Of a DNA stretch of 64,000 nucleotides, positions 1 through 64,000 are shown one piece after another (the stretch's first letter is position 1; every line of letters begins with the position of its first letter). The position numbers and the translations under genes are program-made. The DNA is from Leptolyngbya iicbica LK (GTDB lineage Bacteria; Cyanobacteriota; Cyanobacteriia; Phormidesmidales; Phormidesmidaceae): positions 182,805 through 246,804 of the forward strand of contig NZ_QVFV01000006.1 in the NCBI RefSeq assembly GCF_004212215.1, read 5' to 3'. Under the pieces are notes generated by a model. It was given only the letters and a program-made list of their open reading frames with translations. It had not been told where the DNA came from and did not search any database.

Positions 1-54
1 GAAAGTGCCTTCTTTGCCTGGGGGGACCAAATTCTCACCCATATTCCTGCTTGA
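1..54 (+). CDS. C-terminal tail of a gene entering from the left edge
   Basis: Frame 1 is open from the first base for 17 codons and closes with TGA at 52-54. The tail reads ESAFFAWGDQILTHIPA. It is too short to assign to a family and could be chance. A weak stem (CTGGGT/ACCCAG, about 65-87) follows and could be a terminator. Confidence 0.3.
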   Translation, partial: ESAFFAWGDQILTHIPA

Positions 55-95
55 TTAGGGCTACTGGGTTTCCCTGACTCACCCAGCCTACGGCG

Positions 96-248
96 CTACG
101 GCGATGTGCAATCGCACTCATTAATCACATGATCAACCTCATGGGGCACCAACACGGCGATTTCCGGCATTAGGTAATATTCACAGGTATTTTGGGCGCG
201 ATCGCGAACGAGTTGCCGCAGCGCTACCGAGATGTAAGTCTTGCTCAT
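96..248 (-). pseudogene. Truncated HNH endonuclease remnant
   Basis: This 50-codon frame begins MSKTYISVALRQLVRDRA and reaches a segment VPHEVDHV, which matches the start of a small cyanobacterial HNH nuclease family. In that family a CxxC pair precedes the EVDH catalytic stretch. Here the second Cys of CEYC has become Tyr (CEYY). The frame then leaves the family after DHV and stops, so the C-terminal half, with its second Cys pair and HNH core, is missing. It starts 2 bp after the stop of the upstream frame, as expected for a former two-gene operon. I infer it is non-functional. Family recognition is from memory of the pattern only. Confidence 0.55.
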
Positions 249-250
249 GC

Positions 251-605
251 TTAAGACGCTTGCAAATTGAGCAAAGCCTTAGCCTTAGCCATTCTCACCA
301 AATGCTCGACATACTCAGTACTGCTGCCACCAACGCTCTTCTGCCGGTGTTAACCCAACCGTCTGATTTTTTTCCAATAACTGGGTCACTTGCTGCTGTA
401 GTGCGGCTGATGGTTGCAAGGCCAAAATTTCCTCAGCAGACGGCAAACTGGCTAACACCTCTAACACCTCTGCCAATCCAGAAAAACCAGACTGCCCTTG
501 GGCCGTCCATTCCCGCAAGCCCAGTTCTAGAATTTCTGGCAGCTTGTCTTGTAACGAATGCAGCCGCAATGCCAAATCATCTGGAATATCAACCCTAATT
601 TGCAT
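251..605 (-). pseudogene. Frameshifted small protein preceding the HNH remnant
   Basis: The frame starts at ATG 605 (MQIRVDIPDD; a TTG at 611 is also in frame) and stops early at 315 after EERWWQQY. One base further on, a second frame continues as YVEHLVRMAKAKAL and ends at 251, directly before the HNH remnant. Removing one T near 314-318 would join them into a protein of about 118 residues ending in a basic helix. Such helical proteins are commonly paired with small HNH nucleases in cyanobacteria and their role is not known. Because the next gene is also damaged, decay is more likely than a sequencing error. Confidence 0.6.
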
Positions 606-808
606 AGTCAAGCGTTAGAACAACCAAGGATATTCCCAATCTTAGACCAATCATCTTTTTCGCCCGGTGCGAACGCGAAGGGAGTGGGAGGGACGATTTT
701 CTCTCAGAGTAGCGGCGAATTTTGGATTGTGGTCTGCAGATTAAGTGCGGTTCTGGGACGAGCTGGATAAAATAAGGCGGCATTCCTGTCCTGGTTGAGC
801 AAACTGCC

Positions 809-1336
809 ATGACCACCCCAAACCCTGTCACCCCCGGCCAATACCGCATCGTTGCGGGCTTTGCCGGATTCCTCATCCTCATTGGTGCTGCCCTCAGCAT
901 CTTTGGCGTCTTCTTTCTCAAAACCGCCTTCGCCAGTTACGGCTGGCCCAGCGCCTCTGGCACCGTCCAGGCGATTACCGCCCCGCTATATCGCTCTGAA
1001 TACAATGGCAGCCGCCGCACCTACGTGTATGAGGTGACCTATGGGTATGAGGTGAATGCGATTGCCTATACGGGCGATCGCTACTCCCTGGGCGAAGGCT
1101 CCACCGCGAGTCGACCGTACGACACCGCTCGCGAAGCGGAGCAGGCGGGCCTCGAAGCGTATCCCCTCGGCAGCGCCATCACCGTCTACTACGATCCGCA
1201 GAGCCCCACCGAAGCCGTGCTCAAACGCGGCCCGAATGTTGGCACCTATGCGCCGCTGATCATGGGGCTGTTCTTTTTGCCCTGTGGGGTCCTGTTCCTC
1301 AAAGTGTTGCCCCAGCTCAAGCAACCCGCAGGCTAA
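809..1336 (+). CDS. DUF3592 membrane protein
   Basis: This is a 175-residue protein with one hydrophobic helix near residues 15-40 and another near 148-166. Between them lies a soluble domain of about 100 residues containing the pattern W-P-x-x-x-G-x-V, VTYGYEV and the closing VYYDPQSP. This two-helix layout with a central beta-rich domain and a YDP-x-x-P end is typical of DUF3592, a family of unknown function in the cell envelope. The start at ATG 809 is the first in frame. The gene stands alone, with a repeat-filled gap downstream. Confidence 0.8.
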   Translation: MTTPNPVTPGQYRIVAGFAGFLILIGAALSIFGVFFLKTAFASYGWPSASGTVQAITAPLYRSEYNGSRRTYVYEVTYGYEVNAIAYTGDRYSLGEGSTASRPYDTAREAEQAGLEAYPLGSAITVYYDPQSPTEAVLKRGPNVGTYAPLIMGLFFLPCGVLFLKVLPQLKQPAG

Positions 1337-1412
1337 TGGCCGTTCTCTACAAGCACGCTACGAATTGGCTGAGAGAGCTAGCGGGCTAGGGAGGCAGCGG
1401 GGCCAGTATCGG

Positions 1413-1580
1413 TATAGCAATCCGCAGTCAGGTGCCGAGAGCCCAAGCTTTTACAGAATGCGCATTTAATCTAAGTGTGGACAGCCGTCTCGGCTGTCCC
1501 GGAGCAGGCCATATGCCTGCCCGACAAGCCCCTGTTTTTCTGTCAAAGAGATAAACAGAGCTATCTGCACAACGCTATAT
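1413..1580. repeat. Dispersed repeat, copy 1
   Basis: The segment opens with AGCAATCCGCAGTCA, contains the inverted core ACAGCCGTCTCGGCTGT at about 1479-1496, then GCCTGCCCGACAAG, and ends with AACAGAGCTATCTGC. The same blocks occur in the same order at 49568-49768, and the central part occurs again at 51271-51332. It lies in the gene-free stretch 1337-1730. No coding frame in it is credible. Confidence 0.75.
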
Positions 1581-1730
1581 CAAGGGTGGGGGGCAGTTTG
1601 CCAGTCATCGGCTGCATGGGGGACTCATGGAATTTGTCGGGGTTTCTCAGCATTTCGTCAGCTAGGGAAGCGGGTTTCGATCTAACTTGAAGTGTCAACC
1701 GATGACATGTAAACATTTCCCTTAGACCCT

Positions 1731-2363
1731 ATGCCACAAATTACCGTTCACGGCCCCGCCCTCAGCACCTACGTGCGGACAACGCGCATGATTTTGGAGG
1801 AAACCAATACCCCTTACGAACTCAAGCCCGTCGACATTTTGAGCGGCGAGCAAAATGCCCCCGAATATTTGGCAAAACATCCCTTTGGCAAAGTGCCGAC
1901 GCTGGAAGTTGATGGTCAATATTTGTATGAAACCTGCGCGATCGCTGAGTACCTCGACGCTGCGGTCAACAACGGTGGCTTTACCCCCGACGACCTGATG
2001 ACCCAAGCCCGCATGCGGCAAATCATGGCGATCGTCGATAGCTATTTGTATGGTCCTGCCATCAGCACCATTACCATTCAACGGTTGATCGTGCCCAGCC
2101 AAGGCGGCGAAACGGATACCGCCGCCGTCGAAGCCGCCATCCCCAAAGTGCAAACCGCGTTGAAAGCGATTGAAGCGATCGCCACCTGCTCGCCGTATCT
2201 GCTGGGCGACACCGTCACCCTGGCGGATTTGTATCTCTTGCCCGTCGTGTTCTACCTTTCCAATACCCCCGATTGGGAGGCCGTCATCAGCGAGACGCCC
2301 CAGCTCAAAACCTGGTGGGACACCGCGAGCCAGCTCCCCAGCTTTCGGCAGGTGCTGAAGTAG
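1731..2363 (+). CDS. Glutathione S-transferase family protein
   Basis: This 210-residue protein is the usual GST length. The N-terminal thioredoxin-like half (about 1-78) has a Ser/Thr/Tyr cluster at 12-14 where the catalytic hydroxyl lies in theta/phi-like GSTs. It also has the cis-proline stretch GKVPTLEVDG and the glutathione gamma-glutamyl contact region ETCAIAEYLD. The helical C-terminal half carries the folding motif LLGDTVTLADLYLLP. It would conjugate or reduce small electrophiles with glutathione in the cytosol; the substrate cannot be told. It is a single gene, with ATG 1731 as the first in-frame start. Confidence 0.88.
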   Translation: MPQITVHGPALSTYVRTTRMILEETNTPYELKPVDILSGEQNAPEYLAKHPFGKVPTLEVDGQYLYETCAIAEYLDAAVNNGGFTPDDLMTQARMRQIMAIVDSYLYGPAISTITIQRLIVPSQGGETDTAAVEAAIPKVQTALKAIEAIATCSPYLLGDTVTLADLYLLPVVFYLSNTPDWEAVISETPQLKTWWDTASQLPSFRQVLK

Positions 2364-2489
2364 GTTGATTGGGCGATCGCGCTCCCGGTTGCTCTGACTA
2401 AATGTTTGCTCAACCGTTAAATTAAGGGGGCGATTTGCTGCTGCCCCAGCGTCGCCCCGGCCCGGTCGCTTACTCAACCTAGACAAACG

Positions 2490-3371
2490 ATGGAAACTCA
2501 AAGCCAAAGCCTCTTTGAACAATTTCTGGCCCCCCTCTTTGGGTCGTTGATCGACAAAGAGGCACTGCTGCGGTTGCGGAACAGCATTGACTGGGAGGCG
2601 GAAATGGCCGCGATCGCGCATCCTCAGGTCACCTATCCCGACTATTACCAAACCAGCCAGTTTCACGGGGTCAAAAACGGCTACCTCAATATCGACGCCG
2701 CCATTACCTACGACCCCATCACCCAATATGTGCTGCCCCCGAGCGAGACTTGGGTCCGCGAAAGCTTGGTACATGCCATCCAAGGAAGTCCCCGCCGCAT
2801 TTTGGATCTGGGTTGCGGTACCGGGACGACGACGCTGATGCTTAAACGGCGCTTTCCTCAAGCCAAAGTCGTGGGGCTGGATCTGTCGCCCCAGATGCTG
2901 ATCATGGCCCAGCGCAAAGCCCAAGCGGCAGGACTCGACATTACGTTTCGGCACGGCGACGCGATGCAGACGGGCCTCGATGCCACGTCATTTGATGCGG
3001 TGTGCGCCACCCTGCTGTTTCACGAAACGCCCCCGACCGTTGCCAAGGCAGTTTTGCGAGAGAGTTTTCGACTGCTGCGTCCGGGTGGGCAAATGCTGGT
3101 GCTCGATGGCAATCAAGCAACTCTGCGCCAATTAGATTGGCTGAGCAACATTTTTGAGGAGCCGTTCATTCGTGAGTATCGGCAGGGCAATTTGGATGCT
3201 TGGTTAGGCTACGCCGGGTTTACCACCGTCCGCACCCAAAATGTGTTTATGCTGAATCAGCTCAGCACCGCCCGCAAACCCCTGCCGGTGACCGATCCTG
3301 CCACTACAGCCAATCAGTGGGTCGTACCACAAGAAGCTGACGGTGGTCCAGTGCCCGTGCCCACCGCTTGA
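2490..3371 (+). CDS. Class I SAM-dependent methyltransferase
   Basis: The 293-residue protein has the full Rossmann methyltransferase signature: motif I ILDLGCGTGT at about 104-113, the acidic ribose-binding strand VVGLDLSPQML at 127-137, HGDAMQTG at about 155-162, and a LLRPGGQMLVLD segment after the core. The first 100 residues are a family-specific cap rich in aromatic residues (YPDYYQTSQFHG), and a Pro-rich tail follows the core. The substrate is unknown; the cap suggests a small molecule or quinone-like acceptor, but this is only an inference. It begins at ATG 2490 after a 126-bp gap and is followed convergently by the GNAT gene 17 bp away. Confidence 0.85.
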   Translation: METQSQSLFEQFLAPLFGSLIDKEALLRLRNSIDWEAEMAAIAHPQVTYPDYYQTSQFHGVKNGYLNIDAAITYDPITQYVLPPSETWVRESLVHAIQGSPRRILDLGCGTGTTTLMLKRRFPQAKVVGLDLSPQMLIMAQRKAQAAGLDITFRHGDAMQTGLDATSFDAVCATLLFHETPPTVAKAVLRESFRLLRPGGQMLVLDGNQATLRQLDWLSNIFEEPFIREYRQGNLDAWLGYAGFTTVRTQNVFMLNQLSTARKPLPVTDPATTANQWVVPQEADGGPVPVPTA

Positions 3372-3388
3372 GGGGAGCGATCGCGCCC

Positions 3389-4252
3389 TCAACCCAGTTC
3401 AAAGGTGGTGACGCCAAAGATGCGCTCAGTTGGCAATTGGGGAGGCTCCGGCAAATACATCCGCGCCGTTTCAAACATGCTGGTCAATCCGTAGCGTTGG
3501 GCTAGCGCCACCGCCGCCTCATTCACTTCCGGCACATCCAGGTAAAAGGGCTGTCCCGCAGGTACGTGAGCGATGAAGTGTTGAAAGAGGGTATCGGCGA
3601 TCGCAGGCGTATCGGCAAACAGCGGGCCAATTTTGTAGCCTTGCCGACAGGGTCGCAGCATCCCGTAGCCCAAGATGGCTTGGTCTTGAACGTATGCGAC
3701 AGCGGTGCTGTCCGGTTGAGCGAGCCAACCCTGCAAAAAAGCCGTGCGATCGTCGGGGAAAAAAGGGCGATCGTAGGCCAGCACCTGAGCGAAATCGAGG
3801 GAAGCGATCGAGACTACCGCCGGATCGGCAGGGGCGATCGCCGTCCCCCTCTGCCCTTCATAGCGAATGTTGCGATAGGCCAGTTGAAATCCCGATTTGA
3901 GATAGTTGCTTTGTTGATCCACAACACCATCGAGTCCCACGGTGCGCCCTTCCAGAGTCGCCAAGCCCGCTTGCCAGAGCTGCCAGCCGTAGCCTCGCCC
4001 TCGAAACTCCGGTCGCACAATGTAAAAGCCTAGAAACCCAAACGTCGAGCCATATTTCACCACTGAGATGGCCGCGATCGGTTCCTCCTCCAGCCATCCC
4101 ATAAGAAAACCGCTGGCATCGGCTGCATAAAAGCAGTCCGCATCCTGCAGTCCCGGATTCCAGCCTTCGGCCGCGGCCCAATCAATAGCCACCGCCAAAT
4201 CGGCGCGGGTCATCGGTTTGATGGTGTAATTTGACATACGCTGTTCGCTCAT
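3389..4252 (-). CDS. GNAT family N-acetyltransferase
   Basis: The protein has 287 residues, or 282 if the second start at 4237 (MSNYTIKP) is used. The N-terminal half is a GNAT fold with the acetyl-CoA pyrophosphate loop RPEFRGRGYGWQLW near residues 79-92. The C-terminal half resembles a second GNAT-like lobe of the YitH type (AILGYGMLRPCRQGYKIGPL). Two-lobed enzymes of this kind acetylate small amines or act on unknown substrates. It is divergent from the allantoinase gene, with only 43 bp between the start codons, so the two may share a regulatory region. Confidence 0.85.
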   Translation of the reverse strand: MSEQRMSNYTIKPMTRADLAVAIDWAAAEGWNPGLQDADCFYAADASGFLMGWLEEEPIAAISVVKYGSTFGFLGFYIVRPEFRGRGYGWQLWQAGLATLEGRTVGLDGVVDQQSNYLKSGFQLAYRNIRYEGQRGTAIAPADPAVVSIASLDFAQVLAYDRPFFPDDRTAFLQGWLAQPDSTAVAYVQDQAILGYGMLRPCRQGYKIGPLFADTPAIADTLFQHFIAHVPAGQPFYLDVPEVNEAAVALAQRYGLTSMFETARMYLPEPPQLPTERIFGVTTFELG

Positions 4253-4295
4253 TCCGCACTACAGTTTTGAAAAACGCTCAAAGGATAAGCGCCCC

Positions 4296-5204
4296 ATGAC
4301 TGCTGCCTACCCCCGTGATCTCATCGGCTACGGCCAAACGCCGCCCCATCCCCACTGGCCCAACGACGCGCGGCTTGCCCTTCAGTTTGTCATCAATTAT
4401 GAGGAAGGGGGCGAAAACTGTATTTTGCACGGGGATGCGGCTTCCGAAGCCTTTTTGTCGGAAATTATTGGGGCGCAACCGCTGCTGGGCGTACGCCACA
4501 TCAATATGGAATCAATGTATGAGTACGGCAGTCGGGCGGGCTTTTGGCGGCTACATCGCCTCTTTACCCAGCGGCAACTGCCCGTCACCGTGTATGCCGT
4601 GGCGATGGCCCTGGAGCGCAATCCCGACGCGGGCAAGGCAATGATCGAGGCCAGCTGGGAAGTGGCCAGCCATGGCTATCGGTGGATCGATTATCAATAC
4701 GTCAGCGCCGACACCGAGCGGGAACACATTCGCAAAGCGATTGAGATTCAAACTCAGGTGATTGGCAGTCGGCCTTTGGGCTTTTATCAGGGCCGTATGA
4801 GTCCCAATACTCGCCGATTGGTGATGGAAGAAGGCGGCTTTCTCTATGACGCCGACAGCTACGCCGATGATTTGCCGTACTGGGTCGGGGGCAGCGATCG
4901 CCCCCACCTGGTCATTCCCTACACGCTGGACAACAACGATATGCGCTTTGCCACCGCCCAGGGGTTCAACTCGGGCGAGCAGTTTTTCACCTATCTCAAA
5001 GACGCCTTTGACCTGCTCTACGCCGAAGGTGAAACCGCCCCCAAAATGATGAGCGTGGGCCTGCACTGTCGTCTCTCGGGGCGGCCGGGACGCGCCGCTG
5101 CCCTGGCTCGCTTTCTCGACTATGTGCAGAGTCATGAGCAGGTGTGGATTTGTCGTCGGGTCGATATTGCCCGCCACTGGCACGAGCACCACGCGATCGC
5201 TTAG
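4296..5204 (+). CDS. puuE: PuuE-type allantoinase, polysaccharide-deacetylase fold
   Basis: The protein has 302 residues, the usual length for the metal-independent PuuE allantoinases that hydrolyse allantoin to allantoate. Recognisable segments include RLALQFVINYEEGGEN near the start, YGSRAGFWRLHRLF, the NodB-like ASHGYRWIDYQ, and GFYQGRMSPNTRRL followed by YDADSYADDLPYW. The C-terminal GLHCRLSGRPGRAAAL is also characteristic. No other purine-catabolism gene (ureidoglycolate or urate enzymes) lies nearby, so a nitrogen-salvage role is inferred from the family alone. ATG 4296 is preceded by AAAGGA, a reasonable ribosome site. Confidence 0.88.
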   Translation: MTAAYPRDLIGYGQTPPHPHWPNDARLALQFVINYEEGGENCILHGDAASEAFLSEIIGAQPLLGVRHINMESMYEYGSRAGFWRLHRLFTQRQLPVTVYAVAMALERNPDAGKAMIEASWEVASHGYRWIDYQYVSADTEREHIRKAIEIQTQVIGSRPLGFYQGRMSPNTRRLVMEEGGFLYDADSYADDLPYWVGGSDRPHLVIPYTLDNNDMRFATAQGFNSGEQFFTYLKDAFDLLYAEGETAPKMMSVGLHCRLSGRPGRAAALARFLDYVQSHEQVWICRRVDIARHWHEHHAIA

Positions 5205-5317
5205 CCCGGTAGCACCATGTCCCAGAGCAGACTCATGGCCCGGCTTAAAGCATTTTGATCAATCCCGGCAGCTCGAGCTAGTCGGGATACAGTAAGGCTG
5301 ATCGATGGAGAAAACCG

Positions 5318-5725
5318 ATGAGCAAAAATCTGATGCGGCCGATCGCGATCGGGCTGGGGTGTATAGCGGCTTTGGTCACCCTCCTCTGGGGATGGCATAG
5401 CCGCGCGGCAATGGTGCCAGTCCCCCAGTCCGCCGTTGATGAGGTCGTCGTCGCCACCGCCCCAGCGCCACCGCGCCTGGTCACCGAAATCCTCAACAGC
5501 GAGCCAATTGCGGTGTTGTATATGACTCGCGCCGACGATGAGGTACTGGTGCGCTGTTATCCCGGCTATGTGCCGGTGGTTAGCTACCGCGCTATGGGAT
5601 CGAACCCAGACGCCGACACCGGCCCCCAAGAAGGGGTTCTGCGCTGTGTCATGCCTTCTCGCTTGCCCCAAATTGAGCCTGCGCCCTCATCACCAGAAAG
5701 CGACGCTCTCCCCAATATGGAATGA
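5318..5725 (+). CDS. Hypothetical single-pass or secreted protein
   Basis: The 135-residue product starts with a basic N-terminus and a hydrophobic helix at about 8-26 that ends near SRAAM, so it is exported or membrane-anchored. The rest has a Pro/Ala linker, a central segment LVTEILNSEPIAVLYM-TRADDEVLVRCYPGY with two Cys residues in the mature part (a possible disulfide), and a Pro/Ser-rich tail. I do not recognise a family. ATG 5318 is preceded by ATGGAGAAAACC, which offers a GGAG ribosome site. It stands alone; a repeat-filled gap follows. Confidence 0.6.
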   Translation: MSKNLMRPIAIGLGCIAALVTLLWGWHSRAAMVPVPQSAVDEVVVATAPAPPRLVTEILNSEPIAVLYMTRADDEVLVRCYPGYVPVVSYRAMGSNPDADTGPQEGVLRCVMPSRLPQIEPAPSSPESDALPNME

Positions 5726-5845
5726 TCGGGGTATTTGCCGCCTCGAAAGCTGATCACAGCATCAGGCGAACAGCCACTTATCCCCATCGTCCATGACGCT
5801 ATCGCGACACCCCCCGCAATCAAAAGGGGCGCTCTCTGCGGTGTT

Positions 5846-5909
5846 AGGGACCGGGTGCCTATTCGACTCAGCCGCCAAACTTCAATCATCATCAAGGCAC
5901 CCGGTCCCT
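5846..5909. repeat. Inverted repeat with 15-bp perfect arms
   Basis: The arm AGGGACCGGGTGCCT at 5846-5860 is matched by its exact complement at 5895-5909 across a 34-bp spacer. It lies in the gap 5726-6041, which has no gene. The layout (15-20 bp arms, 34-bp spacer) is the same as the element at 56324-56397, although the arm sequences differ. Confidence 0.8.
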
Positions 5910-5967
5910 GGCAAGGTCTATTTTTAGAGTCATTCTCTGTTATCTGCAATGACTTGCCATCGATTCA

Positions 5968-6005
5968 GCCCCCTCAATCCCCCAGGTTTGGGGGATTGAG
6001 GGGGC
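5968..6005. repeat. Perfect 16-bp hairpin
   Basis: GCCCCCTCAATCCCCC at 5968-5983 pairs perfectly with 5990-6005 around the loop AGGTTT. The stem is very stable but has no T-run on either side, so it is more likely a repetitive palindromic element than an intrinsic terminator. It ends 36 bp before the DUF3253 start. Confidence 0.8.
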
Positions 6006-6041
6006 AAGTGCAGCATTTGAAATCGCAACCGAGGAGCTCCG

Positions 6042-6323
6042 ATGGCGCTGTCTGAACAGCAAATTCAGGATTGTCTCATGCAACTGGTGCGCGATCGCGG
6101 GCCCGAGAAAACGATCTGCCCTTCCGAAGTTGCCCGGGCGCTCAGCGCCGATGATTGGCGATCGCTCATGCCGCAAGTCCGCACAGTGGGGATGGCCTTA
6201 GCGCAAGCGGGGGCGATCGCCGTGACTCAAAAAGGTCAGGTGGTCGATCCACAAACGGCCAAAGGGCCAATTCGTTATCGGCTACTCCACCACGAGCAGA
6301 CCGATCGCCGCGCCCAGTCCTAA
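6042..6323 (+). CDS. DUF3253 protein
   Basis: The 93-residue protein shows the DUF3253 pattern: GPEKTICPSEVARALSADDW, then LMPQVRTVGMALAQAGAI, VTQKGQVVDP and a closing KGPIRYRL. The fold looks like a small winged helix; the function is unknown and it is often linked to stress or S-adenosylmethionine genes. ATG 6042 follows GAGGAGCTCCG, a strong ribosome site. Its last 42 bp overlap the end of the convergent membrane-protein gene. Confidence 0.8.
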   Translation: MALSEQQIQDCLMQLVRDRGPEKTICPSEVARALSADDWRSLMPQVRTVGMALAQAGAIAVTQKGQVVDPQTAKGPIRYRLLHHEQTDRRAQS

Positions 6324-6839
6324 ACCTGCCAAACAGATCACCGCCAACAGCAGACTCGTTCGCCATCGGTTAGAAAATGGCAATAAGCGATCGCCCGTCT
6401 CCGCCGCGATAATGCCACTCATGGCCGGTACCAAAATCGCGAGAAAACCCACCCGCAGCACTTCAAAGGCGGTACTTTGGACGTCTACATCCTCCAGGTT
6501 GGCCGTGCCGACAAATCCCATTGAGACGCCCAAGGCCACGGCCACCAGCCCCGCCCCTAAAATGGCGACTAACGCCAGCGCATTGGCCGACCACCACCGA
6601 AACCGCCCCAGCGCTTTAGGGCCAGCCAGCGCGATCGCCTGCAACACCACCCCACCCACCGCGAGATACCAAATCCAGACCGGCGCAGGAAATGCCATCA
6701 ATAGCAGCCCAATCGACAGGTGCAACAGTAGCACCACCGCTAGCCAGCCCCAGGGAAAACGTCCCTTCCCCTGAGCAGCTTGGTAACGAAAACGCCGCCA
6801 ACCTCGCGGTTTGGGAGGTTGACGCGGAGAAGAAGCCAT
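6282..6839 (-). CDS. Hypothetical multi-pass membrane protein
   Basis: The 185-residue protein has a basic Pro/Arg N-terminus of about 28 residues and then five hydrophobic segments, roughly at 29-50, 53-72, 86-108, 128-146 and 162-183. I see no catalytic or transport motif. An acidic loop (NLEDVDVQ) lies between the third and fourth helices. Its 3' end overlaps DUF3253 convergently, which makes antisense interference between the transcripts possible. Family not recognised. Confidence 0.65.
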   Translation of the reverse strand: MASSPRQPPKPRGWRRFRYQAAQGKGRFPWGWLAVVLLLHLSIGLLLMAFPAPVWIWYLAVGGVVLQAIALAGPKALGRFRWWSANALALVAILGAGLVAVALGVSMGFVGTANLEDVDVQSTAFEVLRVGFLAILVPAMSGIIAAETGDRLLPFSNRWRTSLLLAVICLAGLGLGAAIGLLVVE

Positions 6840-7040
6840 ATCTTTTAAGGTTTATGTTCTAAGCAACGACAACATCACTCGCAAGCCATTCTTCAACCAG
6901 ACAGACGATACCTCGACCCCACAGCGAACGTGGACCGTGTAACCGATCCAGTTTGAAGAATGCCGATCCTGTGTACTCAGACTACCCTCATCTAGACGGT
7001 CTAAGCTGAGACTCAGTATACAAGTTGACTGATCCCCAGC

Positions 7041-7505
7041 ATGAAGTCTTTTCCGATGTCTGCCCAACCGCCCCGTGATGGGCGACCGCGCTGGCCCATA
7101 GGCGTGATTCTAGCCGCGCTGGCCTTGCTGACAATATTGGCCGTGACTCAGGTGCACGGGGCGGCCTCACAGCCGATCTCGGCGATCGCCCTGCACCAAC
7201 GGTTAGAGACAGAGACCGCGCCCCTCGTGTTAGATGTGCGATCGCCCGCCGAATATGCCGCCGGTCACATTCCCGGCGCGCGCAACCTCCCCTATCAAAC
7301 GATCCCGGAGCATTTAACGACCCTGTCCGCATTTCGCGACAGTGAGATTGTGGTGTATTGCGAGGTCGGCGTCCGCGCCAGCATTGCCCAAAATCTGTTA
7401 GAGCAGGCTGGGTTTACTCAAGTTCAGCCGTTGGCCGGCGATCTGCGAGGATGGCGCGAAGCCGCTTTACCGCTGGCGACCCAGAATCTGGAAAATACTC
7501 CATAA
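7041..7505 (+). CDS. Membrane-anchored rhodanese-domain protein
   Basis: The 154-residue protein has an N-terminal hydrophobic anchor at about 19-38 and then one rhodanese domain. The domain shows LVLDVRSPAEYAAGHIPGA, the active-site loop VVYCEVGVRAS with its persulfide-forming Cys, and LAGDLRGWREAALPL. Single-domain rhodaneses transfer sulfane sulfur; the anchor places this domain outside the cytosol or on the membrane face. The active-site loop CEVGVRA differs from the common CxxGxRS only slightly. It precedes the ZIP-like gene by 67 bp on the same strand and could be co-transcribed with it. Confidence 0.85.
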   Translation: MKSFPMSAQPPRDGRPRWPIGVILAALALLTILAVTQVHGAASQPISAIALHQRLETETAPLVLDVRSPAEYAAGHIPGARNLPYQTIPEHLTTLSAFRDSEIVVYCEVGVRASIAQNLLEQAGFTQVQPLAGDLRGWREAALPLATQNLENTP

Positions 7506-7572
7506 ATTCATTGAAAAGAATGTCTAAATCACTGCCTGCGGGTTTATCGTATGCTTGTGAGCTGTTGCGACT

Positions 7573-8847
7573 ATGCCCTTAGAAGCATTATTTCAGGGAC
7601 TTTTAGGTGCCTCTAGCCTCTTAATTGGGGCAGTGTTGGGTATCTGCTGGAAGCCAGGCCGAGTAATCACAGCGGCGATTATGGCCTTCGGCAGCGGTAC
7701 TCTATTGGCGGCGATCGCCTTCGACATTACCCAACCCGTGTTCGAGAATGCGGGGTTCCTGCCCCTGTTGGTGGGATTCGTTTTAGGCGGCACCTTCTTT
7801 ACCCTCATCATCAACTACATCGACGATCGCGGCGGCTTTATCCGGCACCCGTCCTCGTCCCGGCGGTTTTTCTACCACCACCGCCAAGAAGAAACCTCCG
7901 AAGTGCTCGACGAAATCGCCCACGTCGAGATGCTCCACAATCTTTCCCCCTCTGAAGTGCAGGCCATCATTCCCCTGCTGAAGCCGTTGACGGTAGAACC
8001 CGGCACCACCCTGTGCGAAGAAGGCACCCCCGGCGATGCCATGTTCATCATTTTGTCGGGCGAAGCCGACATTTACAAAGGGCCGCAGTTGATGGCGCAA
8101 CTCGGGGCCGGGGAAATGTTTGGCGAAATGGCCCTACTCACAGGCGAAGAGCGATCGGCCAGCGTCATCGCCCGCACCCCGATGAAGCTGTACGAACTCG
8201 ACAAATCAGACTTCGACGGCATGCTGACGCGATCGCCCCACTTGGCCAGCGGTCTCAGTCGCATTTTGGCCCGCCGTCTGCGAGAGACCACCCAGTCCAC
8301 CGCCAAAGCCCGCGAAAAATCCGACGGGCAGTGGCGTCAGCAAGTGCTCGACAGCGTCGAAGTCGACTTTCCCCTATCAGAGCAACAGATTCAGCAGTTA
8401 GCCAAAAGCTCCGCGCCCCTCGCCATCCTCGTCGGCACCCTGATGGACAACATTCCGGAAGCCCTGGTCATCGGCTTCAACGTGGGCAGCGGACACCTCA
8501 GCAGTTCCTTTCTGATGGCCGTCTTCATCTCCAATATTCCCGAAGCTCTCTCTAGCTCCGTCGGGATGCAACAAGCAGGGACCAAAGCCCGCCGCATTCT
8601 GACCCTATGGGGGGGAGCCGTGATGCTAAGCGGCCTTACCGCCATGTTGGGCAACTTTTTGAGTACCGTTGCCAATGACTGGGTGTTGGGTACGGCCCAA
8701 GCGCTGGCTGGAGGGGCTATCTTAGCCATGCTCTCTAGCACCATGATGCCCGAAGCTTACGAAATGGGCGGCGGCACCGTCACCTATTCCACGATTGCAG
8801 GCTTCCTCGTTGGCTTTTGGGTCGTGACGCTGTCAGCGGTGGGCTAG
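7573..8847 (+). CDS. ZIP-like metal transporter with an inserted cyclic-nucleotide-binding domain
   Basis: The 424-residue protein begins with three hydrophobic segments (about 1-80). A soluble cNMP-binding domain follows at roughly 115-235, with the phosphate-binding cassette FGEMALLTGEERSASV in which the key Glu and Arg are kept. After this come four to five more membrane helices. Two of them carry DNIPEALVIG and SNIPEALSSS, which correspond to the paired metal-site helices of ZIP transporters (HNxPEG/N-x-PEG), with Asp or Ser replacing His and Ala replacing Gly. The regulatory domain therefore sits in the central loop of the transporter. I infer metal or other ion transport gated by a cyclic nucleotide. 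It converges on a CDF exporter and overlaps it by 4 bp. Confidence 0.8.
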   Translation: MPLEALFQGLLGASSLLIGAVLGICWKPGRVITAAIMAFGSGTLLAAIAFDITQPVFENAGFLPLLVGFVLGGTFFTLIINYIDDRGGFIRHPSSSRRFFYHHRQEETSEVLDEIAHVEMLHNLSPSEVQAIIPLLKPLTVEPGTTLCEEGTPGDAMFIILSGEADIYKGPQLMAQLGAGEMFGEMALLTGEERSASVIARTPMKLYELDKSDFDGMLTRSPHLASGLSRILARRLRETTQSTAKAREKSDGQWRQQVLDSVEVDFPLSEQQIQQLAKSSAPLAILVGTLMDNIPEALVIGFNVGSGHLSSSFLMAVFISNIPEALSSSVGMQQAGTKARRILTLWGGAVMLSGLTAMLGNFLSTVANDWVLGTAQALAGGAILAMLSSTMMPEAYEMGGGTVTYSTIAGFLVGFWVVTLSAVG

Positions 8848-9824
8848 TCCGGCGTATCCGCCATGGAAGGTGTGGCCATAGTTGACGATTCGCCACTCGC
8901 CCCGGTGGCTTGGGTGGCTGAGGCCGCTTCGATAAAAATTCGCTTGACTTCTTCGTGATTATCACGAATGTCTTGCTCAATGCGCCGCACAGCCGCCTCA
9001 ATATCGTCTGCCGAGAGGTCATCGGCAAATTCAATATTCAGCGCCAGCATCACATCTTTGGGTCCCATATGCAGGGTAATGAGCTGCCCTAAACTCGTCA
9101 CGGCTGGGTCGGCTTGGATAATGGCTTTGATGCTGTCCTGAGTCTCTGGCAGGGCACTTTCGCCAATCAACAAGCCTTTGGTCTCCGAAACCAGCACCAT
9201 GGCCACCAGAGTCAAAATAATGCCGATGATGATGGAAGCAATGCCGTCATACAGTTCGTTTTGGGTCAACTGGCTCAGGTACACCCCCGCAAAGGCCACG
9301 CCTAAACCCAGGAGCGCCGCCGCGTCTTCAAAAATCACAATGAAACTGCTGGGGTCTTTGCTGCGCTTCATCGCCGCCCAGAGATTATCCTGGCGGTGCG
9401 GATCTTGCTGGTTGAACTCACGAATGGAGACAGTCAGGGCGGCTCCTTCAAAAATAGCCGCTGTGCCGAGGACGACGTAACTCACTAGGGCATTGGCAGA
9501 CGGTTCGGGATCTTGAAAACTCTTCACCCCCTCGTAGATGGAGAAGCCGCCCCCCAGCGAAAAAATCAACACGGCAACCACCAGCGACCAAAAGTAGAGC
9601 TCCTGGCCGTGGCCCAGGGGATGCAGCTCGTCGGGGCCTTTTTCGCTTTGTTTCAGGCCGTACAACAGCAACACTTCATTCACCGAGTCAACGACCGAGT
9701 GAATGCCCTCAGACAACATGGCAGAACTGCCGCTAATGCTGGCGCCGACAAATTTGGCGATCGCGATCGCGAGATTGGCCGCGAGCGCGGCATAAATGGA
9801 AACTTTGGAGGCTGACTCGGCCAT
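8844..9824 (-). CDS. Cation diffusion facilitator, SLC30A9-like
   Basis: The 326-residue protein (start ATG 9824; an upstream TTG at 9842 is weaker) has six membrane helices and a C-terminal cytoplasmic domain. Transport-site residues are visible in helix 2 (EGIHSVVDSVNE) and helix 5 (FEDAAALLG), with HPLGHGQE between helices 2 and 3. The E-D-A-A signature in helix 5 is that of the SLC30A9/ZnT9-like branch rather than the classical HxxxD Zn exporters. The C-terminus ends in a Ser/Thr/Ala-rich tail. It probably exports Zn or a related divalent metal by proton exchange. The tail-to-tail overlap with a ZIP-like gene joins opposite transport directions at one locus. Confidence 0.85.
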   Translation of the reverse strand: MAESASKVSIYAALAANLAIAIAKFVGASISGSSAMLSEGIHSVVDSVNEVLLLYGLKQSEKGPDELHPLGHGQELYFWSLVVAVLIFSLGGGFSIYEGVKSFQDPEPSANALVSYVVLGTAAIFEGAALTVSIREFNQQDPHRQDNLWAAMKRSKDPSSFIVIFEDAAALLGLGVAFAGVYLSQLTQNELYDGIASIIIGIILTLVAMVLVSETKGLLIGESALPETQDSIKAIIQADPAVTSLGQLITLHMGPKDVMLALNIEFADDLSADDIEAAVRRIEQDIRDNHEEVKRIFIEAASATQATGASGESSTMATPSMADTPD

Positions 9825-9942
9825 AGTGGTGATAGTTCTCAAGGCTGACGGACTCTACAGACAAACTGTAACTGTAGATCCGCCATCCTCTCTACTGTCC
9901 GATGGACGGGTATGGGCGACCGAGATTAATGCCGACCCGCGA

Positions 9943-10953
9943 TTAGCGGACAAATTGGGGCATCACTTCTGCTGCCGTGTAGAGTCCATGCTGCCCGCGC
10001 TGGTGCAAGGTAATCCCCGCCTTAAGATAGCCAAACGCGGGTCCACAGACGTTCGCCGCCATGCTGGTTTCGTCTCCCAAGGTAAAGGTGTGGGTCGAAA
10101 TCTTGCCCTCAAAGGTGCGTCCCGTGACCTGGACGTTGGTGCTGAGAGGCTTTTTGGAATTCCGCGTATCCACGATGCCGCCCACGGTAACCTGATCGCG
10201 ATCGCAGATCCCCGCCAGTTCCAGCATCAAGTCATCGGCATGTTCCATATTTTCCAACTGGAGAATGCCGTCAGTGCGATCGAGCAGGGCCGCAACTTCT
10301 TCATCGCTCATGGCCCGAGCCGAGTCAACATCGTACTCCGGCATGTGGGCAATGTCTTCGCGAATGGTAGCTCGATAGGCTTCCCAGTTAGCAATACCGA
10401 CGCCAAAGGTAATCTTGACGCTGTGAATCTCGGTGTAGCTTTGGGCCGCGACTGTCGCCGCGGCGGTCAACAAACCAGGAGTCGCCCCACACCCCGTCAT
10501 ATAGGTGATGCCAGCCGCTTGCAGCTCGTCTCGTAAGGCGTAAATTTGCTCCATCGCGCTGGTGCGCTTCAACGCATCCACCAACACTCCCCGCCAACCC
10601 GACGCGATAAATTGTTGCACCACCGAAGCCATGAAGGTGTTGGGCAGGTTCGGCAACGCCAGAAAATAACCTTGTACATTCGGGGCTGCTTGGATCAGAT
10701 CTGCAATGCTTTGCTGACTCAGCACGCCACCCGACTCGACATAGCCCACCGAGCCGCGATCGCGATACGCCTCAATGCAGGTTTGCGGCTCTAAACCCCG
10801 GGCATCGTATACATAGCCTTGCTTATCCGCCGCTGCGACCAATTGCATTTCCGTCTTGGGCATGAGCACTCGCGTCGCGGCTTGACCCAGCCCACCAAAC
10901 CCGAGCACGCCCACTGCGATCGGAGATTGTGACGCGATTGTTTGAGAATTCAT
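9943..10953 (-). CDS. Saccharopine dehydrogenase-like oxidoreductase
   Basis: The 336-residue protein starts with a dinucleotide-binding strand [17 protein letters not shown] (about 13-29). It continues with a Rossmann domain containing [11 protein letters not shown] and a central [20 protein letters not shown]. This is the pattern of the cyanobacterial saccharopine-dehydrogenase-like oxidoreductases. Their substrate is not established, and lysine catabolism through saccharopine is not expected in these organisms. ATG 10953 is the first start. It is monocistronic; a gap of about 390 bp lies upstream. Confidence 0.8.
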
Positions 10954-11339
10954 GGCGTTATTCCGTTTACTTCACAGTCCCTCATTATCGGGCGATCGCG
11001 CCGCAGTCATTGCGCCAATTTCCCAACCGTCAAACTCCATCACAGCAGGATGTTGCAGCTCGTAAAGATCTGCAAAGTTTTGGCGATCGCGATCCCCTCA
11101 AACCCCTAATTTTGCGGTCAGTCATCCTCACGATAGGTTGACGCTGACCAACCAATTACGTAACACTGAACGGTAATTTGAAGTGAATACTCTCGCCGTC
11201 AATAATTTGCATTAACATTTGCTATGCGATGGCTGACTGTCCTTCAGAAATGCTTAGTAGGATAAAGTTGTTTTACAACTTTTGCCGGAATGCTCAGTCT
11301 CAATGGACTGAATTAATTTTTCACTACCTGAAACGCTGT
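10954..11339. other. Gap between two divergent genes
   Basis: This 386-bp stretch separates the oxidoreductase from the DUF2997 operon. It contains partial HIP1 sites and an AT-rich part from about 11150 to 11330 that should hold the promoter of the DUF2997-ycf35-ferredoxin operon. A frame open from 11229 runs into DUF2997, but its extra 37 codons have no family likeness. I see no RNA gene or hairpin. Confidence 0.5.
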
Positions 11340-11558
11340 ATGGAAACCTTGGAATTCATCATCTATCCCGACGGTCGCGTCAAGGAGATGGTGACAGGTA
11401 TCGTCGGTCGCTCTTGTGAGGACGTGACTCGCAAGATTGAGGAGCAGTTGGGTAATGTCGTTAGCCGTGAGCAAACGTCTGACTTTTATGCCCAATCAGC
11501 CCATCAAACGTCTACAGTCGATACCCAAAACCGAGCAACTTATAGCGACTGGGGCTAG
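11340..11558 (+). CDS. DUF2997 protein
   Basis: The 72-residue product starts at ATG 11340 with METLEFIIYPDGRVKEMVTG, the signature of DUF2997 (I-x-P-D-G-x-V followed by G-x-x-G-x-x-C). The Cys in GRSCEDVTRKIEE is the family's conserved one. A longer frame from 11229 exists, but the upstream part lacks similarity. The gene is first in an operon with ycf35 (27-bp gap) and a ferredoxin (20-bp gap). Its function is unknown; constant association with Ycf35 suggests they act together. Confidence 0.85.
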   Translation: METLEFIIYPDGRVKEMVTGIVGRSCEDVTRKIEEQLGNVVSREQTSDFYAQSAHQTSTVDTQNRATYSDWG

Positions 11559-11585
11559 TTCAACGTTCGTTAACGCACGGATAAC

Positions 11586-11975
11586 ATGTCACACTTTAGC
11601 CAGATTCGGACTAAAATCCGCAACCTCTCTTCCTTGCAATCGGCTTTGACCGACCTGGGCATTGACTGGAAGTCAGGCCCCTCTCCTGTTCGGGGATATC
11701 AAGGCGCTGCTGAAACCGCTGAGGTTGTGATTGAGCAACCTAATGGGTTTGACATTGGTTTCCGCTTAAATCCTGAAACCAAAGATTACGAATTGGTTGC
11801 TGATCTGCAGTATTGGCAGCAGCCCCTTTCAGTTGATGGCTTTGTCAACCAAATTACTCAACGCTACGCCTTCCACACAGTGCTCGAAGCAACCAAGCAT
11901 GAAGGCTTTCAAGTAGCCGAGCAAAAGACCACCGACGACGGTGCCATTCGTCTAGTGGTTCAACGCTGGGCTTAG
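11586..11975 (+). CDS. ycf35: Ycf35 family protein (DUF1257)
   Basis: The 129-residue protein begins MSHFSQIRTKIRNLSSLQ-ALTDLG, the hallmark of Ycf35/DUF1257. It continues with V-R-G-Y-x-G, ADLQYWQQPLSVDGFVNQ, QRYAFHTVLE and the closing IRLVVQRW. Ycf35 is encoded in red-algal plastids and nearly all cyanobacteria, and its biochemical role is unresolved. Length and start match the family. It is the middle gene of the three-gene operon, and the ferredoxin behind it suggests an electron-transfer or Fe-S-linked role, which is an inference. Confidence 0.92.
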   Translation: MSHFSQIRTKIRNLSSLQSALTDLGIDWKSGPSPVRGYQGAAETAEVVIEQPNGFDIGFRLNPETKDYELVADLQYWQQPLSVDGFVNQITQRYAFHTVLEATKHEGFQVAEQKTTDDGAIRLVVQRWA

Positions 11976-11995
11976 TTGTTCATCGGGGAAAGCTG

Positions 11996-12490
11996 ATGCC
12001 CCCATCTTTTGACGACGCCTTTACAGAAACAGGCGAAGATTTTGTAGCCTCTCCAAGCGGTTTAGAACCAGAGTTAGGCGGCGACCTCAGAGGCGCTGCT
12101 GATCGTACTGGGTTTGAACCGGAGCTTGGGGGGGCTTTACGCCAAAAAGGCGTCTACGTAGACGAATTGACGTGCATTGGCTGTTGTCACTGTGCCCACG
12201 TCGCGCGCGATACCTTTTATATCGAGCCAGATTATGGTCGGGCGCGGGCCATTCGCCAAGATGGTGATCCTGAAGAGGTCATTCAGGAAGCGATCGACAC
12301 TTGCCCAGTAGATTGTATTCACTGGGTTGACTACACCGAACTCAAGCAACTAGAAAAAGAACGGCAGCATCAAGTTATTCCGATCGCTGGCTTTCCTGTC
12401 GACAAGGCGATGGCCCGTACCGAACAGCGTAAGCGCCAGAAGAGAAGCGATCGCGCTAACGCTCAAAGGCATCGTTCTGACCACTCCTAG
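11996..12490 (+). CDS. 4Fe-4S ferredoxin, third gene of the ycf35 operon
   Basis: The 164-residue protein has an acidic N-terminal extension of about 45 residues with a repeated L/F-EPELGG motif. A single-cluster ferredoxin domain follows, with CIGCCHC near 60-66 and CPVDCIHWVDY near 102-112, giving four cluster ligands from CxxCxxC and the distant CP. The C-terminus is a basic, Arg/Lys-rich tail that could bind nucleic acid or a membrane surface. The ribosome site GGGGAAAG lies just before ATG 11996. I infer electron transfer to or with Ycf35. Confidence 0.85.
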   Translation: MPPSFDDAFTETGEDFVASPSGLEPELGGDLRGAADRTGFEPELGGALRQKGVYVDELTCIGCCHCAHVARDTFYIEPDYGRARAIRQDGDPEEVIQEAIDTCPVDCIHWVDYTELKQLEKERQHQVIPIAGFPVDKAMARTEQRKRQKRSDRANAQRHRSDHS

Positions 12491-12539
12491 CGACAGTTGA
12501 ATCCTTGCGCCGTTGCATCCGTATTGCTGCCGTCAAAAA

Positions 12540-12577
12540 TAGCCCCTGCCTTGATATTTCAATCAAGGCAGGGGCTA
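12540..12577 (-). terminator. Terminator of the PEP-CTERM gene
   Basis: A perfect 16-bp stem (TAGCCCCTGCCTTGAT and its complement) encloses the loop ATTTCA. Read on the minus strand it is followed by ATTTTTGAC, a T-run, so it terminates the gene ending at 12659. It may also stop the ferredoxin operon from the other side, but no T-run follows on the plus strand. Confidence 0.75.
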
Positions 12578-12658
12578 TGATTTCTGGTGCTTCCTGTCAC
12601 GAACAGTAAGTTGACCATTTTGGGTCAACTGTAAAAGCTGACCCATTTTATAAGCGGC

Positions 12659-13444
12659 TTATGCGGTGGGCTCACCCTTGCGGCGACGGCTAGCAACAAA
12701 CGCCCCAGCAACTGCAGTCAAGCCCAAAACAGCCGTCGGTTCAGGCACAGTTACACCAGCCACCTTAAAGTCCGGCCCTTGGAAGCTGCTCTTAGAAATG
12801 AGAGTAACTTTGGTCACACTTTCACCGAGCTTAATGCCACGGCTGCCGACTTTTTGGCCTACATCATTCTTGGTGCTGATTTCAGTCGTATCGATATTGA
12901 AGCCTGCGTAATCAAAAGTCGAGCTGTCAAATACTTGGTCGATACCTCCAGCGACCACTTGAATCCGACTATTCATTCCCCGCTCCCATAACAGCAGGGT
13001 ATTAAACGCCTTTTCAAACTCAAGCTCGAGGGTGAAATAGCCGTTATCTTCAGTGTCAACGATGTTATTGAGGTTTAACTTACCATTGGCGTCTCTACCT
13101 AACGAGGAGACAATGTTTGCGTCGCTAGGGTCTTCTACTGCAATACCGTCAGCATTGTCGCCTCGATCTGAGCTTGCAGCCCCCGTATTACCGCCACTGT
13201 AAGGCTTATTCGTGAGACTTGCCCCAGTAACAGCAGAGAAGTCAGAGATATTCGTGCCGTTCTGAGTGGTGATCGACTCCAGGAATATGTTTCCGGTGGG
13301 AGGAGTACCGACAAAATTAGTTGTAAACGAAAAGGCGCTGGCGCTACCAGCGGCCATCAATAGAGTGCCAGCAGCGGCACCAACGGTCATCGCGGATTTA
13401 GTGAATGAGGAGAACATAGCTCGGTTTCTACTGAGATTGGACAT
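12659..13444 (-). CDS. Exported PEP-CTERM protein
   Basis: Starting at ATG 13444 (MSNLSRNRAMF), the protein has 261 residues. It has a signal peptide with hydrophobic core and cleavage near SASAF, then a beta-rich body with many Asn/Thr/Gly, and the sorting tag VPEPTAVLGLTAVAGAF followed by RRRKGE. PEP-CTERM proteins are cut and anchored by an exosortase and go to the cell surface or matrix. No exosortase is in the window. The N-terminal segment FSFTTNFVG and the internal FTLELEFEKAFNTLLLWERG may place it among the exosortase-dependent surface proteins of cyanobacteria, which is tentative. An upstream in-frame ATG at 13516 exists but adds a non-signal-like stretch. Confidence 0.85.
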   Translation of the reverse strand: MSNLSRNRAMFSSFTKSAMTVGAAAGTLLMAAGSASAFSFTTNFVGTPPTGNIFLESITTQNGTNISDFSAVTGASLTNKPYSGGNTGAASSDRGDNADGIAVEDPSDANIVSSLGRDANGKLNLNNIVDTEDNGYFTLELEFEKAFNTLLLWERGMNSRIQVVAGGIDQVFDSSTFDYAGFNIDTTEISTKNDVGQKVGSRGIKLGESVTKVTLISKSSFQGPDFKVAGVTVPEPTAVLGLTAVAGAFVASRRRKGEPTA

Positions 13445-13854
13445 GTTCACAGTATATTTCCTGATTTTGCGACCTATGTGTAAATACGACTGATTTCTCT
13501 GTAACTTCATACACATTGCCTAGTGTGTGATGACTTCTTGTTGAGGGTTAGCTTTTTGGTAGGAGTTATTAAGCAATAGCAGCAGCGATCGCTTCAGGAC
13601 TTCAGTATTCCTACTTATCGTGAAGTCCAGGCGTCTCAGGGATTTCCAAGATTGCCACAGCATTTTTCGACGCACTTCCTCAAAGATTGAGAGGTATGAC
13701 CGTAATTACCAGCTACGCTGATCAGCCTCTCCAAAGAAAAGGTGTGGTCAAATTTCGCGTATAAAAAAGAACTTTAGCCATGGGTATCTTTTCGCGGTTT
13801 GTGCCAATATAAGTCAGCTTATTGCAAGACCGTGAGTAGTCCCTAGTGCTGCAC
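13445..13854. other. Gene-free stretch upstream of the PEP-CTERM gene
   Basis: This 410-bp stretch is AT-richer than its surroundings and contains no convincing frame. The short minus frame at 13722-13955 overlaps the CPBP gene and looks accidental. It must hold the PEP-CTERM promoter and the 3' end of the CPBP transcript. I see no strong hairpin. Confidence 0.5.
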
Positions 13855-14442
13855 TCAAAGGTTGTCGTACTTAACTTTCCAAAACAGGCTGGCGACAAGA
13901 TTAGTCGTGGTGTGCGCCAGAATGGGTACGAGTAAGTTACCTGACCACAACGCACTCATCGCCAGTACTAGACCAATCACCGTGGCCCAAACGACGTAAG
14001 GCCACTGTTGTAGACCGCTAAGATGTAACACGCCAAAGCACAGACTAGAAAAAATGACTCCATAAACGTTGAGCCCGATCGCGGGTAGCATGACCCCCCG
14101 AAACAGTAATTCTTCACTGAGGCCTGGCAAGAGTCCCATCCAGATCAAATCACTCCAGGTGAGTGGCTCTAACACCAACTTGAGATACATATTTGCGCTA
14201 TCACGATAGCCCGGCCACACTTCGTAGGCGATCGCACTGGCGCCAGTAATGCCCAAGCCGATACTGAGTCCTAAGAGCAACACTTCAGCATCAAATGCCA
14301 CCGACAGCATCACCACTGAATCAAATAGCAGCCAAAAGCGGGCGACCATCAGCAGGACGAGGGCTGTGACCCCCATGGCCACCAAGACCTGCACACGGCT
14401 TAAGGGCTCCATTTGTGGTTCGTTGGAATTCAAGTTGGTCAC
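13855..14442 (-). CDS. CPBP family intramembrane protease
   Basis: The 195-residue membrane protein carries the three CPBP (Abi/CAAX protease-like) motifs: SEELLFRGVMLPA with the catalytic EE and Arg, FGVLHLSGLQ with a His, and LVPILAHTTTNL with a second His. There are about five to six membrane helices. Family members cleave membrane substrates or process bacteriocin-like peptides; the target here is unknown. The start at GTG 14442 gives MTNLNSNE; ATG 14412 (MEPLSRVQ) is the alternative. Confidence 0.85.
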   Translation of the reverse strand: MTNLNSNEPQMEPLSRVQVLVAMGVTALVLLMVARFWLLFDSVVMLSVAFDAEVLLLGLSIGLGITGASAIAYEVWPGYRDSANMYLKLVLEPLTWSDLIWMGLLPGLSEELLFRGVMLPAIGLNVYGVIFSSLCFGVLHLSGLQQWPYVVWATVIGLVLAMSALWSGNLLVPILAHTTTNLVASLFWKVKYDNL

Positions 14443-14650
14443 GGTTTACTTTGCTACTTCTGTGAGTTGCCACCCCAACCTTACAAAATTTCCTGAAGAA
14501 TTCAGAGCACGGGTTGGATTTTCTGGGAATTGTGACCGGACAAGCGCCACTTTCAGGTAAGTCCTAATGGGCTCTTGGGGGAGCCGGCAAGAGTCCCGGT
14601 GCCCATGTCAAAATACTTTTAGTAGAGCGTATTTGAGGATAAGCCGATCA

Positions 14651-15142
14651 ATGGTGCAACGTATCGAGCCCCAGCCAGGCCAAGAGTCGGTTTGGGATTA
14701 TCCCCGTCCGCCTCGGGTGGAAGGCTCTGAGAAACGCATTCGAGTGGTATTCAACGGACGAACCATTGCTGACTCCCAGCGCACGGTGCGCATTTTAGAA
14801 ACCAGTCATCCCCCGGTTTACTACATTCCTTTGGATGATGTAAGACAAGAGTTCTTGGTGCCCGTCCAGCGAGCTACCTTTTGCGAATGGAAGGGGGTGG
14901 CTCAGTATTTTGATTTGGTCGTGGGCGATCGCCGCGTCAGTCATGCCGTATGGCGTTATCCACAGCCGACAGAACGATTTGCCGCGATTAGCGACTGTGT
15001 AGCCGTCTATCCCAGTCAGATGGAGGCTTGCTACGTCGACGATGAGCTCGTGCAAGCTCAGGCGGGCGACTTTTACGGTGGCTGGATTACGAGCGACATT
15101 GTCGGCCCGTTCAAAGGCGGTGCCGGCACCTGGGGCTGGTGA
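14651..15142 (+). CDS. DUF427 protein
   Basis: From ATG 14651 the protein has 163 residues and shows the DUF427 pattern: a strand I-R-V-V-F-N-G-R-T-I-A-D-S, then ILETSHPPVYYIP, T-F-C-E-W-K-G, VWRYPQP and a closing Y-P-x-x-M-E-A-C-Y-V-D-D. DUF427 is a small beta-tent fold of unknown function that is common in actinobacteria and cyanobacteria. A longer frame from 14567 runs upstream, but that part lacks similarity. It converges on fba. Confidence 0.88.
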   Translation: MVQRIEPQPGQESVWDYPRPPRVEGSEKRIRVVFNGRTIADSQRTVRILETSHPPVYYIPLDDVRQEFLVPVQRATFCEWKGVAQYFDLVVGDRRVSHAVWRYPQPTERFAAISDCVAVYPSQMEACYVDDELVQAQAGDFYGGWITSDIVGPFKGGAGTWGW

Positions 15143-15193
15143 TCGTCCTGGCATAGTGCAGATTCAGGACTTTTCCAAAAACCGCACAACAAA

Positions 15194-15223
15194 AGGAGCC
15201 GCTGTCAATCACTAACGGCTCCT
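15194..15223 (-). terminator. Terminator of fba
   Basis: An 8-bp stem AGGAGCCG/CGGCTCCT with a 14-nt loop is followed on the minus strand by TTTTGTTG. It sits 36 bp after the fba stop codon. Confidence 0.65.
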
Positions 15224-15258
15224 AAAGGTTAGTAGCAATAAGCTACTGCTGATGCTAA

Positions 15259-16338
15259 TTACACAGCAGCGGCTTTCTTGACTTTGGCATCCAGTTCGCC
15301 AGCAGCATACTTAGCGGCGAAGACTTCGACGCCAACTTGCTGGATCTTGCTTGCGTTGCCTGCGGTACCAAACGCTTCGTAGCGATCGCGGCAGACCTGC
15401 TTCATGTACTTGATGGCAGGCTTCATGAAGTGGCGAGGATCGAAGTTGGAAGGATCCTTAGCAGCCGCTTCACGAATCGCAGCGGTAATTGCCAAACGGT
15501 TGTCAGTGTCAATGTTGACCTTGCGCACACCGCTCTTGATGCCTTTCTGGATTTCTTCAACGGGCACACCGTAGGTCTCAGGAATTTGACCACCGTACTC
15601 GTTGATCATGTCCAACCACTCTTGAGGCACAGAAGAGGAACCGTGCATCACCAAGTGGGTGTTGGGCAAGCGCTTGTGAATCTCTTCGATGCGGCTGATC
15701 GCCAAGATTTCACCAGTGGGCTTACGGGTGAACTTGTAAGCACCGTGGCTAGTACCGATGGCAACGGCTAGCGCATCTACTTGAGTTGCTTCCACAAACT
15801 GCACCGCTTCGTCAGGGTCAGTCAGCAGTTGGTCGTGGCTGAGAGTACCTTCAAAACCATGTCCGTCTTCTGCTTCACCCTGGCCCGTTTCGAGGGAACC
15901 CAGGCAGCCGAGCTCACCTTCAACACTGGCACCGATAGCATGAGCCACTTTCACAACTTCAGCAGTCACGCTGACGTTGTAGTCGAAGCTAGCAGGGGTC
16001 TTAGCATCTGATTCCAAGGAACCATCCATCATGACGCTAGTAAAGCCATTACGGATAGCGGAGTAGCAAGTGGCGGGGCTGTTGCCGTGGTCTTGGTGCA
16101 TGACCACAGGAATGTGGGGATACGTTTCAACGGCCGCCTGCACCAAGTGACGCAGGAAGTTTTCACCGGCATACTTCCGTGCACCACGGGAAGCTTGCAA
16201 AATCACGGGACTATCGGTTTCGTCAGCAGCCTCCATGATGGCCAGGATTTGCTCCAGGTTGTTGACGTTGTAAGCCGGGATACCGTAGCCGTTTTCGGCT
16301 GCGTGATCCAGCATTAACCGCATAGGGACGAGCGCCAT
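15259..16338 (-). CDS. fba: Class II fructose-bisphosphate aldolase, Calvin-cycle type
   Basis: The 359-residue protein is the class II aldolase used for gluconeogenesis and the Calvin cycle. It condenses DHAP with glyceraldehyde-3-phosphate or erythrose-4-phosphate in the cytosol. Visible segments are [13 protein letters not shown], the Zn-site [51 protein letters not shown] and [11 protein letters not shown]. The length and the insertion around [13 protein letters not shown] match the cyanobacterial/CbbA subtype. A strong ribosome site AGGAGG lies 7 bp before ATG 16338. Transketolase, a partner in the same cycle, is at the right end of the window but unlinked. Confidence 0.96.
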
Positions 16339-16696
16339 AAAAATCCTCCTAGTCTTTTTCTTGCCTACGGCAATCGTAAATCAGAACCAATAGGTGTCCT
16401 TACCTATCAATACTAAGGCAGAACCTTCGCCTTTATGACGTTTTGTGATGAGAAGCTTACGTCTATATAAAACACTAGGGCAGTTCCCATCGACCTCTAA
16501 CCGCCTTTGTGAGCGGTATTGCGAGTTGCTTATGCGGCCTCCGAGAAGTTCAACAAACTGAGTTACGGAAGATTGGTCAGATCCCCGAAATTCTGGCTCT
16601 GGAGCGAAGCGCATTAAGATTTTTTAGGAAATCAATAGAAAATGATTCATGAGCAACCAAGCTCAGGCCTTGACTGCTACTGATTGAAGTAAAAAA
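16339..16696. other. Gap upstream of fba
   Basis: This 358-bp stretch holds the fba promoter region. A 77-codon minus frame at 16381-16614 has no family likeness and lies in what should be leader sequence, so I do not call it. The segment next to the tRNA is AT-rich. Confidence 0.45.
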
Positions 16697-16768
16697 TGGG
16701 TCGCCTGGGATTCGAACCCAGGACCAATCGGTTAAAAGCCGAGTGCTCTACCGCTGAGCTAGCGACCC
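16697..16768 (-). tRNA. trnK: tRNA-Lys (anticodon TTT)
   Basis: The minus strand folds as a 72-nt cloverleaf. The acceptor stem GGGTCGC pairs with GCGACCC and is followed by discriminator A. The D arm contains AGCTCAGCGGTAGAGC, the anticodon arm CTCGGCTTTTAACCGA has TTT in the loop, and the T arm is CTGGGTTCGAATCCCAG. CCA is not encoded. Confidence 0.96.
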
Positions 16769-16884
16769 GTGGAGATACGTGACTTTCTCAAGCACGGTTA
16801 TTTACGATATCACACTATTCGAAAGTTCCACGATCGCGCTGGCAGAAAAAATCTGGTTTTGTAACCCGTTCCCGCCAGTCGCCA

Positions 16885-18696
16885 CTACGCGGGCACTACG
16901 ACCTTCTCGGCCCCTTCGAGATGAAAGGCGTCGTGAACGGCTTTCAGGGCTTCTACGCCGTCGGCTTCGGCGACCAGGCAGCTGATTTTGATCTCGGAGG
17001 TGGCGATCATGTGAATGTTGATTTGTCGCTGGGCGAGAGCGGCAAACATGCGGGCGGCGACACCCGGGGTATTGATCATTCCCAGCCCCACGACGCTGAT
17101 TTTAGCGATCGCATCATTCACCACCACCGGTCCACAGCCGAGTTCCGTGGCGGCACTCTCGACCACGGCACGGGCCTGCGTCGCCTCAGCCTGCGCCACC
17201 GTAAAGGCAATGTCACGGGTGGTGTGGCCATTCACCAAACGACAGCGTTGAGACTGAATGATCATATCTACACTGACGCCCGCCTCGGCCAATAAATCGA
17301 AAATGCGCGCCGCCATGCCGGGCTGATCGGGCACCTGGCGAATGGCGACCTGCGCTTGATGCATGTCGAGGGCCGCGCCGCGCACTTCGGGCGCGGCTTC
17401 TAGCACGGGTTGCTCAGGGGGAGCCGTGAGCGGCGAGCAGGTGACTTGAAACGCTTTGCAGAGGGCATCGATCGCGCGATCGCATTCGTCGCGATTCACC
17501 GTGCAACTCACTTTGACCTCCGAAGTGGAAATCATCTGAATATTGACGCCCGCAGCGGCCAAGGTGGAGAACATTTTGGCGGCAACGCCGGGACGACCAA
17601 TCATGCCCGCGCCCACAATGCTCACCTTGGCCACCTGCTGATCGACCAGAATTTCAGCTTCGGTAGAGTCGGCCGGATTGCCCCGTAGGACGGGAGCGAT
17701 CGCTTCAGCTACTGCTTCGGCCTTAGCCAGATTCTTGCGCATCACGGTGAAGGCAATGTCGTTGGTGTTGCCGTCGTGGATGGACTGAATAATCAAATCG
17801 ACGTTCAGACTTTGCGCCGCGATTTCACCAAAGAGTTGGGCGGCGACGCCGGGGCGATCGGGAATGCGCAACAGCGCAACTTTCGCCTGGTCAAGATCAA
17901 ATTCCACCGCATCGACGGGATGCGCCAGTTCCAAATCTTCCAAAGACTTCGGCTGGCGGGCTGGCGCGATGACATGGGTGCCGGGTTCGTCCGTCCAACT
18001 CGATCGCACCACCAGGGGCACGCCGTAGTTGCGGGCGATTTCCACGGCGCGGGGATGTAGGACTTTTGCACCCAAGCTGGCGAGTTCCAGCATTTCGTCA
18101 CAGGTGATGCTGGGCATGAGCTGCGCCGCTGGCACCAAGCGGGGGTCAGTGGTCAAAATGCCGGGTACGTCGGTATAAATTTCGCATTTATCGGCACCGA
18201 GGGCGGCTGCCAGCGCTACTGCGGAGGTATCGGAGCCACCACGTCCGAGCGTTGTGATTTCAAAATCGGTGTTGTGACTGATGCCCTGAAAGCCCGCGAC
18301 GACCACCACTTTGCCATCGGCCAGATGACGCTGTAAGCGCTCGGTGCGAATGTTGAGAATGCGAGCGCGACTGTGGTCGGCCTCGGTCACAATGCCCACC
18401 TGTGCCCCGGTTAAGGAGATGGCTGCTTGGCCCAAGCTGTGCAGCGCCATGCTGAGGAGGGCGATGGATACCTGCTCCCCCGTGGACAGCAGCATGTCCA
18501 TTTCGCGCCGACTGGGACTATCGGAAATCTCATTGGCGAGCTTCACCAGGCCGTCGGTGGTTTTGCCCATCGCCGACACGACCACTGCCACTTGATGTCC
18601 CGCACGGACGGTCTGGCTGACTCGTTGAGCCACGGCCTGAATCCGTTCGACCGAGCCGACTGAGGTTCCCCCAAATTTTTGAACGATGAGCGCCAT
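16885..18696 (-). CDS. lysC: Aspartate kinase with four ACT repeats
   Basis: Starting at ATG 18696 ([15 protein letters not shown]), the protein has 603 residues. The kinase domain (about 1-245) shows [28 protein letters not shown] and the [12 protein letters not shown] loop. The C-terminal half contains two ACT-domain pairs, seen as repeated [45 protein letters not shown] and [20 protein letters not shown]. Four ACT domains are typical of cyanobacterial aspartokinases and bind Lys and Thr for concerted feedback. It catalyses the first step to lysine, threonine and methionine. The ORF extends upstream to 18753, but the added residues are not conserved. Confidence 0.95.
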
Positions 18697-19279
18697 AGGA
18701 TAGCTGTTGTAATCGCGACTGCTGGGATAGGTGAATGCTAGATAGAGCTGCATTCACAGCATTGACGCTACCTTCCTTCAATATCTGCCGAAGATGAGCA
18801 TCAATGCTTACCAAGCGTACCGCATGGCGTTTGCGATCGCGTTCCCCGCCACGAGTCTGTTAGCGATCCTTAAAAAAGCCCGCGATCGCGGACTCCCTTC
18901 ACCTCAAGGCTGAGCTTGGAATGCTTTGCAGAAGACCGATTTCACCTCGTTTTCAGCCATTGCAATCGCGCTCAGGCAATCCGAACAGTCGAAATATCAT
19001 CGGGCGGCCCAGATGGCGCTAAGACGGACGGCCAGGATGGCCATCCAACCAGAAAAGAATCAGGCTGGGAATCGACGGCTCCAGAGCGAATCAGAGCAGA
19101 CCTCAGCGCCCAAACACCCTGCTAAGACGGGACGGCCAGGATGGCCATCCAACCAGAAAAGAAGCAGGCTGGGAACGACGGCTCCAGAGCGAATCAGAGC
19201 AGACCTCAGCACCCAAACACCCCGCCACCCAACTACTCATCTACTCTGCGCACCCAGGCTGTCCTTTTGCTATCTGCGA
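18697..19279. other. Gene-free stretch containing a tandem duplication
   Basis: Nothing coding is convincing in these 583 bp. Plus-strand frames from about 18916 to 19663 run through the repeat and into the antisense of the YHS gene. The stretch includes the lysC upstream region (18697-18900), HIP1 sites, and the two-copy repeat at 19018-19222. Confidence 0.5.
19018..19222. repeat. Tandem duplication of a unit of about 103 bp
   Basis: Two nearly identical units (19018-19120 and 19121-19222) both begin GCTAAGACGG. Each contains GACGGCCAGGATGGCCATCC, then the shared CAGGCTGGGAA, the block GACGGCTCCAGAGCGAATC, and ends with CCCAAACACC. They differ by a few substitutions and single-base indels. 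The GGCCAGGATGGCCATCC core recurs at about 45967-45983. Confidence 0.85.
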
Positions 19280-19876
19280 TTACTGAGCGACAGCAGGCCA
19301 GTTGGCATCAGCTTTGGCGATGTTGCCGGGGATGTCGCGCTCCCAACGGGATTGAATATTGGCGTCGTAATTGAGATACAGTTTGTCGTCCACAATGGTC
19401 CATGCGGTGGGATCAATCGCAGCGGTGTAGCCCTGGCTCACGGCCCAAGCGCAAAAGCCACCGTATTGCGGCGCATATTGGGCGGGATTGCTAGCAAACG
19501 TATCGCGATTTTCGGCACTCGCAAACTGCCAGGTGGCCCCACTCCATTCATAAGTGAATTCCGTGCTGCCGGGCACATACGCGCCTTCGGTGAAATAAGC
19601 GACGGGATCGGCCCCGGCGATCGCGACGGCATCTTGCACATACACTGCCGCAAGGGTGGTTGACTCTGGGGATGCGGCGGCCACCGTTTCTACCGTCTCT
19701 GCTGATTCTGTGGGGGTTGCTTCTGCCGCTTCAGCGTCACTGGGAGCGGCATCGGTGGGCGCGGCCCCCTCCGTGGTTGCGGCCTCTTCTACCGGAGCAG
19801 AACTAGTCGTTGGGGCACCGCAGCTAGCAATCGTCAAACCCGCTAACAGCAAGGGCAGCACAAAAATCGGGTGCAT
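19280..19876 (-). CDS. YHS-domain lipoprotein
   Basis: The 198-residue protein begins with a lipoprotein signal ending LTIASC (Cys19), then a low-complexity Ala/Thr/Glu/Pro linker to about residue 80. The C-terminal domain contains GADPVAYFTEG, YEWSGATWQFAS, YAPQYGGFCAWAVSQG and a closing PGNIAKADANWP. This is the YHS-domain arrangement often seen next to copper or heme handling proteins; the domain may bind metal through Cys and Tyr/His. The expected site is the outer face of the plasma membrane or the periplasm. A clear ribosome site AGGAGAA precedes ATG 19876. Confidence 0.88.
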   Translation of the reverse strand: MHPIFVLPLLLAGLTIASCGAPTTSSAPVEEAATTEGAAPTDAAPSDAEAAEATPTESAETVETVAAASPESTTLAAVYVQDAVAIAGADPVAYFTEGAYVPGSTEFTYEWSGATWQFASAENRDTFASNPAQYAPQYGGFCAWAVSQGYTAAIDPTAWTIVDDKLYLNYDANIQSRWERDIPGNIAKADANWPAVAQ

Positions 19877-20060
19877 GATTTTCTCCTAAATAAATAGCGG
19901 ACAACAGGCTTCTCTATTGCCAACGTAGGGGAAGAATCTGAATGTGACCTGAGAATGTCGCGAAAGGAATTTAAGGATTGGTCGGTTCGCGGCGATCGCT
20001 CGCGTGGAGGGGAGCAATTTCCCCTGCTAAGATCACAAAGCGATTATTTCCGGTATTTGT

Positions 20061-20762
20061 ATGCAGCCTCGCCGTTTTGCCCGTGAATTAGCCCTGCTGG
20101 GGAGCAGCCAACTGAACAGTACGAAACCCAGCGACATCGCTAATCAAGATCTCGATGCGCTGGTGACCTCCGCCGTGCGATCGCTAGCTGGCGAGGTGCA
20201 AGATGCCCTAGAGGTGGCAGCAGGAGAAGTGCAGCAGGGGCAAGATCAGCTCTTGGCGAGTGAAACGCGGGCCAGCAGCTTAGAGGAGGCCCGTGCTTTG
20301 GTCCAAAAGGCGTTAGAAAAGACCCAAGCCGCCATTAATCGCGTGGGGAGTGCGTTGCAAATTCCCGAAATGATTCAGCTGTCGAATCGCAAGGAAATTC
20401 GCAGTTATGCGATCGAGCTGATGTTGGTGACGGGCAAAAATCGCGATGAAGTGGACGCTGAACTGAACGAGGCCATGGTGTCTTGGAATGTGAAGCGCTT
20501 ACCGAAGATTGATCGTGACATTCTGCGGATCGCGGTCGTTGAAATGAAATATCTCGGGGTGCCCGATCGCGTGGTGATTAATGAAGCGGTTGAAATTGCC
20601 AAGCGCTACAGCGATGAAGATGGCTATCGCTTTATTAATGGTGTGCTGCGTCGCTGGGTCAACCGCTTTTTGAAACCGGGGGAAGCGATCGCCGAAGCCG
20701 ATTCGACCATCGAAGCGCCGCCGTCACCCGTCAAGGCTGACTCCGATGCCCCGCTGGTATAG
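20061..20762 (+). CDS. nusB: Transcription antitermination factor NusB
   Basis: The 233-residue protein starts MQPRRFARELALLGSSQ, the NusB RNA-binding N-terminus. Its C-terminal half contains LPKIDRDILRIAVVEMKYL, PDRVVINEAVEIAKRYS and FINGVLRRW, the family signature. A cyanobacteria-typical insert of about 70 residues separates the two parts, and an acidic Pro-rich tail follows. NusB with NusE binds boxA RNA for rRNA antitermination. It is directly followed by ftsY (62-bp gap), an order common in cyanobacteria. Confidence 0.93.
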   Translation: MQPRRFARELALLGSSQLNSTKPSDIANQDLDALVTSAVRSLAGEVQDALEVAAGEVQQGQDQLLASETRASSLEEARALVQKALEKTQAAINRVGSALQIPEMIQLSNRKEIRSYAIELMLVTGKNRDEVDAELNEAMVSWNVKRLPKIDRDILRIAVVEMKYLGVPDRVVINEAVEIAKRYSDEDGYRFINGVLRRWVNRFLKPGEAIAEADSTIEAPPSPVKADSDAPLV

Positions 20763-20824
20763 ATTAAAAGCCGACCTCGAGTTTTCTGTCGAACCGTAAA
20801 TTATCGCCGCTTAATTAGTGTTTC

Positions 20825-22528
20825 ATGGCCAACTTCAACTGGTTTAGCCGTTCGTTCGATAAATCCGCTGCAGAAGAGGCGGACAAGCCCCAGGCGGAAG
20901 AAACGACGACCGAAAAATCATCAACCGAGTCTGGGGACGATGCTTCAGCCCAGACGACGAGTTCTGATGATTATTTGGCCTGGGCCAAAGCGGCTTACCA
21001 AAATATTCAAAAGCAGCAAACGCCCACAGCTGACGCGGCACCAACCGCCGCTGAAACCGCTGAAGCCGCCACTGAAGAGGAAGCGGCGGCTGAAGACAGC
21101 ATCGCTGAGTCGGAATCAGCTGAGTCCGCCACGGTCGAAGCCCCAGACACCCCCGAACCGCCTACCGCAGTCGTCGCAGAAGGGGACGAGGTGGCTCCAG
21201 AAACCGAGCCTACAGAAATTGAACCGCCCGAACCGGCGGAGTCATCGAGCGAGGAATCGGCGACGGCGATCGCTGACGCCCCCTCTACAGAAGCAGCCGC
21301 AGACGCTCCAGCGGAGGCCAGCGGCGATCGCCCCGCCCCAGAAGAGTCCCCAATCGAATCGTCGCCTGCTGCGCCCACCGGGCCCGCCTGGATGCAGTCG
21401 GCAGCCGAGCGGCAAGCCCGCCTAGAGCGTTTGCAAGAAACCGCGATCGCGGAGCCAGAGCCGGAGCCCGAACCCGCTACGACCACGCCCACCGCAACAG
21501 AACCCGTGCTGCCCGATATCAATTTTGATGAGGCGTTTCTCTGGTCGGCGGAAGTGTTGGCCGGGCAGGGGCGCAGTGCCGCCGACATTTCCATTGAGGA
21601 AATCACCTGGCTGAACAAGCTGCGCCAGGGTCTCGATAAGACCCGTCGGGGCCTGGTGAACCAGCTCAAGGCGATCGTCGGTCAAGGCCCGCTGAACGAG
21701 GACGCCGTCTTTGAAATTGAGGCGCTGTTGCTGCAAGCGGATGTGGGCGTAGAAGCGACGGACACTATCATCGAATCGCTGCAGGCCAAGCTGCGAGAAG
21801 AGGCGCTGCCGCCAGAACAGGCGATCGCTTACCTCAAAAAAATTCTGCGCGATATGCTCGACGCACCCCTGGGCGACTCCCACAATCTGGAATTTGTGCC
21901 CGATAAAGACAGCTTTAATATCTGGCTGATGACGGGGGTCAACGGTGCGGGCAAAACCACCACCATCGGCAAACTGGCCCACATTGCGAAAAAGTCCGGC
22001 TATTCCTGCATCATTGGTGCGGCGGACACCTTCCGAGCGGCAGCAGTAGAGCAGGTGAAAGCCTGGGGTGCCCGCAGCGAGGTGGAAGTGATTGCGAACC
22101 CCGGCAAAAATACCGATCCAGCGGCGGTCGTCTTCGACGCCATTACGGCAGCGCAATCTCGTAATTGTGAGTTGCTGCTGGTGGACACAGCAGGACGCTT
22201 GCAGAACAAGAAAAACCTGATGGACGAGCTGTCGAAAATTCGGCGCATTATCGACAAAAAAGCAGCGGACGCGAAGGTTGAGTCGCTGCTGGTGTTGGAC
22301 GCGACGTTGGGCCAAAACGGCTTGCAGCAGGCCAAAGTCTTTGCCGAAGTCGCCAATCTGAGCGGGGTAGTGTTGACTAAGCTAGACGGCACCGCGCGGG
22401 GTGGTGTTGCGTTAGCAGTCGTTCAGCAGTTGGGACTCCCCATCCGCTTTATCGGCGCGGGCGAAGGTATCGAAGATTTGCGTCCCTTCTCTAGCTACGA
22501 GTTTGTCGAAGCCTTGCTGAGCGGTTGA
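20825..22528 (+). CDS. ftsY: Signal recognition particle receptor FtsY
   Basis: The 567-residue protein has an acidic Ala/Glu/Pro-rich A domain of about 230 residues that helps membrane association. The NG domain follows with GVNGAGKTTTIGKLA (G1), DTFRAAAVEQ, DTAGRLQNKKNLMDEL, VLTKLDGTARGG and GAGEGIEDLRPF. It is the GTPase that docks SRP-ribosome complexes at the membrane. The long low-complexity N-terminus is unusual only in length. A hairpin follows at 22547. Confidence 0.96.
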   Translation: MANFNWFSRSFDKSAAEEADKPQAEETTTEKSSTESGDDASAQTTSSDDYLAWAKAAYQNIQKQQTPTADAAPTAAETAEAATEEEAAAEDSIAESESAESATVEAPDTPEPPTAVVAEGDEVAPETEPTEIEPPEPAESSSEESATAIADAPSTEAAADAPAEASGDRPAPEESPIESSPAAPTGPAWMQSAAERQARLERLQETAIAEPEPEPEPATTTPTATEPVLPDINFDEAFLWSAEVLAGQGRSAADISIEEITWLNKLRQGLDKTRRGLVNQLKAIVGQGPLNEDAVFEIEALLLQADVGVEATDTIIESLQAKLREEALPPEQAIAYLKKILRDMLDAPLGDSHNLEFVPDKDSFNIWLMTGVNGAGKTTTIGKLAHIAKKSGYSCIIGAADTFRAAAVEQVKAWGARSEVEVIANPGKNTDPAAVVFDAITAAQSRNCELLLVDTAGRLQNKKNLMDELSKIRRIIDKKAADAKVESLLVLDATLGQNGLQQAKVFAEVANLSGVVLTKLDGTARGGVALAVVQQLGLPIRFIGAGEGIEDLRPFSSYEFVEALLSG

Positions 22529-22546
22529 GCGGTTGTCACGGATTTC

Positions 22547-22580
22547 AAAGCCCCGACTTCTCTAAAGAAGCCGGGGCTTT
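22547..22580 (+). terminator. Hairpin after ftsY
   Basis: AAAGCCCCG pairs with CGGGGCTTT, with an inner CTTC/GAAG extension across one mismatch. It starts 19 bp after the ftsY stop. No long T-run follows, so it may be a processing or weak termination signal. Confidence 0.55.
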
Positions 22581-23228
22581 AACGGTAAGAACTTTTCTGT
22601 AATTGAGCTTTCGTGGGTGAAGTAACGGAAAACCTGACTAAGCCAAGATGCAAAAGAGAAGACCATTCAACTGGGTTGAAGAACAACTGCTATCCATTCC
22701 AACATGGCGGTTAATCACAGAAGTCGTCATTATTCTGGCTAGCCTGGCCATCCTTCTCGAAACGGACAAAGAAGCAAATCCGGCAAAAGTCATTTTCGAT
22801 AGTGCTGAGTCAATTGCCATCGCTTCAGCAGCTGTTCTGTACTTCAAAGAGATTCCTGAACGCAAAAAACAAAAACATTACGAAGCTTGGCAAGTGATTG
22901 ATAACGCCAATGGAATTGAAACTAGCTATGCCCGTAGAAAAGCACTAGAAGACTTACACGAAGACAATATTTCATTTTATGAGGTAGACCTGCCTAAGGC
23001 TGACTTAAATGGAATCCACCTCAGTGGTGCTGATTTCTGCTATGCCGACCTGAGCGGAGCCCATCTCAATAAGGCTACTCTCGTTAATACTCTATTCAGC
23101 AATGCCAATCTAAACAGCGCTGATCTTCGCGGTGCCAACCTACACAGTGCCGACCTCAGCTATGCCGACCTCAGCTATGCCAAGCTTCTTTATGCCAGAC
23201 TCAGCAATACTAACTTCAGAAGTTCTGA

Positions 23229-24149
23229 GAGGATGTTTGATAAATCGCTCAGTCAGTAAAAAAGCTCACTCGCCATAAGCTGAAGATACGAACCATCAGC
23301 CCTTGAGTGAGCATGAGTAAAGTCTATCCGAGTGACCTCACCGCCGAACAGTTTGCCTTTTTGTCCACCCGCTTTTTCCTGGACACCTCAGACGGGGCCC
23401 CCCGAGGTCGACCACGCACCACCAGTCTGTGGGCGATTTTGAATGCGATCTTCTATGTGCTCTGCGAAGGGTGTACCTGGCGGGGCTTACCCGGCGACTT
23501 TCCCCCCTGGCAAACGGTTTACACCTATTTTCGGCGGTGGAAAAAGGATGGCACCCTGCTGGCCATCCACGACGAACTCTATGTTCTCAGCCGCCTGGTG
23601 GAAGGTCGTTCAAACAGTCCTTCAGAGTTAATTGTTGATAGCCAAAGTGTCAAAACTGCCACGATGATTGCGGATGAGGTGGGCTATGACGGCGCGAAAA
23701 GGGTCAAAGGTCGCAAGCGGCACCTGACCATCGACACCTTGGGTCTGGTTTTGCGGGTCTTGGTGACCGCTGCCGATGTTCCCGAGCGTGAAGGGGGTAA
23801 GCGGGTATTGCAGAAAGTGAAACAGATGGGGGCGACAGTGCGTCGGGTGCATACCGTCTGGGTGGATGGCGGCTACGATGGAGCCCCGTTTTACCAATGG
23901 GCGATTGACACCTTGCGCTGGGTGATTTGGGTCGTCCTCAGGCCAGAAGCGGCCCAGGGATTTGTCTTGCTAAAAAAACGGTGGAAGGTGGAGCGCACCT
24001 TTGGGTGGTTTAACCGCTATCGCCGCTTGAGCAAAGATTATGAGGTCTTACCCGAAACCAGTGAGGCATTCATCTACCTCGCTATGATTCGGATTATGGT
24101 GCGACGCTTAGCCTAATTTGATACCTCGGATGAATTCTCAAACATCCTC
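23229..24149 (+). mobile_element. IS5-family insertion sequence, 921 bp, complete
   Basis: The ends are perfect 12-bp inverted repeats: GAGGATGTTTGA at 23229-23240 and its complement at 24138-24149. The similarity continues weakly for several more bases. A 3-bp direct repeat TGA flanks it (23226-23228 and 24150-24152), as expected for IS5-family elements that target TNA. One intact transposase gene fills it. The exact duplication and intact gene argue for a recent insertion. Confidence 0.92.
23313..24116 (+). CDS. IS5-family DDE transposase
   Basis: The 267-residue product (ATG 23313; a GTG two codons earlier is possible) has the N-terminal DUF4096-like segment YPSDLTAEQFAFLS and the YVLCEGCTWRGLPGDFPPW motif. 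The DDE catalytic residues follow: Asp in LIVDSQSVKT, Asp in VWVDGGYDG, and Glu in KVERTFGWFNRYRRL. This is the single-frame type. The frame is uninterrupted, so the element may still be active. Confidence 0.95.
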   Translation: MSKVYPSDLTAEQFAFLSTRFFLDTSDGAPRGRPRTTSLWAILNAIFYVLCEGCTWRGLPGDFPPWQTVYTYFRRWKKDGTLLAIHDELYVLSRLVEGRSNSPSELIVDSQSVKTATMIADEVGYDGAKRVKGRKRHLTIDTLGLVLRVLVTAADVPEREGGKRVLQKVKQMGATVRRVHTVWVDGGYDGAPFYQWAIDTLRWVIWVVLRPEAAQGFVLLKKRWKVERTFGWFNRYRRLSKDYEVLPETSEAFIYLAMIRIMVRRLA

Positions 24150-24562
24150 TGACCTCTCCAATGCCAACCTGCATAGCGCCGATCTGAGTAATGCCGACCT
24201 CGTCGGCACCATTCTCAGCAATGCAAGACTATTCCATGCTGACCTCACTAATTGTGACCTCAGCAGTTCCGACCTCGTCGGCACCAAGTTCACTAAGGCC
24301 AATCTTAGTGATGCGAACTTCCGTGGTGCCAACCTTAACGGTGCCGACCTCCATAGTGCAATTCTCCGAAATGCTAACTTCAGCTATGCCAATCTCAGTT
24401 ATGCCAACCTCACTAATATTAAATGGGACGAATTAACCCAATGGCCGAACGCTGAAGAGGTTGCCAAAGCGGAAAACATTCCCGCAGCGCTGAAGCAACA
24501 ACTTGGACTCAAATAACCTCAGGAAAGGCGGCATAGTTCTCGATTCAGAATGCTTTAAAGAC

Positions 24563-24593
24563 AGGGGCTACTCAATCAAGATGAGTAGCCCCT
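24563..24593. terminator. Hairpin between convergent genes
   Basis: A perfect 12-bp stem AGGGGCTACTCA/TGAGTAGCCCCT with a 7-nt loop lies between the pentapeptide gene end and the glutathione peroxidase end. TTGCTTATAGTTT follows on the plus strand. It probably serves both directions. Confidence 0.65.
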
Positions 24594-24646
24594 TGCTTAT
24601 AGTTTCCCTTGTAGTGAAACTACATCAATTAAAGCAGTGGTGACGA

Positions 24647-25108
24647 TTAGCCCAATGCTTTCTCAATGGTGGCTTTGAGGTCAGCATCATCGGGGGCAGT
24701 TTGGGGTTCAAACCGAGCCACGACTTCGCCGTCGCGACCGACAACAAACTTGCCAAAGTTCCAGGCGATGTCTTCACCGTCGCCCACGAGGAACTGATAC
24801 AGCGGGCTGCGATCCGGGCCGTTCACATCTTGCTTTTCTAGCAGGGTGAAATCGACATCGTACTTAGTCTTGGTGAAATCTTTGATTTCGTCAGGGCTGC
24901 CGGGCTCTTGCTTACCAAACTGGTTGCAGGGCACGCCCACCACCACGAGACCGCGATCGCCATATGCCTTGTCCAGCTCAACCAGACCGTTGTATTGAGG
25001 GGTCAGGCCACACTTACTGGCAACGTTCACAAACAGCACCACTTTGCCATCTAGGGCGTCGGCAGGCAGAGGGGCTCCATCCAGCGTCGTGAGATTAGGG
25101 AGTGACAT
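24647..25108 (-). CDS. Glutathione peroxidase-like thiol peroxidase
   Basis: The 153-residue protein has the GPx signature with Cys instead of selenocysteine: VNVASKCGLTPQYNGL (peroxidatic Cys), GVPCNQFGKQEPG (conserved Gln and Cys), and WNFGKFVVGRDGEVV with the catalytic Trp and Asn. Cysteine-type enzymes in cyanobacteria reduce lipid hydroperoxides, often with thioredoxin or NADPH rather than glutathione. Length and start are typical for the short bacterial type. Confidence 0.93.
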   Translation of the reverse strand: MSLPNLTTLDGAPLPADALDGKVVLFVNVASKCGLTPQYNGLVELDKAYGDRGLVVVGVPCNQFGKQEPGSPDEIKDFTKTKYDVDFTLLEKQDVNGPDRSPLYQFLVGDGEDIAWNFGKFVVGRDGEVVARFEPQTAPDDADLKATIEKALG

Positions 25109-25238
25109 GATGATTGTCCAACTTTACAACTGGTTACATTATTAGGCATTACTGCCCCACTGCCATCCCCCCATTGGCGATCGCGCCACGGATGAAGCCG
25201 TCCCGTACAATCCAAAAGCGACCGTTTCAGGATGAGTT

Positions 25239-25964
25239 ATGCCGGTTGATAGTTGGTTTCCCCTCGCGATTTACTACGAAGACTTACCGGATGCGACCAC
25301 TCAGAATCCGGCCCTGCTCGCCGCCATTTTGGAGTTGGAAGCGTCCGTACAAGAGCGGCGCAACTTTCCTGAAATGGCCTGGACGGGGGACTTGCACGGC
25401 ATTCATCAAGTGCATCTAGACGATCGCTTTAGCTGGCTCGTGCGACAGGTCGAAGCTCATGTGGTGAAGTATCTCCAAATCTTAGGCATTGATCTCAGCA
25501 AAGTGGATCTGTATATCCAGCGGGCTTGGCCTGTGGTGTCGCGTCATCAGCAAGAAGTTGGCGTGCACTGTCACAATACGGCACACATCAGCGCGGTGTA
25601 TTACGTGTCGGTGCCCCTATCCGGCAGCGACGAGTCCGGCTGTTTGGCGTTTATCGACGATGCGCGGCAAAACGAACTGAGTCCGGGCCTGGGTAGCGAA
25701 AACACCGACGTGGTGGCCGAGTGGACGCCCTTCAACCAAGATCAGGCGCTGTATCCCCCGGTGGAAGGGCGACTGATGATTTTTCCCTCGCGGCAGCGCC
25801 ACGGCGTCACGTTCAATCACACGGACGACGTGCGGGTCTCAGTTTCCTTTGACATTGTGCTGACGGCGGCGGCGGGCAGTGCCGCCGGGGTGTACGAATT
25901 TTTGACGCCGCCGCCTGCGCTCTGGCGACGGTTCACATCCATCGGCGGGACGGAGACACCGTAA
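25239..25964 (+). CDS. TIGR02466-type putative 2OG-Fe(II) oxygenase
   Basis: The 241-residue protein contains W-x-x-x-S-x-x-x-x-x-x-H-x-H-x-N (from RAWPVVSRHQ to VGVHCHNTAHISAVYYVS), then LMIFPSRQRHGVTFNH and RVSVSFDIVL. The two His regions and the beta-strand pattern match putative 2-oxoglutarate/Fe(II) oxygenases of the TIGR02466 group. The final Arg in VRVSVSF would bind 2OG. Substrate unknown. The HCHN variant has an extra Cys between the ligands. It is a single gene. Confidence 0.8.
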   Translation: MPVDSWFPLAIYYEDLPDATTQNPALLAAILELEASVQERRNFPEMAWTGDLHGIHQVHLDDRFSWLVRQVEAHVVKYLQILGIDLSKVDLYIQRAWPVVSRHQQEVGVHCHNTAHISAVYYVSVPLSGSDESGCLAFIDDARQNELSPGLGSENTDVVAEWTPFNQDQALYPPVEGRLMIFPSRQRHGVTFNHTDDVRVSVSFDIVLTAAAGSAAGVYEFLTPPPALWRRFTSIGGTETP

Positions 25965-26202
25965 GGTTGATGCGGGAGGTGGGGCGGGCGATCGCCGCGA
26001 TTCACCTGAACTCGGTGAGGATATGGCCGCACGTCGTTATGGGATGTTAACGAAAGCTGTGGAATGTATGAAGTTGCGGCCCTGCCAGATGCCTGTCCTC
26101 CACAATGGGGGGCGTCAACGAGATGGCTGTCGCTCACGGTTAACCTGCGGGGAAATCGCTGTGGGGGCGATGGTTCACCGATTGTCTGGATCAATTTATT
26201 CA

Positions 26203-26331
26203 ATGAGAGCAATGGTCAACTTTTTGCGCAATGCCTTTAATGTGGTGGTTTCGATTTTCTTAGTCACGTTTATTGCCATTAATTTGGTTCAACTTGGCAA
26301 GTTTTTGCTATCGTCTCAGGGATTGATTTAG
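26203..26331 (+). CDS. Possible small single-helix membrane protein
   Basis: A 42-residue reading from ATG 26203 (or 39 residues from ATG 26212, MVNFLRNAF) is mostly one hydrophobic helix, VVVSIFLVTFIAINLV, with Arg/Asn before and Lys after it. The longer ORF it belongs to starts in sequence without protein-like character. It could be a genuine small membrane protein or chance. No family recognised. Confidence 0.4.
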   Translation: MRAMVNFLRNAFNVVVSIFLVTFIAINLVQLGKFLLSSQGLI

Positions 26332-26414
26332 CCGACCCCCAGATGATTCCAGCAGTGGCGCGATCGCTCTAACGGCTGTGGGTTGGCGAGATGCCGTGAG
26401 CTTGTGATAGTGAA

Positions 26415-28259
26415 ATGCTTGAGACCTACACTTTGGGGCCTGAGACCACTGAGTTGCCCGACTGTCCTGCCATTGCTGACTATCTCAACGCGGCCCTCGC
26501 GCTCACGCCACCTTTACAAGTGCAGGGACAACCGCCACTGCTACATATTTATCTGCATCCCACCCATGTCGGCGTCATTGGGAGTCTGCTACCCCAGTTA
26601 GAAACGGCGTTGCGATCGCTCTCAGCCAACCAATATTGGGATGTTTATCTATTTGCCGAAGAGCCGGTGGACGAAGTCGAGCCGGATGGCCCAACGGCCC
26701 GACTGATTCATCACGCGCTCCTGGAGCCGATGCGTCCGTCAACCACGCGATCGCTGGAATTGCCCACCTTCTCTTCGGCGACCGCCACCGTCGCCCCTGA
26801 GCCGACAGCGGCCTCGTCTACCCCTGCGCCAGACGCACCGGCCCCCCAGTCACCGCCACCGCTGGCAACATCCCCACCCCAGGCCACGAGGCCCGAGGCG
26901 GCCCCGGCTGACCCGCCCCCCGCTCCCACCTGGCAACAGCAAGCCATCCACCATCGTCGCCGCAAACAGCAGCGGCAAGCGCTTTTAGGCATTCTCGTGA
27001 TGACTGGAGTGAGCTTTGTCTTAGGCTCGCTCACCGCTGCGGGGCTGAGCTGGGTGTTTGCACAACGCGACCCGTCGGCGTCGATCTCAGACCGCTCACC
27101 AGCATTAGAACCCGCGATCGCCCCCACCGAATCGGCAACTCCACCCCCAGAGACCGATAGCACCGAGGAGGAGATCGCCCCGCCCAACGCAGCCCTGCCC
27201 ATTGCTCCCAATTCTTTAATTACCCCGATCGCGCCCCCCAGTGAGTTGGGTACCGCTGCTCAAGCCCTGACCGCCCCTGTGACCGTTCCCGCTGCGGTGC
27301 AGATCAAAGCCGTGGGCGACGTGATTCCTGGCACCGACTTTCCCAACTATCGCTTGCCCAACGACCCCAACTATCTGTTCAACAGCGTCAAGATGTTTAT
27401 GGGCGAGGTCGACATTGTCTTTGGCAACTTTGAAAGTACTTTGACCGCCCACCCCTACGCAGCGAAAGACATTAGACAGGGCATGACCTTTGCCTTTCGC
27501 ACTCCCCCCAACTGGACGGACGTGCTGAAGTCCGCTGGCTTCGATGTATTGAGCGTGGCGAACAACCATTCTTTTGATTTTGGCGATGCGGGGTTTGAAG
27601 ACACGATCGCCAACATTCAACAGTCGGGCATGCAGGCGGTGGGGCGCAAAGGCGACATTGTGAAAGTAGACGCCAACGGCTACACCGTCGCGTTTATCGG
27701 CTATAGCTACTGGCCCGACCACAACAATATGAATGATCTGGCGACAGCGACGGCGCTCGTGCAACAGGCGCAGTCCGAGGCAGATATGGTGGTGATTTCG
27801 GTCCATGCCGGGGCAGAGGGCACCGATGCGATGCGGGTGCGCAACCAAACTGAGTATTTTTTCTCAGAAAATCGCGGCAACATGGTGCAATTTTCTCGCG
27901 CCATGATTGATGCCGGAGCCGACCTAATTTTGGGCCATGGTCCCCATGTACCTCGTGCCCTTGAGCTGTATCAAGGCAAACTGATTGCTTACTCGCTGGG
28001 CAACTTTTTGGGCTATCGCACCCTGTCGACCACCGGCCCGCTGGGGTTGTCCATGATTTTGCAGGTGGACCTGGACGAAACGGGCAACTTTCTCAAGGGA
28101 CGGGTGATTCCGGTCGCGTTGGATAACAATGGCGTGCCTTACATCGACAATGCCTTTGCCAGCGTGACCTTGGTGCGACAACTGACCCGTCAAGATTTTC
28201 CCGAGACGCCTCTCACAATTGACGAGATGGGATACATTTTGAAAACTGATCAGCCCTAA
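26415..28259 (+). CDS. CapA/PgsA-family protein with N-terminal extension
   Basis: The 614-residue protein has an N-terminal soluble part (about 1-110), a Pro/Ala/Thr-rich linker, and one membrane helix near 192-214 (LLGILVMTGVSFVLGSL). After a second linker comes a CapA-type metallophosphatase-like domain from about 295: IKAVGDVIPGTDFPNY, DIVFGNFEST, VLSVANNHSFDFGDAGF, VVISVHAGAEG, LILGHGPHVPRALELY and SLGNFLGY. CapA proteins act in poly-gamma-glutamate or capsule export, or as cell-surface enzymes. The helix places the catalytic domain outside the membrane. The added N-terminal domain is not one I recognise. An SH3b protein follows 92 bp downstream. Confidence 0.85.
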   Translation: MLETYTLGPETTELPDCPAIADYLNAALALTPPLQVQGQPPLLHIYLHPTHVGVIGSLLPQLETALRSLSANQYWDVYLFAEEPVDEVEPDGPTARLIHHALLEPMRPSTTRSLELPTFSSATATVAPEPTAASSTPAPDAPAPQSPPPLATSPPQATRPEAAPADPPPAPTWQQQAIHHRRRKQQRQALLGILVMTGVSFVLGSLTAAGLSWVFAQRDPSASISDRSPALEPAIAPTESATPPPETDSTEEEIAPPNAALPIAPNSLITPIAPPSELGTAAQALTAPVTVPAAVQIKAVGDVIPGTDFPNYRLPNDPNYLFNSVKMFMGEVDIVFGNFESTLTAHPYAAKDIRQGMTFAFRTPPNWTDVLKSAGFDVLSVANNHSFDFGDAGFEDTIANIQQSGMQAVGRKGDIVKVDANGYTVAFIGYSYWPDHNNMNDLATATALVQQAQSEADMVVISVHAGAEGTDAMRVRNQTEYFFSENRGNMVQFSRAMIDAGADLILGHGPHVPRALELYQGKLIAYSLGNFLGYRTLSTTGPLGLSMILQVDLDETGNFLKGRVIPVALDNNGVPYIDNAFASVTLVRQLTRQDFPETPLTIDEMGYILKTDQP

Positions 28260-28351
28260 CCCAGGGCTGGATACCGATCAACCAAGAGTACGCACACGGC
28301 GATGTCGTTGATGAGTCTGCGGGGTGAGGATACCAACGGGAGTAACGCAAC

Positions 28352-29200
28352 ATGCGATCGCGCTTAATTACCGGCAGTGTTTTATTGGTGTTGTTGCTAG
28401 CGGTCGTGAGTAACTGTCGGCAAAAATCTGCACCGACTACGCCAGAAGCAGCCAACCCAGGCGATGCTTCGGCGGCAATTAATCAAGGAACGGCCAATGC
28501 CTCGACTGCGTCGTCATCACCGAATGAGACCGGGATTCCCCACTCTACCCAACGGGCCGGCACGGTGCGGCGGCCCAATGCGACCAAGAATACTCGTCCA
28601 GACCCCATCGTCGTGAGCCTGACAGCGACTGATCCGGCGGCTCAGATTAATGTGCGATCGCAGCCCTCCCAAACCAGCGACGCCATTGGCTACGGCACTG
28701 TCGGCGAATCCGTCACTCTCGGCCATACCGAAACCGATGCCGATGGCTATACCTGGTATCAGGTCACCTTTCAGCAGGATGATTTGGTGGGCTGGGTGCG
28801 CGAAGACTTGCTGGTATTGCCGCCCACAACGCCGATGGCTGAGTCTCAAGAGACGTCCGCCCCGACCGCCGATCGCCCGGCACCCAGCGACACATTGAAG
28901 ACATCCCTCGACGAGACCTGTGGCAGTCAGCAAGCGATCGAGGCGTATTATCAGACTCCCAGCAACAGCATCTACATTTGCAAAGTGCGGAATCAGCGCA
29001 CCTATCTCTCACAAGAAACGGGCACCGAACAAGTGATCACCACCCAAGACGTCGAAGCCCTGGGGGGTGGCTATATCATTACCAACGGCAACTTTGAATA
29101 TCGGCTGGATTCGGGCAACTTTGTGGTCGTGCGGTTTGATGACTCGGGGCAACAAGAAGAAGTGCTGCGCGAAAGCATTGTCTATACCGAGCGGTATTAA
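28352..29200 (+). CDS. Exported SH3b-domain protein
   Basis: The 282-residue protein has an N-terminal hydrophobic segment ending VVSNC, a plausible though imperfect lipobox (Cys22). A Thr/Ala/Asn-rich linker follows. A bacterial SH3 domain spans about 85-155, with INVRSQPSQTSDAIGYGTVGE, YTWYQVTF and VGWVREDLL. The C-terminal part contains a Cys pair and FEYRLDSGNFVVVRF, and is not recognised. SH3b domains usually bind peptidoglycan or peptides at the envelope. It lies behind the CapA-like gene and may share its transcript. Confidence 0.8.
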   Translation: MRSRLITGSVLLVLLLAVVSNCRQKSAPTTPEAANPGDASAAINQGTANASTASSSPNETGIPHSTQRAGTVRRPNATKNTRPDPIVVSLTATDPAAQINVRSQPSQTSDAIGYGTVGESVTLGHTETDADGYTWYQVTFQQDDLVGWVREDLLVLPPTTPMAESQETSAPTADRPAPSDTLKTSLDETCGSQQAIEAYYQTPSNSIYICKVRNQRTYLSQETGTEQVITTQDVEALGGGYIITNGNFEYRLDSGNFVVVRFDDSGQQEEVLRESIVYTERY

Positions 29201-29350
29201 GCGCTCCCAAACGGGAACCACAGCCCCGAGGCCATCGGTTCGGTATGACGAAACCCCCGGTTTCTGGGTCGGTTGACCGATCGATTTAGCCCTCTGTAAC
29301 CGGCCTGACTCGTTTACGGATTGCTAAGTTTGAATCTTGGCAGCAATCAA

Positions 29351-29449
29351 CTATTGAGAGTCTTGCGTCGGAAAGAGCCAGGCCAGAATGCCCACACTCG
29401 ACAGCAGCACCAGGAAAATCAGCAAGGCTCCAGCAGGAATTGACAACAT
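29351..29449 (-). CDS. Possible 32-residue membrane protein
   Basis: The minus strand encodes MLSIPAGALLIFLVLLSSVG followed by ILAWLFPTQDSQ and a stop, with GAGGGG 9-14 bp before ATG 29449. It is one continuous transmembrane helix with a short polar tail. The size resembles the small photosystem and cytochrome b6f subunits, but the sequence matches none that I know (PsbM, PsbX, PetG, PetL, PetM, PetN, PsaM). It could be a new small membrane protein or a chance frame. Confidence 0.45.
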   Translation of the reverse strand: MLSIPAGALLIFLVLLSSVGILAWLFPTQDSQ

Positions 29450-29547
29450 CGCGATCGCCCCTCGGAAACGCTCTTTGATTTCAATTTAAAGAGTCGGTAT
29501 GGCTAAGCTGTGACTGGGTTGTGTCAATTTGATTTTGGATTTTTGGT

Positions 29548-29592
29548 GGGGAGTAGGGAGTAGGGAGTAGGGAGTGGGGAGTAGGGAGTAGA
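29548..29592. repeat. Heptanucleotide tandem repeat (GGAGTAG)n
   Basis: About six units of GGAGTAG (one reads GGAGTGG) run directly up to the 3' end of the histidine kinase gene. Heptamer arrays of this kind are the short tandemly repeated repetitive (STRR) sequences of filamentous cyanobacteria. A plus-strand purine bias is total over the array. Confidence 0.9.
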
Positions 29593-29594
29593 GG

Positions 29595-30683
29595 TCAGGC
29601 TTTGGGGAGGGAGAAGCGGAAGGTACTGCCCTGGCCGATCGCGCTCTCGACTGCGATTTGACCGCCCTGGAGTTCGACGAGACGCTTCGAGATGGCGAGG
29701 CCGATGCCCGTGCCGACGGCATATTGATGCTGGGTGAGGGGCGATCGCCAAAAGCGTTCAAAGACATGGGGCAGTTCATTGGGGGCAATGCCGGGTCCGG
29801 TATCTTTTACCGCAATCCAGATTTGGTTCCCAGCCTCCCAAGCGGAGAGGGTGATGTGGCCCTGAGGTGTGTGTTTGATGGCATTGCCCAACAAGTTGAC
29901 GAGGATCTGTTCGAGGCGATCGCGATCGGCTAACACCCGCGCAATTTCCTCATCACATTGCCAGCCCAAGGCGGGACCATCTTCAGCAATCTGGCTTTCA
30001 AAGCGCAGCAGCAATTTGTCAAAAAGAGGGGGCAGGGCGAGCGCCTGAACGTGTAACGGCATCTGCCCAGCTTCCGCCTTGGACAGTTCTTGTAAATCGT
30101 TGACCAGGCGCTCCAGTCGCCGCGTTTCGCGCACGAGCAAGAGAGTGATATCGGGCGATAACGCGGTGGAATCCGTCATCGATTGCTCTAAATAGCCGCG
30201 CACGATGGTGAGGGGTGTCCTCAGTTCGTGGGTGAGGTCACCAATCAGTTCGCGCCGCCGCTCTTCCACATCTTGCAAACTCAGCGCCAAACGGTTGAAG
30301 CTCCGGCTCAGTTGAGCCAATTCGGGAATATTGCTGCGGGGCACCTGCTCAGACCAGTTCCCCGAGGCAAATTGGCGAGTGATGCGATCCATCTCGGTGA
30401 GGGGCTGGGTGATGCGTTGGGCCACCCAGTAGCTCAGGGCGGCTGCCGTCAGTCCGCCAATGACTAACGCCCAGGCGGTGCTCCCGCTCCAGGCCACTTT
30501 GAAGCCCATGAGCAAATCTTCTCGAATTTCGTGCATGGTGTGGCCGATGCTGGCCATTTCCTCCAGATGCCTGGCAAACAAATGGAGAGAGGTGGCTCGA
30601 CTAATCAGAATAAAACTGATGAGCCCCACCAACATCACGACCAGGTGGGAGAGAAAGAGTCGTCCTTGCAGCCCGATTCGCAT
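29595..30683 (-). CDS. Sensor histidine kinase
   Basis: The 362-residue protein has two membrane helices (about 10-30 and 70-88) around a very short periplasmic loop of about 40 residues, then HAMP (about 90-142). The HisKA domain has phospho-acceptor His152 in DLTHELRTPLTIV, and the HATPase domain shows NLLGNAIKHTPQG, DTGPGIAPNELPHVFERFW and GTGIGLAISKRLVELQGG. The small sensor loop suggests membrane-state or intramembrane sensing. It overlaps its response regulator by one base (TAATG), so translation is coupled. The 3' end abuts the heptamer array. Confidence 0.95.
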   Translation of the reverse strand: MRIGLQGRLFLSHLVVMLVGLISFILISRATSLHLFARHLEEMASIGHTMHEIREDLLMGFKVAWSGSTAWALVIGGLTAAALSYWVAQRITQPLTEMDRITRQFASGNWSEQVPRSNIPELAQLSRSFNRLALSLQDVEERRRELIGDLTHELRTPLTIVRGYLEQSMTDSTALSPDITLLLVRETRRLERLVNDLQELSKAEAGQMPLHVQALALPPLFDKLLLRFESQIAEDGPALGWQCDEEIARVLADRDRLEQILVNLLGNAIKHTPQGHITLSAWEAGNQIWIAVKDTGPGIAPNELPHVFERFWRSPLTQHQYAVGTGIGLAISKRLVELQGGQIAVESAIGQGSTFRFSLPKA

Positions 30684-31390
30684 TAGCCTTCGTCCTCGAA
30701 TTTGTAGCCCGTGCCCACCACCGTTTTGATGAACTGGGGATTGCTGGAATCCGGCTCGATTTTCTTGCGCAGGCGGGCAACGTGGGTATCGACGACTCGT
30801 TCTTCGCCAAAAAAATCATTGCCCCACAGTTTTTCCACCAGGTGGGTACGGCTCCAGGCCCGACCCGGATGGCTGAGGAAGGTGGCAAGCAAGTCAAACT
30901 CAATGGTAGTCAGGTCGAGGTCTTCGGTGTGATCCGCCAGGGTGCGGGTGGCGACGTGGCGATCCAGATCCACAGTGAAATGGGGGGTGCGATAGACCTG
31001 ACTCTGCGCCTCTTGCCGCAAACTGCGTCGCAACAGCGCTCGCACCCGCGCCACCAGTTCCATGGGGCTAAAGGGTTTCACTAAATAATCATCGGCTCCG
31101 GTGGAAAGGCCGATCACACGGTCAAATTCTTCGCCTTTCGCCGTCAGCATCAGGATGTAGGGATCGTGTGCCCCCGCTACTTTGCGAATGCGGGTGCAGA
31201 CTTCTAAACCGTCAATGCCTGGCAGCATCCAGTCAAGAATAATCAGACTGGGATGGTGGGCTTGAAATTGCCTGACAGCATCCAACCCATCGCTGCTGTG
31301 TACGCAAGTGAAGCCTTCTTTTTCCAGAAGTTGCCGGACAAAGCGGGCGATTTCGGCTTCGTCTTCCACAATTAGAATGGTTTGCTGCAT
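30683..31390 (-). CDS. OmpR/PhoB-family response regulator
   Basis: From ATG 31390 (MQQTILIVEDEAEIARF) the protein has 235 residues. The receiver domain has acidic residues at 9-11, phospho-acceptor Asp53 in IILDWMLPG and Lys105 in LVKPFSPMEL. The winged-helix DNA-binding domain shows LTTIEFDLLATFLSHPGRAW, RVVDTHVARLRKKIE and TVVGTGYKF. It is transcribed first in the pair with the histidine kinase. The ORF extends upstream to 31462, but the added residues are not conserved. Target genes are not evident; the APC permease upstream is on the same strand, 135 bp away. Confidence 0.95.
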   Translation of the reverse strand: MQQTILIVEDEAEIARFVRQLLEKEGFTCVHSSDGLDAVRQFQAHHPSLIILDWMLPGIDGLEVCTRIRKVAGAHDPYILMLTAKGEEFDRVIGLSTGADDYLVKPFSPMELVARVRALLRRSLRQEAQSQVYRTPHFTVDLDRHVATRTLADHTEDLDLTTIEFDLLATFLSHPGRAWSRTHLVEKLWGNDFFGEERVVDTHVARLRKKIEPDSSNPQFIKTVVGTGYKFEDEG

Positions 31391-31448
31391 CGTGATCACC
31401 GAAAGAAAAATTGTCTTGTGCGGCGTTGGCCAGACGCGGAATGGGTCA

Positions 31449-31473
31449 GGGCGCACGGCCATGCGCCCCTACG
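31449..31473. repeat. Short palindrome in the GT-GGGGCGCA style
   Basis: GGGCGCA at 31449-31455 pairs with TGCGCCC at 31462-31468 around CGGCCA, and CCTAC follows. Read on the other strand it is GTAGGGGCGCATGGCCGTGC, so it begins with the same GTAGGGGCG as the element at 56324-56397. It lies between the APC permease end and the response regulator start. Confidence 0.6.
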
Positions 31474-31525
31474 ATAGGGCCATGTTTTCCAGTGCGGGGC
31501 ATTGATGAAGGGTGACATTGTGGGT

Positions 31526-32821
31526 TTAGTCCTGGGGCGATCGCAAATGAATGTGACGTTTCGTGAGTCGCCGATAGCCCACTTCGATCGCCACGGCCAG
31601 GCCCACCATCACGACCACGACCCACAAGTTTTGGGGTTGGGTGCGGGCGGTTTGCTGGAGCAGCACCGTGACAGCGGCGATGCAGGCAATGGTGCCCAGC
31701 AGCGAGATCCAACGGTTGCTGTGGGTTTGTCGATACAAACGAAAGTTGGCGTAGTTGACGGCGGCAAAGATGAGCAAGAAGCCCGAACTGCCCATGGTCG
31801 AAATGCTGGAAACGTTGAAAAGGTTGGCGACCAGGAGCGTCAGGCCGCTGGTAATGAGCAGCCCCTCGATCGGTTTATTCCAGATCTTTTTTTCTAAAAC
31901 ATCGGGCAGCTCGCCTGACTGGGCAATGATGAAGCTCAGGCGGGCAGTGCCGTACAGGGTGGCGTTGAGGGCGGAGGCAGTGGAAAGGAGGGCCGCGATC
32001 GCCACCAGCTTAAAGCCCAACTGTCCCATGAAGGGTTCGGCGGCTGCCGCCAGGGCATATTCCTTCGCTTCCACAATTTTGTCGGTGGTCAAGGTACCGA
32101 CGGTGGTGCCCGCAATCAGCACGTAGAGCACCAGCACAAACAACACCGCCGCATAGAAGGCCCGAGGCAGGGTGCGATCGGGCTGATGCACGTCCTCGGC
32201 AGTATTGGCCATGAGTTCGAATCCTTCAAAGGCCAGAAAAATAATCATGCCGCCGGAAACCATGGCCAACGGTGAAGCCCAGGTGTCAGGCTGGAGCTGG
32301 GCCGGATCAACGCCGCGAATGCCGAGGGCGATAAAGAGCCCCAAAATCAGTAGCTTGAAGGCCACAATCCAGCTTTCGGCGCGACCAATAATTTCCGCAC
32401 TCAGCAAATTGAGGCCCGTGATCCCCACGATCGCCCCGCTAATCAACAAATGCTTGGCCCAAAACTGCATTGACTCCGGAAAGAAGACGGCCCCGTAGCT
32501 GCCGAAGGCCGATGCATAGAGCGACAGCATGACAATGTAGCTGAGCCACAGCAGCAGATTCAGACTGCCAGTAAAAACACCCGTGCCAAAGGCTTTGTTC
32601 AAAAAGGTGACGGTGCCGCCGCGACTGACAAAGGTGGTGGAAAGCTGGGCGTAGGCGTAGGTGGTGATGAGGGCGATCAGGCCCGCGATCGCAAACGCGA
32701 CGGGGGCTCCCCCCTGCGCCAACTGCACCGACAACCCCAACACCGCAAAGATGCCACCCCCCACCATGCCGCCAATGCCGACGGCAACCACCGACCAAAA
32801 TCCCATCTTGTCTTGCGCCAT
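31526..32821 (-). CDS. APC-family amino acid permease
   Basis: From ATG 32821 (MAQDKMGFWSVVAVGIGGMV) the protein has 431 residues and about 12 membrane helices. It carries the APC helix-1 substrate motif GIGGMVGGGIFAVLG and the FEGFELMANTAEDV segment of helix 6. It should import an amino acid or amine with a proton or sodium ion. The short C-terminus has little extra. A longer frame to 32869 is open but not conserved. Confidence 0.9.
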   Translation of the reverse strand: MAQDKMGFWSVVAVGIGGMVGGGIFAVLGLSVQLAQGGAPVAFAIAGLIALITTYAYAQLSTTFVSRGGTVTFLNKAFGTGVFTGSLNLLLWLSYIVMLSLYASAFGSYGAVFFPESMQFWAKHLLISGAIVGITGLNLLSAEIIGRAESWIVAFKLLILGLFIALGIRGVDPAQLQPDTWASPLAMVSGGMIIFLAFEGFELMANTAEDVHQPDRTLPRAFYAAVLFVLVLYVLIAGTTVGTLTTDKIVEAKEYALAAAAEPFMGQLGFKLVAIAALLSTASALNATLYGTARLSFIIAQSGELPDVLEKKIWNKPIEGLLITSGLTLLVANLFNVSSISTMGSSGFLLIFAAVNYANFRLYRQTHSNRWISLLGTIACIAAVTVLLQQTARTQPQNLWVVVVMVGLAVAIEVGYRRLTKRHIHLRSPQD

Positions 32822-33505
32822 CGTGAACGACCGGCCCCGCTGTTTGACTCCATCGGGAGTAACCCCCAACTCCGGTATATCAAAGCTGCGGCCATCCCGG
32901 AATGGCGTCAGGATGCCCTATATTTTTCAATACTGCTGCTGAAAGCTATATGGAGCAGTGCTTTGGGCAAGACGTAGCGGGGTTGATGTAACACGCCTGA
33001 CACAACCTTGTCACAGGCTTGACATGCGCTTCCTTTAATTTTTGCGAAATGTGACGACGTCCTCATCTGTCCGCAAGGCGGGAAACTTTCCCAATTTTTG
33101 TGCACCGAAAACCGTCACCAGAGCTACCAGCCGCTCTCCGAATCTTGCTCGTAGGAATTCAGAACCTGTTGCGTCGAAATTGCTGGTTGCTTAAAACGTC
33201 TCACTCGGCTGACGCTGACGCCCTTGACCGATCATCGCCGATCAATTCAGTTTCCTCAGCCGCCCCACTGCTCAAACAGTGCAATGATGCGATGGATTGC
33301 TTACACAATCCGCTGCTGACCGCCCAGATTGAAATATTGGTGCTCCTGCTGGTCGCCCGTCTGGGAACCGTCACCTTCAAACGCCTCAACTTTTCCTATT
33401 GACATCGGCCAGCGTGAAAAAGTGTTTACAGCTTTGACACGCCACCGTCATAGGCTAGCGCTAGAGTCTGGAAGACTTTTTTGACGAGGCTTTTCAGCGA
33501 CGCTT
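32822..33505. other. Gene-free stretch of about 680 bp
   Basis: No frame here looks protein-like. The plus frame 33100-33402 (100 codons) has mixed composition and no motif. Repeated TGACA/TGTCA words occur at about 32998-33025, in the region that should hold the permease promoter. TTTACA and TTGACA words near 33425-33440 may belong to the promoter of the TMEM175-like gene. Confidence 0.45.
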
Positions 33506-34081
33506 ATGAAACGAGACAAGCTCGGACTCGATCGCATCGTCTTCTTTAGCGACGCAGTGTTTGCCATTTCCATTACGCTACTCGCCCTCGATTTGCAGCC
33601 ACCTCTAGGCCCCCAACCCAACCGCACGGCTTCGGTCTTTGTCGAGCTACTGCCGGAGTATCAGAGCTATGTCATCAGCTTTATCGTGATTGGGCTGTAT
33701 TGGATTAGCCACCACCACTACTTTCGCTTCATTCGCCGCTATGACTATACGCTGGTCGCCATCAACATTGGCTTATTAATGTGCATCGCGTCCCTACCGT
33801 TTGCGACATCTTTGCTAGACACTTATGGCAATCATCGCGGGGTGGTGACGTTCTATGCGTCGTGCATGGTCGTGACCGGCTTAATGAAAACCCTGCTCTG
33901 GCAATATGCCGCCCACAATTTTCGTCTGATCCATCGGCGCTTATCGCGTCAGCGCATTCGACGGTTAACCCGGAAAGCCATGATTCCGCCAGCGGTCTTT
34001 GCAGGGTCGATCGCGATCGCCACCGTCAATTCCGACCTCGCCAAAATGAGTTGGGGCGCGATCGCGCTGGTCTTGTTATGA
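33506..34081 (+). CDS. TMEM175-family potassium channel-like protein, possibly C-terminally shortened
   Basis: The 191-residue protein shows the family's first-helix signature RIVFFSDAVFAISITLLALD. Further hydrophobic segments lie at about 50-68, 80-103, 109-130 and 158-175, and the family's HHHYFRFI segment follows helix 2. TMEM175 proteins are tetrameric K+-selective channels in bacteria. The frame stops at TGA 34079-34081 inside what should be the sixth helix. The next 30 codons in the same frame are again hydrophobic and end at 34174, so a premature stop is possible. It is followed by an MgtC-like gene 118 bp away. Confidence 0.82.
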   Translation: MKRDKLGLDRIVFFSDAVFAISITLLALDLQPPLGPQPNRTASVFVELLPEYQSYVISFIVIGLYWISHHHYFRFIRRYDYTLVAINIGLLMCIASLPFATSLLDTYGNHRGVVTFYASCMVVTGLMKTLLWQYAAHNFRLIHRRLSRQRIRRLTRKAMIPPAVFAGSIAIATVNSDLAKMSWGAIALVLL

Positions 34082-34199
34082 GTGCCGATACCGCTGGCGC
34101 TGATGCTGCCTTTATTGATGATTTGTAGCGATTTACGCATCCCTCCCAGGCAAGTGTTATCTCTGTCTGTATAAGGAATGCTCCTGAGGCGGCTTAGCG

Positions 34200-35501
34200 A
34201 TGCCTGATTCTCTCGTTAGCTTGATTCCTACCGATGCCTTCAAACTATTTTTAGTCATCTTCCTGTCATTTTTGATTGGGCTAGAGCGAGAAGAACAAAA
34301 AGTCGCAGTGGGTCACTATGCCTTTGGCGGCGTTCGCACCTATCCTCTGTTGGGCCTCGTCGGCTATGCCCTGGCCTCAATATCCACCGGCGCAATGATT
34401 CCCCTAGCGCTGGGGTTTGTCGTCGTCGGGGGCTTTTTACTGCTGGCTTACTGGCACAAACTGCAAACCGCTCAGGGCAGTGGCTTTACCTCAGAAGCCG
34501 CCGGGTTAATGACATATCTGGTGGGGGCATTGATTTATCGCGATCGCTATTGGGTGGCAACTGCGATCGCCATCACCAGCGTCATCTTGCTAGAGCTAAA
34601 AACCACCCTCGAAGGACTCACCCAAAAATTTTCCCCACATGACATTCTCACCTTCACCCAGTTTCTCTTTTTGAGTTTGGTGATTTTGCCGATTTTGCCC
34701 AATCAAGCCTTCGGCCCATTTCAGATCAATCCGTTCAAAACTTGGCTGGTAGTGGTGGCCGTGAGTGCAATTTCCTACGGCAGCTTTTTGTTACAGCGTT
34801 ATCGGCAGGGGCGCGGTGGCGTCATGCTGTCAGCCCTGCTGGGGGGAGCGTATTCTTCCACCGTGACGACGGTCGCTCTGGCGAAGCGATCGCTGGCTGA
34901 CCCCCGTCCTCGGGTGTATGCGGGCAGTATGATGATCGGTTCGGGAGTCATGTACTTGCGGCTGGCGCTACTGGTCAGTTTGTTCAATCCCGGATTGCGG
35001 CAAACGCTCCTGCTGCCGTTTGCCCTGCTGGGAATTTTAGGCATGGCGATCGGCGGCGTCTGGGCCAGCAGTGGCAAGGTGACTGAAGAGGTGCCCCCCC
35101 AACCGCACCTGTATCCCGCCCAAAACCCATTAGAACTGAAAGCCGCCTTCCTATTTGCCGGATTGTTTGTCTCGATGGTGATTTTGACCCATTACGTAGT
35201 GCTGTATTTGGGCAATCGCGGCGTTTTCACCCTGGCAACCATCATGGGGGTGACCGATGTCGATCCCTTTATCTTGGGCATGACTCAATCAGCCGGACAA
35301 GGCACGGAACTCGCAGTGGCGAGTGGCGCGATCGCGATCGCCGCCGCTAGCAACAACCTCGTCAAGGACCTTTACGCGCTGCTCTTTAGCCAGTCGCCAG
35401 GGCATCTCAAATTCGACCGACAGCTACCCGGCACGCAAGCCTTGGGACTGTTAACGTTGTTGGCGATCGCCGGCCTCACGCCATTACTTTGGTTGCTTTA
35501 A
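34200..35501 (+). CDS. MgtC/SapB-DUF4010 membrane protein
   Basis: The 433-residue protein begins with an MgtC/SapB domain (FLIGLEREEQK, GGVRTYPLLGLVGY). It continues into DUF4010, with LGGAYSSTVTTVALAKRS and a closing ASNNLVKDLYALLF. About 11-12 membrane helices are visible. MgtC-like proteins are linked to Mg2+ limitation and membrane ATPase control; the DUF4010 version has no proven function. The final coding bases (GLTPLLWLL and stop) recur at 37520-37551 beyond the next gene. Confidence 0.88.
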   Translation: MPDSLVSLIPTDAFKLFLVIFLSFLIGLEREEQKVAVGHYAFGGVRTYPLLGLVGYALASISTGAMIPLALGFVVVGGFLLLAYWHKLQTAQGSGFTSEAAGLMTYLVGALIYRDRYWVATAIAITSVILLELKTTLEGLTQKFSPHDILTFTQFLFLSLVILPILPNQAFGPFQINPFKTWLVVVAVSAISYGSFLLQRYRQGRGGVMLSALLGGAYSSTVTTVALAKRSLADPRPRVYAGSMMIGSGVMYLRLALLVSLFNPGLRQTLLLPFALLGILGMAIGGVWASSGKVTEEVPPQPHLYPAQNPLELKAAFLFAGLFVSMVILTHYVVLYLGNRGVFTLATIMGVTDVDPFILGMTQSAGQGTELAVASGAIAIAAASNNLVKDLYALLFSQSPGHLKFDRQLPGTQALGLLTLLAIAGLTPLLWLL

Positions 35502-35662
35502 ACCCTTACACGACACGACTAAAAGTGCTGGCATCAACGGTCTAGATAAAATCGGATGCTCAACAAATTGGTCGCCGCACGACTTGCAGAGAAAGCGTTA
35601 TTTACCCATGTGGATATGGCCATTCTTGAACGTACACAGATACCCGTTGGCCTTTTCTGTGA

Positions 35663-37174
35663 TCAGCGACTTTTAATCGAGTAGGCTTTCTTCGCTGGCT
35701 TTAAGCCTAACCCGCCCTTCGTCGGCAAGGTTGGGGTACGGGCAGTAACATGCCAAACGCGGCTGCCACAAAAATGGTTATACAGCGACACCATACCGAT
35801 TAAGACTTTGAGCCAAAAGTAAACGGGTGACAGAATGCAGTACAGCACCCCGTGGCGGCGAGAGTAGGAACACGATGCGGGACGCAGTTGCATGGCGAGA
35901 GCGACCTGAAACATGACGCTGACCGTCAGCAGCCCCATCATGATCAGGTTCAGGTTTTCAAAGGTGAGGTCACGGTCAGACATACTGAGATGAATACTCA
36001 GCATCAGGGGAACCACTTGCCACACTAGCGGATAAAATCCCTGGCTAAACAACAGCATCATCAGCCAGTAGGTTTTCTGTACCGGATCCAGGTAGGGCGA
36101 TCGCGCTACCCGTCCCGTATAGATCCAGGCGACTTCCAGCCAGCCTTGGCTCCAGCGCTGCCGTTGCAGCCACAACCCCCGCAAATGAGTGGGGGCTAAC
36201 TCAGTCGTAATAATCGCCGGATCGTGAACAAGACGATAGCCTTTTAGCAAACCGCGCACCGTGACATCAATGTCTTCGGTTAATTTCTTGGGCGAAAAAC
36301 CCAATTCTCGTAACGCTGCCGTCCGCCAATAGCCGTTAGAGCCGCCAAACAGAGCCGTGTCTGCCAGTAATGAGCGTCCGTAGTGGCTGACCCCGTAGGC
36401 GCATTCAAACTCGACGGCAACCAGTTGCGTCAGCCAGTTGTCTCTGGCGTTACGAATAATATTCCGTCCCTGCACCCCGTCGTACTGGCCCTGGCCTAGC
36501 CATTTCCAGGCCAGAGTTAAGCAGTTAGCCGCAGGGTGGTGGTCAGCATCAAAAATGCAGGTCATTTCTCCCCGCACTTGTTGCAAAGCAGCGTTCAAAT
36601 TCTCGGCCTTTGAGCGGCTATGGGCAACGGGTAATAAAACCAAGTCAGGATACTGATGGGCTAACTGCCGCAGACGGGCCTCAACCGGGAGCGGATGCGG
36701 GGTGTTGTAAGCCAAAATCACTTCCCACCCGGCTTCTGGACTAACGACCTGAGTCAACCAGTGATGCAGGGTTTCTTCGATGATGTCTTGCTCATTCGGC
36801 AAGTAAGCCGCGATGACGACCGATACAAAGGGCAAGGAGGCGATCGCGTCCGGTTGATGATCTTTGATTCGACGAGCAGATCCAGGCTTAGACCGCGTGA
36901 CCTGACTCAGCAGTTGTTGAATGAATCCTCGCGATTGGCCAGTGCCCGATCGGCGATGGCGGTACAACACCCCAGCAGTCTCTCCATTGACGACCCCTAA
37001 CCCGATCACGGCAACTACCAGCAACGATAGCTGTAGCAACACCAGGGTTTGCCCTCGGTTCAAAGAAAAGACGTAAACGCCCATCGGGGCCAACAGCAAC
37101 CAAAAACTCAACCAACACAACCGTCTGGCGCTGACCAGAACAGGCTCAGCAAACAGTGCCAAGCTTGGCTTCAT
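35663..37174 (-). CDS. BcsA-like family 2 glycosyltransferase
   Basis: The 503-residue protein has two N-terminal membrane helices (about 17-60). A GT2 domain follows with VSVVIAAYLPNEQDI, IFDADHHPAANCL (DxD), the TEDIDVTVRGLLKGY acceptor motif and QRQRWSQGWLEV (QxxRW). Four or so C-terminal membrane helices end the protein. This is the processive synthase layout used for cellulose, hyaluronan-like or N-acetylglucosamine polymers. No PilZ domain or other export subunit is present, and the polymer cannot be told. It is transcribed against its neighbours and lies between an MgtC gene and a fragment repeating the MgtC 3' end. Confidence 0.9.
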   Translation of the reverse strand: MKPSLALFAEPVLVSARRLCWLSFWLLLAPMGVYVFSLNRGQTLVLLQLSLLVVAVIGLGVVNGETAGVLYRHRRSGTGQSRGFIQQLLSQVTRSKPGSARRIKDHQPDAIASLPFVSVVIAAYLPNEQDIIEETLHHWLTQVVSPEAGWEVILAYNTPHPLPVEARLRQLAHQYPDLVLLPVAHSRSKAENLNAALQQVRGEMTCIFDADHHPAANCLTLAWKWLGQGQYDGVQGRNIIRNARDNWLTQLVAVEFECAYGVSHYGRSLLADTALFGGSNGYWRTAALRELGFSPKKLTEDIDVTVRGLLKGYRLVHDPAIITTELAPTHLRGLWLQRQRWSQGWLEVAWIYTGRVARSPYLDPVQKTYWLMMLLFSQGFYPLVWQVVPLMLSIHLSMSDRDLTFENLNLIMMGLLTVSVMFQVALAMQLRPASCSYSRRHGVLYCILSPVYFWLKVLIGMVSLYNHFCGSRVWHVTARTPTLPTKGGLGLKPAKKAYSIKSR

Positions 37175-37683
37175 AGGCGTTGACTCACTTTTTAGGGCAT
37201 CAAGGATTTGGCCCAGCTATATTTGATCTCTAATCTTATCTTTTTGATGTTCTTTCTTAAGATACTTGACATTAATCCAGCTGAATGGAGGCGATCGCTG
37301 GTTAGTCAAGCGTCTGATGGCGCTTCACCGTCCCCATTTGGGTAACTCGCTCCTCGCCACCGAGTTAGCACTGGTTGATTACCACACAGCACCTCACATG
37401 AATTCGGTCGCCCAGGGACTTCCAGAACCCATCATCAGGAGCCCATGAGCAGCGGCCTTTAGAACCGCTGGGGTGCCATGAAGCCCGGGACTCCGACATG
37501 ACGAGAGTAGGAGAGCTCACCGGACTCACGCCATTACTCTGGTTGCTTTAAGCGCCCAGACAGCACCGCAAAAGGCCGATGAATAAATGTGCGAGACAAA
37601 ATTTTCGTTTAGAAAATTACATGACTTTGGCACAGAAACGACACAACCGCTACCTACCGTAGAAACCATCGAACGCAAAGGAT
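37175..37683. other. Gap with remnants
   Basis: The part next to the glycosyltransferase (37175-37290) is AT-rich and should hold its promoter. No coding frame is convincing. The segment 37520-37551 repeats the MgtC 3' end. The stretch 37590-37683 is AT-rich and precedes the repeat-protein start. Confidence 0.45.
37520..37551 (+). repeat. Second copy of the 3' end of the MgtC-like gene
   Basis: Thirty of 32 bases match 35470-35501 (CTCACGCCATTACT, then T/C, TGGTTGCTTTAA), including the stop codon. In frame it would read GLTPLLWLL and stop. It has no gene body in front of it. Confidence 0.75.
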
Positions 37684-38028
37684 ATGAATTCGATGAAACA
37701 GTTCACAACCATCGTTAACTATGCCCTAAGTACCAGTGCATTGCTGCTGCCCGTAGCCCTGATGATGCCTTCGGCCCAAGCTGCAGTCAATCAGAAGGTA
37801 ACGCCCATGGGAGCCCAACGAGCCCTGCATAACCAGCCGCAACCGATTTTCACCTCGTCTCAGCCACAAACCCTGGCCGTCAACCACAAAGTCACCCCCA
37901 TGGCAGCCCAACGAGCCCTGCATAACCAGCCGCAACCGATTTTCACCCAGTCTCCGCCACCAGCTCTCGCTGTCAACCACAAAGTCACCCCCATGGCAGC
38001 CCAGAGAGCGCTTCACGCAGATCAATAG
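37684..38028 (+). CDS. Exported protein of 31-residue tandem repeats
   Basis: The 114-residue product has a signal peptide (hydrophobic core ALLLPVALMM, cleavage probably after AQA near residue 33). The mature part is three copies of a 31-residue unit: AV-N-x-K-V-T-P-M-x-A-Q-R-A-L-H-N-Q, then PQPIFT and a short Ser/Pro linker; the third copy is truncated after ALHADQ. The DNA repeat unit is 93 bp and nearly identical between copies, so the array is recent or kept homogeneous. I do not recognise the family. ATG 37693 (MKQFTTIV) is a possible alternative start. A hairpin follows. Confidence 0.75.
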   Translation: MNSMKQFTTIVNYALSTSALLLPVALMMPSAQAAVNQKVTPMGAQRALHNQPQPIFTSSQPQTLAVNHKVTPMAAQRALHNQPQPIFTQSPPPALAVNHKVTPMAAQRALHADQ

Positions 38029-38125
38029 GGACGGGCAAAATCCTCAGCTCAAAAGATTGATGGGTTGACTCTGCCAAGGTTCGTTCTATTGCTCAGAGTT
38101 AGTCCATCAATCTGCATTCAAGAGC

Positions 38126-38188
38126 CCCTAAACACAGACGTTTGAAGGGCACTGTATAACCTTCAAACGTCGTTCCACTGTTTTAGGG
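38126..38188. repeat. Long imperfect inverted repeat
   Basis: GACGTTTGAAGG at 38137-38148 pairs exactly with 38160-38171 across an 11-nt loop. An outer imperfect stem (CCCTAAACACA with TGTTTTAGGG) extends it on both sides. It may end the repeat-protein transcript, or be a mobile palindrome. Confidence 0.65.
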
Positions 38189-38322
38189 ATCGCGTTCTAG
38201 TTGGTTCCGTCACGACGGCACAGATCAACCTTACACACAAGCACCCCTCATTACTGGTCAACATTACTGGTCAACATTAAAGCTGGGTTGAACGAAGCAG
38301 CCGAGTTAAGGCTTTATCAAAC

Positions 38323-38514
38323 ATGCGCCATCATCCTCGCAATCGCGATCGCCCCCCTCGCTACCCGCAATGGCAACTGCTCTGTTTTGGCATTTTGGTC
38401 GGATTGGCCCTAGCGGGTCGATTGGTCGGCCTAGCCGTTAGTTGGGCACATTGGCAATCTGCTCAAAAAACCTCTCACCCAGGAACGTCGTCTACTTACC
38501 TTAAGCAAGAGTAA
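38323..38514 (+). CDS. Possible small membrane protein
   Basis: The 63-residue frame has a basic start (MRHHPRNRDRPPRYPQWQ), one hydrophobic helix (LLCFGILVGLALAGRLVGLA) and a Ser/Thr tail. The Arg-rich start followed by a helix is consistent with a single-pass protein. There is no recognised family, and the frame overlaps another open frame on the same strand. Confidence 0.4.
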   Translation: MRHHPRNRDRPPRYPQWQLLCFGILVGLALAGRLVGLAVSWAHWQSAQKTSHPGTSSTYLKQE

Positions 38515-38612
38515 ACATGTCAACGCTTGCGATCGCCCACAACAGATCGCAGGCCCCCTCGTGAAGACAATGGAACCGCGATCGCGCAGCTCCCTTTCGA
38601 CCCGTCAGCATC

Positions 38613-38789
38613 TCAAATAAAACCAAGATACTTCGATAAGCGATAGGCAAAAATGATGCCCAAAATGCCTCCGATCATGCCAAAGAAAATAGAGCTCAAA
38701 GAGAGTAAGCTACCGCCCCACAAAACGGGAAAGTAGCTACCCATGGTGGAGCCCAAAAATGTTCCAATCCCAATTAATAAGCGATTCAT
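38613..38789 (-). CDS. Small two-helix membrane protein
   Basis: The minus strand encodes 58 residues: MNRLLIGIGTFLGSTMGSYF, a short turn PVLWGGS, and a second Gly-rich helix FFGMIGGILGIIFAYRL before a basic end. Two glycine-rich helices around a PxLWGG turn form a pattern I have seen in small cyanobacterial proteins of unknown function. The ribosome site is weak (GAGGACTGTC before ATG 38789). Confidence 0.6.
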   Translation of the reverse strand: MNRLLIGIGTFLGSTMGSYFPVLWGGSLLSLSSIFFGMIGGILGIIFAYRLSKYLGFI

Positions 38790-39210
38790 TGATGACAGTC
38801 CTCGAACCTGATGAATGTCACGTGTCAGCCTGAAGGACTAAATCCTGGCGGACGTATTTTCAGACCGCAAGCTTTGATCATGAAATGCGATTGAGCTAAC
38901 CTTAAAGACTGGATGTGTTGATGCAGTGTTAAAGCTGTGTCAATGGGATGGCGAAAGTCATTCCCAGATCTCATGAGCGATCGCCTACTCGCCACCCCTT
39001 AAGCATGGCAACTCCATTCAGGTCGGCCTGTCATTTAAGCCGATTTCTGGTCATTTAAGACAAACTGAATATTGAGATTCGTTTGAGTTAATGGGGCATT
39101 TTTCGGATTATTGAAATCTTTATGTCAATGCCAGCAAATTGACATTCTGTTGACACACTATTGCCATATAGAGTCGTCATTTTAAGAGTGTTCGTATAAT
39201 TTGAGCACTC
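38790..39210. other. Regulatory-looking gap before the PepSY/MprF-like genes
   Basis: These 421 bp contain no credible gene. From about 39050 to 39200 the sequence is AT-rich, with repeated TTGACA words (39139-39144 and 39150-39155) and a TATAAT at 39195-39200 close to the next start. The palindrome at 39123-39144 lies here. Confidence 0.5.
39123..39144. promoter_or_regulatory. Candidate operator palindrome
   Basis: TGTCAAT at 39123-39129 and its complement ATTGACA at 39138-39144 are separated by 8 bp. The right arm overlaps a -35-like TTGACA. It lies 67 bp before the start of the two-gene set at 39211. The regulator is unknown. Confidence 0.4.
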
Positions 39211-39504
39211 ATGATGACAAGCACCAAAAATCTGCGACAGCTTCACCGTTTTCTGGCGCCAGTGATGTTACTCCCTATTGTCCTAACGGTTATCACTGGG
39301 TCACTCTTTCAACTAGGCGAAATGTTAGGCCGCGAGGACAGCGTCGAGTGGTTACTCGACATCCATAAAGGCAATTTTGGCATCATCGATTTGCAGGTAA
39401 TTTATCCGTTCCTCAACTCACTAGGCTTGTGCTTGCTCGTCGCCACCGGCATCGTGATGTGGCTACAGCCGAAGCGTCGCTTTCAAAAAAAGCTCAATTC
39501 GTAA
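39211..39504 (+). CDS. PepSY-like two-helix membrane protein
   Basis: The 97-residue protein has helices near 16-35 and 62-85. The first is preceded by LRQLHRFLAP, and a loop contains DIHKGNFG. The H-x-x-x-x-P and IHKG motifs on the two helices resemble the PepSY-associated membrane proteins and the ferric-reductase-like two-helix proteins, where His can hold heme. I make this call from the pattern only. Only 18 bp separate it from the MprF-like gene, so co-transcription is likely. Confidence 0.6.
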   Translation: MMTSTKNLRQLHRFLAPVMLLPIVLTVITGSLFQLGEMLGREDSVEWLLDIHKGNFGIIDLQVIYPFLNSLGLCLLVATGIVMWLQPKRRFQKKLNS

Positions 39505-39522
39505 GATCGAGGCTGATCGCTG

Positions 39523-42243
39523 ATGCCGCTTTTTAGACTGGAAGTAGGCACCATCAAAAGTTCGAGAGAGGGAGGCATTTTGCGACATCCACTCAGCCAT
39601 CGGGGAGTTGCGATCACCACTCGCGTCGGGATTTGGAGCGCCGCCGTGCTGACGGCACTGGTGGGTTGCGTCAATATCTGGTCTGCCGCAACCCCAAGTC
39701 TGCCCGCTCGCTTAGCCTGGCTAGAGCAGTTTTTGCCCCTCGAAGTCAGGGCCGGGGGCCATCTATTTGCAGCGTTGAGCGGCTTTTTCTTGCTGGCGCT
39801 GGCGGCTAATTTGCTGCGGCGCAAGCGGCTGGCTTGGTGGTTGACGGTGGGGTTGCTGGGGGTCTCCATTCTGAGTCACCTGGTCAAAGGATTGGACTAC
39901 GAAGAAGGCTTGCTGGCACTGGTGTTACTGTTCCAGCTCCTGTGGTTGCGGCCGGTCTTCACGGCTCAGTCCGATCGCCCCTCCATCGTGCAGGGCTTGC
40001 GAGTCCTCATCGGGGCGGTGCTCTTTATTCTGGCCTATGGCACGTTGGGGTTTTGGCTCCAAGAGCGTCAGTATGCCGCTGCTTTTAGCTTTGCCGCAGC
40101 GATCGCCCAAACGCTAGCGATGTTTTTCACCGCTGACAGTGGCGGACTGCAACCGATGACCCGTTTTGGGCGCTACTTTGCCGCGTCGATCTACGGGGTC
40201 AGCTTTGTCACCTTGCTCTATGCCGTCTGGATGCTGTTTCGCCCCGTCATTTTTCGCGGGGCCGCCAGTGAAGAAGAGCGGCAACGGGCACAAGCGATTG
40301 TCGAGCAGCATGGGCGATCGTCTCTGGCGCGATTTGCCTTGCTAGAGGACAAGTCCTACTACTTCAGTCCCTCAGGGCAATCGGTCATTGCCTACGTGCC
40401 CAAGGGCAGGGGCGCGGTGGCGCTGGGTGATCCGATTGGGCCAGCCAGCGATCGCCAGGAAACCATCCTGGGTTTTCGCACCTTTTGCAGTCGCAACGAC
40501 TGGCACCCGGCGTTTTATCAAACGCTGCCCGACGATGTGAGCCTCTACCGTTCCTTGGGCTTTCGGGTGCTGAAAATTGGCGAAGAGGCGATCGTGGATT
40601 TGCACCGCTTCACGTTAGAGGGAAAAGCGGGCCGGAATTTGCGCACCGCCATGAACAAGTTCACCAAGCAGGGCTATCGGGTGCAGTACTATCCGCCGCC
40701 GATCAGTCCCGAACTGCTGGCAGAACTGCAGGCGATCAGCGACGACTGGCTCGACTCCGTGCAGGGAGCGGAAAAGAAGTTTTCTCTCGGCTGGTTTGAC
40801 CCAGACTATCTACGAGACTGCGAAATTGCCGTCGTGGAAGATCCTCAGGGTACGCCCCTCGCCTTCGCCAACTTGATTCCGGAGTATCAGCTCAACGAAG
40901 CCACCATTGACCTGATGCGCCACCATCGCGGCTTAGAACGGGGCGTGATGGACTACCTGTTCACCTCGCTGTTGCAGCATTGCAAAGGGCAGGGCTTTGA
41001 CACCTTTAACTTAGGGCTGGTCGTGCTTTCAGGCGTAGGCGCAGATCCTCAAGCGCCACCGCTAGAAAAAGGCATGCACTACCTCTATGAGCACCTCAAC
41101 CAGTTCTACAACGTGCAAGGTTTACGGACTTACAAAGAGAAGTTTCAGCCGCGTTGGGAGCCGCGTTATTTTGTCTACCCGCGCCTGGCCGCCCTGCCTG
41201 ATGTGGTGGTAGCGCTGGTGCGGGCTGATTCGGGCGATCGCCTGCAAGACTACTTCGGCGCGGAGTTCTTTAGTATGCCGCTGACCACTGGCCTGAAACA
41301 ATTGTCACGGCTGGGGCCAATACTGCTCAGCCTGGGCTTATTTGCCCTGTCAGGGTGGGCCATCAGCCACGAATTGCGCCAATACAGTCTGCCAGACATT
41401 CTCAGCAGCATTGCGACCATCCCCAGCTGGGCGTTGGCCCTGGCGATCGCCCTCACCGTCATGAACTACGTCTTTCTCACCGGCTACGATACTCTGGCGA
41501 CCTATTTTGTGCGCCATCCCCTACCCTACCGCCAAACAGCCTTAGCAGCATTCATCAGCTACGCCATCAGCAACAGCGTGGGCTTCGCCTTGCTCAGCGG
41601 TAGCGCCATTCGCTATCGCTTTTACACCGCATGGGGACTGACACCAGGCCAAATTGGACAAATCATCGCCTTTTGCAACCTCAGTTTTTGGCTTGGGTTA
41701 TTTGCGATCGGGGGGCTGGTGTTTGCCGTAGAACCGCTGTCAGTACCGGGAATTTTGCACTTGCCCTTTGATACGGTGCATCCCCTCGGCCTCATCTTTT
41801 TGAGCAGCATTGCCGCCTACCTCATCCTCAGTCGCTTTAGCCACCGCCCCCTCAAACTGCGGAGTTGGGTAATGCCCCACTTACCGATACCCCTTGCCTT
41901 AGCGCAAATTACTGTCGCTGCCTGCGATTGGGCCTTGGCCGCCGCCGTGCTGTATGTGCTGTTGCCCACTCCCCCTGGGGTGAACTATGGCATCTTTTTC
42001 GGTAGTTACCTGCTGGCCCAAATCGCGGGCGTGATTAGCAATGTGCCAGGCGGTTTAGGCGTGTTTGAAACGGTGCTGCTACTCCTGCTCTCGCCACCCA
42101 TACCCTCAGAACAATTGCTCGGCGCGCTCCTGGTATATCGGGCAGTCTACTATCTCTTACCCTTGGGGTTAGGTGCAGGGTTGCTAGGTCTTTATGAGCT
42201 ACGGCAGCACCAAACGATCAACTCAGTTCAGTCAAAGTCATGA
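39523..42243 (+). CDS. mprF: MprF-like protein, synthetase domain before flippase domain
   Basis: The 906-residue protein begins with about six membrane helices (to about residue 250). A soluble DUF2156 aminoacyl-phosphatidylglycerol synthetase domain follows at about 255-560, with YFSPSGQSVIAYVPKGRGAV, ALGDPIGPASDR, RRNLRTAMNKF-like GRNLRTAMNKF, IDLMRHHRGLERGVMDYL and KFQPRWEPRYF. After it come about eight helices of the UPF0104 flippase type, ending VPGGLGVFETVLLLLL. In classical MprF the flippase region is N-terminal and the synthetase C-terminal; here a second membrane domain follows the synthetase. The protein would add lysine or another amino acid to phosphatidylglycerol and translocate the lipid. 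Activity is inferred. Confidence 0.85.
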   Translation: MPLFRLEVGTIKSSREGGILRHPLSHRGVAITTRVGIWSAAVLTALVGCVNIWSAATPSLPARLAWLEQFLPLEVRAGGHLFAALSGFFLLALAANLLRRKRLAWWLTVGLLGVSILSHLVKGLDYEEGLLALVLLFQLLWLRPVFTAQSDRPSIVQGLRVLIGAVLFILAYGTLGFWLQERQYAAAFSFAAAIAQTLAMFFTADSGGLQPMTRFGRYFAASIYGVSFVTLLYAVWMLFRPVIFRGAASEEERQRAQAIVEQHGRSSLARFALLEDKSYYFSPSGQSVIAYVPKGRGAVALGDPIGPASDRQETILGFRTFCSRNDWHPAFYQTLPDDVSLYRSLGFRVLKIGEEAIVDLHRFTLEGKAGRNLRTAMNKFTKQGYRVQYYPPPISPELLAELQAISDDWLDSVQGAEKKFSLGWFDPDYLRDCEIAVVEDPQGTPLAFANLIPEYQLNEATIDLMRHHRGLERGVMDYLFTSLLQHCKGQGFDTFNLGLVVLSGVGADPQAPPLEKGMHYLYEHLNQFYNVQGLRTYKEKFQPRWEPRYFVYPRLAALPDVVVALVRADSGDRLQDYFGAEFFSMPLTTGLKQLSRLGPILLSLGLFALSGWAISHELRQYSLPDILSSIATIPSWALALAIALTVMNYVFLTGYDTLATYFVRHPLPYRQTALAAFISYAISNSVGFALLSGSAIRYRFYTAWGLTPGQIGQIIAFCNLSFWLGLFAIGGLVFAVEPLSVPGILHLPFDTVHPLGLIFLSSIAAYLILSRFSHRPLKLRSWVMPHLPIPLALAQITVAACDWALAAAVLYVLLPTPPGVNYGIFFGSYLLAQIAGVISNVPGGLGVFETVLLLLLSPPIPSEQLLGALLVYRAVYYLLPLGLGAGLLGLYELRQHQTINSVQSKS

Positions 42244-42532
42244 GGGTTCGGGTGCTAGGGCATCGATATCTGAATCAGCGCCTGGGGGCGATCGCTCATT
42301 ATTCTTAAAAGTTCATAGCCCCGCTAACGGTATGCCCCTCCCCCCGATGCGCATAGGCATGTCCTCATGCAGTGCGTTACTTTACCGATCGAATAAAGCG
42401 CTGTGCATAGCTGCTGGTTTAAGCAACTGACCGATTGAGCTGCTGGGCAAATTACCAACGGTTCTGAATGAGGCCATCAGCAATATCTCCGTTTTATATC
42501 AAATCAAACCCACTGAGAGGAGAGTAAACGTT

Positions 42533-43132
42533 ATGGCGTATGAGCTGCCCACACTACCTTACGACTACACAGCACTGGAGCCCCATATCTCCAAAAGCAC
42601 GTTGGAGTTTCACCATGACAAGCATCACGCCGCTTATGTCACAAAGTTCAATGCCGCAGTCGAAGGCTCGGACCTCGACTGCAAACCCATTGAGGATGCG
42701 ATCAAGACTTTAGCGAAAGATCCTGAAAAAAGTGGCGTTTTTAACAATGCCGCCCAGGCCTGGAACCACACGTTTTACTGGCACAGCATGAAGCCCAGTG
42801 GCGGCGGCATGCCTCAGGGCGAGCTGGCCAAGAAAATCGAGGCTGATTTTGGCAGCTATGAAAAGTTTGCTGAGGCGTTTAAGAATGCCGGGGCAACTCA
42901 GTTTGGCAGTGGTTGGGCCTGGCTGGTGTTGGATGGAAATACTCTCAAAGTCACCAAAACCCTGAATGCTGATAATCCCCTCACTGCCGGACAAGTTCCC
43001 CTAATCACGATGGATGTCTGGGAGCATGCCTACTATTTGGATTATCAGAATAAGCGCCCCGACTACATCGGCGCGTTCTTAGGCAGTTTAGTGAACTGGG
43101 ATTTTGCTGCTAAGAATCTAGCAGCGGCTTAG
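42533..43132 (+). CDS. sodB: Iron superoxide dismutase
   Basis: The 199-residue protein shows LEFHHDKHHAAYV (first metal His), NNAAQAWNHTFYWHSM (second His), QFGSGWAWLVLD and the final metal site MDVWEHAYYLDYQ (Asp and His). The AAQxWNH and GATQFGSGWAWL patterns are those of the Fe-type rather than the Mn-type. It detoxifies superoxide in the cytosol. The ribosome site GAGAGGAGAG precedes ATG 42533, and a good terminator follows. Confidence 0.96.
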   Translation: MAYELPTLPYDYTALEPHISKSTLEFHHDKHHAAYVTKFNAAVEGSDLDCKPIEDAIKTLAKDPEKSGVFNNAAQAWNHTFYWHSMKPSGGGMPQGELAKKIEADFGSYEKFAEAFKNAGATQFGSGWAWLVLDGNTLKVTKTLNADNPLTAGQVPLITMDVWEHAYYLDYQNKRPDYIGAFLGSLVNWDFAAKNLAAA

Positions 43133-43152
43133 AAGTCATTGAATTTGCTCAT

Positions 43153-43183
43153 GGCTCTATCGTTCTGATAGAGCCGTTTTCTT
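43153..43183 (+). terminator. Intrinsic terminator of sodB
   Basis: A perfect 9-bp stem GGCTCTATC/GATAGAGCC with loop GTTCT is followed by GTTTTCTT. It begins 20 bp after the sodB stop. Confidence 0.85.
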
Positions 43184-43216
43184 GCTCGCATTTCAGGTTA
43201 TTGCAGGTTATTGATC

Positions 43217-43426
43217 GTGATATTACAACCCGATTATCCCCAAATTATTTGGTCATTTGAATATCGCGGCTGGACACTCGAAGTTGACCGTAGCGACACC
43301 GACGGTCAGGAAGTATATGCCGTTTGGGCAAATAATAGTGTCGGATGCGCGATCGCGGTGCCCCGAGCAACGACGAAAGAAGAAGCAATTCGACGCGGGA
43401 AGCAGTACGTAGACCGCCGCCTCTAA
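43217..43426 (+). CDS. Small conserved cyanobacterial protein of unknown function
   Basis: From GTG 43217 (TTG 43211 is also possible) the product has 69 residues: QPDYPQIIWSFEYRGWTLEV, then D-R-S-D, VYAVWANNSVGCAIAVP and a basic C-terminal helix EEAIRRGKQYVDRRL. The Y-R-G-W-x-L-E-V and A-V-W-A-N strands suggest a compact beta-beta-alpha fold. I believe similar short proteins are widespread in cyanobacteria, but I cannot name the family. Confidence 0.6.
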   Translation: MILQPDYPQIIWSFEYRGWTLEVDRSDTDGQEVYAVWANNSVGCAIAVPRATTKEEAIRRGKQYVDRRL

Positions 43427-43804
43427 AAGTTCGCCGCCTCTTAACGCCTACTTTTAACAAGCTGACCGCAGGCCCTTTTCGTTCAAATACAATCACTGGA
43501 TGCTCTGGCTATGGCTTGCCGCGATCGCGACGCAGCCGCCTGCAGCCGGGTCAAAGTCTCCACCGCCACACATTGGGATTTTGGCCAGGATATCTCCGGT
43601 CTGGACTACACCATCGCGATCGCCCCCAGGCGAGGCCGCTGCTCATCCCGGCAAACTGACGTCTTGTCGTCTTGTAGCAGAACTGTCGTTTTCGCCTATC
43701 ATTTATGTGCACCAGATGAGGCGTTACCGCCACGCTGCCGCTAAGTTCAGCTCAGTGATGTGGGTACCCTCGTGAATGATGATCACCCGACACTAGGTAC
43801 TGTC
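43427..43804. other. Gap before the zinc-ribbon FHA gene
   Basis: Three overlapping frames cross this 378-bp stretch, but all have Arg/Ser/Pro-rich shadow-like composition. HIP1-rich words occur. I see no RNA structure or repeat. Confidence 0.45.
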
Positions 43805-44626
43805 ATGATCGTTTGCCCTAACTGTAATCATCAAAATCCTGATGGTGCAGTCCAGTGTGAGGCTTGCTATACCCCCTTGCCAGTGCTGGCGACTTGCCCC
43901 AGTTGCCAAGCAACAGTGCAGTCAGACGCAAGCTTTTGTGGGCAATGTGGGTTTGACCTCAGGACGGTGAGCCCTGCGGCCAGTCAATCGGCGAGTACTG
44001 TGCCCAGTGCGGAGAGCGCTAGTGAACCAGATTACGAAGCCACGGTGCCCGGCATTGATGACGATGTCGAAATTCCTGAATTGTTGCCGCCCGAGCCCTT
44101 AATCGCAACGGCCCCGGCTGCCCCCCCGACCGAAGCGGCCAGCCCGCCAGGACCACCACCGCCCCTGCCCGAGACACCCCCCAGTATTGCGGCACCGCTT
44201 GAGAACGGGCCAAATGAGCCCATGACGGCTCCGCCGGCACCTTTACCAACCAGTCCGGGGGCCGGAGCGGCAAATCTGGGTTCAACGCAGCTACAAATTA
44301 ATCAAGCCAAGCTGTTGCACGTTCAGACCAACACGACGCTGGAGCTACCGCCGCAGTTAACCATCATTCATCTGGGGAAGCCCAACGATCGCATTCCCCC
44401 AACCATTGACGTGTCAGGGTTCCCTGATTCAGAAATTGTTTCACGGGTCCACGCCAACCTTCGAGTTGAGGGCGACATCTACTACATTGAAGACGTGGGC
44501 AGCTCTAACGGCACCTATGTCAACAACATGCCGTTACCCCCAGGTAACCGTCACCGACTGCGGGCGGGCGATCGCATCGCCCTGGGTAAAGGAGATAAAG
44601 TTACTTTTATTTTCCAGTCTGGCTAA
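43805..44626 (+). CDS. Zinc-ribbon and FHA-domain protein
   Basis: From ATG 43805 (MIVCPNCNHQNPDGAVQCEA) the protein has 273 residues. The first 52 residues hold a double zinc ribbon with four CxxC pairs (CPNC, CEAC, CPSC, CGQC). A long Pro/Ala/Glu linker follows. An FHA domain (about 180-270) has IHLGKPNDRIPPTIDVSGF, EIVSRVHANL and VGSSNGTYVNN, including the Ser-Arg-x-His and Asn residues that bind phosphothreonine. It should read out Ser/Thr kinase signalling. It is followed by a second FHA protein and an LRAT-like protein on the same strand, with gaps of 58-67 and 31 bp. Confidence 0.9.
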   Translation: MIVCPNCNHQNPDGAVQCEACYTPLPVLATCPSCQATVQSDASFCGQCGFDLRTVSPAASQSASTVPSAESASEPDYEATVPGIDDDVEIPELLPPEPLIATAPAAPPTEAASPPGPPPPLPETPPSIAAPLENGPNEPMTAPPAPLPTSPGAGAANLGSTQLQINQAKLLHVQTNTTLELPPQLTIIHLGKPNDRIPPTIDVSGFPDSEIVSRVHANLRVEGDIYYIEDVGSSNGTYVNNMPLPPGNRHRLRAGDRIALGKGDKVTFIFQSG

Positions 44627-44684
44627 GTAGTTTACGCTTAAGCTAATTTCCAGCTCATGCCAGCAGTTTGCTATCGCCTATAGG

Positions 44685-45155
44685 TTGAGAGATGTGATTA
44701 CTCTTTCGCTGCTACATCCTCTGAATAAAAAACCCGTCCAGCACTGGACGTTCGAAGAAGACTCCGTCATTCGAATTGGTCGCTCTACCGAAAATCAGGT
44801 GGTGCTCTACAGTGCCGTGGTCTCTCGCCATCATGTGGAATTGCGGCAAACGGATGCCGGTTGGGAGATTGTGAATCTCGGCACCAACGGCACTTACCTG
44901 GATGGTAAGCGGGTGGCCCAAGCGATCGCGGAAGATGGAATGGTGATTCGGCTGGCGCGTTCTGGCCCCAACATTCAAATCAACATCAGCCAAGAGGCCC
45001 CCGACTCGATGAAGGCATTGCGCCAACTGCAATCCAACGCCGAGAGTCGCACCAAGGTCGAGTTTAACGACACCCATTCCGCTGATGCCCATCCGACCCG
45101 CATTGATCCAGATCACAAGACCACTTCCGAGACATCGCCCTCTGTGCAGTCTTAA
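44685..45155 (+). CDS. FHA-domain protein
   Basis: The 156-residue product starts at TTG 44685 or GTG 44694 (VITLSLLHPL). The FHA domain spans about 1-100 with VIRIGRSTENQVVLYSAVVS, RHHVELRQ and LGTNGTYLDGKRV, and keeps the phosphothreonine contacts. The remainder is a polar tail rich in Thr/Ser/Asp that may itself be phosphorylated. It lies between the zinc-ribbon FHA gene and the LRAT-PspA-like gene and is probably co-transcribed with them. Confidence 0.88.
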   Translation: MRDVITLSLLHPLNKKPVQHWTFEEDSVIRIGRSTENQVVLYSAVVSRHHVELRQTDAGWEIVNLGTNGTYLDGKRVAQAIAEDGMVIRLARSGPNIQINISQEAPDSMKALRQLQSNAESRTKVEFNDTHSADAHPTRIDPDHKTTSETSPSVQS

Positions 45156-45186
45156 CGCCAACGTGTTGTGAGCCGGGAGATGAGCC

Positions 45187-45882
45187 ATGGCGCTAGGTGA
45201 CCAGGTCTACGCGATGCGTGAGGTGGCGGGGGTGCCGGGCGTCTATGAGCACCACGGCATCGACTGTGGCCCCGATGCCATCGTTCATTACTACAAAGGG
45301 GGCGACGTCCCCACTGTTACCAGCACCCCAAGGGACTTGTTTGCGCGGGGGGGCCGAATTTTTGTGAAGCCGCGATCGCTGGCTTTTTTGCCGCACATCG
45401 TGGTGCAGCGGGCCCAGAGTCGGTTAGGCGAACAGCGCTACGACCTGCTGACCAACAACTGCGAACATTTTGCCAACTGGTGCAAAACGGGCCGCAACGA
45501 CTGTGAACAACTGGCAGGCTTTGGGTTACAAATCGATCGCTATAACTTGCCCGACTTGCGCCGCTTGATCGAGGGTACCGCCAGCGATCGCGCCCCAGAC
45601 GAAGCCATTGCCCTTTTTCACGATGCCTTGGGTAATATCGCCGCCGCCCACCAAACCCTCAAGCGCGAATATGACCAGGCCCGTCAGGATATGGACACCT
45701 GGGAACGGGTGGCAGCGGCCGCTTTGCAGCGCGATCGCGAAGACCTGGCCCGCGCCGCCCTGCATCGCAAAGTGGCCGCCAAGAAAAAGGTGGATCACCT
45801 CACTGAGCAACTCACGGAGCTGGTCGATGTGCAGCTAACCTTGGAGCGCAATCGCCTGCGGGCCGCTGAGCGCTCCTCCTGA
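45187..45882 (+). CDS. LRAT-domain protein with a PspA-like coiled-coil tail
   Basis: The 231-residue protein begins with an LRAT/NlpC-P60-like domain: MALGDQVYAMREVAGVPGVY, EHHGIDCGPDAIVHY with the catalytic His, and LLTNNCEHFANWCKTG with the catalytic Cys. From about residue 130 a charged alpha-helical coiled coil follows, whose segment ALQRDREDLARAALHRK closely resembles PspA/Vipp1 (IM30) helices. LRAT enzymes are lipid acyltransferases or thioester hydrolases; PspA binds stressed membranes. The fusion suggests an acyltransferase or protease-like enzyme brought to membranes. The two FHA genes in front hint at kinase control. Both conclusions are inference. Confidence 0.82.
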   Translation: MALGDQVYAMREVAGVPGVYEHHGIDCGPDAIVHYYKGGDVPTVTSTPRDLFARGGRIFVKPRSLAFLPHIVVQRAQSRLGEQRYDLLTNNCEHFANWCKTGRNDCEQLAGFGLQIDRYNLPDLRRLIEGTASDRAPDEAIALFHDALGNIAAAHQTLKREYDQARQDMDTWERVAAAALQRDREDLARAALHRKVAAKKKVDHLTEQLTELVDVQLTLERNRLRAAERSS

Positions 45883-46121
45883 GCGTTTGCGCAGAGAATT
45901 GGTCGGACAGGCTGCCAGTCTGCCTCCATCGCCCACCCATTAAAGGCGATAAGGCACTTTAGGACAGCCAGGATGGCCATCCAACAAGAGCACATTACAA
46001 GCGCCCCAGAACGGCATTACCAAACCCTTACAGGATTCGGCTTGGGAGAGGGCTTTGGGGAGAAGATTCAGGCAGGGCTAAACGCATACGACGGCGGTTC
46101 CCACTGATTAAATCCCCCTGC

Positions 46122-47153
46122 TTAAAGCGCGAGCCCAGGCCACTCTGACATTGGCAGCTCGGTGGTGACACGGTGCATGCCAGCGGCGGCAAAACGCGCA
46201 TAAGCTTCATCGGCAGCATCGGTGAAGTCCACCACGTCGGGCACCACGACGGGAGACGTGCAGTCTTCCAGCAGATACACTTTTTGCGCCAGTTGTGGAT
46301 CGCGGGCGTTGATTTCCGTCAGGAGATCTTCTACCGACCAGGCCACACAGTGACTCTTAGCCTGACCCGCCACCACGATCGCATCAAAATCCAGCAGCTT
46401 GTCGGTAAATCGCTGATTCTTGCGAGCGATCGCGCTCCCTTGACTGTCTTCCAACACTTCAGGACTCAGGACAGAATAGTTTTCCGTCAGGGGATTGCTG
46501 CCCTTGACTTCATACAAGGTCGGACTGTGGCGGGCGATGGAATGAAAGAAACAAGCTTCTTCAATGGCGGACACGAGGGCGTGCCCAATGCCCCCCAACA
46601 TGGAATGGTACGGCCAAATCGTGAGGGGATATTTGCTGTCGTAGGTGAGCCGCCGGGTATAGTGCAGCGCAAACTCTTGCAAATCTTCGACCGCCATGTA
46701 GGGGGCCATCTCCGGATTGACCTGCCATTTTCCGGCCACCACGTCGTCGTAGCTGATCATGGTCATCGGTGCGGGGGGATTGCCCTGACTGTCAAGCCAG
46801 AATAAGGGATGGAAAATTTGGGCAGCGGTGTGAGTATCCAGAGTCGGGGCGATCGCGGTAATGACGCCCAAGTTTTGGTAGATGAACTGACACAATCGGC
46901 GATTGTCGTTCAGTGCGCCCTGGCCCGATCGCCCGCCCACATACAGTTCAAACTCAGGTAGGCAGAACGTATTTTGCACGTCAATGAGTAAGAGACATAG
47001 TCGTAGCGGATCTTGACTCGCAGGAGCAATGTCTTGCTGTTGAGCCCAGGCACGGGCCGCGATCGCCCGTTCTTGATAGGGCACACGATAGACCTGCGTC
47101 ACTTGGTCAGCTTGGACAAAATCGGGGACCGGAAGGGTGGTAACAGGGGGCAT
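46122..47153 (-). CDS. Isochorismatase-like cysteine hydrolase
   Basis: The 343-residue protein has the nicotinamidase/isochorismatase catalytic set: Asp in LLLIDVQNTFCLPEFELYVG, a Lys region near SYDDVVAGKWQVN, and Cys in VAGQAKSHCVAWSVEDL. It is longer than a simple nicotinamidase (about 200 residues), with an N-terminal extension of about 50 residues and an insert around TLDTHTAAQIFHPLFWLD. It could hydrolyse nicotinamide or another amide. It faces the LOG gene divergently across 242 bp. Confidence 0.82.
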   Translation of the reverse strand: MPPVTTLPVPDFVQADQVTQVYRVPYQERAIAARAWAQQQDIAPASQDPLRLCLLLIDVQNTFCLPEFELYVGGRSGQGALNDNRRLCQFIYQNLGVITAIAPTLDTHTAAQIFHPLFWLDSQGNPPAPMTMISYDDVVAGKWQVNPEMAPYMAVEDLQEFALHYTRRLTYDSKYPLTIWPYHSMLGGIGHALVSAIEEACFFHSIARHSPTLYEVKGSNPLTENYSVLSPEVLEDSQGSAIARKNQRFTDKLLDFDAIVVAGQAKSHCVAWSVEDLLTEINARDPQLAQKVYLLEDCTSPVVVPDVVDFTDAADEAYARFAAAGMHRVTTELPMSEWPGLAL

Positions 47154-47395
47154 AGTAGAAGTCCGAGACTACAAATCAGCAATCTGGACTAATCGCGATC
47201 GCGCCCGCGCTGGGGGCATCACCACAAAGAGACAAAAGATTGCCGTGATGGTGATTAACTTAGCAATTTCCACACCGATCAGCGATGTACTCTGCAACTG
47301 CTCAGGCTTGAGGCATCGTCGGTTAAAAATCGTAGCGCTGCCCGTTATAAGCGAAAGTCAACCGCCATAATGTGTCCTAAATAGCGCCAAAGTTT

Positions 47396-48136
47396 GTGAG
47401 TCAGTTTTCTTCGTCCGACAATTTACCCCGTCCCGCCTCAGAAAGCGTTCCTGTTCAGAATCACGAGGCTACATTCGACATCATTCAAGCATCCGTGCTG
47501 GGACTGTGGGAAGTCGTGAATAATCTCACGCGCATTCGCCCCACGAAGCGCGATCGCTATCGGGTCACCATCTTTGGCTCGGCCCGCATGCAGTCTGAAG
47601 ATGCTCTCTATGCAGGAGTGCGCCAACTCGCCAGCGAACTCACCCTCCTGGGCTGCGACATCATTACTGGGGGCGGCCCAGGGCTCATGCAAGCCGCCAA
47701 TGAAGGCAGTGTCATCGCTGACCCCGAAGATCTCACCCGGTCCATTGGCATTCGCGTCGCGCTGGAGTTTGAGCAGGCGGGCAATCCATTTATCGAAGAA
47801 ATGTACAGCCACCGGACGTTTTTTTCGCGGCTACACCATTTCGTGCTGATTTCGGATGCGTTTGTGGTGGTGCCGGGTGGCATCGGCACTAGCTTAGAAG
47901 CGTTGATGATTTGGCAACTGTTGCAGGTCCGCAAACTGCACCAAACGCCGCTGATTTTCGTCGGCGATATGTGGGCCGACTTGGTGAGTTGGGTCGATCG
48001 CTACATGATCCAGCGGGCGCCCGCCCTGGCCGATCCCGCCGATTTATCCATTCCCCAATGTGTCACAGACTGCGAGGCCGCGATCGCCCTGCTCAAAGCC
48101 TCCCATGCCCAATGGCAACAGCGTTCGGAGCCCTAA
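47396..48136 (+). CDS. LOG-family protein
   Basis: The 246-residue protein starts at GTG 47396. It has a Rossmann fold with VTIFGSARM, IITGGGPGLMQAANEG, and the signature FVVVPGGIGTSLEALMIWQL that contains PGGxGTxxE. The LOG family includes phosphoribohydrolases that release cytokinin-like bases and proteins once annotated as lysine decarboxylases. An N-terminal extension of about 50 residues precedes the core. It lies 10 bp before the PIN-PhoH gene and is probably co-transcribed with it. Confidence 0.88.
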   Translation: MSQFSSSDNLPRPASESVPVQNHEATFDIIQASVLGLWEVVNNLTRIRPTKRDRYRVTIFGSARMQSEDALYAGVRQLASELTLLGCDIITGGGPGLMQAANEGSVIADPEDLTRSIGIRVALEFEQAGNPFIEEMYSHRTFFSRLHHFVLISDAFVVVPGGIGTSLEALMIWQLLQVRKLHQTPLIFVGDMWADLVSWVDRYMIQRAPALADPADLSIPQCVTDCEAAIALLKASHAQWQQRSEP

Positions 48137-48146
48137 TAACTGACTT

Positions 48147-49475
48147 ATGAAAAAGGTTTTTCTGCTCGATACCAATGTGCTGCTGCATGACCCAGAGGCC
48201 ATGCGGCGGTTTCAGGATAATGATGTGGTGTTGCCCATCACTGTGATTGAGGAACTCGATCGCTTCAAAAAGCAGCCCGACATGGTGGGACGCAATGCCC
48301 GCCATACCTCGCGGCTCTTGGATGAGTTACGCCGCACGGGCAATCTGACAGAGGGGATTCCCGTGAGTCCGGCTGGCGGCACCCTCAAGGTGGTGCTGTG
48401 TCACCGGGAGACGTTGCAAAAACTACCGGTGGAATTAGAAGGCGATAAAGGCGACAACGCCATTTTGGCCGTCGGGCTGGAGCTCAAACAGCACTGCCAA
48501 TGTCCCGTCATTTTAGTCAGCAAAGACACCAACTTGCGGATTAAAGCCGATGCCCTGGCCTTGGCCGCTGAAGATTATGAAACCGACAAAGTGGATGTCG
48601 AAGAGCTGTATAGCGGTGCCTGTGAGCTCTCGACAACGCCGGATCAAATCGATCAGTTTTATGCCCATAAGACCCTCGATCTGCCCGAGGCAGTGTACCC
48701 CCATCAGGCGGTGACCCTGGTGGATGTGACCAAGCCAGACCACACGGCGATCTCGATCGCCGACAGTCGCGGGCAGTCGCTCCAAGCCTTAACCCGGCAA
48801 CCCAAAGAGGGCATTTTGCACATTCGCCCGCGCAATCGCGAGCAAGCCTTTGCTTTAGAACTGCTGCTGGATGATGCCGTCCCGTTAGTGACTTTGGAAG
48901 GGAAGGCGGGGACGGGGAAAACCCTACTAGCGATCGCGGCAGGGCTGCATCAAGTCATCAACGAAAAGCACTACACCCGACTGTTAATCTCGCGCCCCAT
49001 TGTGCCCATGGGCCGTGATTTGGGATATCTGCCCGGCGACATTGGCGAAAAACTCAGCCCCTGGATGCAGCCCCTGTACGACAATTTTGACTTGATTTTT
49101 GGCACCACCGACTCCACTAATAAGCCCGCCCACTGGCGACGGGGCCACGAAGAATTGATGGAGCGGGGCTTACTGCAAATCGAGCCGCTGACCTACATTC
49201 GTGGGCGCAGCATTCCCAAGCAGTTTTTGATTATTGACGAGGCCCAAAACCTGACGCCCCATGAAGTCAAGACCATTCTCACCCGAGCGGGCGAGGGCAC
49301 CAAAATTGTGCTGACGGGCGATGTAGACCAAATCGATAGCCCCTATCTAGATGCGGCTAGCAACGGCATTTCCTACGTGGTGGAGCGGTTCAAAACCGAT
49401 CCCTTGGGCGGGCACATGACGTTGATCAAAGGCGAGCGATCGCTCCTCGCCGAGCGCGCCGCTACTCTGCTGTAA
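48147..49475 (+). CDS. PIN-PhoH fusion protein
   Basis: The 442-residue protein begins with a PIN RNase domain (MKKVFLLDTNVLLHDPEA, ITVIEELDRFKK, conserved Asp residues). A C-terminal PhoH ATPase/helicase follows from about 230: VTLEGKAGTGKTLLAIAAG (Walker A), LISRPIVPMGRDLGYLPGDI and FLIIDEAQNLTPHEVKTIL (Walker B). PIN-PhoH (PhoH2-like) proteins unwind and cleave RNA. The start has no strong ribosome site. Confidence 0.94.
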   Translation: MKKVFLLDTNVLLHDPEAMRRFQDNDVVLPITVIEELDRFKKQPDMVGRNARHTSRLLDELRRTGNLTEGIPVSPAGGTLKVVLCHRETLQKLPVELEGDKGDNAILAVGLELKQHCQCPVILVSKDTNLRIKADALALAAEDYETDKVDVEELYSGACELSTTPDQIDQFYAHKTLDLPEAVYPHQAVTLVDVTKPDHTAISIADSRGQSLQALTRQPKEGILHIRPRNREQAFALELLLDDAVPLVTLEGKAGTGKTLLAIAAGLHQVINEKHYTRLLISRPIVPMGRDLGYLPGDIGEKLSPWMQPLYDNFDLIFGTTDSTNKPAHWRRGHEELMERGLLQIEPLTYIRGRSIPKQFLIIDEAQNLTPHEVKTILTRAGEGTKIVLTGDVDQIDSPYLDAASNGISYVVERFKTDPLGGHMTLIKGERSLLAERAATLL

Positions 49476-49567
49476 CTCACCGCCGGGGAAGGTTCCCTTG
49501 TTCTGAGACTTTGACCGTGACGGTTTGGGGAAATCGATAGGGAACCGTCCCCTTTGCCCCTGACTGA

Positions 49568-49768
49568 TATCGCAATCCGCAGTCATGGGCAAAGAGCTCA
49601 AAAGTTTACAGAATGGGCATTGAATCTCAGTGTGAACAGTCGGCTCGGCTGTTCAGGAACAGGCAAGATGCCTGTCCGACAAAACTTGGATTTGATCAAG
49701 CCCCGCTTCCTCAGCCCCTCGTTTTTCTGCCAAGGCGATGAACAGAGCTATCTGCGCAACGCTATAAA
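49568..49768. repeat. Dispersed repeat, copy 2
   Basis: Same block order as 1413-1580: GCAATCCGCAGTCA, a GAACAGTCGGCTCGGCTGTTC palindrome at about 49635, GCAAGATGCCTGTCCGAC, and AACAGAGCTATCTGCGCAAC. It has an extra internal stretch of about 30 bp (TTGGATTTGATCAAGCCCCG). It fills the gap 49476-49784 after the PhoH gene. Confidence 0.75.
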
Positions 49769-49784
49769 AAAGCATTCCTGATGC

Positions 49785-50381
49785 TTAGGCAGTAGCCTGC
49801 AACGCCGCATCGATTTGCTGATACAGCGCGGCTAGCGTGCCCTCGTTATCCAACACCACATCGGCCAGTTCGGCTTTTTGAGCTAAGGGCCACTGATTCT
49901 GAATGCGCTGCTCAGCCGCCGCTGGGGAAAGCTGGTTGCGGGTCATCAGCCGCTGTCGCTGCGTGTCATAGGCACAGGTGACGACCCAGATCTCAGTAAC
50001 CTGATCGGTCAAGTTGGCTTCAAACAGCAGGGGAATCACCTGTACAACCGTGGCCACAGCCGATAAGTTAGCCATGGCCGTGGCAAAGCACTGCCGCACA
50101 TAGGGATGAATTTGCTGCTCTAGCCAGGCTTTCTCAGCCCGATCGCTAAACACAATTTGCCCGAGTTGTGGACGATCTAAGCTGCCGTCTGAACGCAAAA
50201 TCTGGGTGCCGTAGCGAGCCGCGATCGCTCCCAAAATCGGCGAACCCACCTCAACCGCCTGACGGGCATACACATCGGCATCCAGAATCGGCACCCCGTA
50301 CTGCTTTTGCAGATACTCGGCAACGGTAGATTTGCCCGTGGCGATGCCGCCGGTTAGTCCAATGATGCGCTGCTGGCCCAT
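49785..50381 (-). CDS. coaE: Dephospho-CoA kinase
   Basis: The 198-residue protein has the Walker A loop IGLTGGIATGKSTVAEYL. It also has VPILDADVYARQAVEVGSP, a VVTCAYDTQRQRLMTRNQL lid region and a final ADVVLDNEGTLAALYQQ. It phosphorylates the 3' hydroxyl of dephospho-CoA, the last step of CoA synthesis. Its start overlaps the end of hemD by 28 bp, so the two are likely translated from one message. Confidence 0.95.
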   Translation of the reverse strand: MGQQRIIGLTGGIATGKSTVAEYLQKQYGVPILDADVYARQAVEVGSPILGAIAARYGTQILRSDGSLDRPQLGQIVFSDRAEKAWLEQQIHPYVRQCFATAMANLSAVATVVQVIPLLFEANLTDQVTEIWVVTCAYDTQRQRLMTRNQLSPAAAEQRIQNQWPLAQKAELADVVLDNEGTLAALYQQIDAALQATA

Positions 50382-51160
50382 TCCGTAATTGCCTGTGTCA
50401 GTCCTTCCAGGGTATATTCCGCCGCCTCAATATCCACCCGCCCCAGCAGTTCCCGGCAGGTGTCAGACGTTTTGGGACCAATGGAAGCGATCGCGACTTG
50501 CTCCAAATATGCCGTCCAATTGGTTCCCAGTCCCTGCTGCAACAGCTGACAGGTGTGGCGCACCGTCTTAGAACTGGCAAAGGTGATGACGTGGATTTGT
50601 TGCGATTGGAGGGCCGCGATCGCCGCTGGGTCAGGCGTTTGCGGACAGCCCGATTCATAGGCCGGGACTTCTGTCACGGTCGCCCCAGCCGCCGTCATTT
50701 CGTTGACCAAGATCTCTCGTCCACCACTTTCCACCCTGGGAAATAAAAGCTTGCGTCCCTGCACCGATTCCGGAAACGCCGCTACCAACGAATCTGCGAC
50801 AAAATTGGGCGGAATGAAATCGGCCTGATAGCCCTGCTGCTGCAACACACTGGCGGTTTTTTTTCCCACGACGGCTAGCTTTACCGATGCCAACTCTGCC
50901 GGATTGCCCACCGCCGCTAACCGCTGCCAGAAAAAGGTGACCGCATTCGCTGACGTCAAAATTAGCCAGTCGTAGGTGTTGAGATGGGCGATCGCCGCAT
51001 CCAGCGGTTGCCAGGTCGAGGGCGGCCGGATTTCGAGCGCGGGCATTTCTAAAACCTGAATACCTGCCGCTTTTAGGAGGGTGGTGAATTGACTGGATTG
51101 CCCCGCCGATCGCGTCACCAGCGCTGTAATAGAAGCGGGAGCCGACGGTAACCGAGCCAT
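50354..51160 (-). CDS. hemD: Uroporphyrinogen-III synthase
   Basis: From ATG 51160 (MARLPSAPASITALVTR) the protein has 268 residues, the usual length. Weakly conserved HemD features are visible: LEMPALEIRP, YDWLILTSANAVTFFWQRL, KLAVVGKKTASVLQQQGY, LLFPRVESGGREILV and VITFASSKTVRHTCQLL near the C-terminus. It closes the tetrapyrrole ring for heme, chlorophyll and bilins. coaE follows with an overlap. A dispersed-repeat fragment lies upstream. Confidence 0.92.
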   Translation of the reverse strand: MARLPSAPASITALVTRSAGQSSQFTTLLKAAGIQVLEMPALEIRPPSTWQPLDAAIAHLNTYDWLILTSANAVTFFWQRLAAVGNPAELASVKLAVVGKKTASVLQQQGYQADFIPPNFVADSLVAAFPESVQGRKLLFPRVESGGREILVNEMTAAGATVTEVPAYESGCPQTPDPAAIAALQSQQIHVITFASSKTVRHTCQLLQQGLGTNWTAYLEQVAIASIGPKTSDTCRELLGRVDIEAAEYTLEGLTQAITEWASSASLD

Positions 51161-51270
51161 ACATCCAGACAAGCAAACACAGCCTTTTTAGTGTACGGCT
51201 TGTCGGAATGCTGTTGAACACTAGAGCAGATGCTTCCGCCTAACTGCGCTGAGGAATGGGACTTTAATGA

Positions 51271-51332
51271 AGTGTGGACAGCCGTCTCGGCTGTCCCAGA
51301 GCGGTCAAGATGCCTGCCTGACAAGACTTGGA
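51271..51332. repeat. Dispersed repeat, partial copy 3
   Basis: The segment AGTGTGGACAGCCGTCTCGG and following CTGTCCC, then CAAGATGCCTGCCTGACAAG, matches the central part of copies at 1413-1580 and 49568-49768. Its outer blocks are missing. It lies in the region upstream of hemD. Confidence 0.7.
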
Positions 51333-51402
51333 GTTTTATACAATCCTGATTCTGTAAGGTAACTCCCAAGCCCCCTGGTATCCTTAGCCCCAGCGGCGGC
51401 TA

Positions 51403-51795
51403 TCAACACCGCACTTTTTGCTTCGCAACCCACTCTGCATGGCGCTGAATCTTCGGATCGGTTTTAATGCTTTCCAGCGTCGGAAAATGCTTGGCTAAGG
51501 CCATTTCATCGTAATGGTCGTGGATGCCGTCGTGGCACAGTCGACAAATCCAGACGCCCTGATTTAACTCCGCTTTGGAATAAGCCTTCTTAAAGCGAGT
51601 GCGGCGGTGCAGCTTTTTGGGAATCAGGTGATGAAAGGTGAGCTTGAGCGATCGCCCACAGAGCGGACATTCTCCAAAACAAGCAGTGGCCACAGTGATC
51701 GGTAATGCTCTCGACAGCGATGTTGGCTTCTCAATTGCCAACTCGAAACATTTGCAGTGTAACGCTAGTAGACGGCTCAGCTCTAACGAGGGCAC
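51403..51795 (-). CDS. HNH endonuclease
   Basis: The 130-residue protein has a small HNH motif: ECPLCGRSLKLTFHHLIPKK (CxxC and HH), a linker, then WICRLCHDGIHDHYDE (CxxC and C-terminal His). The two Cys pairs would bind structural zinc and the HH would bind the metal. The start is GTG 51795. It could be part of a restriction or homing system, but no partner gene is next to it. Confidence 0.85.
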   Translation of the reverse strand: MPSLELSRLLALHCKCFELAIEKPTSLSRALPITVATACFGECPLCGRSLKLTFHHLIPKKLHRRTRFKKAYSKAELNQGVWICRLCHDGIHDHYDEMALAKHFPTLESIKTDPKIQRHAEWVAKQKVRC

Positions 51796-51838
51796 ATGCT
51801 GGTGGTGGGCGATCGCCGGACCACTCTCCGGCGACCAA

Positions 51839-51904
51839 ACTCTCAGTTAGCCATTGCCCCGGGATACATCCGTTGATTAACCGGGGCAATGGCTAACTGA
51901 GAGT
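51839..51904. repeat. Inverted repeat with 24-bp perfect arms
   Basis: The arm ACTCTCAGTTAGCCATTGCC and following CCGG (51839-51862) is exactly complementary to 51881-51904, with an 18-bp spacer. It lies between the HNH gene start and the Uma2 gene end. With no T-run on either side, it is probably a small palindromic mobile element rather than a terminator. Confidence 0.85.
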
Positions 51905-51964
51905 GATCAGACTGCAATCTTGCAACCCGTCAGCAGATCTTGTCCCAGCTCCGCATCTATTGAT

Positions 51965-52552
51965 TCATGGCTCAAATCGCTCGATGTGTAGCGTAAATCC
52001 TGGCAAAACGGCTTCCCCCGACATTGTGGTGGGGAGCGATCGCACTTCTGGCGGCTGGCCCTGACGATAAACTTCGACCTGTTGGTCTTGAGGGTTAATT
52101 AACCATCCCAATCGCACACCGCTGTTCAGGTATTCCCACATTTTTTCCTGCAGGGGTGGCAGACTGTCGGTGCGTGACCTCAGCTCCAATACAAAATCGG
52201 GGGCAATGGGCGGAAACTGTTGACGTTGTTCAGGGGTGAGGGCTTGCCATCGCGAAAGTTCGACCCAGGCGGCATCGGGAGATCGACTGCCGCCCCCCGG
52301 CAAGCGAAAAATCGTCGAAGAGCTGAACACTTTGCCCAGTCCTGTTTGGCGGTTCCAAATGCCTAAATCAATACCTAGCTCTAGTTCAGTGTTACCGCTT
52401 TCTCCGCCTACGGGGGACATCAGAATCAAGGCTCCTTGGGCATCGCGTTCGAGCGTTAGGTCAGGGTTATTGATGCAGAGTTGGTAAAACTGTTCATCGG
52501 TGAAATGAACGTTTTTGAGGTCAAATTTGAGCGGTAGGGTCAGGGATGTCAT
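51965..52552 (-). CDS. Uma2 family (DUF820) putative nuclease
   Basis: The 195-residue protein matches the PD-(D/E)XK-like Uma2 group expanded in cyanobacteria: DEQFYQLCINNPDLTLERDA, ELELGIDLGIWNRQTGLGKV, the catalytic-type SRSPDAAWVELSRWQ, PDFVLELRSRTD and a C-terminal LGWLINPQDQQVEVYR. The function is unproven and may be DNA-related. It is one of several accessory genes in this pocket. Confidence 0.9.
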   Translation of the reverse strand: MTSLTLPLKFDLKNVHFTDEQFYQLCINNPDLTLERDAQGALILMSPVGGESGNTELELGIDLGIWNRQTGLGKVFSSSTIFRLPGGGSRSPDAAWVELSRWQALTPEQRQQFPPIAPDFVLELRSRTDSLPPLQEKMWEYLNSGVRLGWLINPQDQQVEVYRQGQPPEVRSLPTTMSGEAVLPGFTLHIERFEP

Positions 52553-52655
52553 GGCTCAGCTGGAGAAGGCCAAAGTAGCAGGGTGTTAGAGACTATATGC
52601 CTATCCTAATGTTAGTTTTCGGTACAAAAGGAGAGTCGTTGATCAGTGCTGGTGC

Positions 52656-52709
52656 CTTGATACTCGGTGTAATCGCGCCACCACTCGCAGCCCCGCTGCA
52701 TTAGCGCAT
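52656..52709. repeat. Direct repeat flanking DUF29, left copy
   Basis: The segment CTTGATACTCGGTGTA, then TCGCGCCACCACTC and CGCTGCAT, matches 53243-53296 at 49 of 54 positions. In the minus reading frame both copies encode ALMQRGCEWWR(E/D)YTEYQ. Confidence 0.85.
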
Positions 52710-52716
52710 AAATGGG

Positions 52717-53142
52717 TTATTCCTCACCATCCTGCAGTGCTTGCTCCAACGCATAGGGGCAATCGGTATCCATAGCGAGGTGCGTTTCTTTGGCGGCTTG
52801 TTTACGCGCAAACTGATAGCACTGGGAAAGAATTTCAGGCAGGTAGTTGCGCAGGCTGGGGCTATCGTCCAAGATGTCGACAGTTTCTACGCGGGCGTTA
52901 TCAATAGAAGCTTGCCAACTGGATGAACGTTTTTGGGGCTGATACTGCCATTTCAGGAGATGGGTGAGTAAAACGCGCAGTTGGCTTTTCAACGCTCGTT
53001 TGTCTCGCTTGGTCAAGCCGTCCAGCTCCTCTATTAAGTTGGGCAAGTCTAAATCGATGTAGCGATGTTCCTTGAGGGCGGCCTGCTGTGCTGCTACCCA
53101 AAGGTTGAAATCGTGATCGTAGAGGGGTTTTGTCTGAAGCAT
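52717..53142 (-). CDS. DUF29 protein
   Basis: From ATG 53142 (MLQTKPLYDHDFNLWVAAQQ) the protein has 141 residues. It shows the DUF29 pattern: Y-D-x-D-F-x-x-W, LKEHRYIDLDLPNLIEELD, LKSQLRVLLTHLLKWQYQP and a basic helix toward the end. DUF29 proteins are common, variable cyanobacterial proteins of unknown function. A longer frame upstream runs through non-conserved DNA. A pair of 54-bp direct repeats brackets the gene. Confidence 0.9.
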   Translation of the reverse strand: MLQTKPLYDHDFNLWVAAQQAALKEHRYIDLDLPNLIEELDGLTKRDKRALKSQLRVLLTHLLKWQYQPQKRSSSWQASIDNARVETVDILDDSPSLRNYLPEILSQCYQFARKQAAKETHLAMDTDCPYALEQALQDGEE

Positions 53143-53201
53143 GGTCAAGCTTCTCGAGTCTTTGCTTAACGATATCATTTGCAAAAGTATTGATTGCGGT
53201 C

Positions 53202-53324
53202 TCAAATGCCGTCGCAAATTTCGCGTAGCTGGTCGGGGGGGTCTTGATACTCGGTGTACTCGCGCCACCACTCACAGCCGCGCTGCATCAGGGCATCAAA
53301 CTCCAGCGCTTCTAAATCCCACAA
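53202..53324 (-). pseudogene. Possible remnant carrying the ALMQRGCEWW motif
   Basis: A 40-codon minus frame with a TTG start reads MWDLEALEFDALMQRGCEWW, then REYTEYQDPPDQLREICDGI and a stop. A related peptide lies beyond DUF29 at about 52612-52707 with a different tail. The protein-like composition in both copies suggests a small gene or gene fragment duplicated around DUF29. Family unknown. Confidence 0.4.
53243..53296. repeat. Direct repeat flanking DUF29, right copy
   Basis: Partner of 52656-52709, in the same orientation with 5 mismatches in 54 bp. The two copies are about 587 bp apart and enclose DUF29 completely. Confidence 0.85.
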
Positions 53325-53461
53325 AATGACCGAACAGTGCCGTCATCACCGTCAGAGATGAGATTTTTTCCACAAAAGAAAGCTGCGGTTAAGCGATCGC
53401 GGTTAACCACAGCCGGTGACGCTGCTCACTCGAATCGATTCGTTCTGCCAAGATGGCTAAC

Positions 53462-54067
53462 TTATATCGCGACGCGCCGAGTCACTTGCCACACCCGACA
53501 GTCTTGGCAATGCGGTTCGTCAGGAAAAGTCATGCGCAGTTGGTGAGCGATCGCCTCGGCCATTTCAAGGCCATCAATCAGCCCCATCGTATTGACATCG
53601 GCAGGTGCAAAAATGCCGGGAAAACGGCCGCAGTTGGTCAACACGCTCGTGGCTCCTTCCGCATCAATAATGTCGAACCCACAGTGGTTAAAGCCGTCCG
53701 GAGGGGGCAAATCAGTCTCTGGATTTTCAACCGCCGCCATGAGTTGGTCTTGCGATGAGGCCAAAGGATAGCGCTGACGCAGGTAATCGAGATCGGTAAA
53801 CCAGGTTAAGCGACCGTCGGCCTGGACGTTATGGTGCCAGTCTTCTGGCGTGAGGTCGTCAATGCGATCGCTGCACAATACAGTATCTAACGTGATCAGT
53901 TCGGTGAGGTGGGTAAAGCCTGACCACTCGGCATATTCCTGCCAACCTTGACTATGGTTGGGACTAAATCGTTCTCGTACGGTGTAAATCCAATCGGACA
54001 CGTTATCAGGTTGCCTCAAGCGATCGCGGTCATCGGTCTTGCCTTCAGTGTAGGGAAGTCCACTCAT
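53462..54067 (-). CDS. Hypothetical protein with a C-terminal CxxC
   Basis: From ATG 54067 (MSGLPYTEGKTDDRDRLRQP) the product has 201 residues. It is polar and acidic, with FTHLTELITLDTVLCSDRID, WHHNVQADGRLTWFTDLDYL and near the end PHCQDCRVWQVTRRVAI, which could bind metal. GFNHCGFDIIDAEGATSVLT and TNCGRFPGIF look like a second conserved region. I do not recognise the family. Its start overlaps the end of the DUF2809 gene by 23 bp, so the pair is probably one transcript. Confidence 0.65.
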   Translation of the reverse strand: MSGLPYTEGKTDDRDRLRQPDNVSDWIYTVRERFSPNHSQGWQEYAEWSGFTHLTELITLDTVLCSDRIDDLTPEDWHHNVQADGRLTWFTDLDYLRQRYPLASSQDQLMAAVENPETDLPPPDGFNHCGFDIIDAEGATSVLTNCGRFPGIFAPADVNTMGLIDGLEMAEAIAHQLRMTFPDEPHCQDCRVWQVTRRVAI

Positions 54068-54437
54068 GTTTGTGGGGACCGACGACTTTTTCGGCCCCCA
54101 GTAGGAGGCCAACGCCGACGGTGTAAGCAACTAAGTCTTCCCATGAAAACGTAGTGCCAATAACGGTACGGGCGATCGCTGATGACTCCCAACCCAACAC
54201 CTCCACGATGTTAAGAAACTGCAAAATCTCAACGCCAAAGGCAAACACTAAAACACCCAGCGCCGCTGGCAAAATCGCCACCTTAAAAAAGGCTCGCACC
54301 CAGGCATAAATCAAAATCACCACTAACACATCACCCACGTAGGGACGAATAAAGTCGTCATCTACAAACAGCGCGATGCCTAACTCAATCAGCAATAGCA
54401 GCACCGTCCAGGCTAAGTAATAAGGCTTGCATCTCAT
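54045..54437 (-). CDS. DUF2809 membrane protein
   Basis: From ATG 54437 (MRCKPYYLAWTVLLLLIELG) the protein has 130 residues and four hydrophobic segments. It carries DFIRPYVGDVLVVILIYAWV, FGVEILQFLNIVEVLG and EDLVAYTVGVGLLLG, the DUF2809 pattern (conserved R-x-x-x-G-D and E-x-x-Q). The function is unknown. It is upstream of and coupled to the CxxC protein. Confidence 0.85.
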   Translation of the reverse strand: MRCKPYYLAWTVLLLLIELGIALFVDDDFIRPYVGDVLVVILIYAWVRAFFKVAILPAALGVLVFAFGVEILQFLNIVEVLGWESSAIARTVIGTTFSWEDLVAYTVGVGLLLGAEKVVGPHKHEWTSLH

Positions 54438-54728
54438 ATATTTAGTGCGATCGCGATCGCGGCTTGCGCATCCGGCAGAAATCGGCTCATCCATCAGAGC
54501 CAGTGCCGACCAAACATCCGCCACAACCATGGCAAAGGGTAGAATCCGTCGGTTGACTGATAGCAATCATCAACGACGGTCACAGGACTCTCTGATTATC
54601 TCTGATGAGCCACCTGGCCACCGCCAACGTGTCGCCAGCTCTAGCGCAGCTGCTGACTGTCCGGTTTTCTCAACTAGGGGCGGACGGTACCGCTACAGTA
54701 GGATTGGATCGCCGTTTTGAGGTGTGCT

Positions 54729-55673
54729 GTGTTCGTCAGCGTTGTTATTCCCACTTATAATCGCAAACCGATTTTGGAAAAGTGCCTGCGGGCGATGGAG
54801 CAGCAAGTCCTGCCTGCCGAGAGTCCGGTGGAAGGCTACGAAATCGTGATTGTGGATGACGGTTCCACCGATGGCACGGTCGCGTGGCTGCAAGAAAAGG
54901 CGGCAGAATTTCCCCATGTGCGGCTGTTTGAACAGGATCACAAAGGCCCCGCGATCGCCCGCAACTTCGGCGTCACGGAAGCCAAGGGCGACACCATTAT
55001 TTTTATCGACAGCGATTTAGTCGTGCTGCCCGACTTTTTACATCACCACGGCACGGCCTTGAAAAAAGCGTATGAGGAAAAGGGCAGCGATCGCGTCTTT
55101 ACCTATGGGCGCGTAGTCAACACCTGCAACTTCGAAGAGCCCACCTCAGAACCGTTCAAAGTGACGGATTATTCCCAAGCGTTTTTTGCCACAGGCAATG
55201 TAGCGATCGCAAAGCACTGGTTAGAAGCAGCGGGCCTATTCGACACTCAATTCCAACTCTACGGCTGGGAAGATTTAGAGCTCGGCGTCCGGCTCAAAAA
55301 ATTAGGACTGTCTTTGGTGAAAGTCCCAGAAGCCGTGGGCTATCACTGGCATCCGCCCTTCTCCCTGGACCAAGTGCCTCGCCTGATTGAGCAAGAAATG
55401 CAGCGGGGGCGCATGGGCGTCTTGTTTTACCAAAAGCACCCCACCTGGGATGTGCGGATGATGATTCAGATGACGTGGCTGCATCGCGTGCTGTGGGGCA
55501 TGCTGTCTTTGGGCGGTCGGTTAAATGAAAAAACCTTGGCTCCCCTGTTGCAGTGGCTGATTGATTCGGGACGGCCCCAACTGGCGCTCGAAGTGGCACG
55601 GGTGTTCCTGAATTGGTATAACGTGCAAGGCGTCTATGCTGCCTATGCTGAAATGGAGCGGCAGGGTGCTTAA
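54729..55673 (+). CDS. Family 2 glycosyltransferase
   Basis: From GTG 54729 (VFVSVVIPTYNRKPILEKCL) the protein has 314 residues. It is a GT-A fold with VSVVIPTYNR, IVIVDDGSTDGT, GPAIARNFGVTEAKGD and IIFIDSDLVVLPDFL (DxD). GWEDLELGVRLKKLGL is the catalytic ED motif. There is no membrane helix. It probably adds a sugar to a cell-surface glycan; the product is unknown. The next gene, aat, follows 33 bp later. Confidence 0.9.
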   Translation: MFVSVVIPTYNRKPILEKCLRAMEQQVLPAESPVEGYEIVIVDDGSTDGTVAWLQEKAAEFPHVRLFEQDHKGPAIARNFGVTEAKGDTIIFIDSDLVVLPDFLHHHGTALKKAYEEKGSDRVFTYGRVVNTCNFEEPTSEPFKVTDYSQAFFATGNVAIAKHWLEAAGLFDTQFQLYGWEDLELGVRLKKLGLSLVKVPEAVGYHWHPPFSLDQVPRLIEQEMQRGRMGVLFYQKHPTWDVRMMIQMTWLHRVLWGMLSLGGRLNEKTLAPLLQWLIDSGRPQLALEVARVFLNWYNVQGVYAAYAEMERQGA

Positions 55674-55706
55674 GCCGTTGGATAATTAACCTGTGCAGAT
55701 GCGATC

Positions 55707-56294
55707 GTGATTCCCTCTCAGTACAACATCACTGCCATTATCGAAGGTTACGCCAAGGGCTATTTCCTGATGTCTGACGACGATGGCCAGGGCCTCGGGT
55801 GGTATTCCAGTCGCCAACGGACGTTGATTCCCCTGGACGATCGCTTTCGCTATCCCAAATCATTGCGACGGGCGCTCAATCAAAATCGCTTTGAAACTGC
55901 CATTAGCCGCGATTTTCTCTCAGTGGTGGACGGCTGCGCCGATCGCGACACCACCTGGATCTCAGAAGACCTCAAAGAAATTTACTGGGAACTGCACCAA
56001 GCAGGTTGGGCCCACAGTTTTGAAACCTGGCAGGGCGACGAGTTAGCCGGGGGGATTTTGGGCCTCACCATTGGCGGCGCGTTCATTGGCGAGTCGATGT
56101 TTTACCGCATTCCCGAAGGTTCAAAAGTGGCCATGGTCAAGCTCGTGGAGCATCTGCGATCGCGTCAATATCTCTTTTTTGACGCACAGATGATGAACCC
56201 TCATCTAGAGCGGTTTGGGGCTTACATTGTCTCTAATCGCGACTACCGCAAACTGCTGAAACAGGCATTATCCATGCCCTGCACATTTATTTAG
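55707..56294 (+). CDS. aat: Leucyl/phenylalanyl-tRNA-protein transferase
   Basis: The 195-residue protein starts at GTG 55707. It shows GYAKGYFLMSDDDGQGLGWY, R-T-L-I-P-L, the WAHSFETWQGDELAGGILG stretch, GGAFIGESMFYRIPEGSKVA and DAQMMNPHLERFGAYIVS. It transfers Leu or Phe from tRNA to proteins with basic N-terminal residues, marking them for ClpS/ClpAP (N-end rule). The usual N-terminal YxNGxFP region is partly replaced by a MSDDDG insertion, a cyanobacterial feature. Confidence 0.92.
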   Translation: MIPSQYNITAIIEGYAKGYFLMSDDDGQGLGWYSSRQRTLIPLDDRFRYPKSLRRALNQNRFETAISRDFLSVVDGCADRDTTWISEDLKEIYWELHQAGWAHSFETWQGDELAGGILGLTIGGAFIGESMFYRIPEGSKVAMVKLVEHLRSRQYLFFDAQMMNPHLERFGAYIVSNRDYRKLLKQALSMPCTFI

Positions 56295-56323
56295 AGATGC
56301 CGATTGGGTTGGACCAATGAAGC

Positions 56324-56397
56324 GTAGGGGCGAGACATTCTCGCAATGGCGTTTAGGTAGAGACCGAAACCATGCATCGAGAATGTCTCGCCCCTAC
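56324..56397. repeat. Inverted repeat with 20-bp perfect arms
   Basis: GTAGGGGCGAGACATTCTCG at 56324-56343 and its complement at 56378-56397 bracket a 34-bp spacer. It lies between aat and the convergent ABC permease gene. Elements with a GTAGGGGCGA start are dispersed in many filamentous cyanobacterial genomes and look like MITE-type palindromes. Confidence 0.85.
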
Positions 56398-56414
56398 AGG
56401 ATGTTGTGAATGTC

Positions 56415-57188
56415 TTAATAACCACTGAGGGAACCGCGTTTTTTGGCCATTTTCTCGGCCCAGTTAAAGACCAGCAACCCCAGCCCCAGATAAGCGGCAC
56501 CGTTGAGCAAGGCCAGCGCAAACGTCGGCCAGTCCAACGGCAGGTCTCTTGCCATCAGGTCACGCAACAATCCCGTGCTAGGAATCATCGGCAAGAAAAA
56601 GCGCAGGTGTTGCATGATGCCGGTGGATTCTTCGAACGGGGCTGCCAGCAAGAACAGCAGCAGAAACTGGAAAATCCCCAAAATCTGCTGCACGCGCTTG
56701 AACACTAGCGCACAAGCCCCCATCATGAACGCGAAGCCATACCCCGCCATCACCAGCGTCAGAAAGGGCAAAAGCAGTGCAGGCGGAAACGAAAGGCGAC
56801 TGCCCGAAATCGCCATCAAAATCAGCACAATTCCCGAAATCAGGGTGAAGCGCAGTGCGAGACTGGCCACGGCCCGAGCGAAGAACACGCGCGGCGACCC
56901 CCACGGCGAGAGAAACACCTGCTCCAGCGTGCCCGTTTGCGCTTCAGACTGGAGGCCGATCGCAATGTCGTTGATGATGTACAGGTTCAATGACCACAGC
57001 ACATAGCCCACGACGACGGCATCGAGGCGATCGCCAAAGGCAAAGCTGGGTCCGGCCATGTAACGCGCGCTCAAAAATAGCCCGTAAAACACCGAAGTTG
57101 TGATGATCAATCCGGCAATGACTTCCGCCGGATAGCGGATGAATTGCGTCCAGGTGCGCTTCAGTTCGACATGGAGTAAATCAATCAT
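56415..57188 (-). CDS. ABC-2 type transporter permease
   Basis: The 257-residue protein has about six membrane helices and the ABC-2 pattern near the N-terminus (VELKRTWTQFIRYPAEVIAG). LQSEAQTGTLEQVFLSPWGS lies before helix 3. It forms the membrane part of an exporter with the ATPase upstream; the two overlap by 4 bp (ATGA). The substrate is unknown (drug, lipid or polysaccharide). Confidence 0.88.
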   Translation of the reverse strand: MIDLLHVELKRTWTQFIRYPAEVIAGLIITTSVFYGLFLSARYMAGPSFAFGDRLDAVVVGYVLWSLNLYIINDIAIGLQSEAQTGTLEQVFLSPWGSPRVFFARAVASLALRFTLISGIVLILMAISGSRLSFPPALLLPFLTLVMAGYGFAFMMGACALVFKRVQQILGIFQFLLLFLLAAPFEESTGIMQHLRFFLPMIPSTGLLRDLMARDLPLDWPTFALALLNGAAYLGLGLLVFNWAEKMAKKRGSLSGY

Positions 57189-58168
57189 GATTCGGCATCC
57201 TGGGTATCTTTGACGAGCTTGAGGAAAACTTGAGTCAGGTCGGCGCGATCGTGCTGCACCGACACGATGGGCAACGGCTGCAACGCCGCCAGCAGGGCAT
57301 AGAGCGTTTCCGCGTCCCCAGCATAGGTAATGTGACGATCCTCAACGGTGGCCCCCAGTTGCTCTGCCTGTCGCTGCTGTGTAGCAGACAAGCTGCCCTC
57401 GACTTCAATTTGGTAGGTGGAGTTCGAGAATTCTTGGAGCAGCGACTCGGTGGACTGTTCCGCAATGATCTGGCCGCGACGGATGATCGCAACGCGATCA
57501 GACAGTTCCTCCGCCACATCCAATTGATGAGTGGTGAGCAAAATGGCGCGGCCTTCTGCCGCAATTTGGCGCACCAGGGCTTTCACCGTTTCCCCGGCTT
57601 CCACATCGAGACCCAGGGTAGGTTCATCCAGCAGCAGCAGTTGAGGATTGTGGATGAGCGCGACCGCGATCGCCACCTTTTGCTGCATCCCCCGCGACAG
57701 CTTTTGCACCGGGGTATTGCGCTTGTCTAACAGTTCAAAGCGATCGAGCAATTCCAGCCCGCGACGATGGGCCACCTTACGGGGCACTTGCCGCAGCACG
57801 CCAAAATATTCCAAATTCTCTTCGGGGGTGAGCCGCCAATAGAGGTTGCGGTTGCCTTCTAACACAGCCCCGATGTTACGGAGAGCGCGGGCATGACGGT
57901 GAGGATCTTCGCCCGCAATGGTGACTTGACCGCGATCAGGCCGCACCAAACCCGCAATCATTTTGATGGTGGTGGTTTTGCCGGCCCCATTGGGTCCTAA
58001 GAAGGCGAGGACTTCGCCGCGATGCAAGGTCAGAGAAACCTGGCGCACCGCTTCGAAGCGCTGTTTGCCTCGGCCATAGGTTTTGCTCAGTCCTTGAGTG
58101 GCTAAAACAACGGCGTCAGCGGTGGTATGAGGCGGACGCTCAGTGGTCGGACGATTTGCAAGTTGCAC
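57185..58168 (-). CDS. ABC transporter ATP-binding protein
   Basis: The 327-residue protein starts at GTG 58168. It has Walker A FLGPNGAGKTTTIKMIAGL, signature KLSRGMQQKVAIAVALI, Walker B LLLLDEPTLGLDVEAGET and the H-loop LLTTHQLDVAEEL. The C-terminal 100 residues form the extra domain seen in NatA/DrrA-type ATPases. It pairs with the overlapping permease gene to drive export. Confidence 0.94.
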   Translation of the reverse strand: MQLANRPTTERPPHTTADAVVLATQGLSKTYGRGKQRFEAVRQVSLTLHRGEVLAFLGPNGAGKTTTIKMIAGLVRPDRGQVTIAGEDPHRHARALRNIGAVLEGNRNLYWRLTPEENLEYFGVLRQVPRKVAHRRGLELLDRFELLDKRNTPVQKLSRGMQQKVAIAVALIHNPQLLLLDEPTLGLDVEAGETVKALVRQIAAEGRAILLTTHQLDVAEELSDRVAIIRRGQIIAEQSTESLLQEFSNSTYQIEVEGSLSATQQRQAEQLGATVEDRHITYAGDAETLYALLAALQPLPIVSVQHDRADLTQVFLKLVKDTQDAES

Positions 58169-58229
58169 AATTCAACAATGCTCTGAATAAAGCAGCGATG
58201 GAAGTCTTTACCTATCTTAATATTTAGCG

Positions 58230-58949
58230 CTAAGTTTCTGCTGCAATGCTGGCCAATAGAGCCTGATACCCTTCACTGGCTGCCGCCTTCTCAGCTTCTT
58301 TGCGAGAGGCCCCCACTCCGGAGCCCAGGTAGCGATCGCCCAGCCGCACCTCGGCCCGAAACCGTTGCGGATCACCGTATTGGACACTAATTTCTTCGGT
58401 TTGGTAGTCGGGTAGCGTCTTGTAGTGTTTTTGCGTCAGTTCTTGTAAAGCGGTTTTCGGGTTGCGTAAGGCCGGATTGGCCATCAGCTGCTGGGCTACT
58501 TCCGCTAAGTGCGGATCTAACCAGGGGCGCACCAGTTGCAAGTTGCCCCGACTGAGATAAAGCACCGCTAAGAGCGCTTCAATCGCATCGGCTAAGCGTC
58601 GCGGACGGGCCGCCCGATCGCCCGCCGCCGCACTCGACATTTGTAGAAATTGCTCAATGCCAATTTTCTCGGCGATTTCGGTTAGCGTTTGGTCGCTAAC
58701 CAGGTGCGATCGCACCCGCGTCAATTCTCCCACCGTCGCTTGGGGATATTGCTCCATCAAAAATTCCGCCGCTGCCAGACGCAGCACTGAGTCGCCAAAA
58801 AATTCCAACTGCTCGTTGTTGCGATCGACCGACGCTGAGGCGTGAATCAGAGCCTGATCGAGCAAATCCCAGTTTCCCAACTCTGGGGGCAAACCCAATT
58901 TTTCGACACATCGTTTGAGAGACGGCGGTGGGGGTAGTGGCTCACTCAT
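58230..58949 (-). CDS. rnc: Ribonuclease III
   Basis: The 239-residue protein has the RNase III signature NNEQLEFFGDSVLRLAAAEF. The second acidic cluster is ADAIEALLAVLYL, and a C-terminal dsRNA-binding domain (NPKTALQELTQKHYKTLPDY, GSGVGASRKEAEKAAASEGY) follows. It processes rRNA and mRNA duplexes. Cyanobacteria often have two full-length copies plus a mini-III. A small frame (58946-59044) overlaps its start by 4 bp. Confidence 0.94.
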   Translation of the reverse strand: MSEPLPPPPSLKRCVEKLGLPPELGNWDLLDQALIHASASVDRNNEQLEFFGDSVLRLAAAEFLMEQYPQATVGELTRVRSHLVSDQTLTEIAEKIGIEQFLQMSSAAAGDRAARPRRLADAIEALLAVLYLSRGNLQLVRPWLDPHLAEVAQQLMANPALRNPKTALQELTQKHYKTLPDYQTEEISVQYGDPQRFRAEVRLGDRYLGSGVGASRKEAEKAAASEGYQALLASIAAET

Positions 58950-59044
58950 AATTCACACGGGGTCAAGGCAGGTTGCGCCAACAGCAGGATTTTCCAGCAT
59001 AGTCGATTACCCTGTTCGTCGACCGCCGCGATCGCCCCTGCCAT
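58946..59044 (-). CDS. Possible small protein coupled to rnc
   Basis: A minus frame starting at ATG 59044 (MAGAIAAVDEQGNRLCWKIL) ends LLAQPALTPCEL and overlaps rnc by 4 bp in a TTATGA arrangement. The 32-residue product is short. Position and coupling are suggestive, but I cannot identify a family and the frame could be chance. Confidence 0.3.
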   Translation of the reverse strand: MAGAIAAVDEQGNRLCWKILLLAQPALTPCEL

Positions 59045-59143
59045 CGCTGGCCATCGGTCACCGTGGCGTCGGCCAGATTGCCGCGATCGCCCCCAGAAAG
59101 CGTTAGGGTTTGTGACAGGACATGAATTTTGTGCAGGTGATCG

Positions 59144-59962
59144 GTGGCCCCCGCTCAGACAGTACGCCTCAAAACCCGACAAGTGTTTGCCGTATCTCGC
59201 GTTTTGTTGTCGGTATATTACGCCTACATGGTGGAATATCGCGCCGAGCTGATGTTTTGGGTGCTGTCGGGCACTCTGCCCCTGATTTTTCTAGGCATTT
59301 GGACCCAAGCTTCCCAAACGGGCCAGTTCGCCTTAGACTCCGTCACCTTTATCCGCTACTTTCTCGCCGTTTTTTTGGTGCGACAGCTCACCGTGGTTTG
59401 GGTGATTTGGGAATTTGAGCGGGAAGTCGTGGAAGGCAAACTTTCGCCCTTTTTACTCCAGCCTATTGATCCGGTTTGGCGGCACTTTGTCAGTCACGTT
59501 TCCGAACGGTTTGCTCGCTTGCCTTTTATTGCCGGGTTGCTGGGGCTGTGTTTTCTGCTGTATCCCCAGGCGCTGTGGCGACCGTCGCTAGCCGCACTCG
59601 GTCTCGGATTACTCGCCACCAGCCTCGCCTTCTGTCTGCGCTTCGTCATTCAGTACACCTTTGCGCTCTTTTCCTTTTGGACCGAGCGGGCCAATGCGAT
59701 CGAGCAGTTTTGGTATTTGCTCTACATTTTCTTGTCCGGCATGATTGCCCCGCTAGATGTCTTTCCCGAAGCGGTTCGCGCCGTGATTGTGTGGACGCCA
59801 TTTCCTTATTTGATTTACTTTCCGGCCAATTTATTGCTGGGGCGACAAACTGATGTCGTGCAGGGCTTTGTGGCGATCGCCCTCTGGGGCACGATTTTCC
59901 TTGTGGTCAATCGCTGGTTGTGGAAACGCGGTTTGCGCCAATATTCGGGCATGGGGGCATGA
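59144..59962 (+). CDS. ABC-2 family permease (DUF990), first of a pair
   Basis: The 272-residue protein starts at GTG 59144, preceded by AGGTGA. It has six membrane helices and the DUF990 pattern YYAYMVEYRAELMFWVLSG near the start, EFEREVVEGKLSPFLLQP in the first cytoplasmic loop, and FWTERANAIEQFWYLL near the end. Paired DUF990 permeases act with one ATPase as an exporter of unknown substrate. It overlaps the second permease (ATGATG over TGA). Confidence 0.9.
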   Translation: MAPAQTVRLKTRQVFAVSRVLLSVYYAYMVEYRAELMFWVLSGTLPLIFLGIWTQASQTGQFALDSVTFIRYFLAVFLVRQLTVVWVIWEFEREVVEGKLSPFLLQPIDPVWRHFVSHVSERFARLPFIAGLLGLCFLLYPQALWRPSLAALGLGLLATSLAFCLRFVIQYTFALFSFWTERANAIEQFWYLLYIFLSGMIAPLDVFPEAVRAVIVWTPFPYLIYFPANLLLGRQTDVVQGFVAIALWGTIFLVVNRWLWKRGLRQYSGMGA

Positions 59963-60744
59963 TGCAGCGTTATTGGCAGGTCTTGACTTTGTTTTGGAGT
60001 ACCGCGATCGCGGCAGAGCTGGAATATCGGCTCAACTTTGTCATTGCCGCCTTGAGCAGTCTGGGCGGCTTAGCGGGTAGCTTATTCGGCCTCTTTCTTT
60101 TTTATGGATCAGGCTATGAGTTCCCCGGCTGGAACTGGGAAGCCGCGCTCGTTGTCTTGGGCATTTTTACAATGCTACAGGGCTTTTCCGCGACTTTTTT
60201 GGCTCCGAACCTGAACAAAATTGTGCGGCAAGTGCAGGAAGGCACCCTTGATTTTGTCTTACTCAAGCCAATTAGCTCGCAGTTTTGGCTCTCAACGCGC
60301 ACGCTATCGCCGTGGGGTATCCCAGATCTGGTGTTTGGCCTGATAATCATCGGCTACGCTGGGTCGCGATTGGGTGTCCCTCCCTTGGCTTATTTGCTCG
60401 CCCTTCCTACGCTGGTATTTGGCTTTCTGAGTCTCTACAGTCTGTGGTTTATGTTGGGGGCGACCAGCATCTGGTTTGTCAAAATTTATAACGTCACGGA
60501 AGTCCTACGGGGCTTGTTGGAAGCCGGACGCTTCCCAGTCGTCGCCTATCCGGTGGCCTATCGGGTCTTCCTGACTTTTGTAATTCCGGTGGCGTTTCTC
60601 ACCACAGTGCCCGCACAAGCCCTGCTCGGCCGAGTGGAATGGGGATGGATTCTCAGTTCGGTGCTGCTCGCGATCGCCCTCCTCCAGCTTTCTCGCTGGT
60701 TTTGGCGTTTCGCCCTCCGCTTCTACACCAGCGCCTCCAGCTAA
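59959..60744 (+). CDS. ABC-2 family permease (DUF990), second of a pair
   Basis: From ATG 59959 (MMQRYWQVLTLFWSTAIAAE) the protein has 261 residues, six helices, and the same layout as its partner: AELEYRLNFVIAALSSL near the start and NKIVRQVQEGTLDFVLLKPI in the loop. The start overlaps the stop of the first permease by 4 bp, which indicates translational coupling. No ATPase gene follows; the nearest is the one at 57185-58168 on the opposite strand. Confidence 0.9.
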   Translation: MMQRYWQVLTLFWSTAIAAELEYRLNFVIAALSSLGGLAGSLFGLFLFYGSGYEFPGWNWEAALVVLGIFTMLQGFSATFLAPNLNKIVRQVQEGTLDFVLLKPISSQFWLSTRTLSPWGIPDLVFGLIIIGYAGSRLGVPPLAYLLALPTLVFGFLSLYSLWFMLGATSIWFVKIYNVTEVLRGLLEAGRFPVVAYPVAYRVFLTFVIPVAFLTTVPAQALLGRVEWGWILSSVLLAIALLQLSRWFWRFALRFYTSASS

Positions 60745-60759
60745 GATACCCCTACCACT

Positions 60760-60866
60760 CAACAGCCGAGACGGCTGTTGCTACCCACCTACCCTCACAC
60801 CCCTCTACCCATCTACCCACCTACCCTCACACCCACCTACCCTCACACCCACCCACCCTCACACTC
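60760..60866. repeat. Palindrome followed by a CCCACCTACCCTCACA-type tandem array
   Basis: CAACAGCCG at 60760-60768 pairs with CGGCTGTTG at 60772-60780 around AGA, and echoes the core of the dispersed repeat family. From 60783 to about 60866 the strand is almost purely pyrimidine plus A, with repeated CCCACCTACCCTCACA and CCCACC blocks. It lies between the permease pair and cpcT. Confidence 0.75.
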
Positions 60867-60926
60867 CTGCTCCTGCCTCTTCCCTCAATCTCGTAAAATA
60901 GAATCCGTTAGTTTAGCGCCGCACCC

Positions 60927-61520
60927 ATGACACATTCGACGGATATTGCCACCCTTGCCCGCTGGATGGCCGCCGACTTTAGCAACCAACAGCAGGCATT
61001 TGATAACCCGCCGCTGTACGCCCATATTCGCGTCTGTATGCGGCCGCTGCCCCCCAGTTTGTTAGATGGCGCCGCCTTGTATCTGGAGCAGGCGTATGAT
61101 TTTGCGCTGCAACAGCCCTATCGGGCGCGAGTGCTCAAACTGCTGACGGTGGATAATCGCATCGAGATTGAAAACTACACCATCAAAGAAGTTGAAAACC
61201 TGTACGGTGCTGCCCGCGATCGCGACAAACTAAGTGAATTGACCCGCGATCGCCTGGAATTTATGCCCTGCTGCAACATGCATGTGGAATGGACCGGACA
61301 CAGCTTCAAAGGACAGGTCGAGCCGGGTAAGGGCTGCATCGTCGAGCGCAAAGGCATGAAAACCTATCTCGACAGCGTGTTCGAAATTGATGGCGAAAAG
61401 TTTCAGAGTTGGGATCGCGGGCGGGATCCGGAGACTGACCAACATTTATGGGGAGCGCTCGCTGGGCCGTTTTCCTTTACCCGGCGCACGAGCTTTGCCG
61501 ACGAAGTGACCGTCAGCTAA
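60927..61520 (+). CDS. cpcT: CpcT/CpeT family phycobiliprotein lyase
   Basis: The 197-residue protein is a lipocalin-like CpcT/CpeT lyase. These attach phycocyanobilin to Cys-beta153 (CpcT) or act on phycoerythrin (CpeT). Segments LARWMAADFSNQQQAFDNPP, YAHIRVCMRPLP, LYLEQAYDFALQQPYRARVL, GCIVERKGMKTYLDSVFEID and DRGRDPETDQHLWGALAGPF are characteristic. It is unlinked to phycobilisome genes here, which is common. The choice of CpcT over CpeT rests on the overall pattern and is not certain. Confidence 0.9.
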   Translation: MTHSTDIATLARWMAADFSNQQQAFDNPPLYAHIRVCMRPLPPSLLDGAALYLEQAYDFALQQPYRARVLKLLTVDNRIEIENYTIKEVENLYGAARDRDKLSELTRDRLEFMPCCNMHVEWTGHSFKGQVEPGKGCIVERKGMKTYLDSVFEIDGEKFQSWDRGRDPETDQHLWGALAGPFSFTRRTSFADEVTVS

Positions 61521-61558
61521 CTAAAAACCGTCGCTCGGCGTCCTTACTGAACCTTTGC

Positions 61559-62386
61559 ATGGCCAAACAACGACTCGATATGCTGCTGGTAGAGCGAGGC
61601 CTCTGTGAAACTCGCCAGTTGGCTCAACGCTGGATACGGGCTGGCGAGGTGCAGGTCAATCATCAAGTCGTCGATAAGCCCGGGACGGCGATCGCCCTCG
61701 ATGCAGAAATCACTGTCAAGCCGCGATCTCGATTTGTGTCCCGCGGTGGCGAAAAACTGGCAAAAGCCCTCGAGACTTTTGCCATTACGGTGAGCGATCG
61801 CATTTGTCTGGATGGCGGCATTTCCACAGGCGGTTTTACCGATTGTCTGCTTCAAGCAGGAGCAGCACAGGTTTACGGCATTGATGTGGGCTATGGTCAG
61901 GTAGCGTGGAAACTGCGCCAAGATCCCCGTGTGGTCTTACGAGAGCGCACCAATTTGCGTCATCTCACCCCTGAAGAGTTGTATGGCGAAGCCGCAGCCC
62001 TGCCCGATTTTGGGGTGATGGATGTGTCGTTCATTTCTCTGACAAAGGTATTGCCCGCATTTTGGCAGTTACTCACCGCCCCTCGGGAAGTAGTGCTACT
62101 GGTTAAACCGCAGTTTGAGGTCGGGCGAGACAAGATTGGCAAAAAAGGCGTGGTGCGATCGCCGCAAGATCAGGCCGATGCGATTTGGCAAGTGTTGCAG
62201 ACGGCGAGGGCGTTGGGATGGCGCGATCGCGGACTCACCTTTTCGCCTATCGTTGGCCCCGCTGGCAACATCGAATTCTTGCTCTGGCTGGCTGCTTCAG
62301 CCTCGCAGCCTCAACTTCACGACGAATCACTGACTGAACAAGGCACTTTAAACATCGCAAAACAGGCCCAAGCTGAATTAGCTTGA
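61559..62386 (+). CDS. tlyA: TlyA family rRNA methyltransferase/hemolysin-like protein
   Basis: From ATG 61559 (MAKQRLDMLLVERGLCETRQ) the protein has 275 residues. It begins with an S4 RNA-binding domain (AQRWIRAGEVQVNHQVVDKP). An FtsJ-like methyltransferase domain follows with SRGGEKLAKALETF, LDGGISTGGFTDCLLQAGA, VMDVSFISLTKVLPAF and LVKPQFEVGRDKIGKKGVV. TlyA 2'-O-methylates rRNA. The longer upstream frame is not conserved. The second residue of the G-x-S-T motif (LDGGIST) replaces the usual D-V-G-A-S-T. Confidence 0.92.
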   Translation: MAKQRLDMLLVERGLCETRQLAQRWIRAGEVQVNHQVVDKPGTAIALDAEITVKPRSRFVSRGGEKLAKALETFAITVSDRICLDGGISTGGFTDCLLQAGAAQVYGIDVGYGQVAWKLRQDPRVVLRERTNLRHLTPEELYGEAAALPDFGVMDVSFISLTKVLPAFWQLLTAPREVVLLVKPQFEVGRDKIGKKGVVRSPQDQADAIWQVLQTARALGWRDRGLTFSPIVGPAGNIEFLLWLAASASQPQLHDESLTEQGTLNIAKQAQAELA

Positions 62387-62429
62387 GCCTGTTAAATCCA
62401 TCAGTTACTCGTGTTTTCACACGAGTAAC
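62361..62429. terminator. Two hairpins between tlyA and tkt
   Basis: AACAGGCCCAAGCT pairs with AGCTTGAGCCTGTT (one mismatch) at 62361-62393, beginning inside the tlyA coding end. GTTACTCGTG pairs perfectly with CACGAGTAAC at 62404-62429 around TTTTCA. They separate two convergent genes and probably terminate both. Confidence 0.65.
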
Positions 62430-62447
62430 CGCAATTTGACTGGCAAA

Positions 62448-64000
62448 TTACAGCGCGTTTGCCTTAGCAACCACGTTCTCTACGGTGTAGCCAAACTTTT
62501 CAAACACAGTATTGCCAGGAGCCGAAGCACCAAAGCGCTCAACGCTGATGACATCGCCTTCAGCGCCCACATACTTGCACCAGCCCATGCCAATGCCCGC
62601 TTCCACTGCCAAGCGCTTAGTGACCGCCTTGGGGAAAACGGACTCCTGGTAAGCCGCATCTTGTGCATCAAACAATTCCCAAGAGGGCATGGAAACAACT
62701 CGCACTTTCTTGCCTGCAGCCGTCAATTGCTCGGCTGCCCTAACACACAGTTCGAGTTCGCTACCCGTACCGATCAAAATCAGGTCGGGAGTACCATCAC
62801 TATCAGAGATGGTGTATGCCCCTTTGGCCACACCTTCGATAGAAGTACCCGCGATTTGGGGTAAGTTTTGACGCGACATTGCCATTAAGGTTGGGGCTTT
62901 GCGGCTCTCAATGGCCACCTTATAGGCTCCAGATGTCTCTGTGCCGTCGGCGGGACGAATCACAGTGAGATTAGGAATGGCGCGCAAAGAAGCGATCGTT
63001 TCCACGGGCTGGTGAGTGGGGCCATCTTCACCCAAACCGATGGAGTCGTGGGTGAGAACGTAAATCACGCCCGCCTGGGACAGAGCTGATAGGCGAATCG
63101 CCGCCCGCATGTAGTCAGCAAAGACGAGGAAGGTCGCACAGTAGGGAATGAGACCGGAATTGTGCAGTGCGATGCCGTTACAGATCGCGCCCATACCATG
63201 CTCACGCACCCCAAAGCGAATGTTGCGATTTTCGTAAGCGCCTTTTTGGAAGTCACCGGACACCTTCATGAAGGTGTTGTTGGACTTCGTCAAGTCAGCA
63301 GAGCCGCCGATCAGCTCAGGGACCACTGGAGCCAGGGCATTCAGCGTCGCTTCAGAGGTCTTGCGAGTCGCGATCGCTTTGTCATCGGTGGTGTAAGTCG
63401 GCAGCGCATCGGCCCAGTTTTCCGGCAGCTTGCCCGACAGCATCCGCTCAAACAACGCCGCCTCTTCGGGGTACTTAGTACGATAAGTCGCCAGCGTCTC
63501 TTCCCACTCTGCTTGCAGGCTAGCTCCTCGCTCCACCGCTTTGCGCATGTGGCTCAGAGCATCTTCCGGCACTTCAAAGCTGTCGTAGTTCCAGCCCAAA
63601 GCTTCACGGGTGAGCCGAATTTCATCCGGCCCCAACGGCGCACCATGGACGCCAGCAGTATCCGCCATGTTGGGAGAACCGTAGCCAATGGTGGTCGTGA
63701 CCTTAATCATGGTCGGCTTATCGGTCACCGCTTTAGCTTCTGCAATGGCTTTACCGATCGCATCCAGATCAGTGTTGCCATTTTCCACATGCAACACATG
63801 CCAGCCATAAGCTTCAAAACGCTTGGATACGTCTTCGGTGAAGGCAATATCGGTAGAACCATCAATGGAGATATGGTTGTCGTCATACAGGGCGATCAGC
63901 TTGCCGAGGCCCAGGTGTCCGGCCAGGGAACAAGCTTCACCAGAAACCCCTTCCATATTGCAACCGTCGCCCAAGATTACGTAGGTATAGTGATCAACGA
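62448..64000 (-). CDS. tkt: Transketolase, 5' end beyond the window
   Basis: The visible 517 residues cover the later two-thirds of transketolase. They run from [20 protein letters not shown] (the thiamine-diphosphate GDG motif) through [44 protein letters not shown] and [20 protein letters not shown] to [18 protein letters not shown]. The reading frame remains open to the last base, so the gene starts outside the window. It moves two-carbon units in the Calvin cycle and pentose pathway. The stop lies just after the hairpins shared with tlyA. Confidence 0.96.

Follow-up and report, generated by a model that had tools for sequence, protein, structure and literature searches.

Cyanobacteria widely encode a protein in which an LRAT/PLAAT-type catalytic domain is fused to a PspA/Vipp1-type hairpin. 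This fusion is real and already partly published, and in one clade it is recurrently linked to FHA-domain readers and to a decaying kinase. We describe it here from a 64-kb window (the whole stretch of DNA analyzed, 64,000 nucleotides of Leptolyngbya iicbica LK), where three consecutive open reading frames on the + strand encode zFHA, which combines a double zinc ribbon with an FHA domain, then another FHA protein (FHA2), and finally the fusion itself (LRAT–PspA), with the following features.

43805..44626, + strand: zFHA, with an N-terminal double zinc ribbon, a proline-rich linker and a C-terminal FHA domain (Pfam)
43814..43951, + strand: double zinc ribbon of zFHA, residues 4-49 (Pfam DZR)
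44429..44587, + strand: FHA stretch matched in zFHA, residues 209-261, profile positions 15-67 (Pfam)
44685..45155, + strand: FHA2, an FHA domain plus a short tail (Pfam)
44769..44954, + strand: residues 29-90 of FHA2, its FHA domain, carrying motifs IGRS, SRHH and TNGT (Pfam)
45187..45882, + strand: LRAT–PspA-hairpin fusion, 231 aa (Pfam LRAT and PspA_IM30)
45193..45498, + strand: LRAT/PLAAT-type catalytic domain, residues 3-104 (Pfam; structural match to PLAAT3 7zom)
45250..45252, + strand: His22, aligned to PLAAT His23 (alignment; invariant in 64/64)
45286..45288, + strand: His34, aligned to PLAAT His35 (alignment; invariant in 64/64)
45460..45462, + strand: Cys92 of NCEHF, aligned to PLAAT Cys113 (alignment; invariant in 64/64)
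45595..45876, + strand: PspA/Vipp1-type hairpin, residues 137-230, with helices at 137-181 and 185-230 (AlphaFold2 model, Foldseek, profile comparisons)
45700..45771, + strand: hairpin-tip region, residues 172-195, with the tail's best conserved positions and its most Vipp1-like part

The gaps between the three genes are 58 bp (zFHA to FHA2) and 31 bp (FHA2 to LRAT–PspA), which agrees with the tight same-strand run described in an earlier note on this DNA. The listed open reading frame of zFHA begins at GTG 43760, and the gene is placed at 43805-44626. The true start of FHA2 may be GTG 44694, because five FHA2-kinase relatives begin at the matching VITL, and the first gap would then measure 67 bp. 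Pfam finds the two FHA domains that the note had read in the first two proteins, assigning DZR (46.0 bits) and FHA (PF00498, 59.9 bits) to zFHA and FHA (56.9 bits) to FHA2. In the third protein it matches LRAT (PF04970, 73.6 bits; cut-off, 24.3) and PspA_IM30 at residues 145-220 (36.7 bits; cut-off, 33.9). NCBIfam returned only below-cut-off matches. A promoter scan placed no promoter-like site on the + strand, its total of 2 against 1.6 in shuffles being background, and so lends no support to a single transcript. Upstream of zFHA in the window lies sodB (42533-43132), in place of a 6-phosphogluconolactonase gene, and beyond it a 906-aa lysyl-phosphatidylglycerol synthase-like protein (39523-42243), another membrane-lipid enzyme. 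Downstream, a 343-aa protein encoded on the - strand (46122-47153) is not matched by any Pfam family, even with E allowed up to 1.

The catalytic half was compared across 64 aligned fusions, comprising the window protein and 63 of 80 loci, trimmed at 82% identity and leaving out L082 and L090 (both cut) as well as L095; the 80 loci are the best 80 of 244, a choice that favors near full-length matches. His22, His23, His34, Asn91, Cys92, Glu93, and His94 are invariant in all 64, and both LRAT and PspA_IM30 are matched at E<=0.01 in 64/64 of these sequences, picked as they were for near full-length matches. The closest relative among the best 80 of 244 matches is that of Halomicronema sp. CCY15110, with 90% identity over LRAT–PspA. 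In a profile of 17 catalytic domains, H22, H34, and C92 align with H23, H35, and C113 of human PLAAT2/PLAAT3 (numbering read off alignments), and the available passages of PMC9338259 describe Cys113 as critical in PLAAT3. An AlphaFold2 model of LRAT–PspA (mean pLDDT, 85.6; pTM, 0.57) places residues 1-104 on PLAAT3 7zom with a Z of 13.5 and an rmsd of 1.8 over 97 residues at 26% identity. The LRAT-type cysteine enzyme proposed in the earlier note is thus recovered in fold and residues, and its active site looks complete.

LRAT–PspA shares its fold, its His/His/Cys triad and NCEHF with the PLAAT/HRASLS phospholipase A-acyltransferases, and differs from them at the C terminus, where PLAAT3 has a putative transmembrane segment according to the passages available from PMC9338259 and LRAT–PspA has an ESCRT-III hairpin. 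No segment of transmembrane strength comparable to the PLAAT3 C-terminal anchor is found in the window's LRAT–PspA, where the highest 19-residue hydropathy mean is 0.84. LRAT was reportedly placed in the NlpC/P60 superfamily by Anantharaman and Aravind in 2003, a source cited by Ravi et al. An LRAT-fold domain might also act on proteins, as a thiol protease, deamidase or deacylase, with Vipp1 or a phosphoprotein brought in by FHA as possible targets. The NlpC/P60-like superfamily includes many peptidases, and PPPDE peptidase is weakly matched (E<=0.01) in 24/64 fusions. However, sequence comparison leads to solved structures of PLAAT phospholipase/acyltransferases and of an LRAT chimera, all of which have this triad and NCEHF, and variants of the fusion with a hydrophobic segment exist, so we regard a protein substrate as improbable. 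The genome of the window also contains a second, weaker LRAT-domain match (L251, C5:6372-6710, 30.1 bits), whose ORFs of at least 100 aa contain no NC[EW]HF motif.

The C-terminal tail, which the earlier note had called PspA/IM30-like, is a true homolog of PspA/Vipp1, but only of its hairpin. Comparison by hhalign with 26 Vipp1/PspA sequences gives a probability of 98.5% (E 2.5e-15, 89 columns), against 0.23% for an unrelated coiled-coil family (12 sequences), at most 2.5% for 20 column-shuffled Vipp1 profiles, and 4.6% for the reversed tail. A generic coiled-coil tail was rejected on this contrast, no control exceeding 4.6%. A profile search of PDB sequences matches the tail to Vipp1 at 2.7e-11, spanning Vipp1 23-128 at most, and Foldseek returns VIPP1 with a probability of 1.00 at 24% identity, its top seven PDB matches all being VIPP1 or PspA. 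The whole LRAT–PspA model had no PDB match in Foldseek at E<=0.001 (best, 6.5e-3), and Z values for the long helices are uninformative, many unrelated hairpins reaching Z near 10.

The likeness is limited in extent. The tail covers positions 43-118 of the 220 in the PspA profile, that is, most of the hairpin and not a whole PspA, and alpha0, alpha4, and alpha5 are missing from it as judged from the Pfam span, the Vipp1 span, and the model, which stops after the hairpin. Because these helices are absent, we do not file LRAT–PspA as a PspA/Vipp1 protein but as a carrier of the hairpin. It has in common with Vipp1/IM30 and PspA, the bacterial ESCRT-III proteins, a homologous hairpin with a conserved tip; unlike them, it would not be expected to self-polymerize in the manner of Vipp1.

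A hairpin without alpha0 and alpha4-5 may do no more than dimerize. The tail might accordingly be a coiled-coil dimerizer that has lost contact with Vipp1/PspA, leaving the enzyme to act without them, a reading in line with the missing helices and with a hairpin body that shares 15-18% identity with Vipp1 of this genome (5/28 and 5/34). What argues against it is that the conserved part is the tip and not the coiled body. Identity to the same Vipp1 rises to 13/24 at the tip (residues 172-195), and the mean entropy of residues 183-200 is 1.17, compared with 1.08 for the catalytic domain and about 2.2 for the hairpin body. In the passages available from PMC8281802, the tip is the alpha5-receiving site of Vipp1, with alpha5 of a neighboring subunit binding across it. 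We consider dimerization alone quite unlikely. Tip conservation suggests instead docking on Vipp1/PspA polymers, and since the tip is kept while alpha0, alpha4, and alpha5 are absent, LRAT–PspA could join such a polymer and not build one. The genome encodes two full-length PspA/Vipp1 genes.

The fusion type is not new. In the work of Ravi et al. (2024), AFZ52345.1 appears as a fusion of PspA_IM30 with NlpC/P60 that is predicted to modify phosphatidylcholine, and judged by the description in the available passages (PMC11237479) it probably belongs to the same family as LRAT–PspA. Like LRAT–PspA, it joins a papain-like enzyme superfamily to PspA with a predicted role in lipid modification. Unlike the present case, phosphatidylcholine is named as the substrate and no FHA gene is mentioned, FHA and LRAT each having 0 occurrences in the main text, and the hairpin-only nature of the tail does not appear in those passages. 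The link of FHA proteins or a pseudokinase to LRAT–PspA was not found in the literature searched, most subscription journals lying outside its scope, and most searches that paired cyanobacterial LRAT with PspA or FHA turned up no paper on the subject. Neither FHA nor LRAT occurs in the available passages of PMC9239133, and those of a bacterial kinase review (PMC6213207) mention FHA proteins with nothing on an LRAT–PspA/FHA locus.

We observe a near full-length fusion in about 133 of 388 Cyanobacteriia genomes, roughly a third, a number picked by eye from the match table and then counted, with a few cut by contig ends; it is used instead of the raw tally of 242/388, which must include genomes matched only by the tail (Vipp1/PspA). 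Weaker best matches (2.4e-34 to 4.0e-14) are present in 53 further genomes, and 14/14 among the matches listed cover the LRAT part. In 48 genomes from the other classes of the phylum, which we take to be non-photosynthetic, the LRAT part has no match, and the full profile matched nine of them by the hairpin part only.

The three-gene order, whose conservation the earlier note had proposed to check, recurs in several cyanobacterial families, and an accident of one genome is thereby rejected. Both outcomes that the note named as refuting it, a tail unlike PspA in profile comparison and genes that never co-occur elsewhere, are contradicted by the results. Counting as upstream any gene on the same strand at a gap of up to 4 kb, we scored 131 distinct loci: 45 have FHA2 or its kinase upstream of LRAT–PspA, 79 are without it, and 7 are uninformative. 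These loci combine, after removal of identical fusion proteins, 80 contig loci (FHA2/kinase upstream in 36, 32 of which also have zFHA; none in 39; 5 uninformative) with an overlapping set of 72 (upstream in 21, 17 with zFHA; 49 without; 2 uninformative). The kinase match of L095, counted among the 36, is probably unrelated. A single 73-row clade of the fusion tree holds 42 of the 45 linked loci, together with 28 unlinked and 3 uninformative ones (hand count, checked). Within it, FHA2 adjacency spans most branches and is absent from a 17-row branch and eight Nodosilinea-like rows; beyond it, the neighbors of LRAT–PspA vary. The FastTree topology requires 8 changes of adjacency, with gain and loss not distinguishable.

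In BLAST clusters of the 80 loci, the FHA2 family counts 37, zFHA 33, and 6-phosphogluconolactonase 21, with all other same-strand flanking families at 9 or fewer. The 6-phosphogluconolactonase gene lies upstream of zFHA in 20 or 21 of the 80 loci (e.g., L036, L061, L066, L083, L085, and L094), giving a recurrent run of pgl–zFHA–FHA2(-kinase)–LRAT–PspA. The family of the window includes 55 genomes with the fusion, 30 of which also have zFHA while the other 25 give no match to zFHA at E<=1e-30, and two genomes with zFHA and without the fusion.

These counts bear on whether the genes work together at all. LRAT–PspA could be a self-sufficient lipid enzyme, with the FHA pair a separate phospho-signaling unit, often 6-phosphogluconolactonase–zFHA–FHA2-kinase, that is a mere neighbor in one large clade. 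Such independence would fit the presence of zFHA in 271/388 genomes against the roughly 133 with a near full-length fusion, several loci that carry FHA2-kinase and zFHA with no LRAT–PspA in the stretch examined, and the 79 LRAT–PspA loci where the upstream 4 kb contain no FHA2. Yet adjacency persists in 42 of 73 rows across most branches of the clade while other flanking genes turn over, and in the window's family the starts of the fusion and zFHA lie within 1.6 kb of each other in 23/23 among the genomes listed with both positions. We consider an independent FHA unit somewhat unlikely, and slightly prefer the reading in which the FHA proteins would be tied to the enzyme.

FHA2 retains the phosphothreonine-contact motifs IGRS, SRHH, and TNGT. 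In the FHA domain of zFHA, SR-x-H and SSNGT are present and a Lys replaces the usual first pocket Arg (GKPNDR, ~44372-44590), both in the window and in all 30 pattern-caught zFHA proteins listed, of 66 unique. This Lys may alter phosphothreonine binding, and because of it the predicted binding by zFHA is less sure than that by FHA2.

A Ser/Thr kinase, whose co-occurrence the earlier note had raised, is found fused to FHA2 itself in relatives of other families (L083, L084, L085, L086, L090, L094, and others), as in FHA–Hanks kinase proteins, and scores 86-129 bits with Pfam Pkinase in the four FHA2-kinases tested; Pfam finds no kinase domain in the window's FHA2. In a 26-kinase alignment, Lys, the HRD Asp, and the DFG Asp are all intact in 1/13 kinases beside LRAT–PspA versus 8/13 elsewhere, a contrast whose Fisher p of 0.011 ignores shared ancestry and the near-twins L083/L085, L124/L125, and L130/L133. 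The set comprises loci from best matches only, L118 (in-frame stop) and FHA-region duplicates having been dropped and L156 being cut by a contig end, and kinases were taken as not beside LRAT when it was not seen within about 1.5 kb. In the other 12 of the 13 linked kinases, at least one of the two Asp residues (HRD or DFG) is missing. On a tree of the FHA pair (quick method), the kinase state changes at least 4 times, gain and loss again being indistinguishable. From the fused relatives, the residue losses, and these changes, the kinase appears historically tied to the locus and mostly degraded where it stands beside LRAT–PspA. Since 12/13 are not intact, local phospho-control may be vestigial. 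The mostly degenerate kinase, like the 79 unlinked loci and the prior publication of the fusion, counts against the simple FHA-controlled enzyme that the earlier note had pictured. The genome of the window has 26 kinase match rows over the cut-off, some being pieces of one gene.

The explanation that we favor, tentatively, is a PLAAT/LRAT-type lipid enzyme that docks on Vipp1/PspA by its hairpin and that FHA adaptors link to phospho-signaling in one clade. LRAT–PspA would be a soluble enzyme of the thiol type, and its most likely activity is that of a phospholipase A or acyltransferase on cyanobacterial membrane lipids; phosphatidylcholine is, to our knowledge, absent from most cyanobacteria. 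The ESCRT-III hairpin would replace a PLAAT-like hydrophobic anchor as the membrane address, docking on, or packing next to, the assemblies that the cell's Vipp1/PspA form at stressed membranes, with the tip kept as an alpha5-receiving site and its own alpha0, alpha4, and alpha5 missing. In the window's clade, the two FHA proteins, one of them from a family that elsewhere bears a kinase or pseudokinase, would probably act as adaptors tying the enzyme to Ser/Thr phospho-signaling, with phosphorylation supplied in trans by other kinases of the genome. Lipid substrate, Vipp1 docking, and FHA control are all parts that we infer. A stricter version, in which the lipid enzyme sits on Vipp1/PspA repair assemblies through a hairpin that accepts and does not donate alpha5 while an FHA–pseudokinase pair sets the timing, is speculative and in our view unlikely; if true, it would couple polymer assembly and lipid surgery at the site of damage.

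Vipp1 maintains the integrity of photosynthetic membranes, and we know of no enzyme that reworks lipids at Vipp1 assembly sites. The LRAT–PspA family would unite these two predicted functions, lipid enzyme and Vipp1 type, in one chain. By analogy it may parallel the animal PLAAT enzymes, which relocate to damaged organelle membranes in the passages available from PMC10760033. PLAAT3 moved to mitochondria deforms them via its phospholipase activity (PMC9338259, available passages), which may serve as a precedent that recruitment suffices.

Seven of the weaker loci were examined (L213-L219). In three of them (fusions at L213:2584-3459, L214:2998-3723, and L216:2620-3306), LRAT is joined to a PspA hairpin through a hydrophobic segment, the PspA score of L214 being under the Pfam cut-off; they possibly represent an architecture intermediate between PLAAT-like proteins and that of the window. 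The segment is Gly/Ala-rich, is located after the NCEHF motif, reaches a 19-residue hydropathy mean of 1.77-1.97, and fits with work at membranes. In L215, LRAT is followed by a glycine-rich hydrophobic end, and L219 is short. Two small-genome cyanobacteria (L217:2635-3312 and L218:2629-3387) have LRAT with another tail and no PspA match. Finally, the lone non-cyanobacterial title among the 80 loci (L100, Chloroflexaceae MAG SM1_2_4) falls among cyanobacterial fusions in the tree, so the contig was probably mis-binned.
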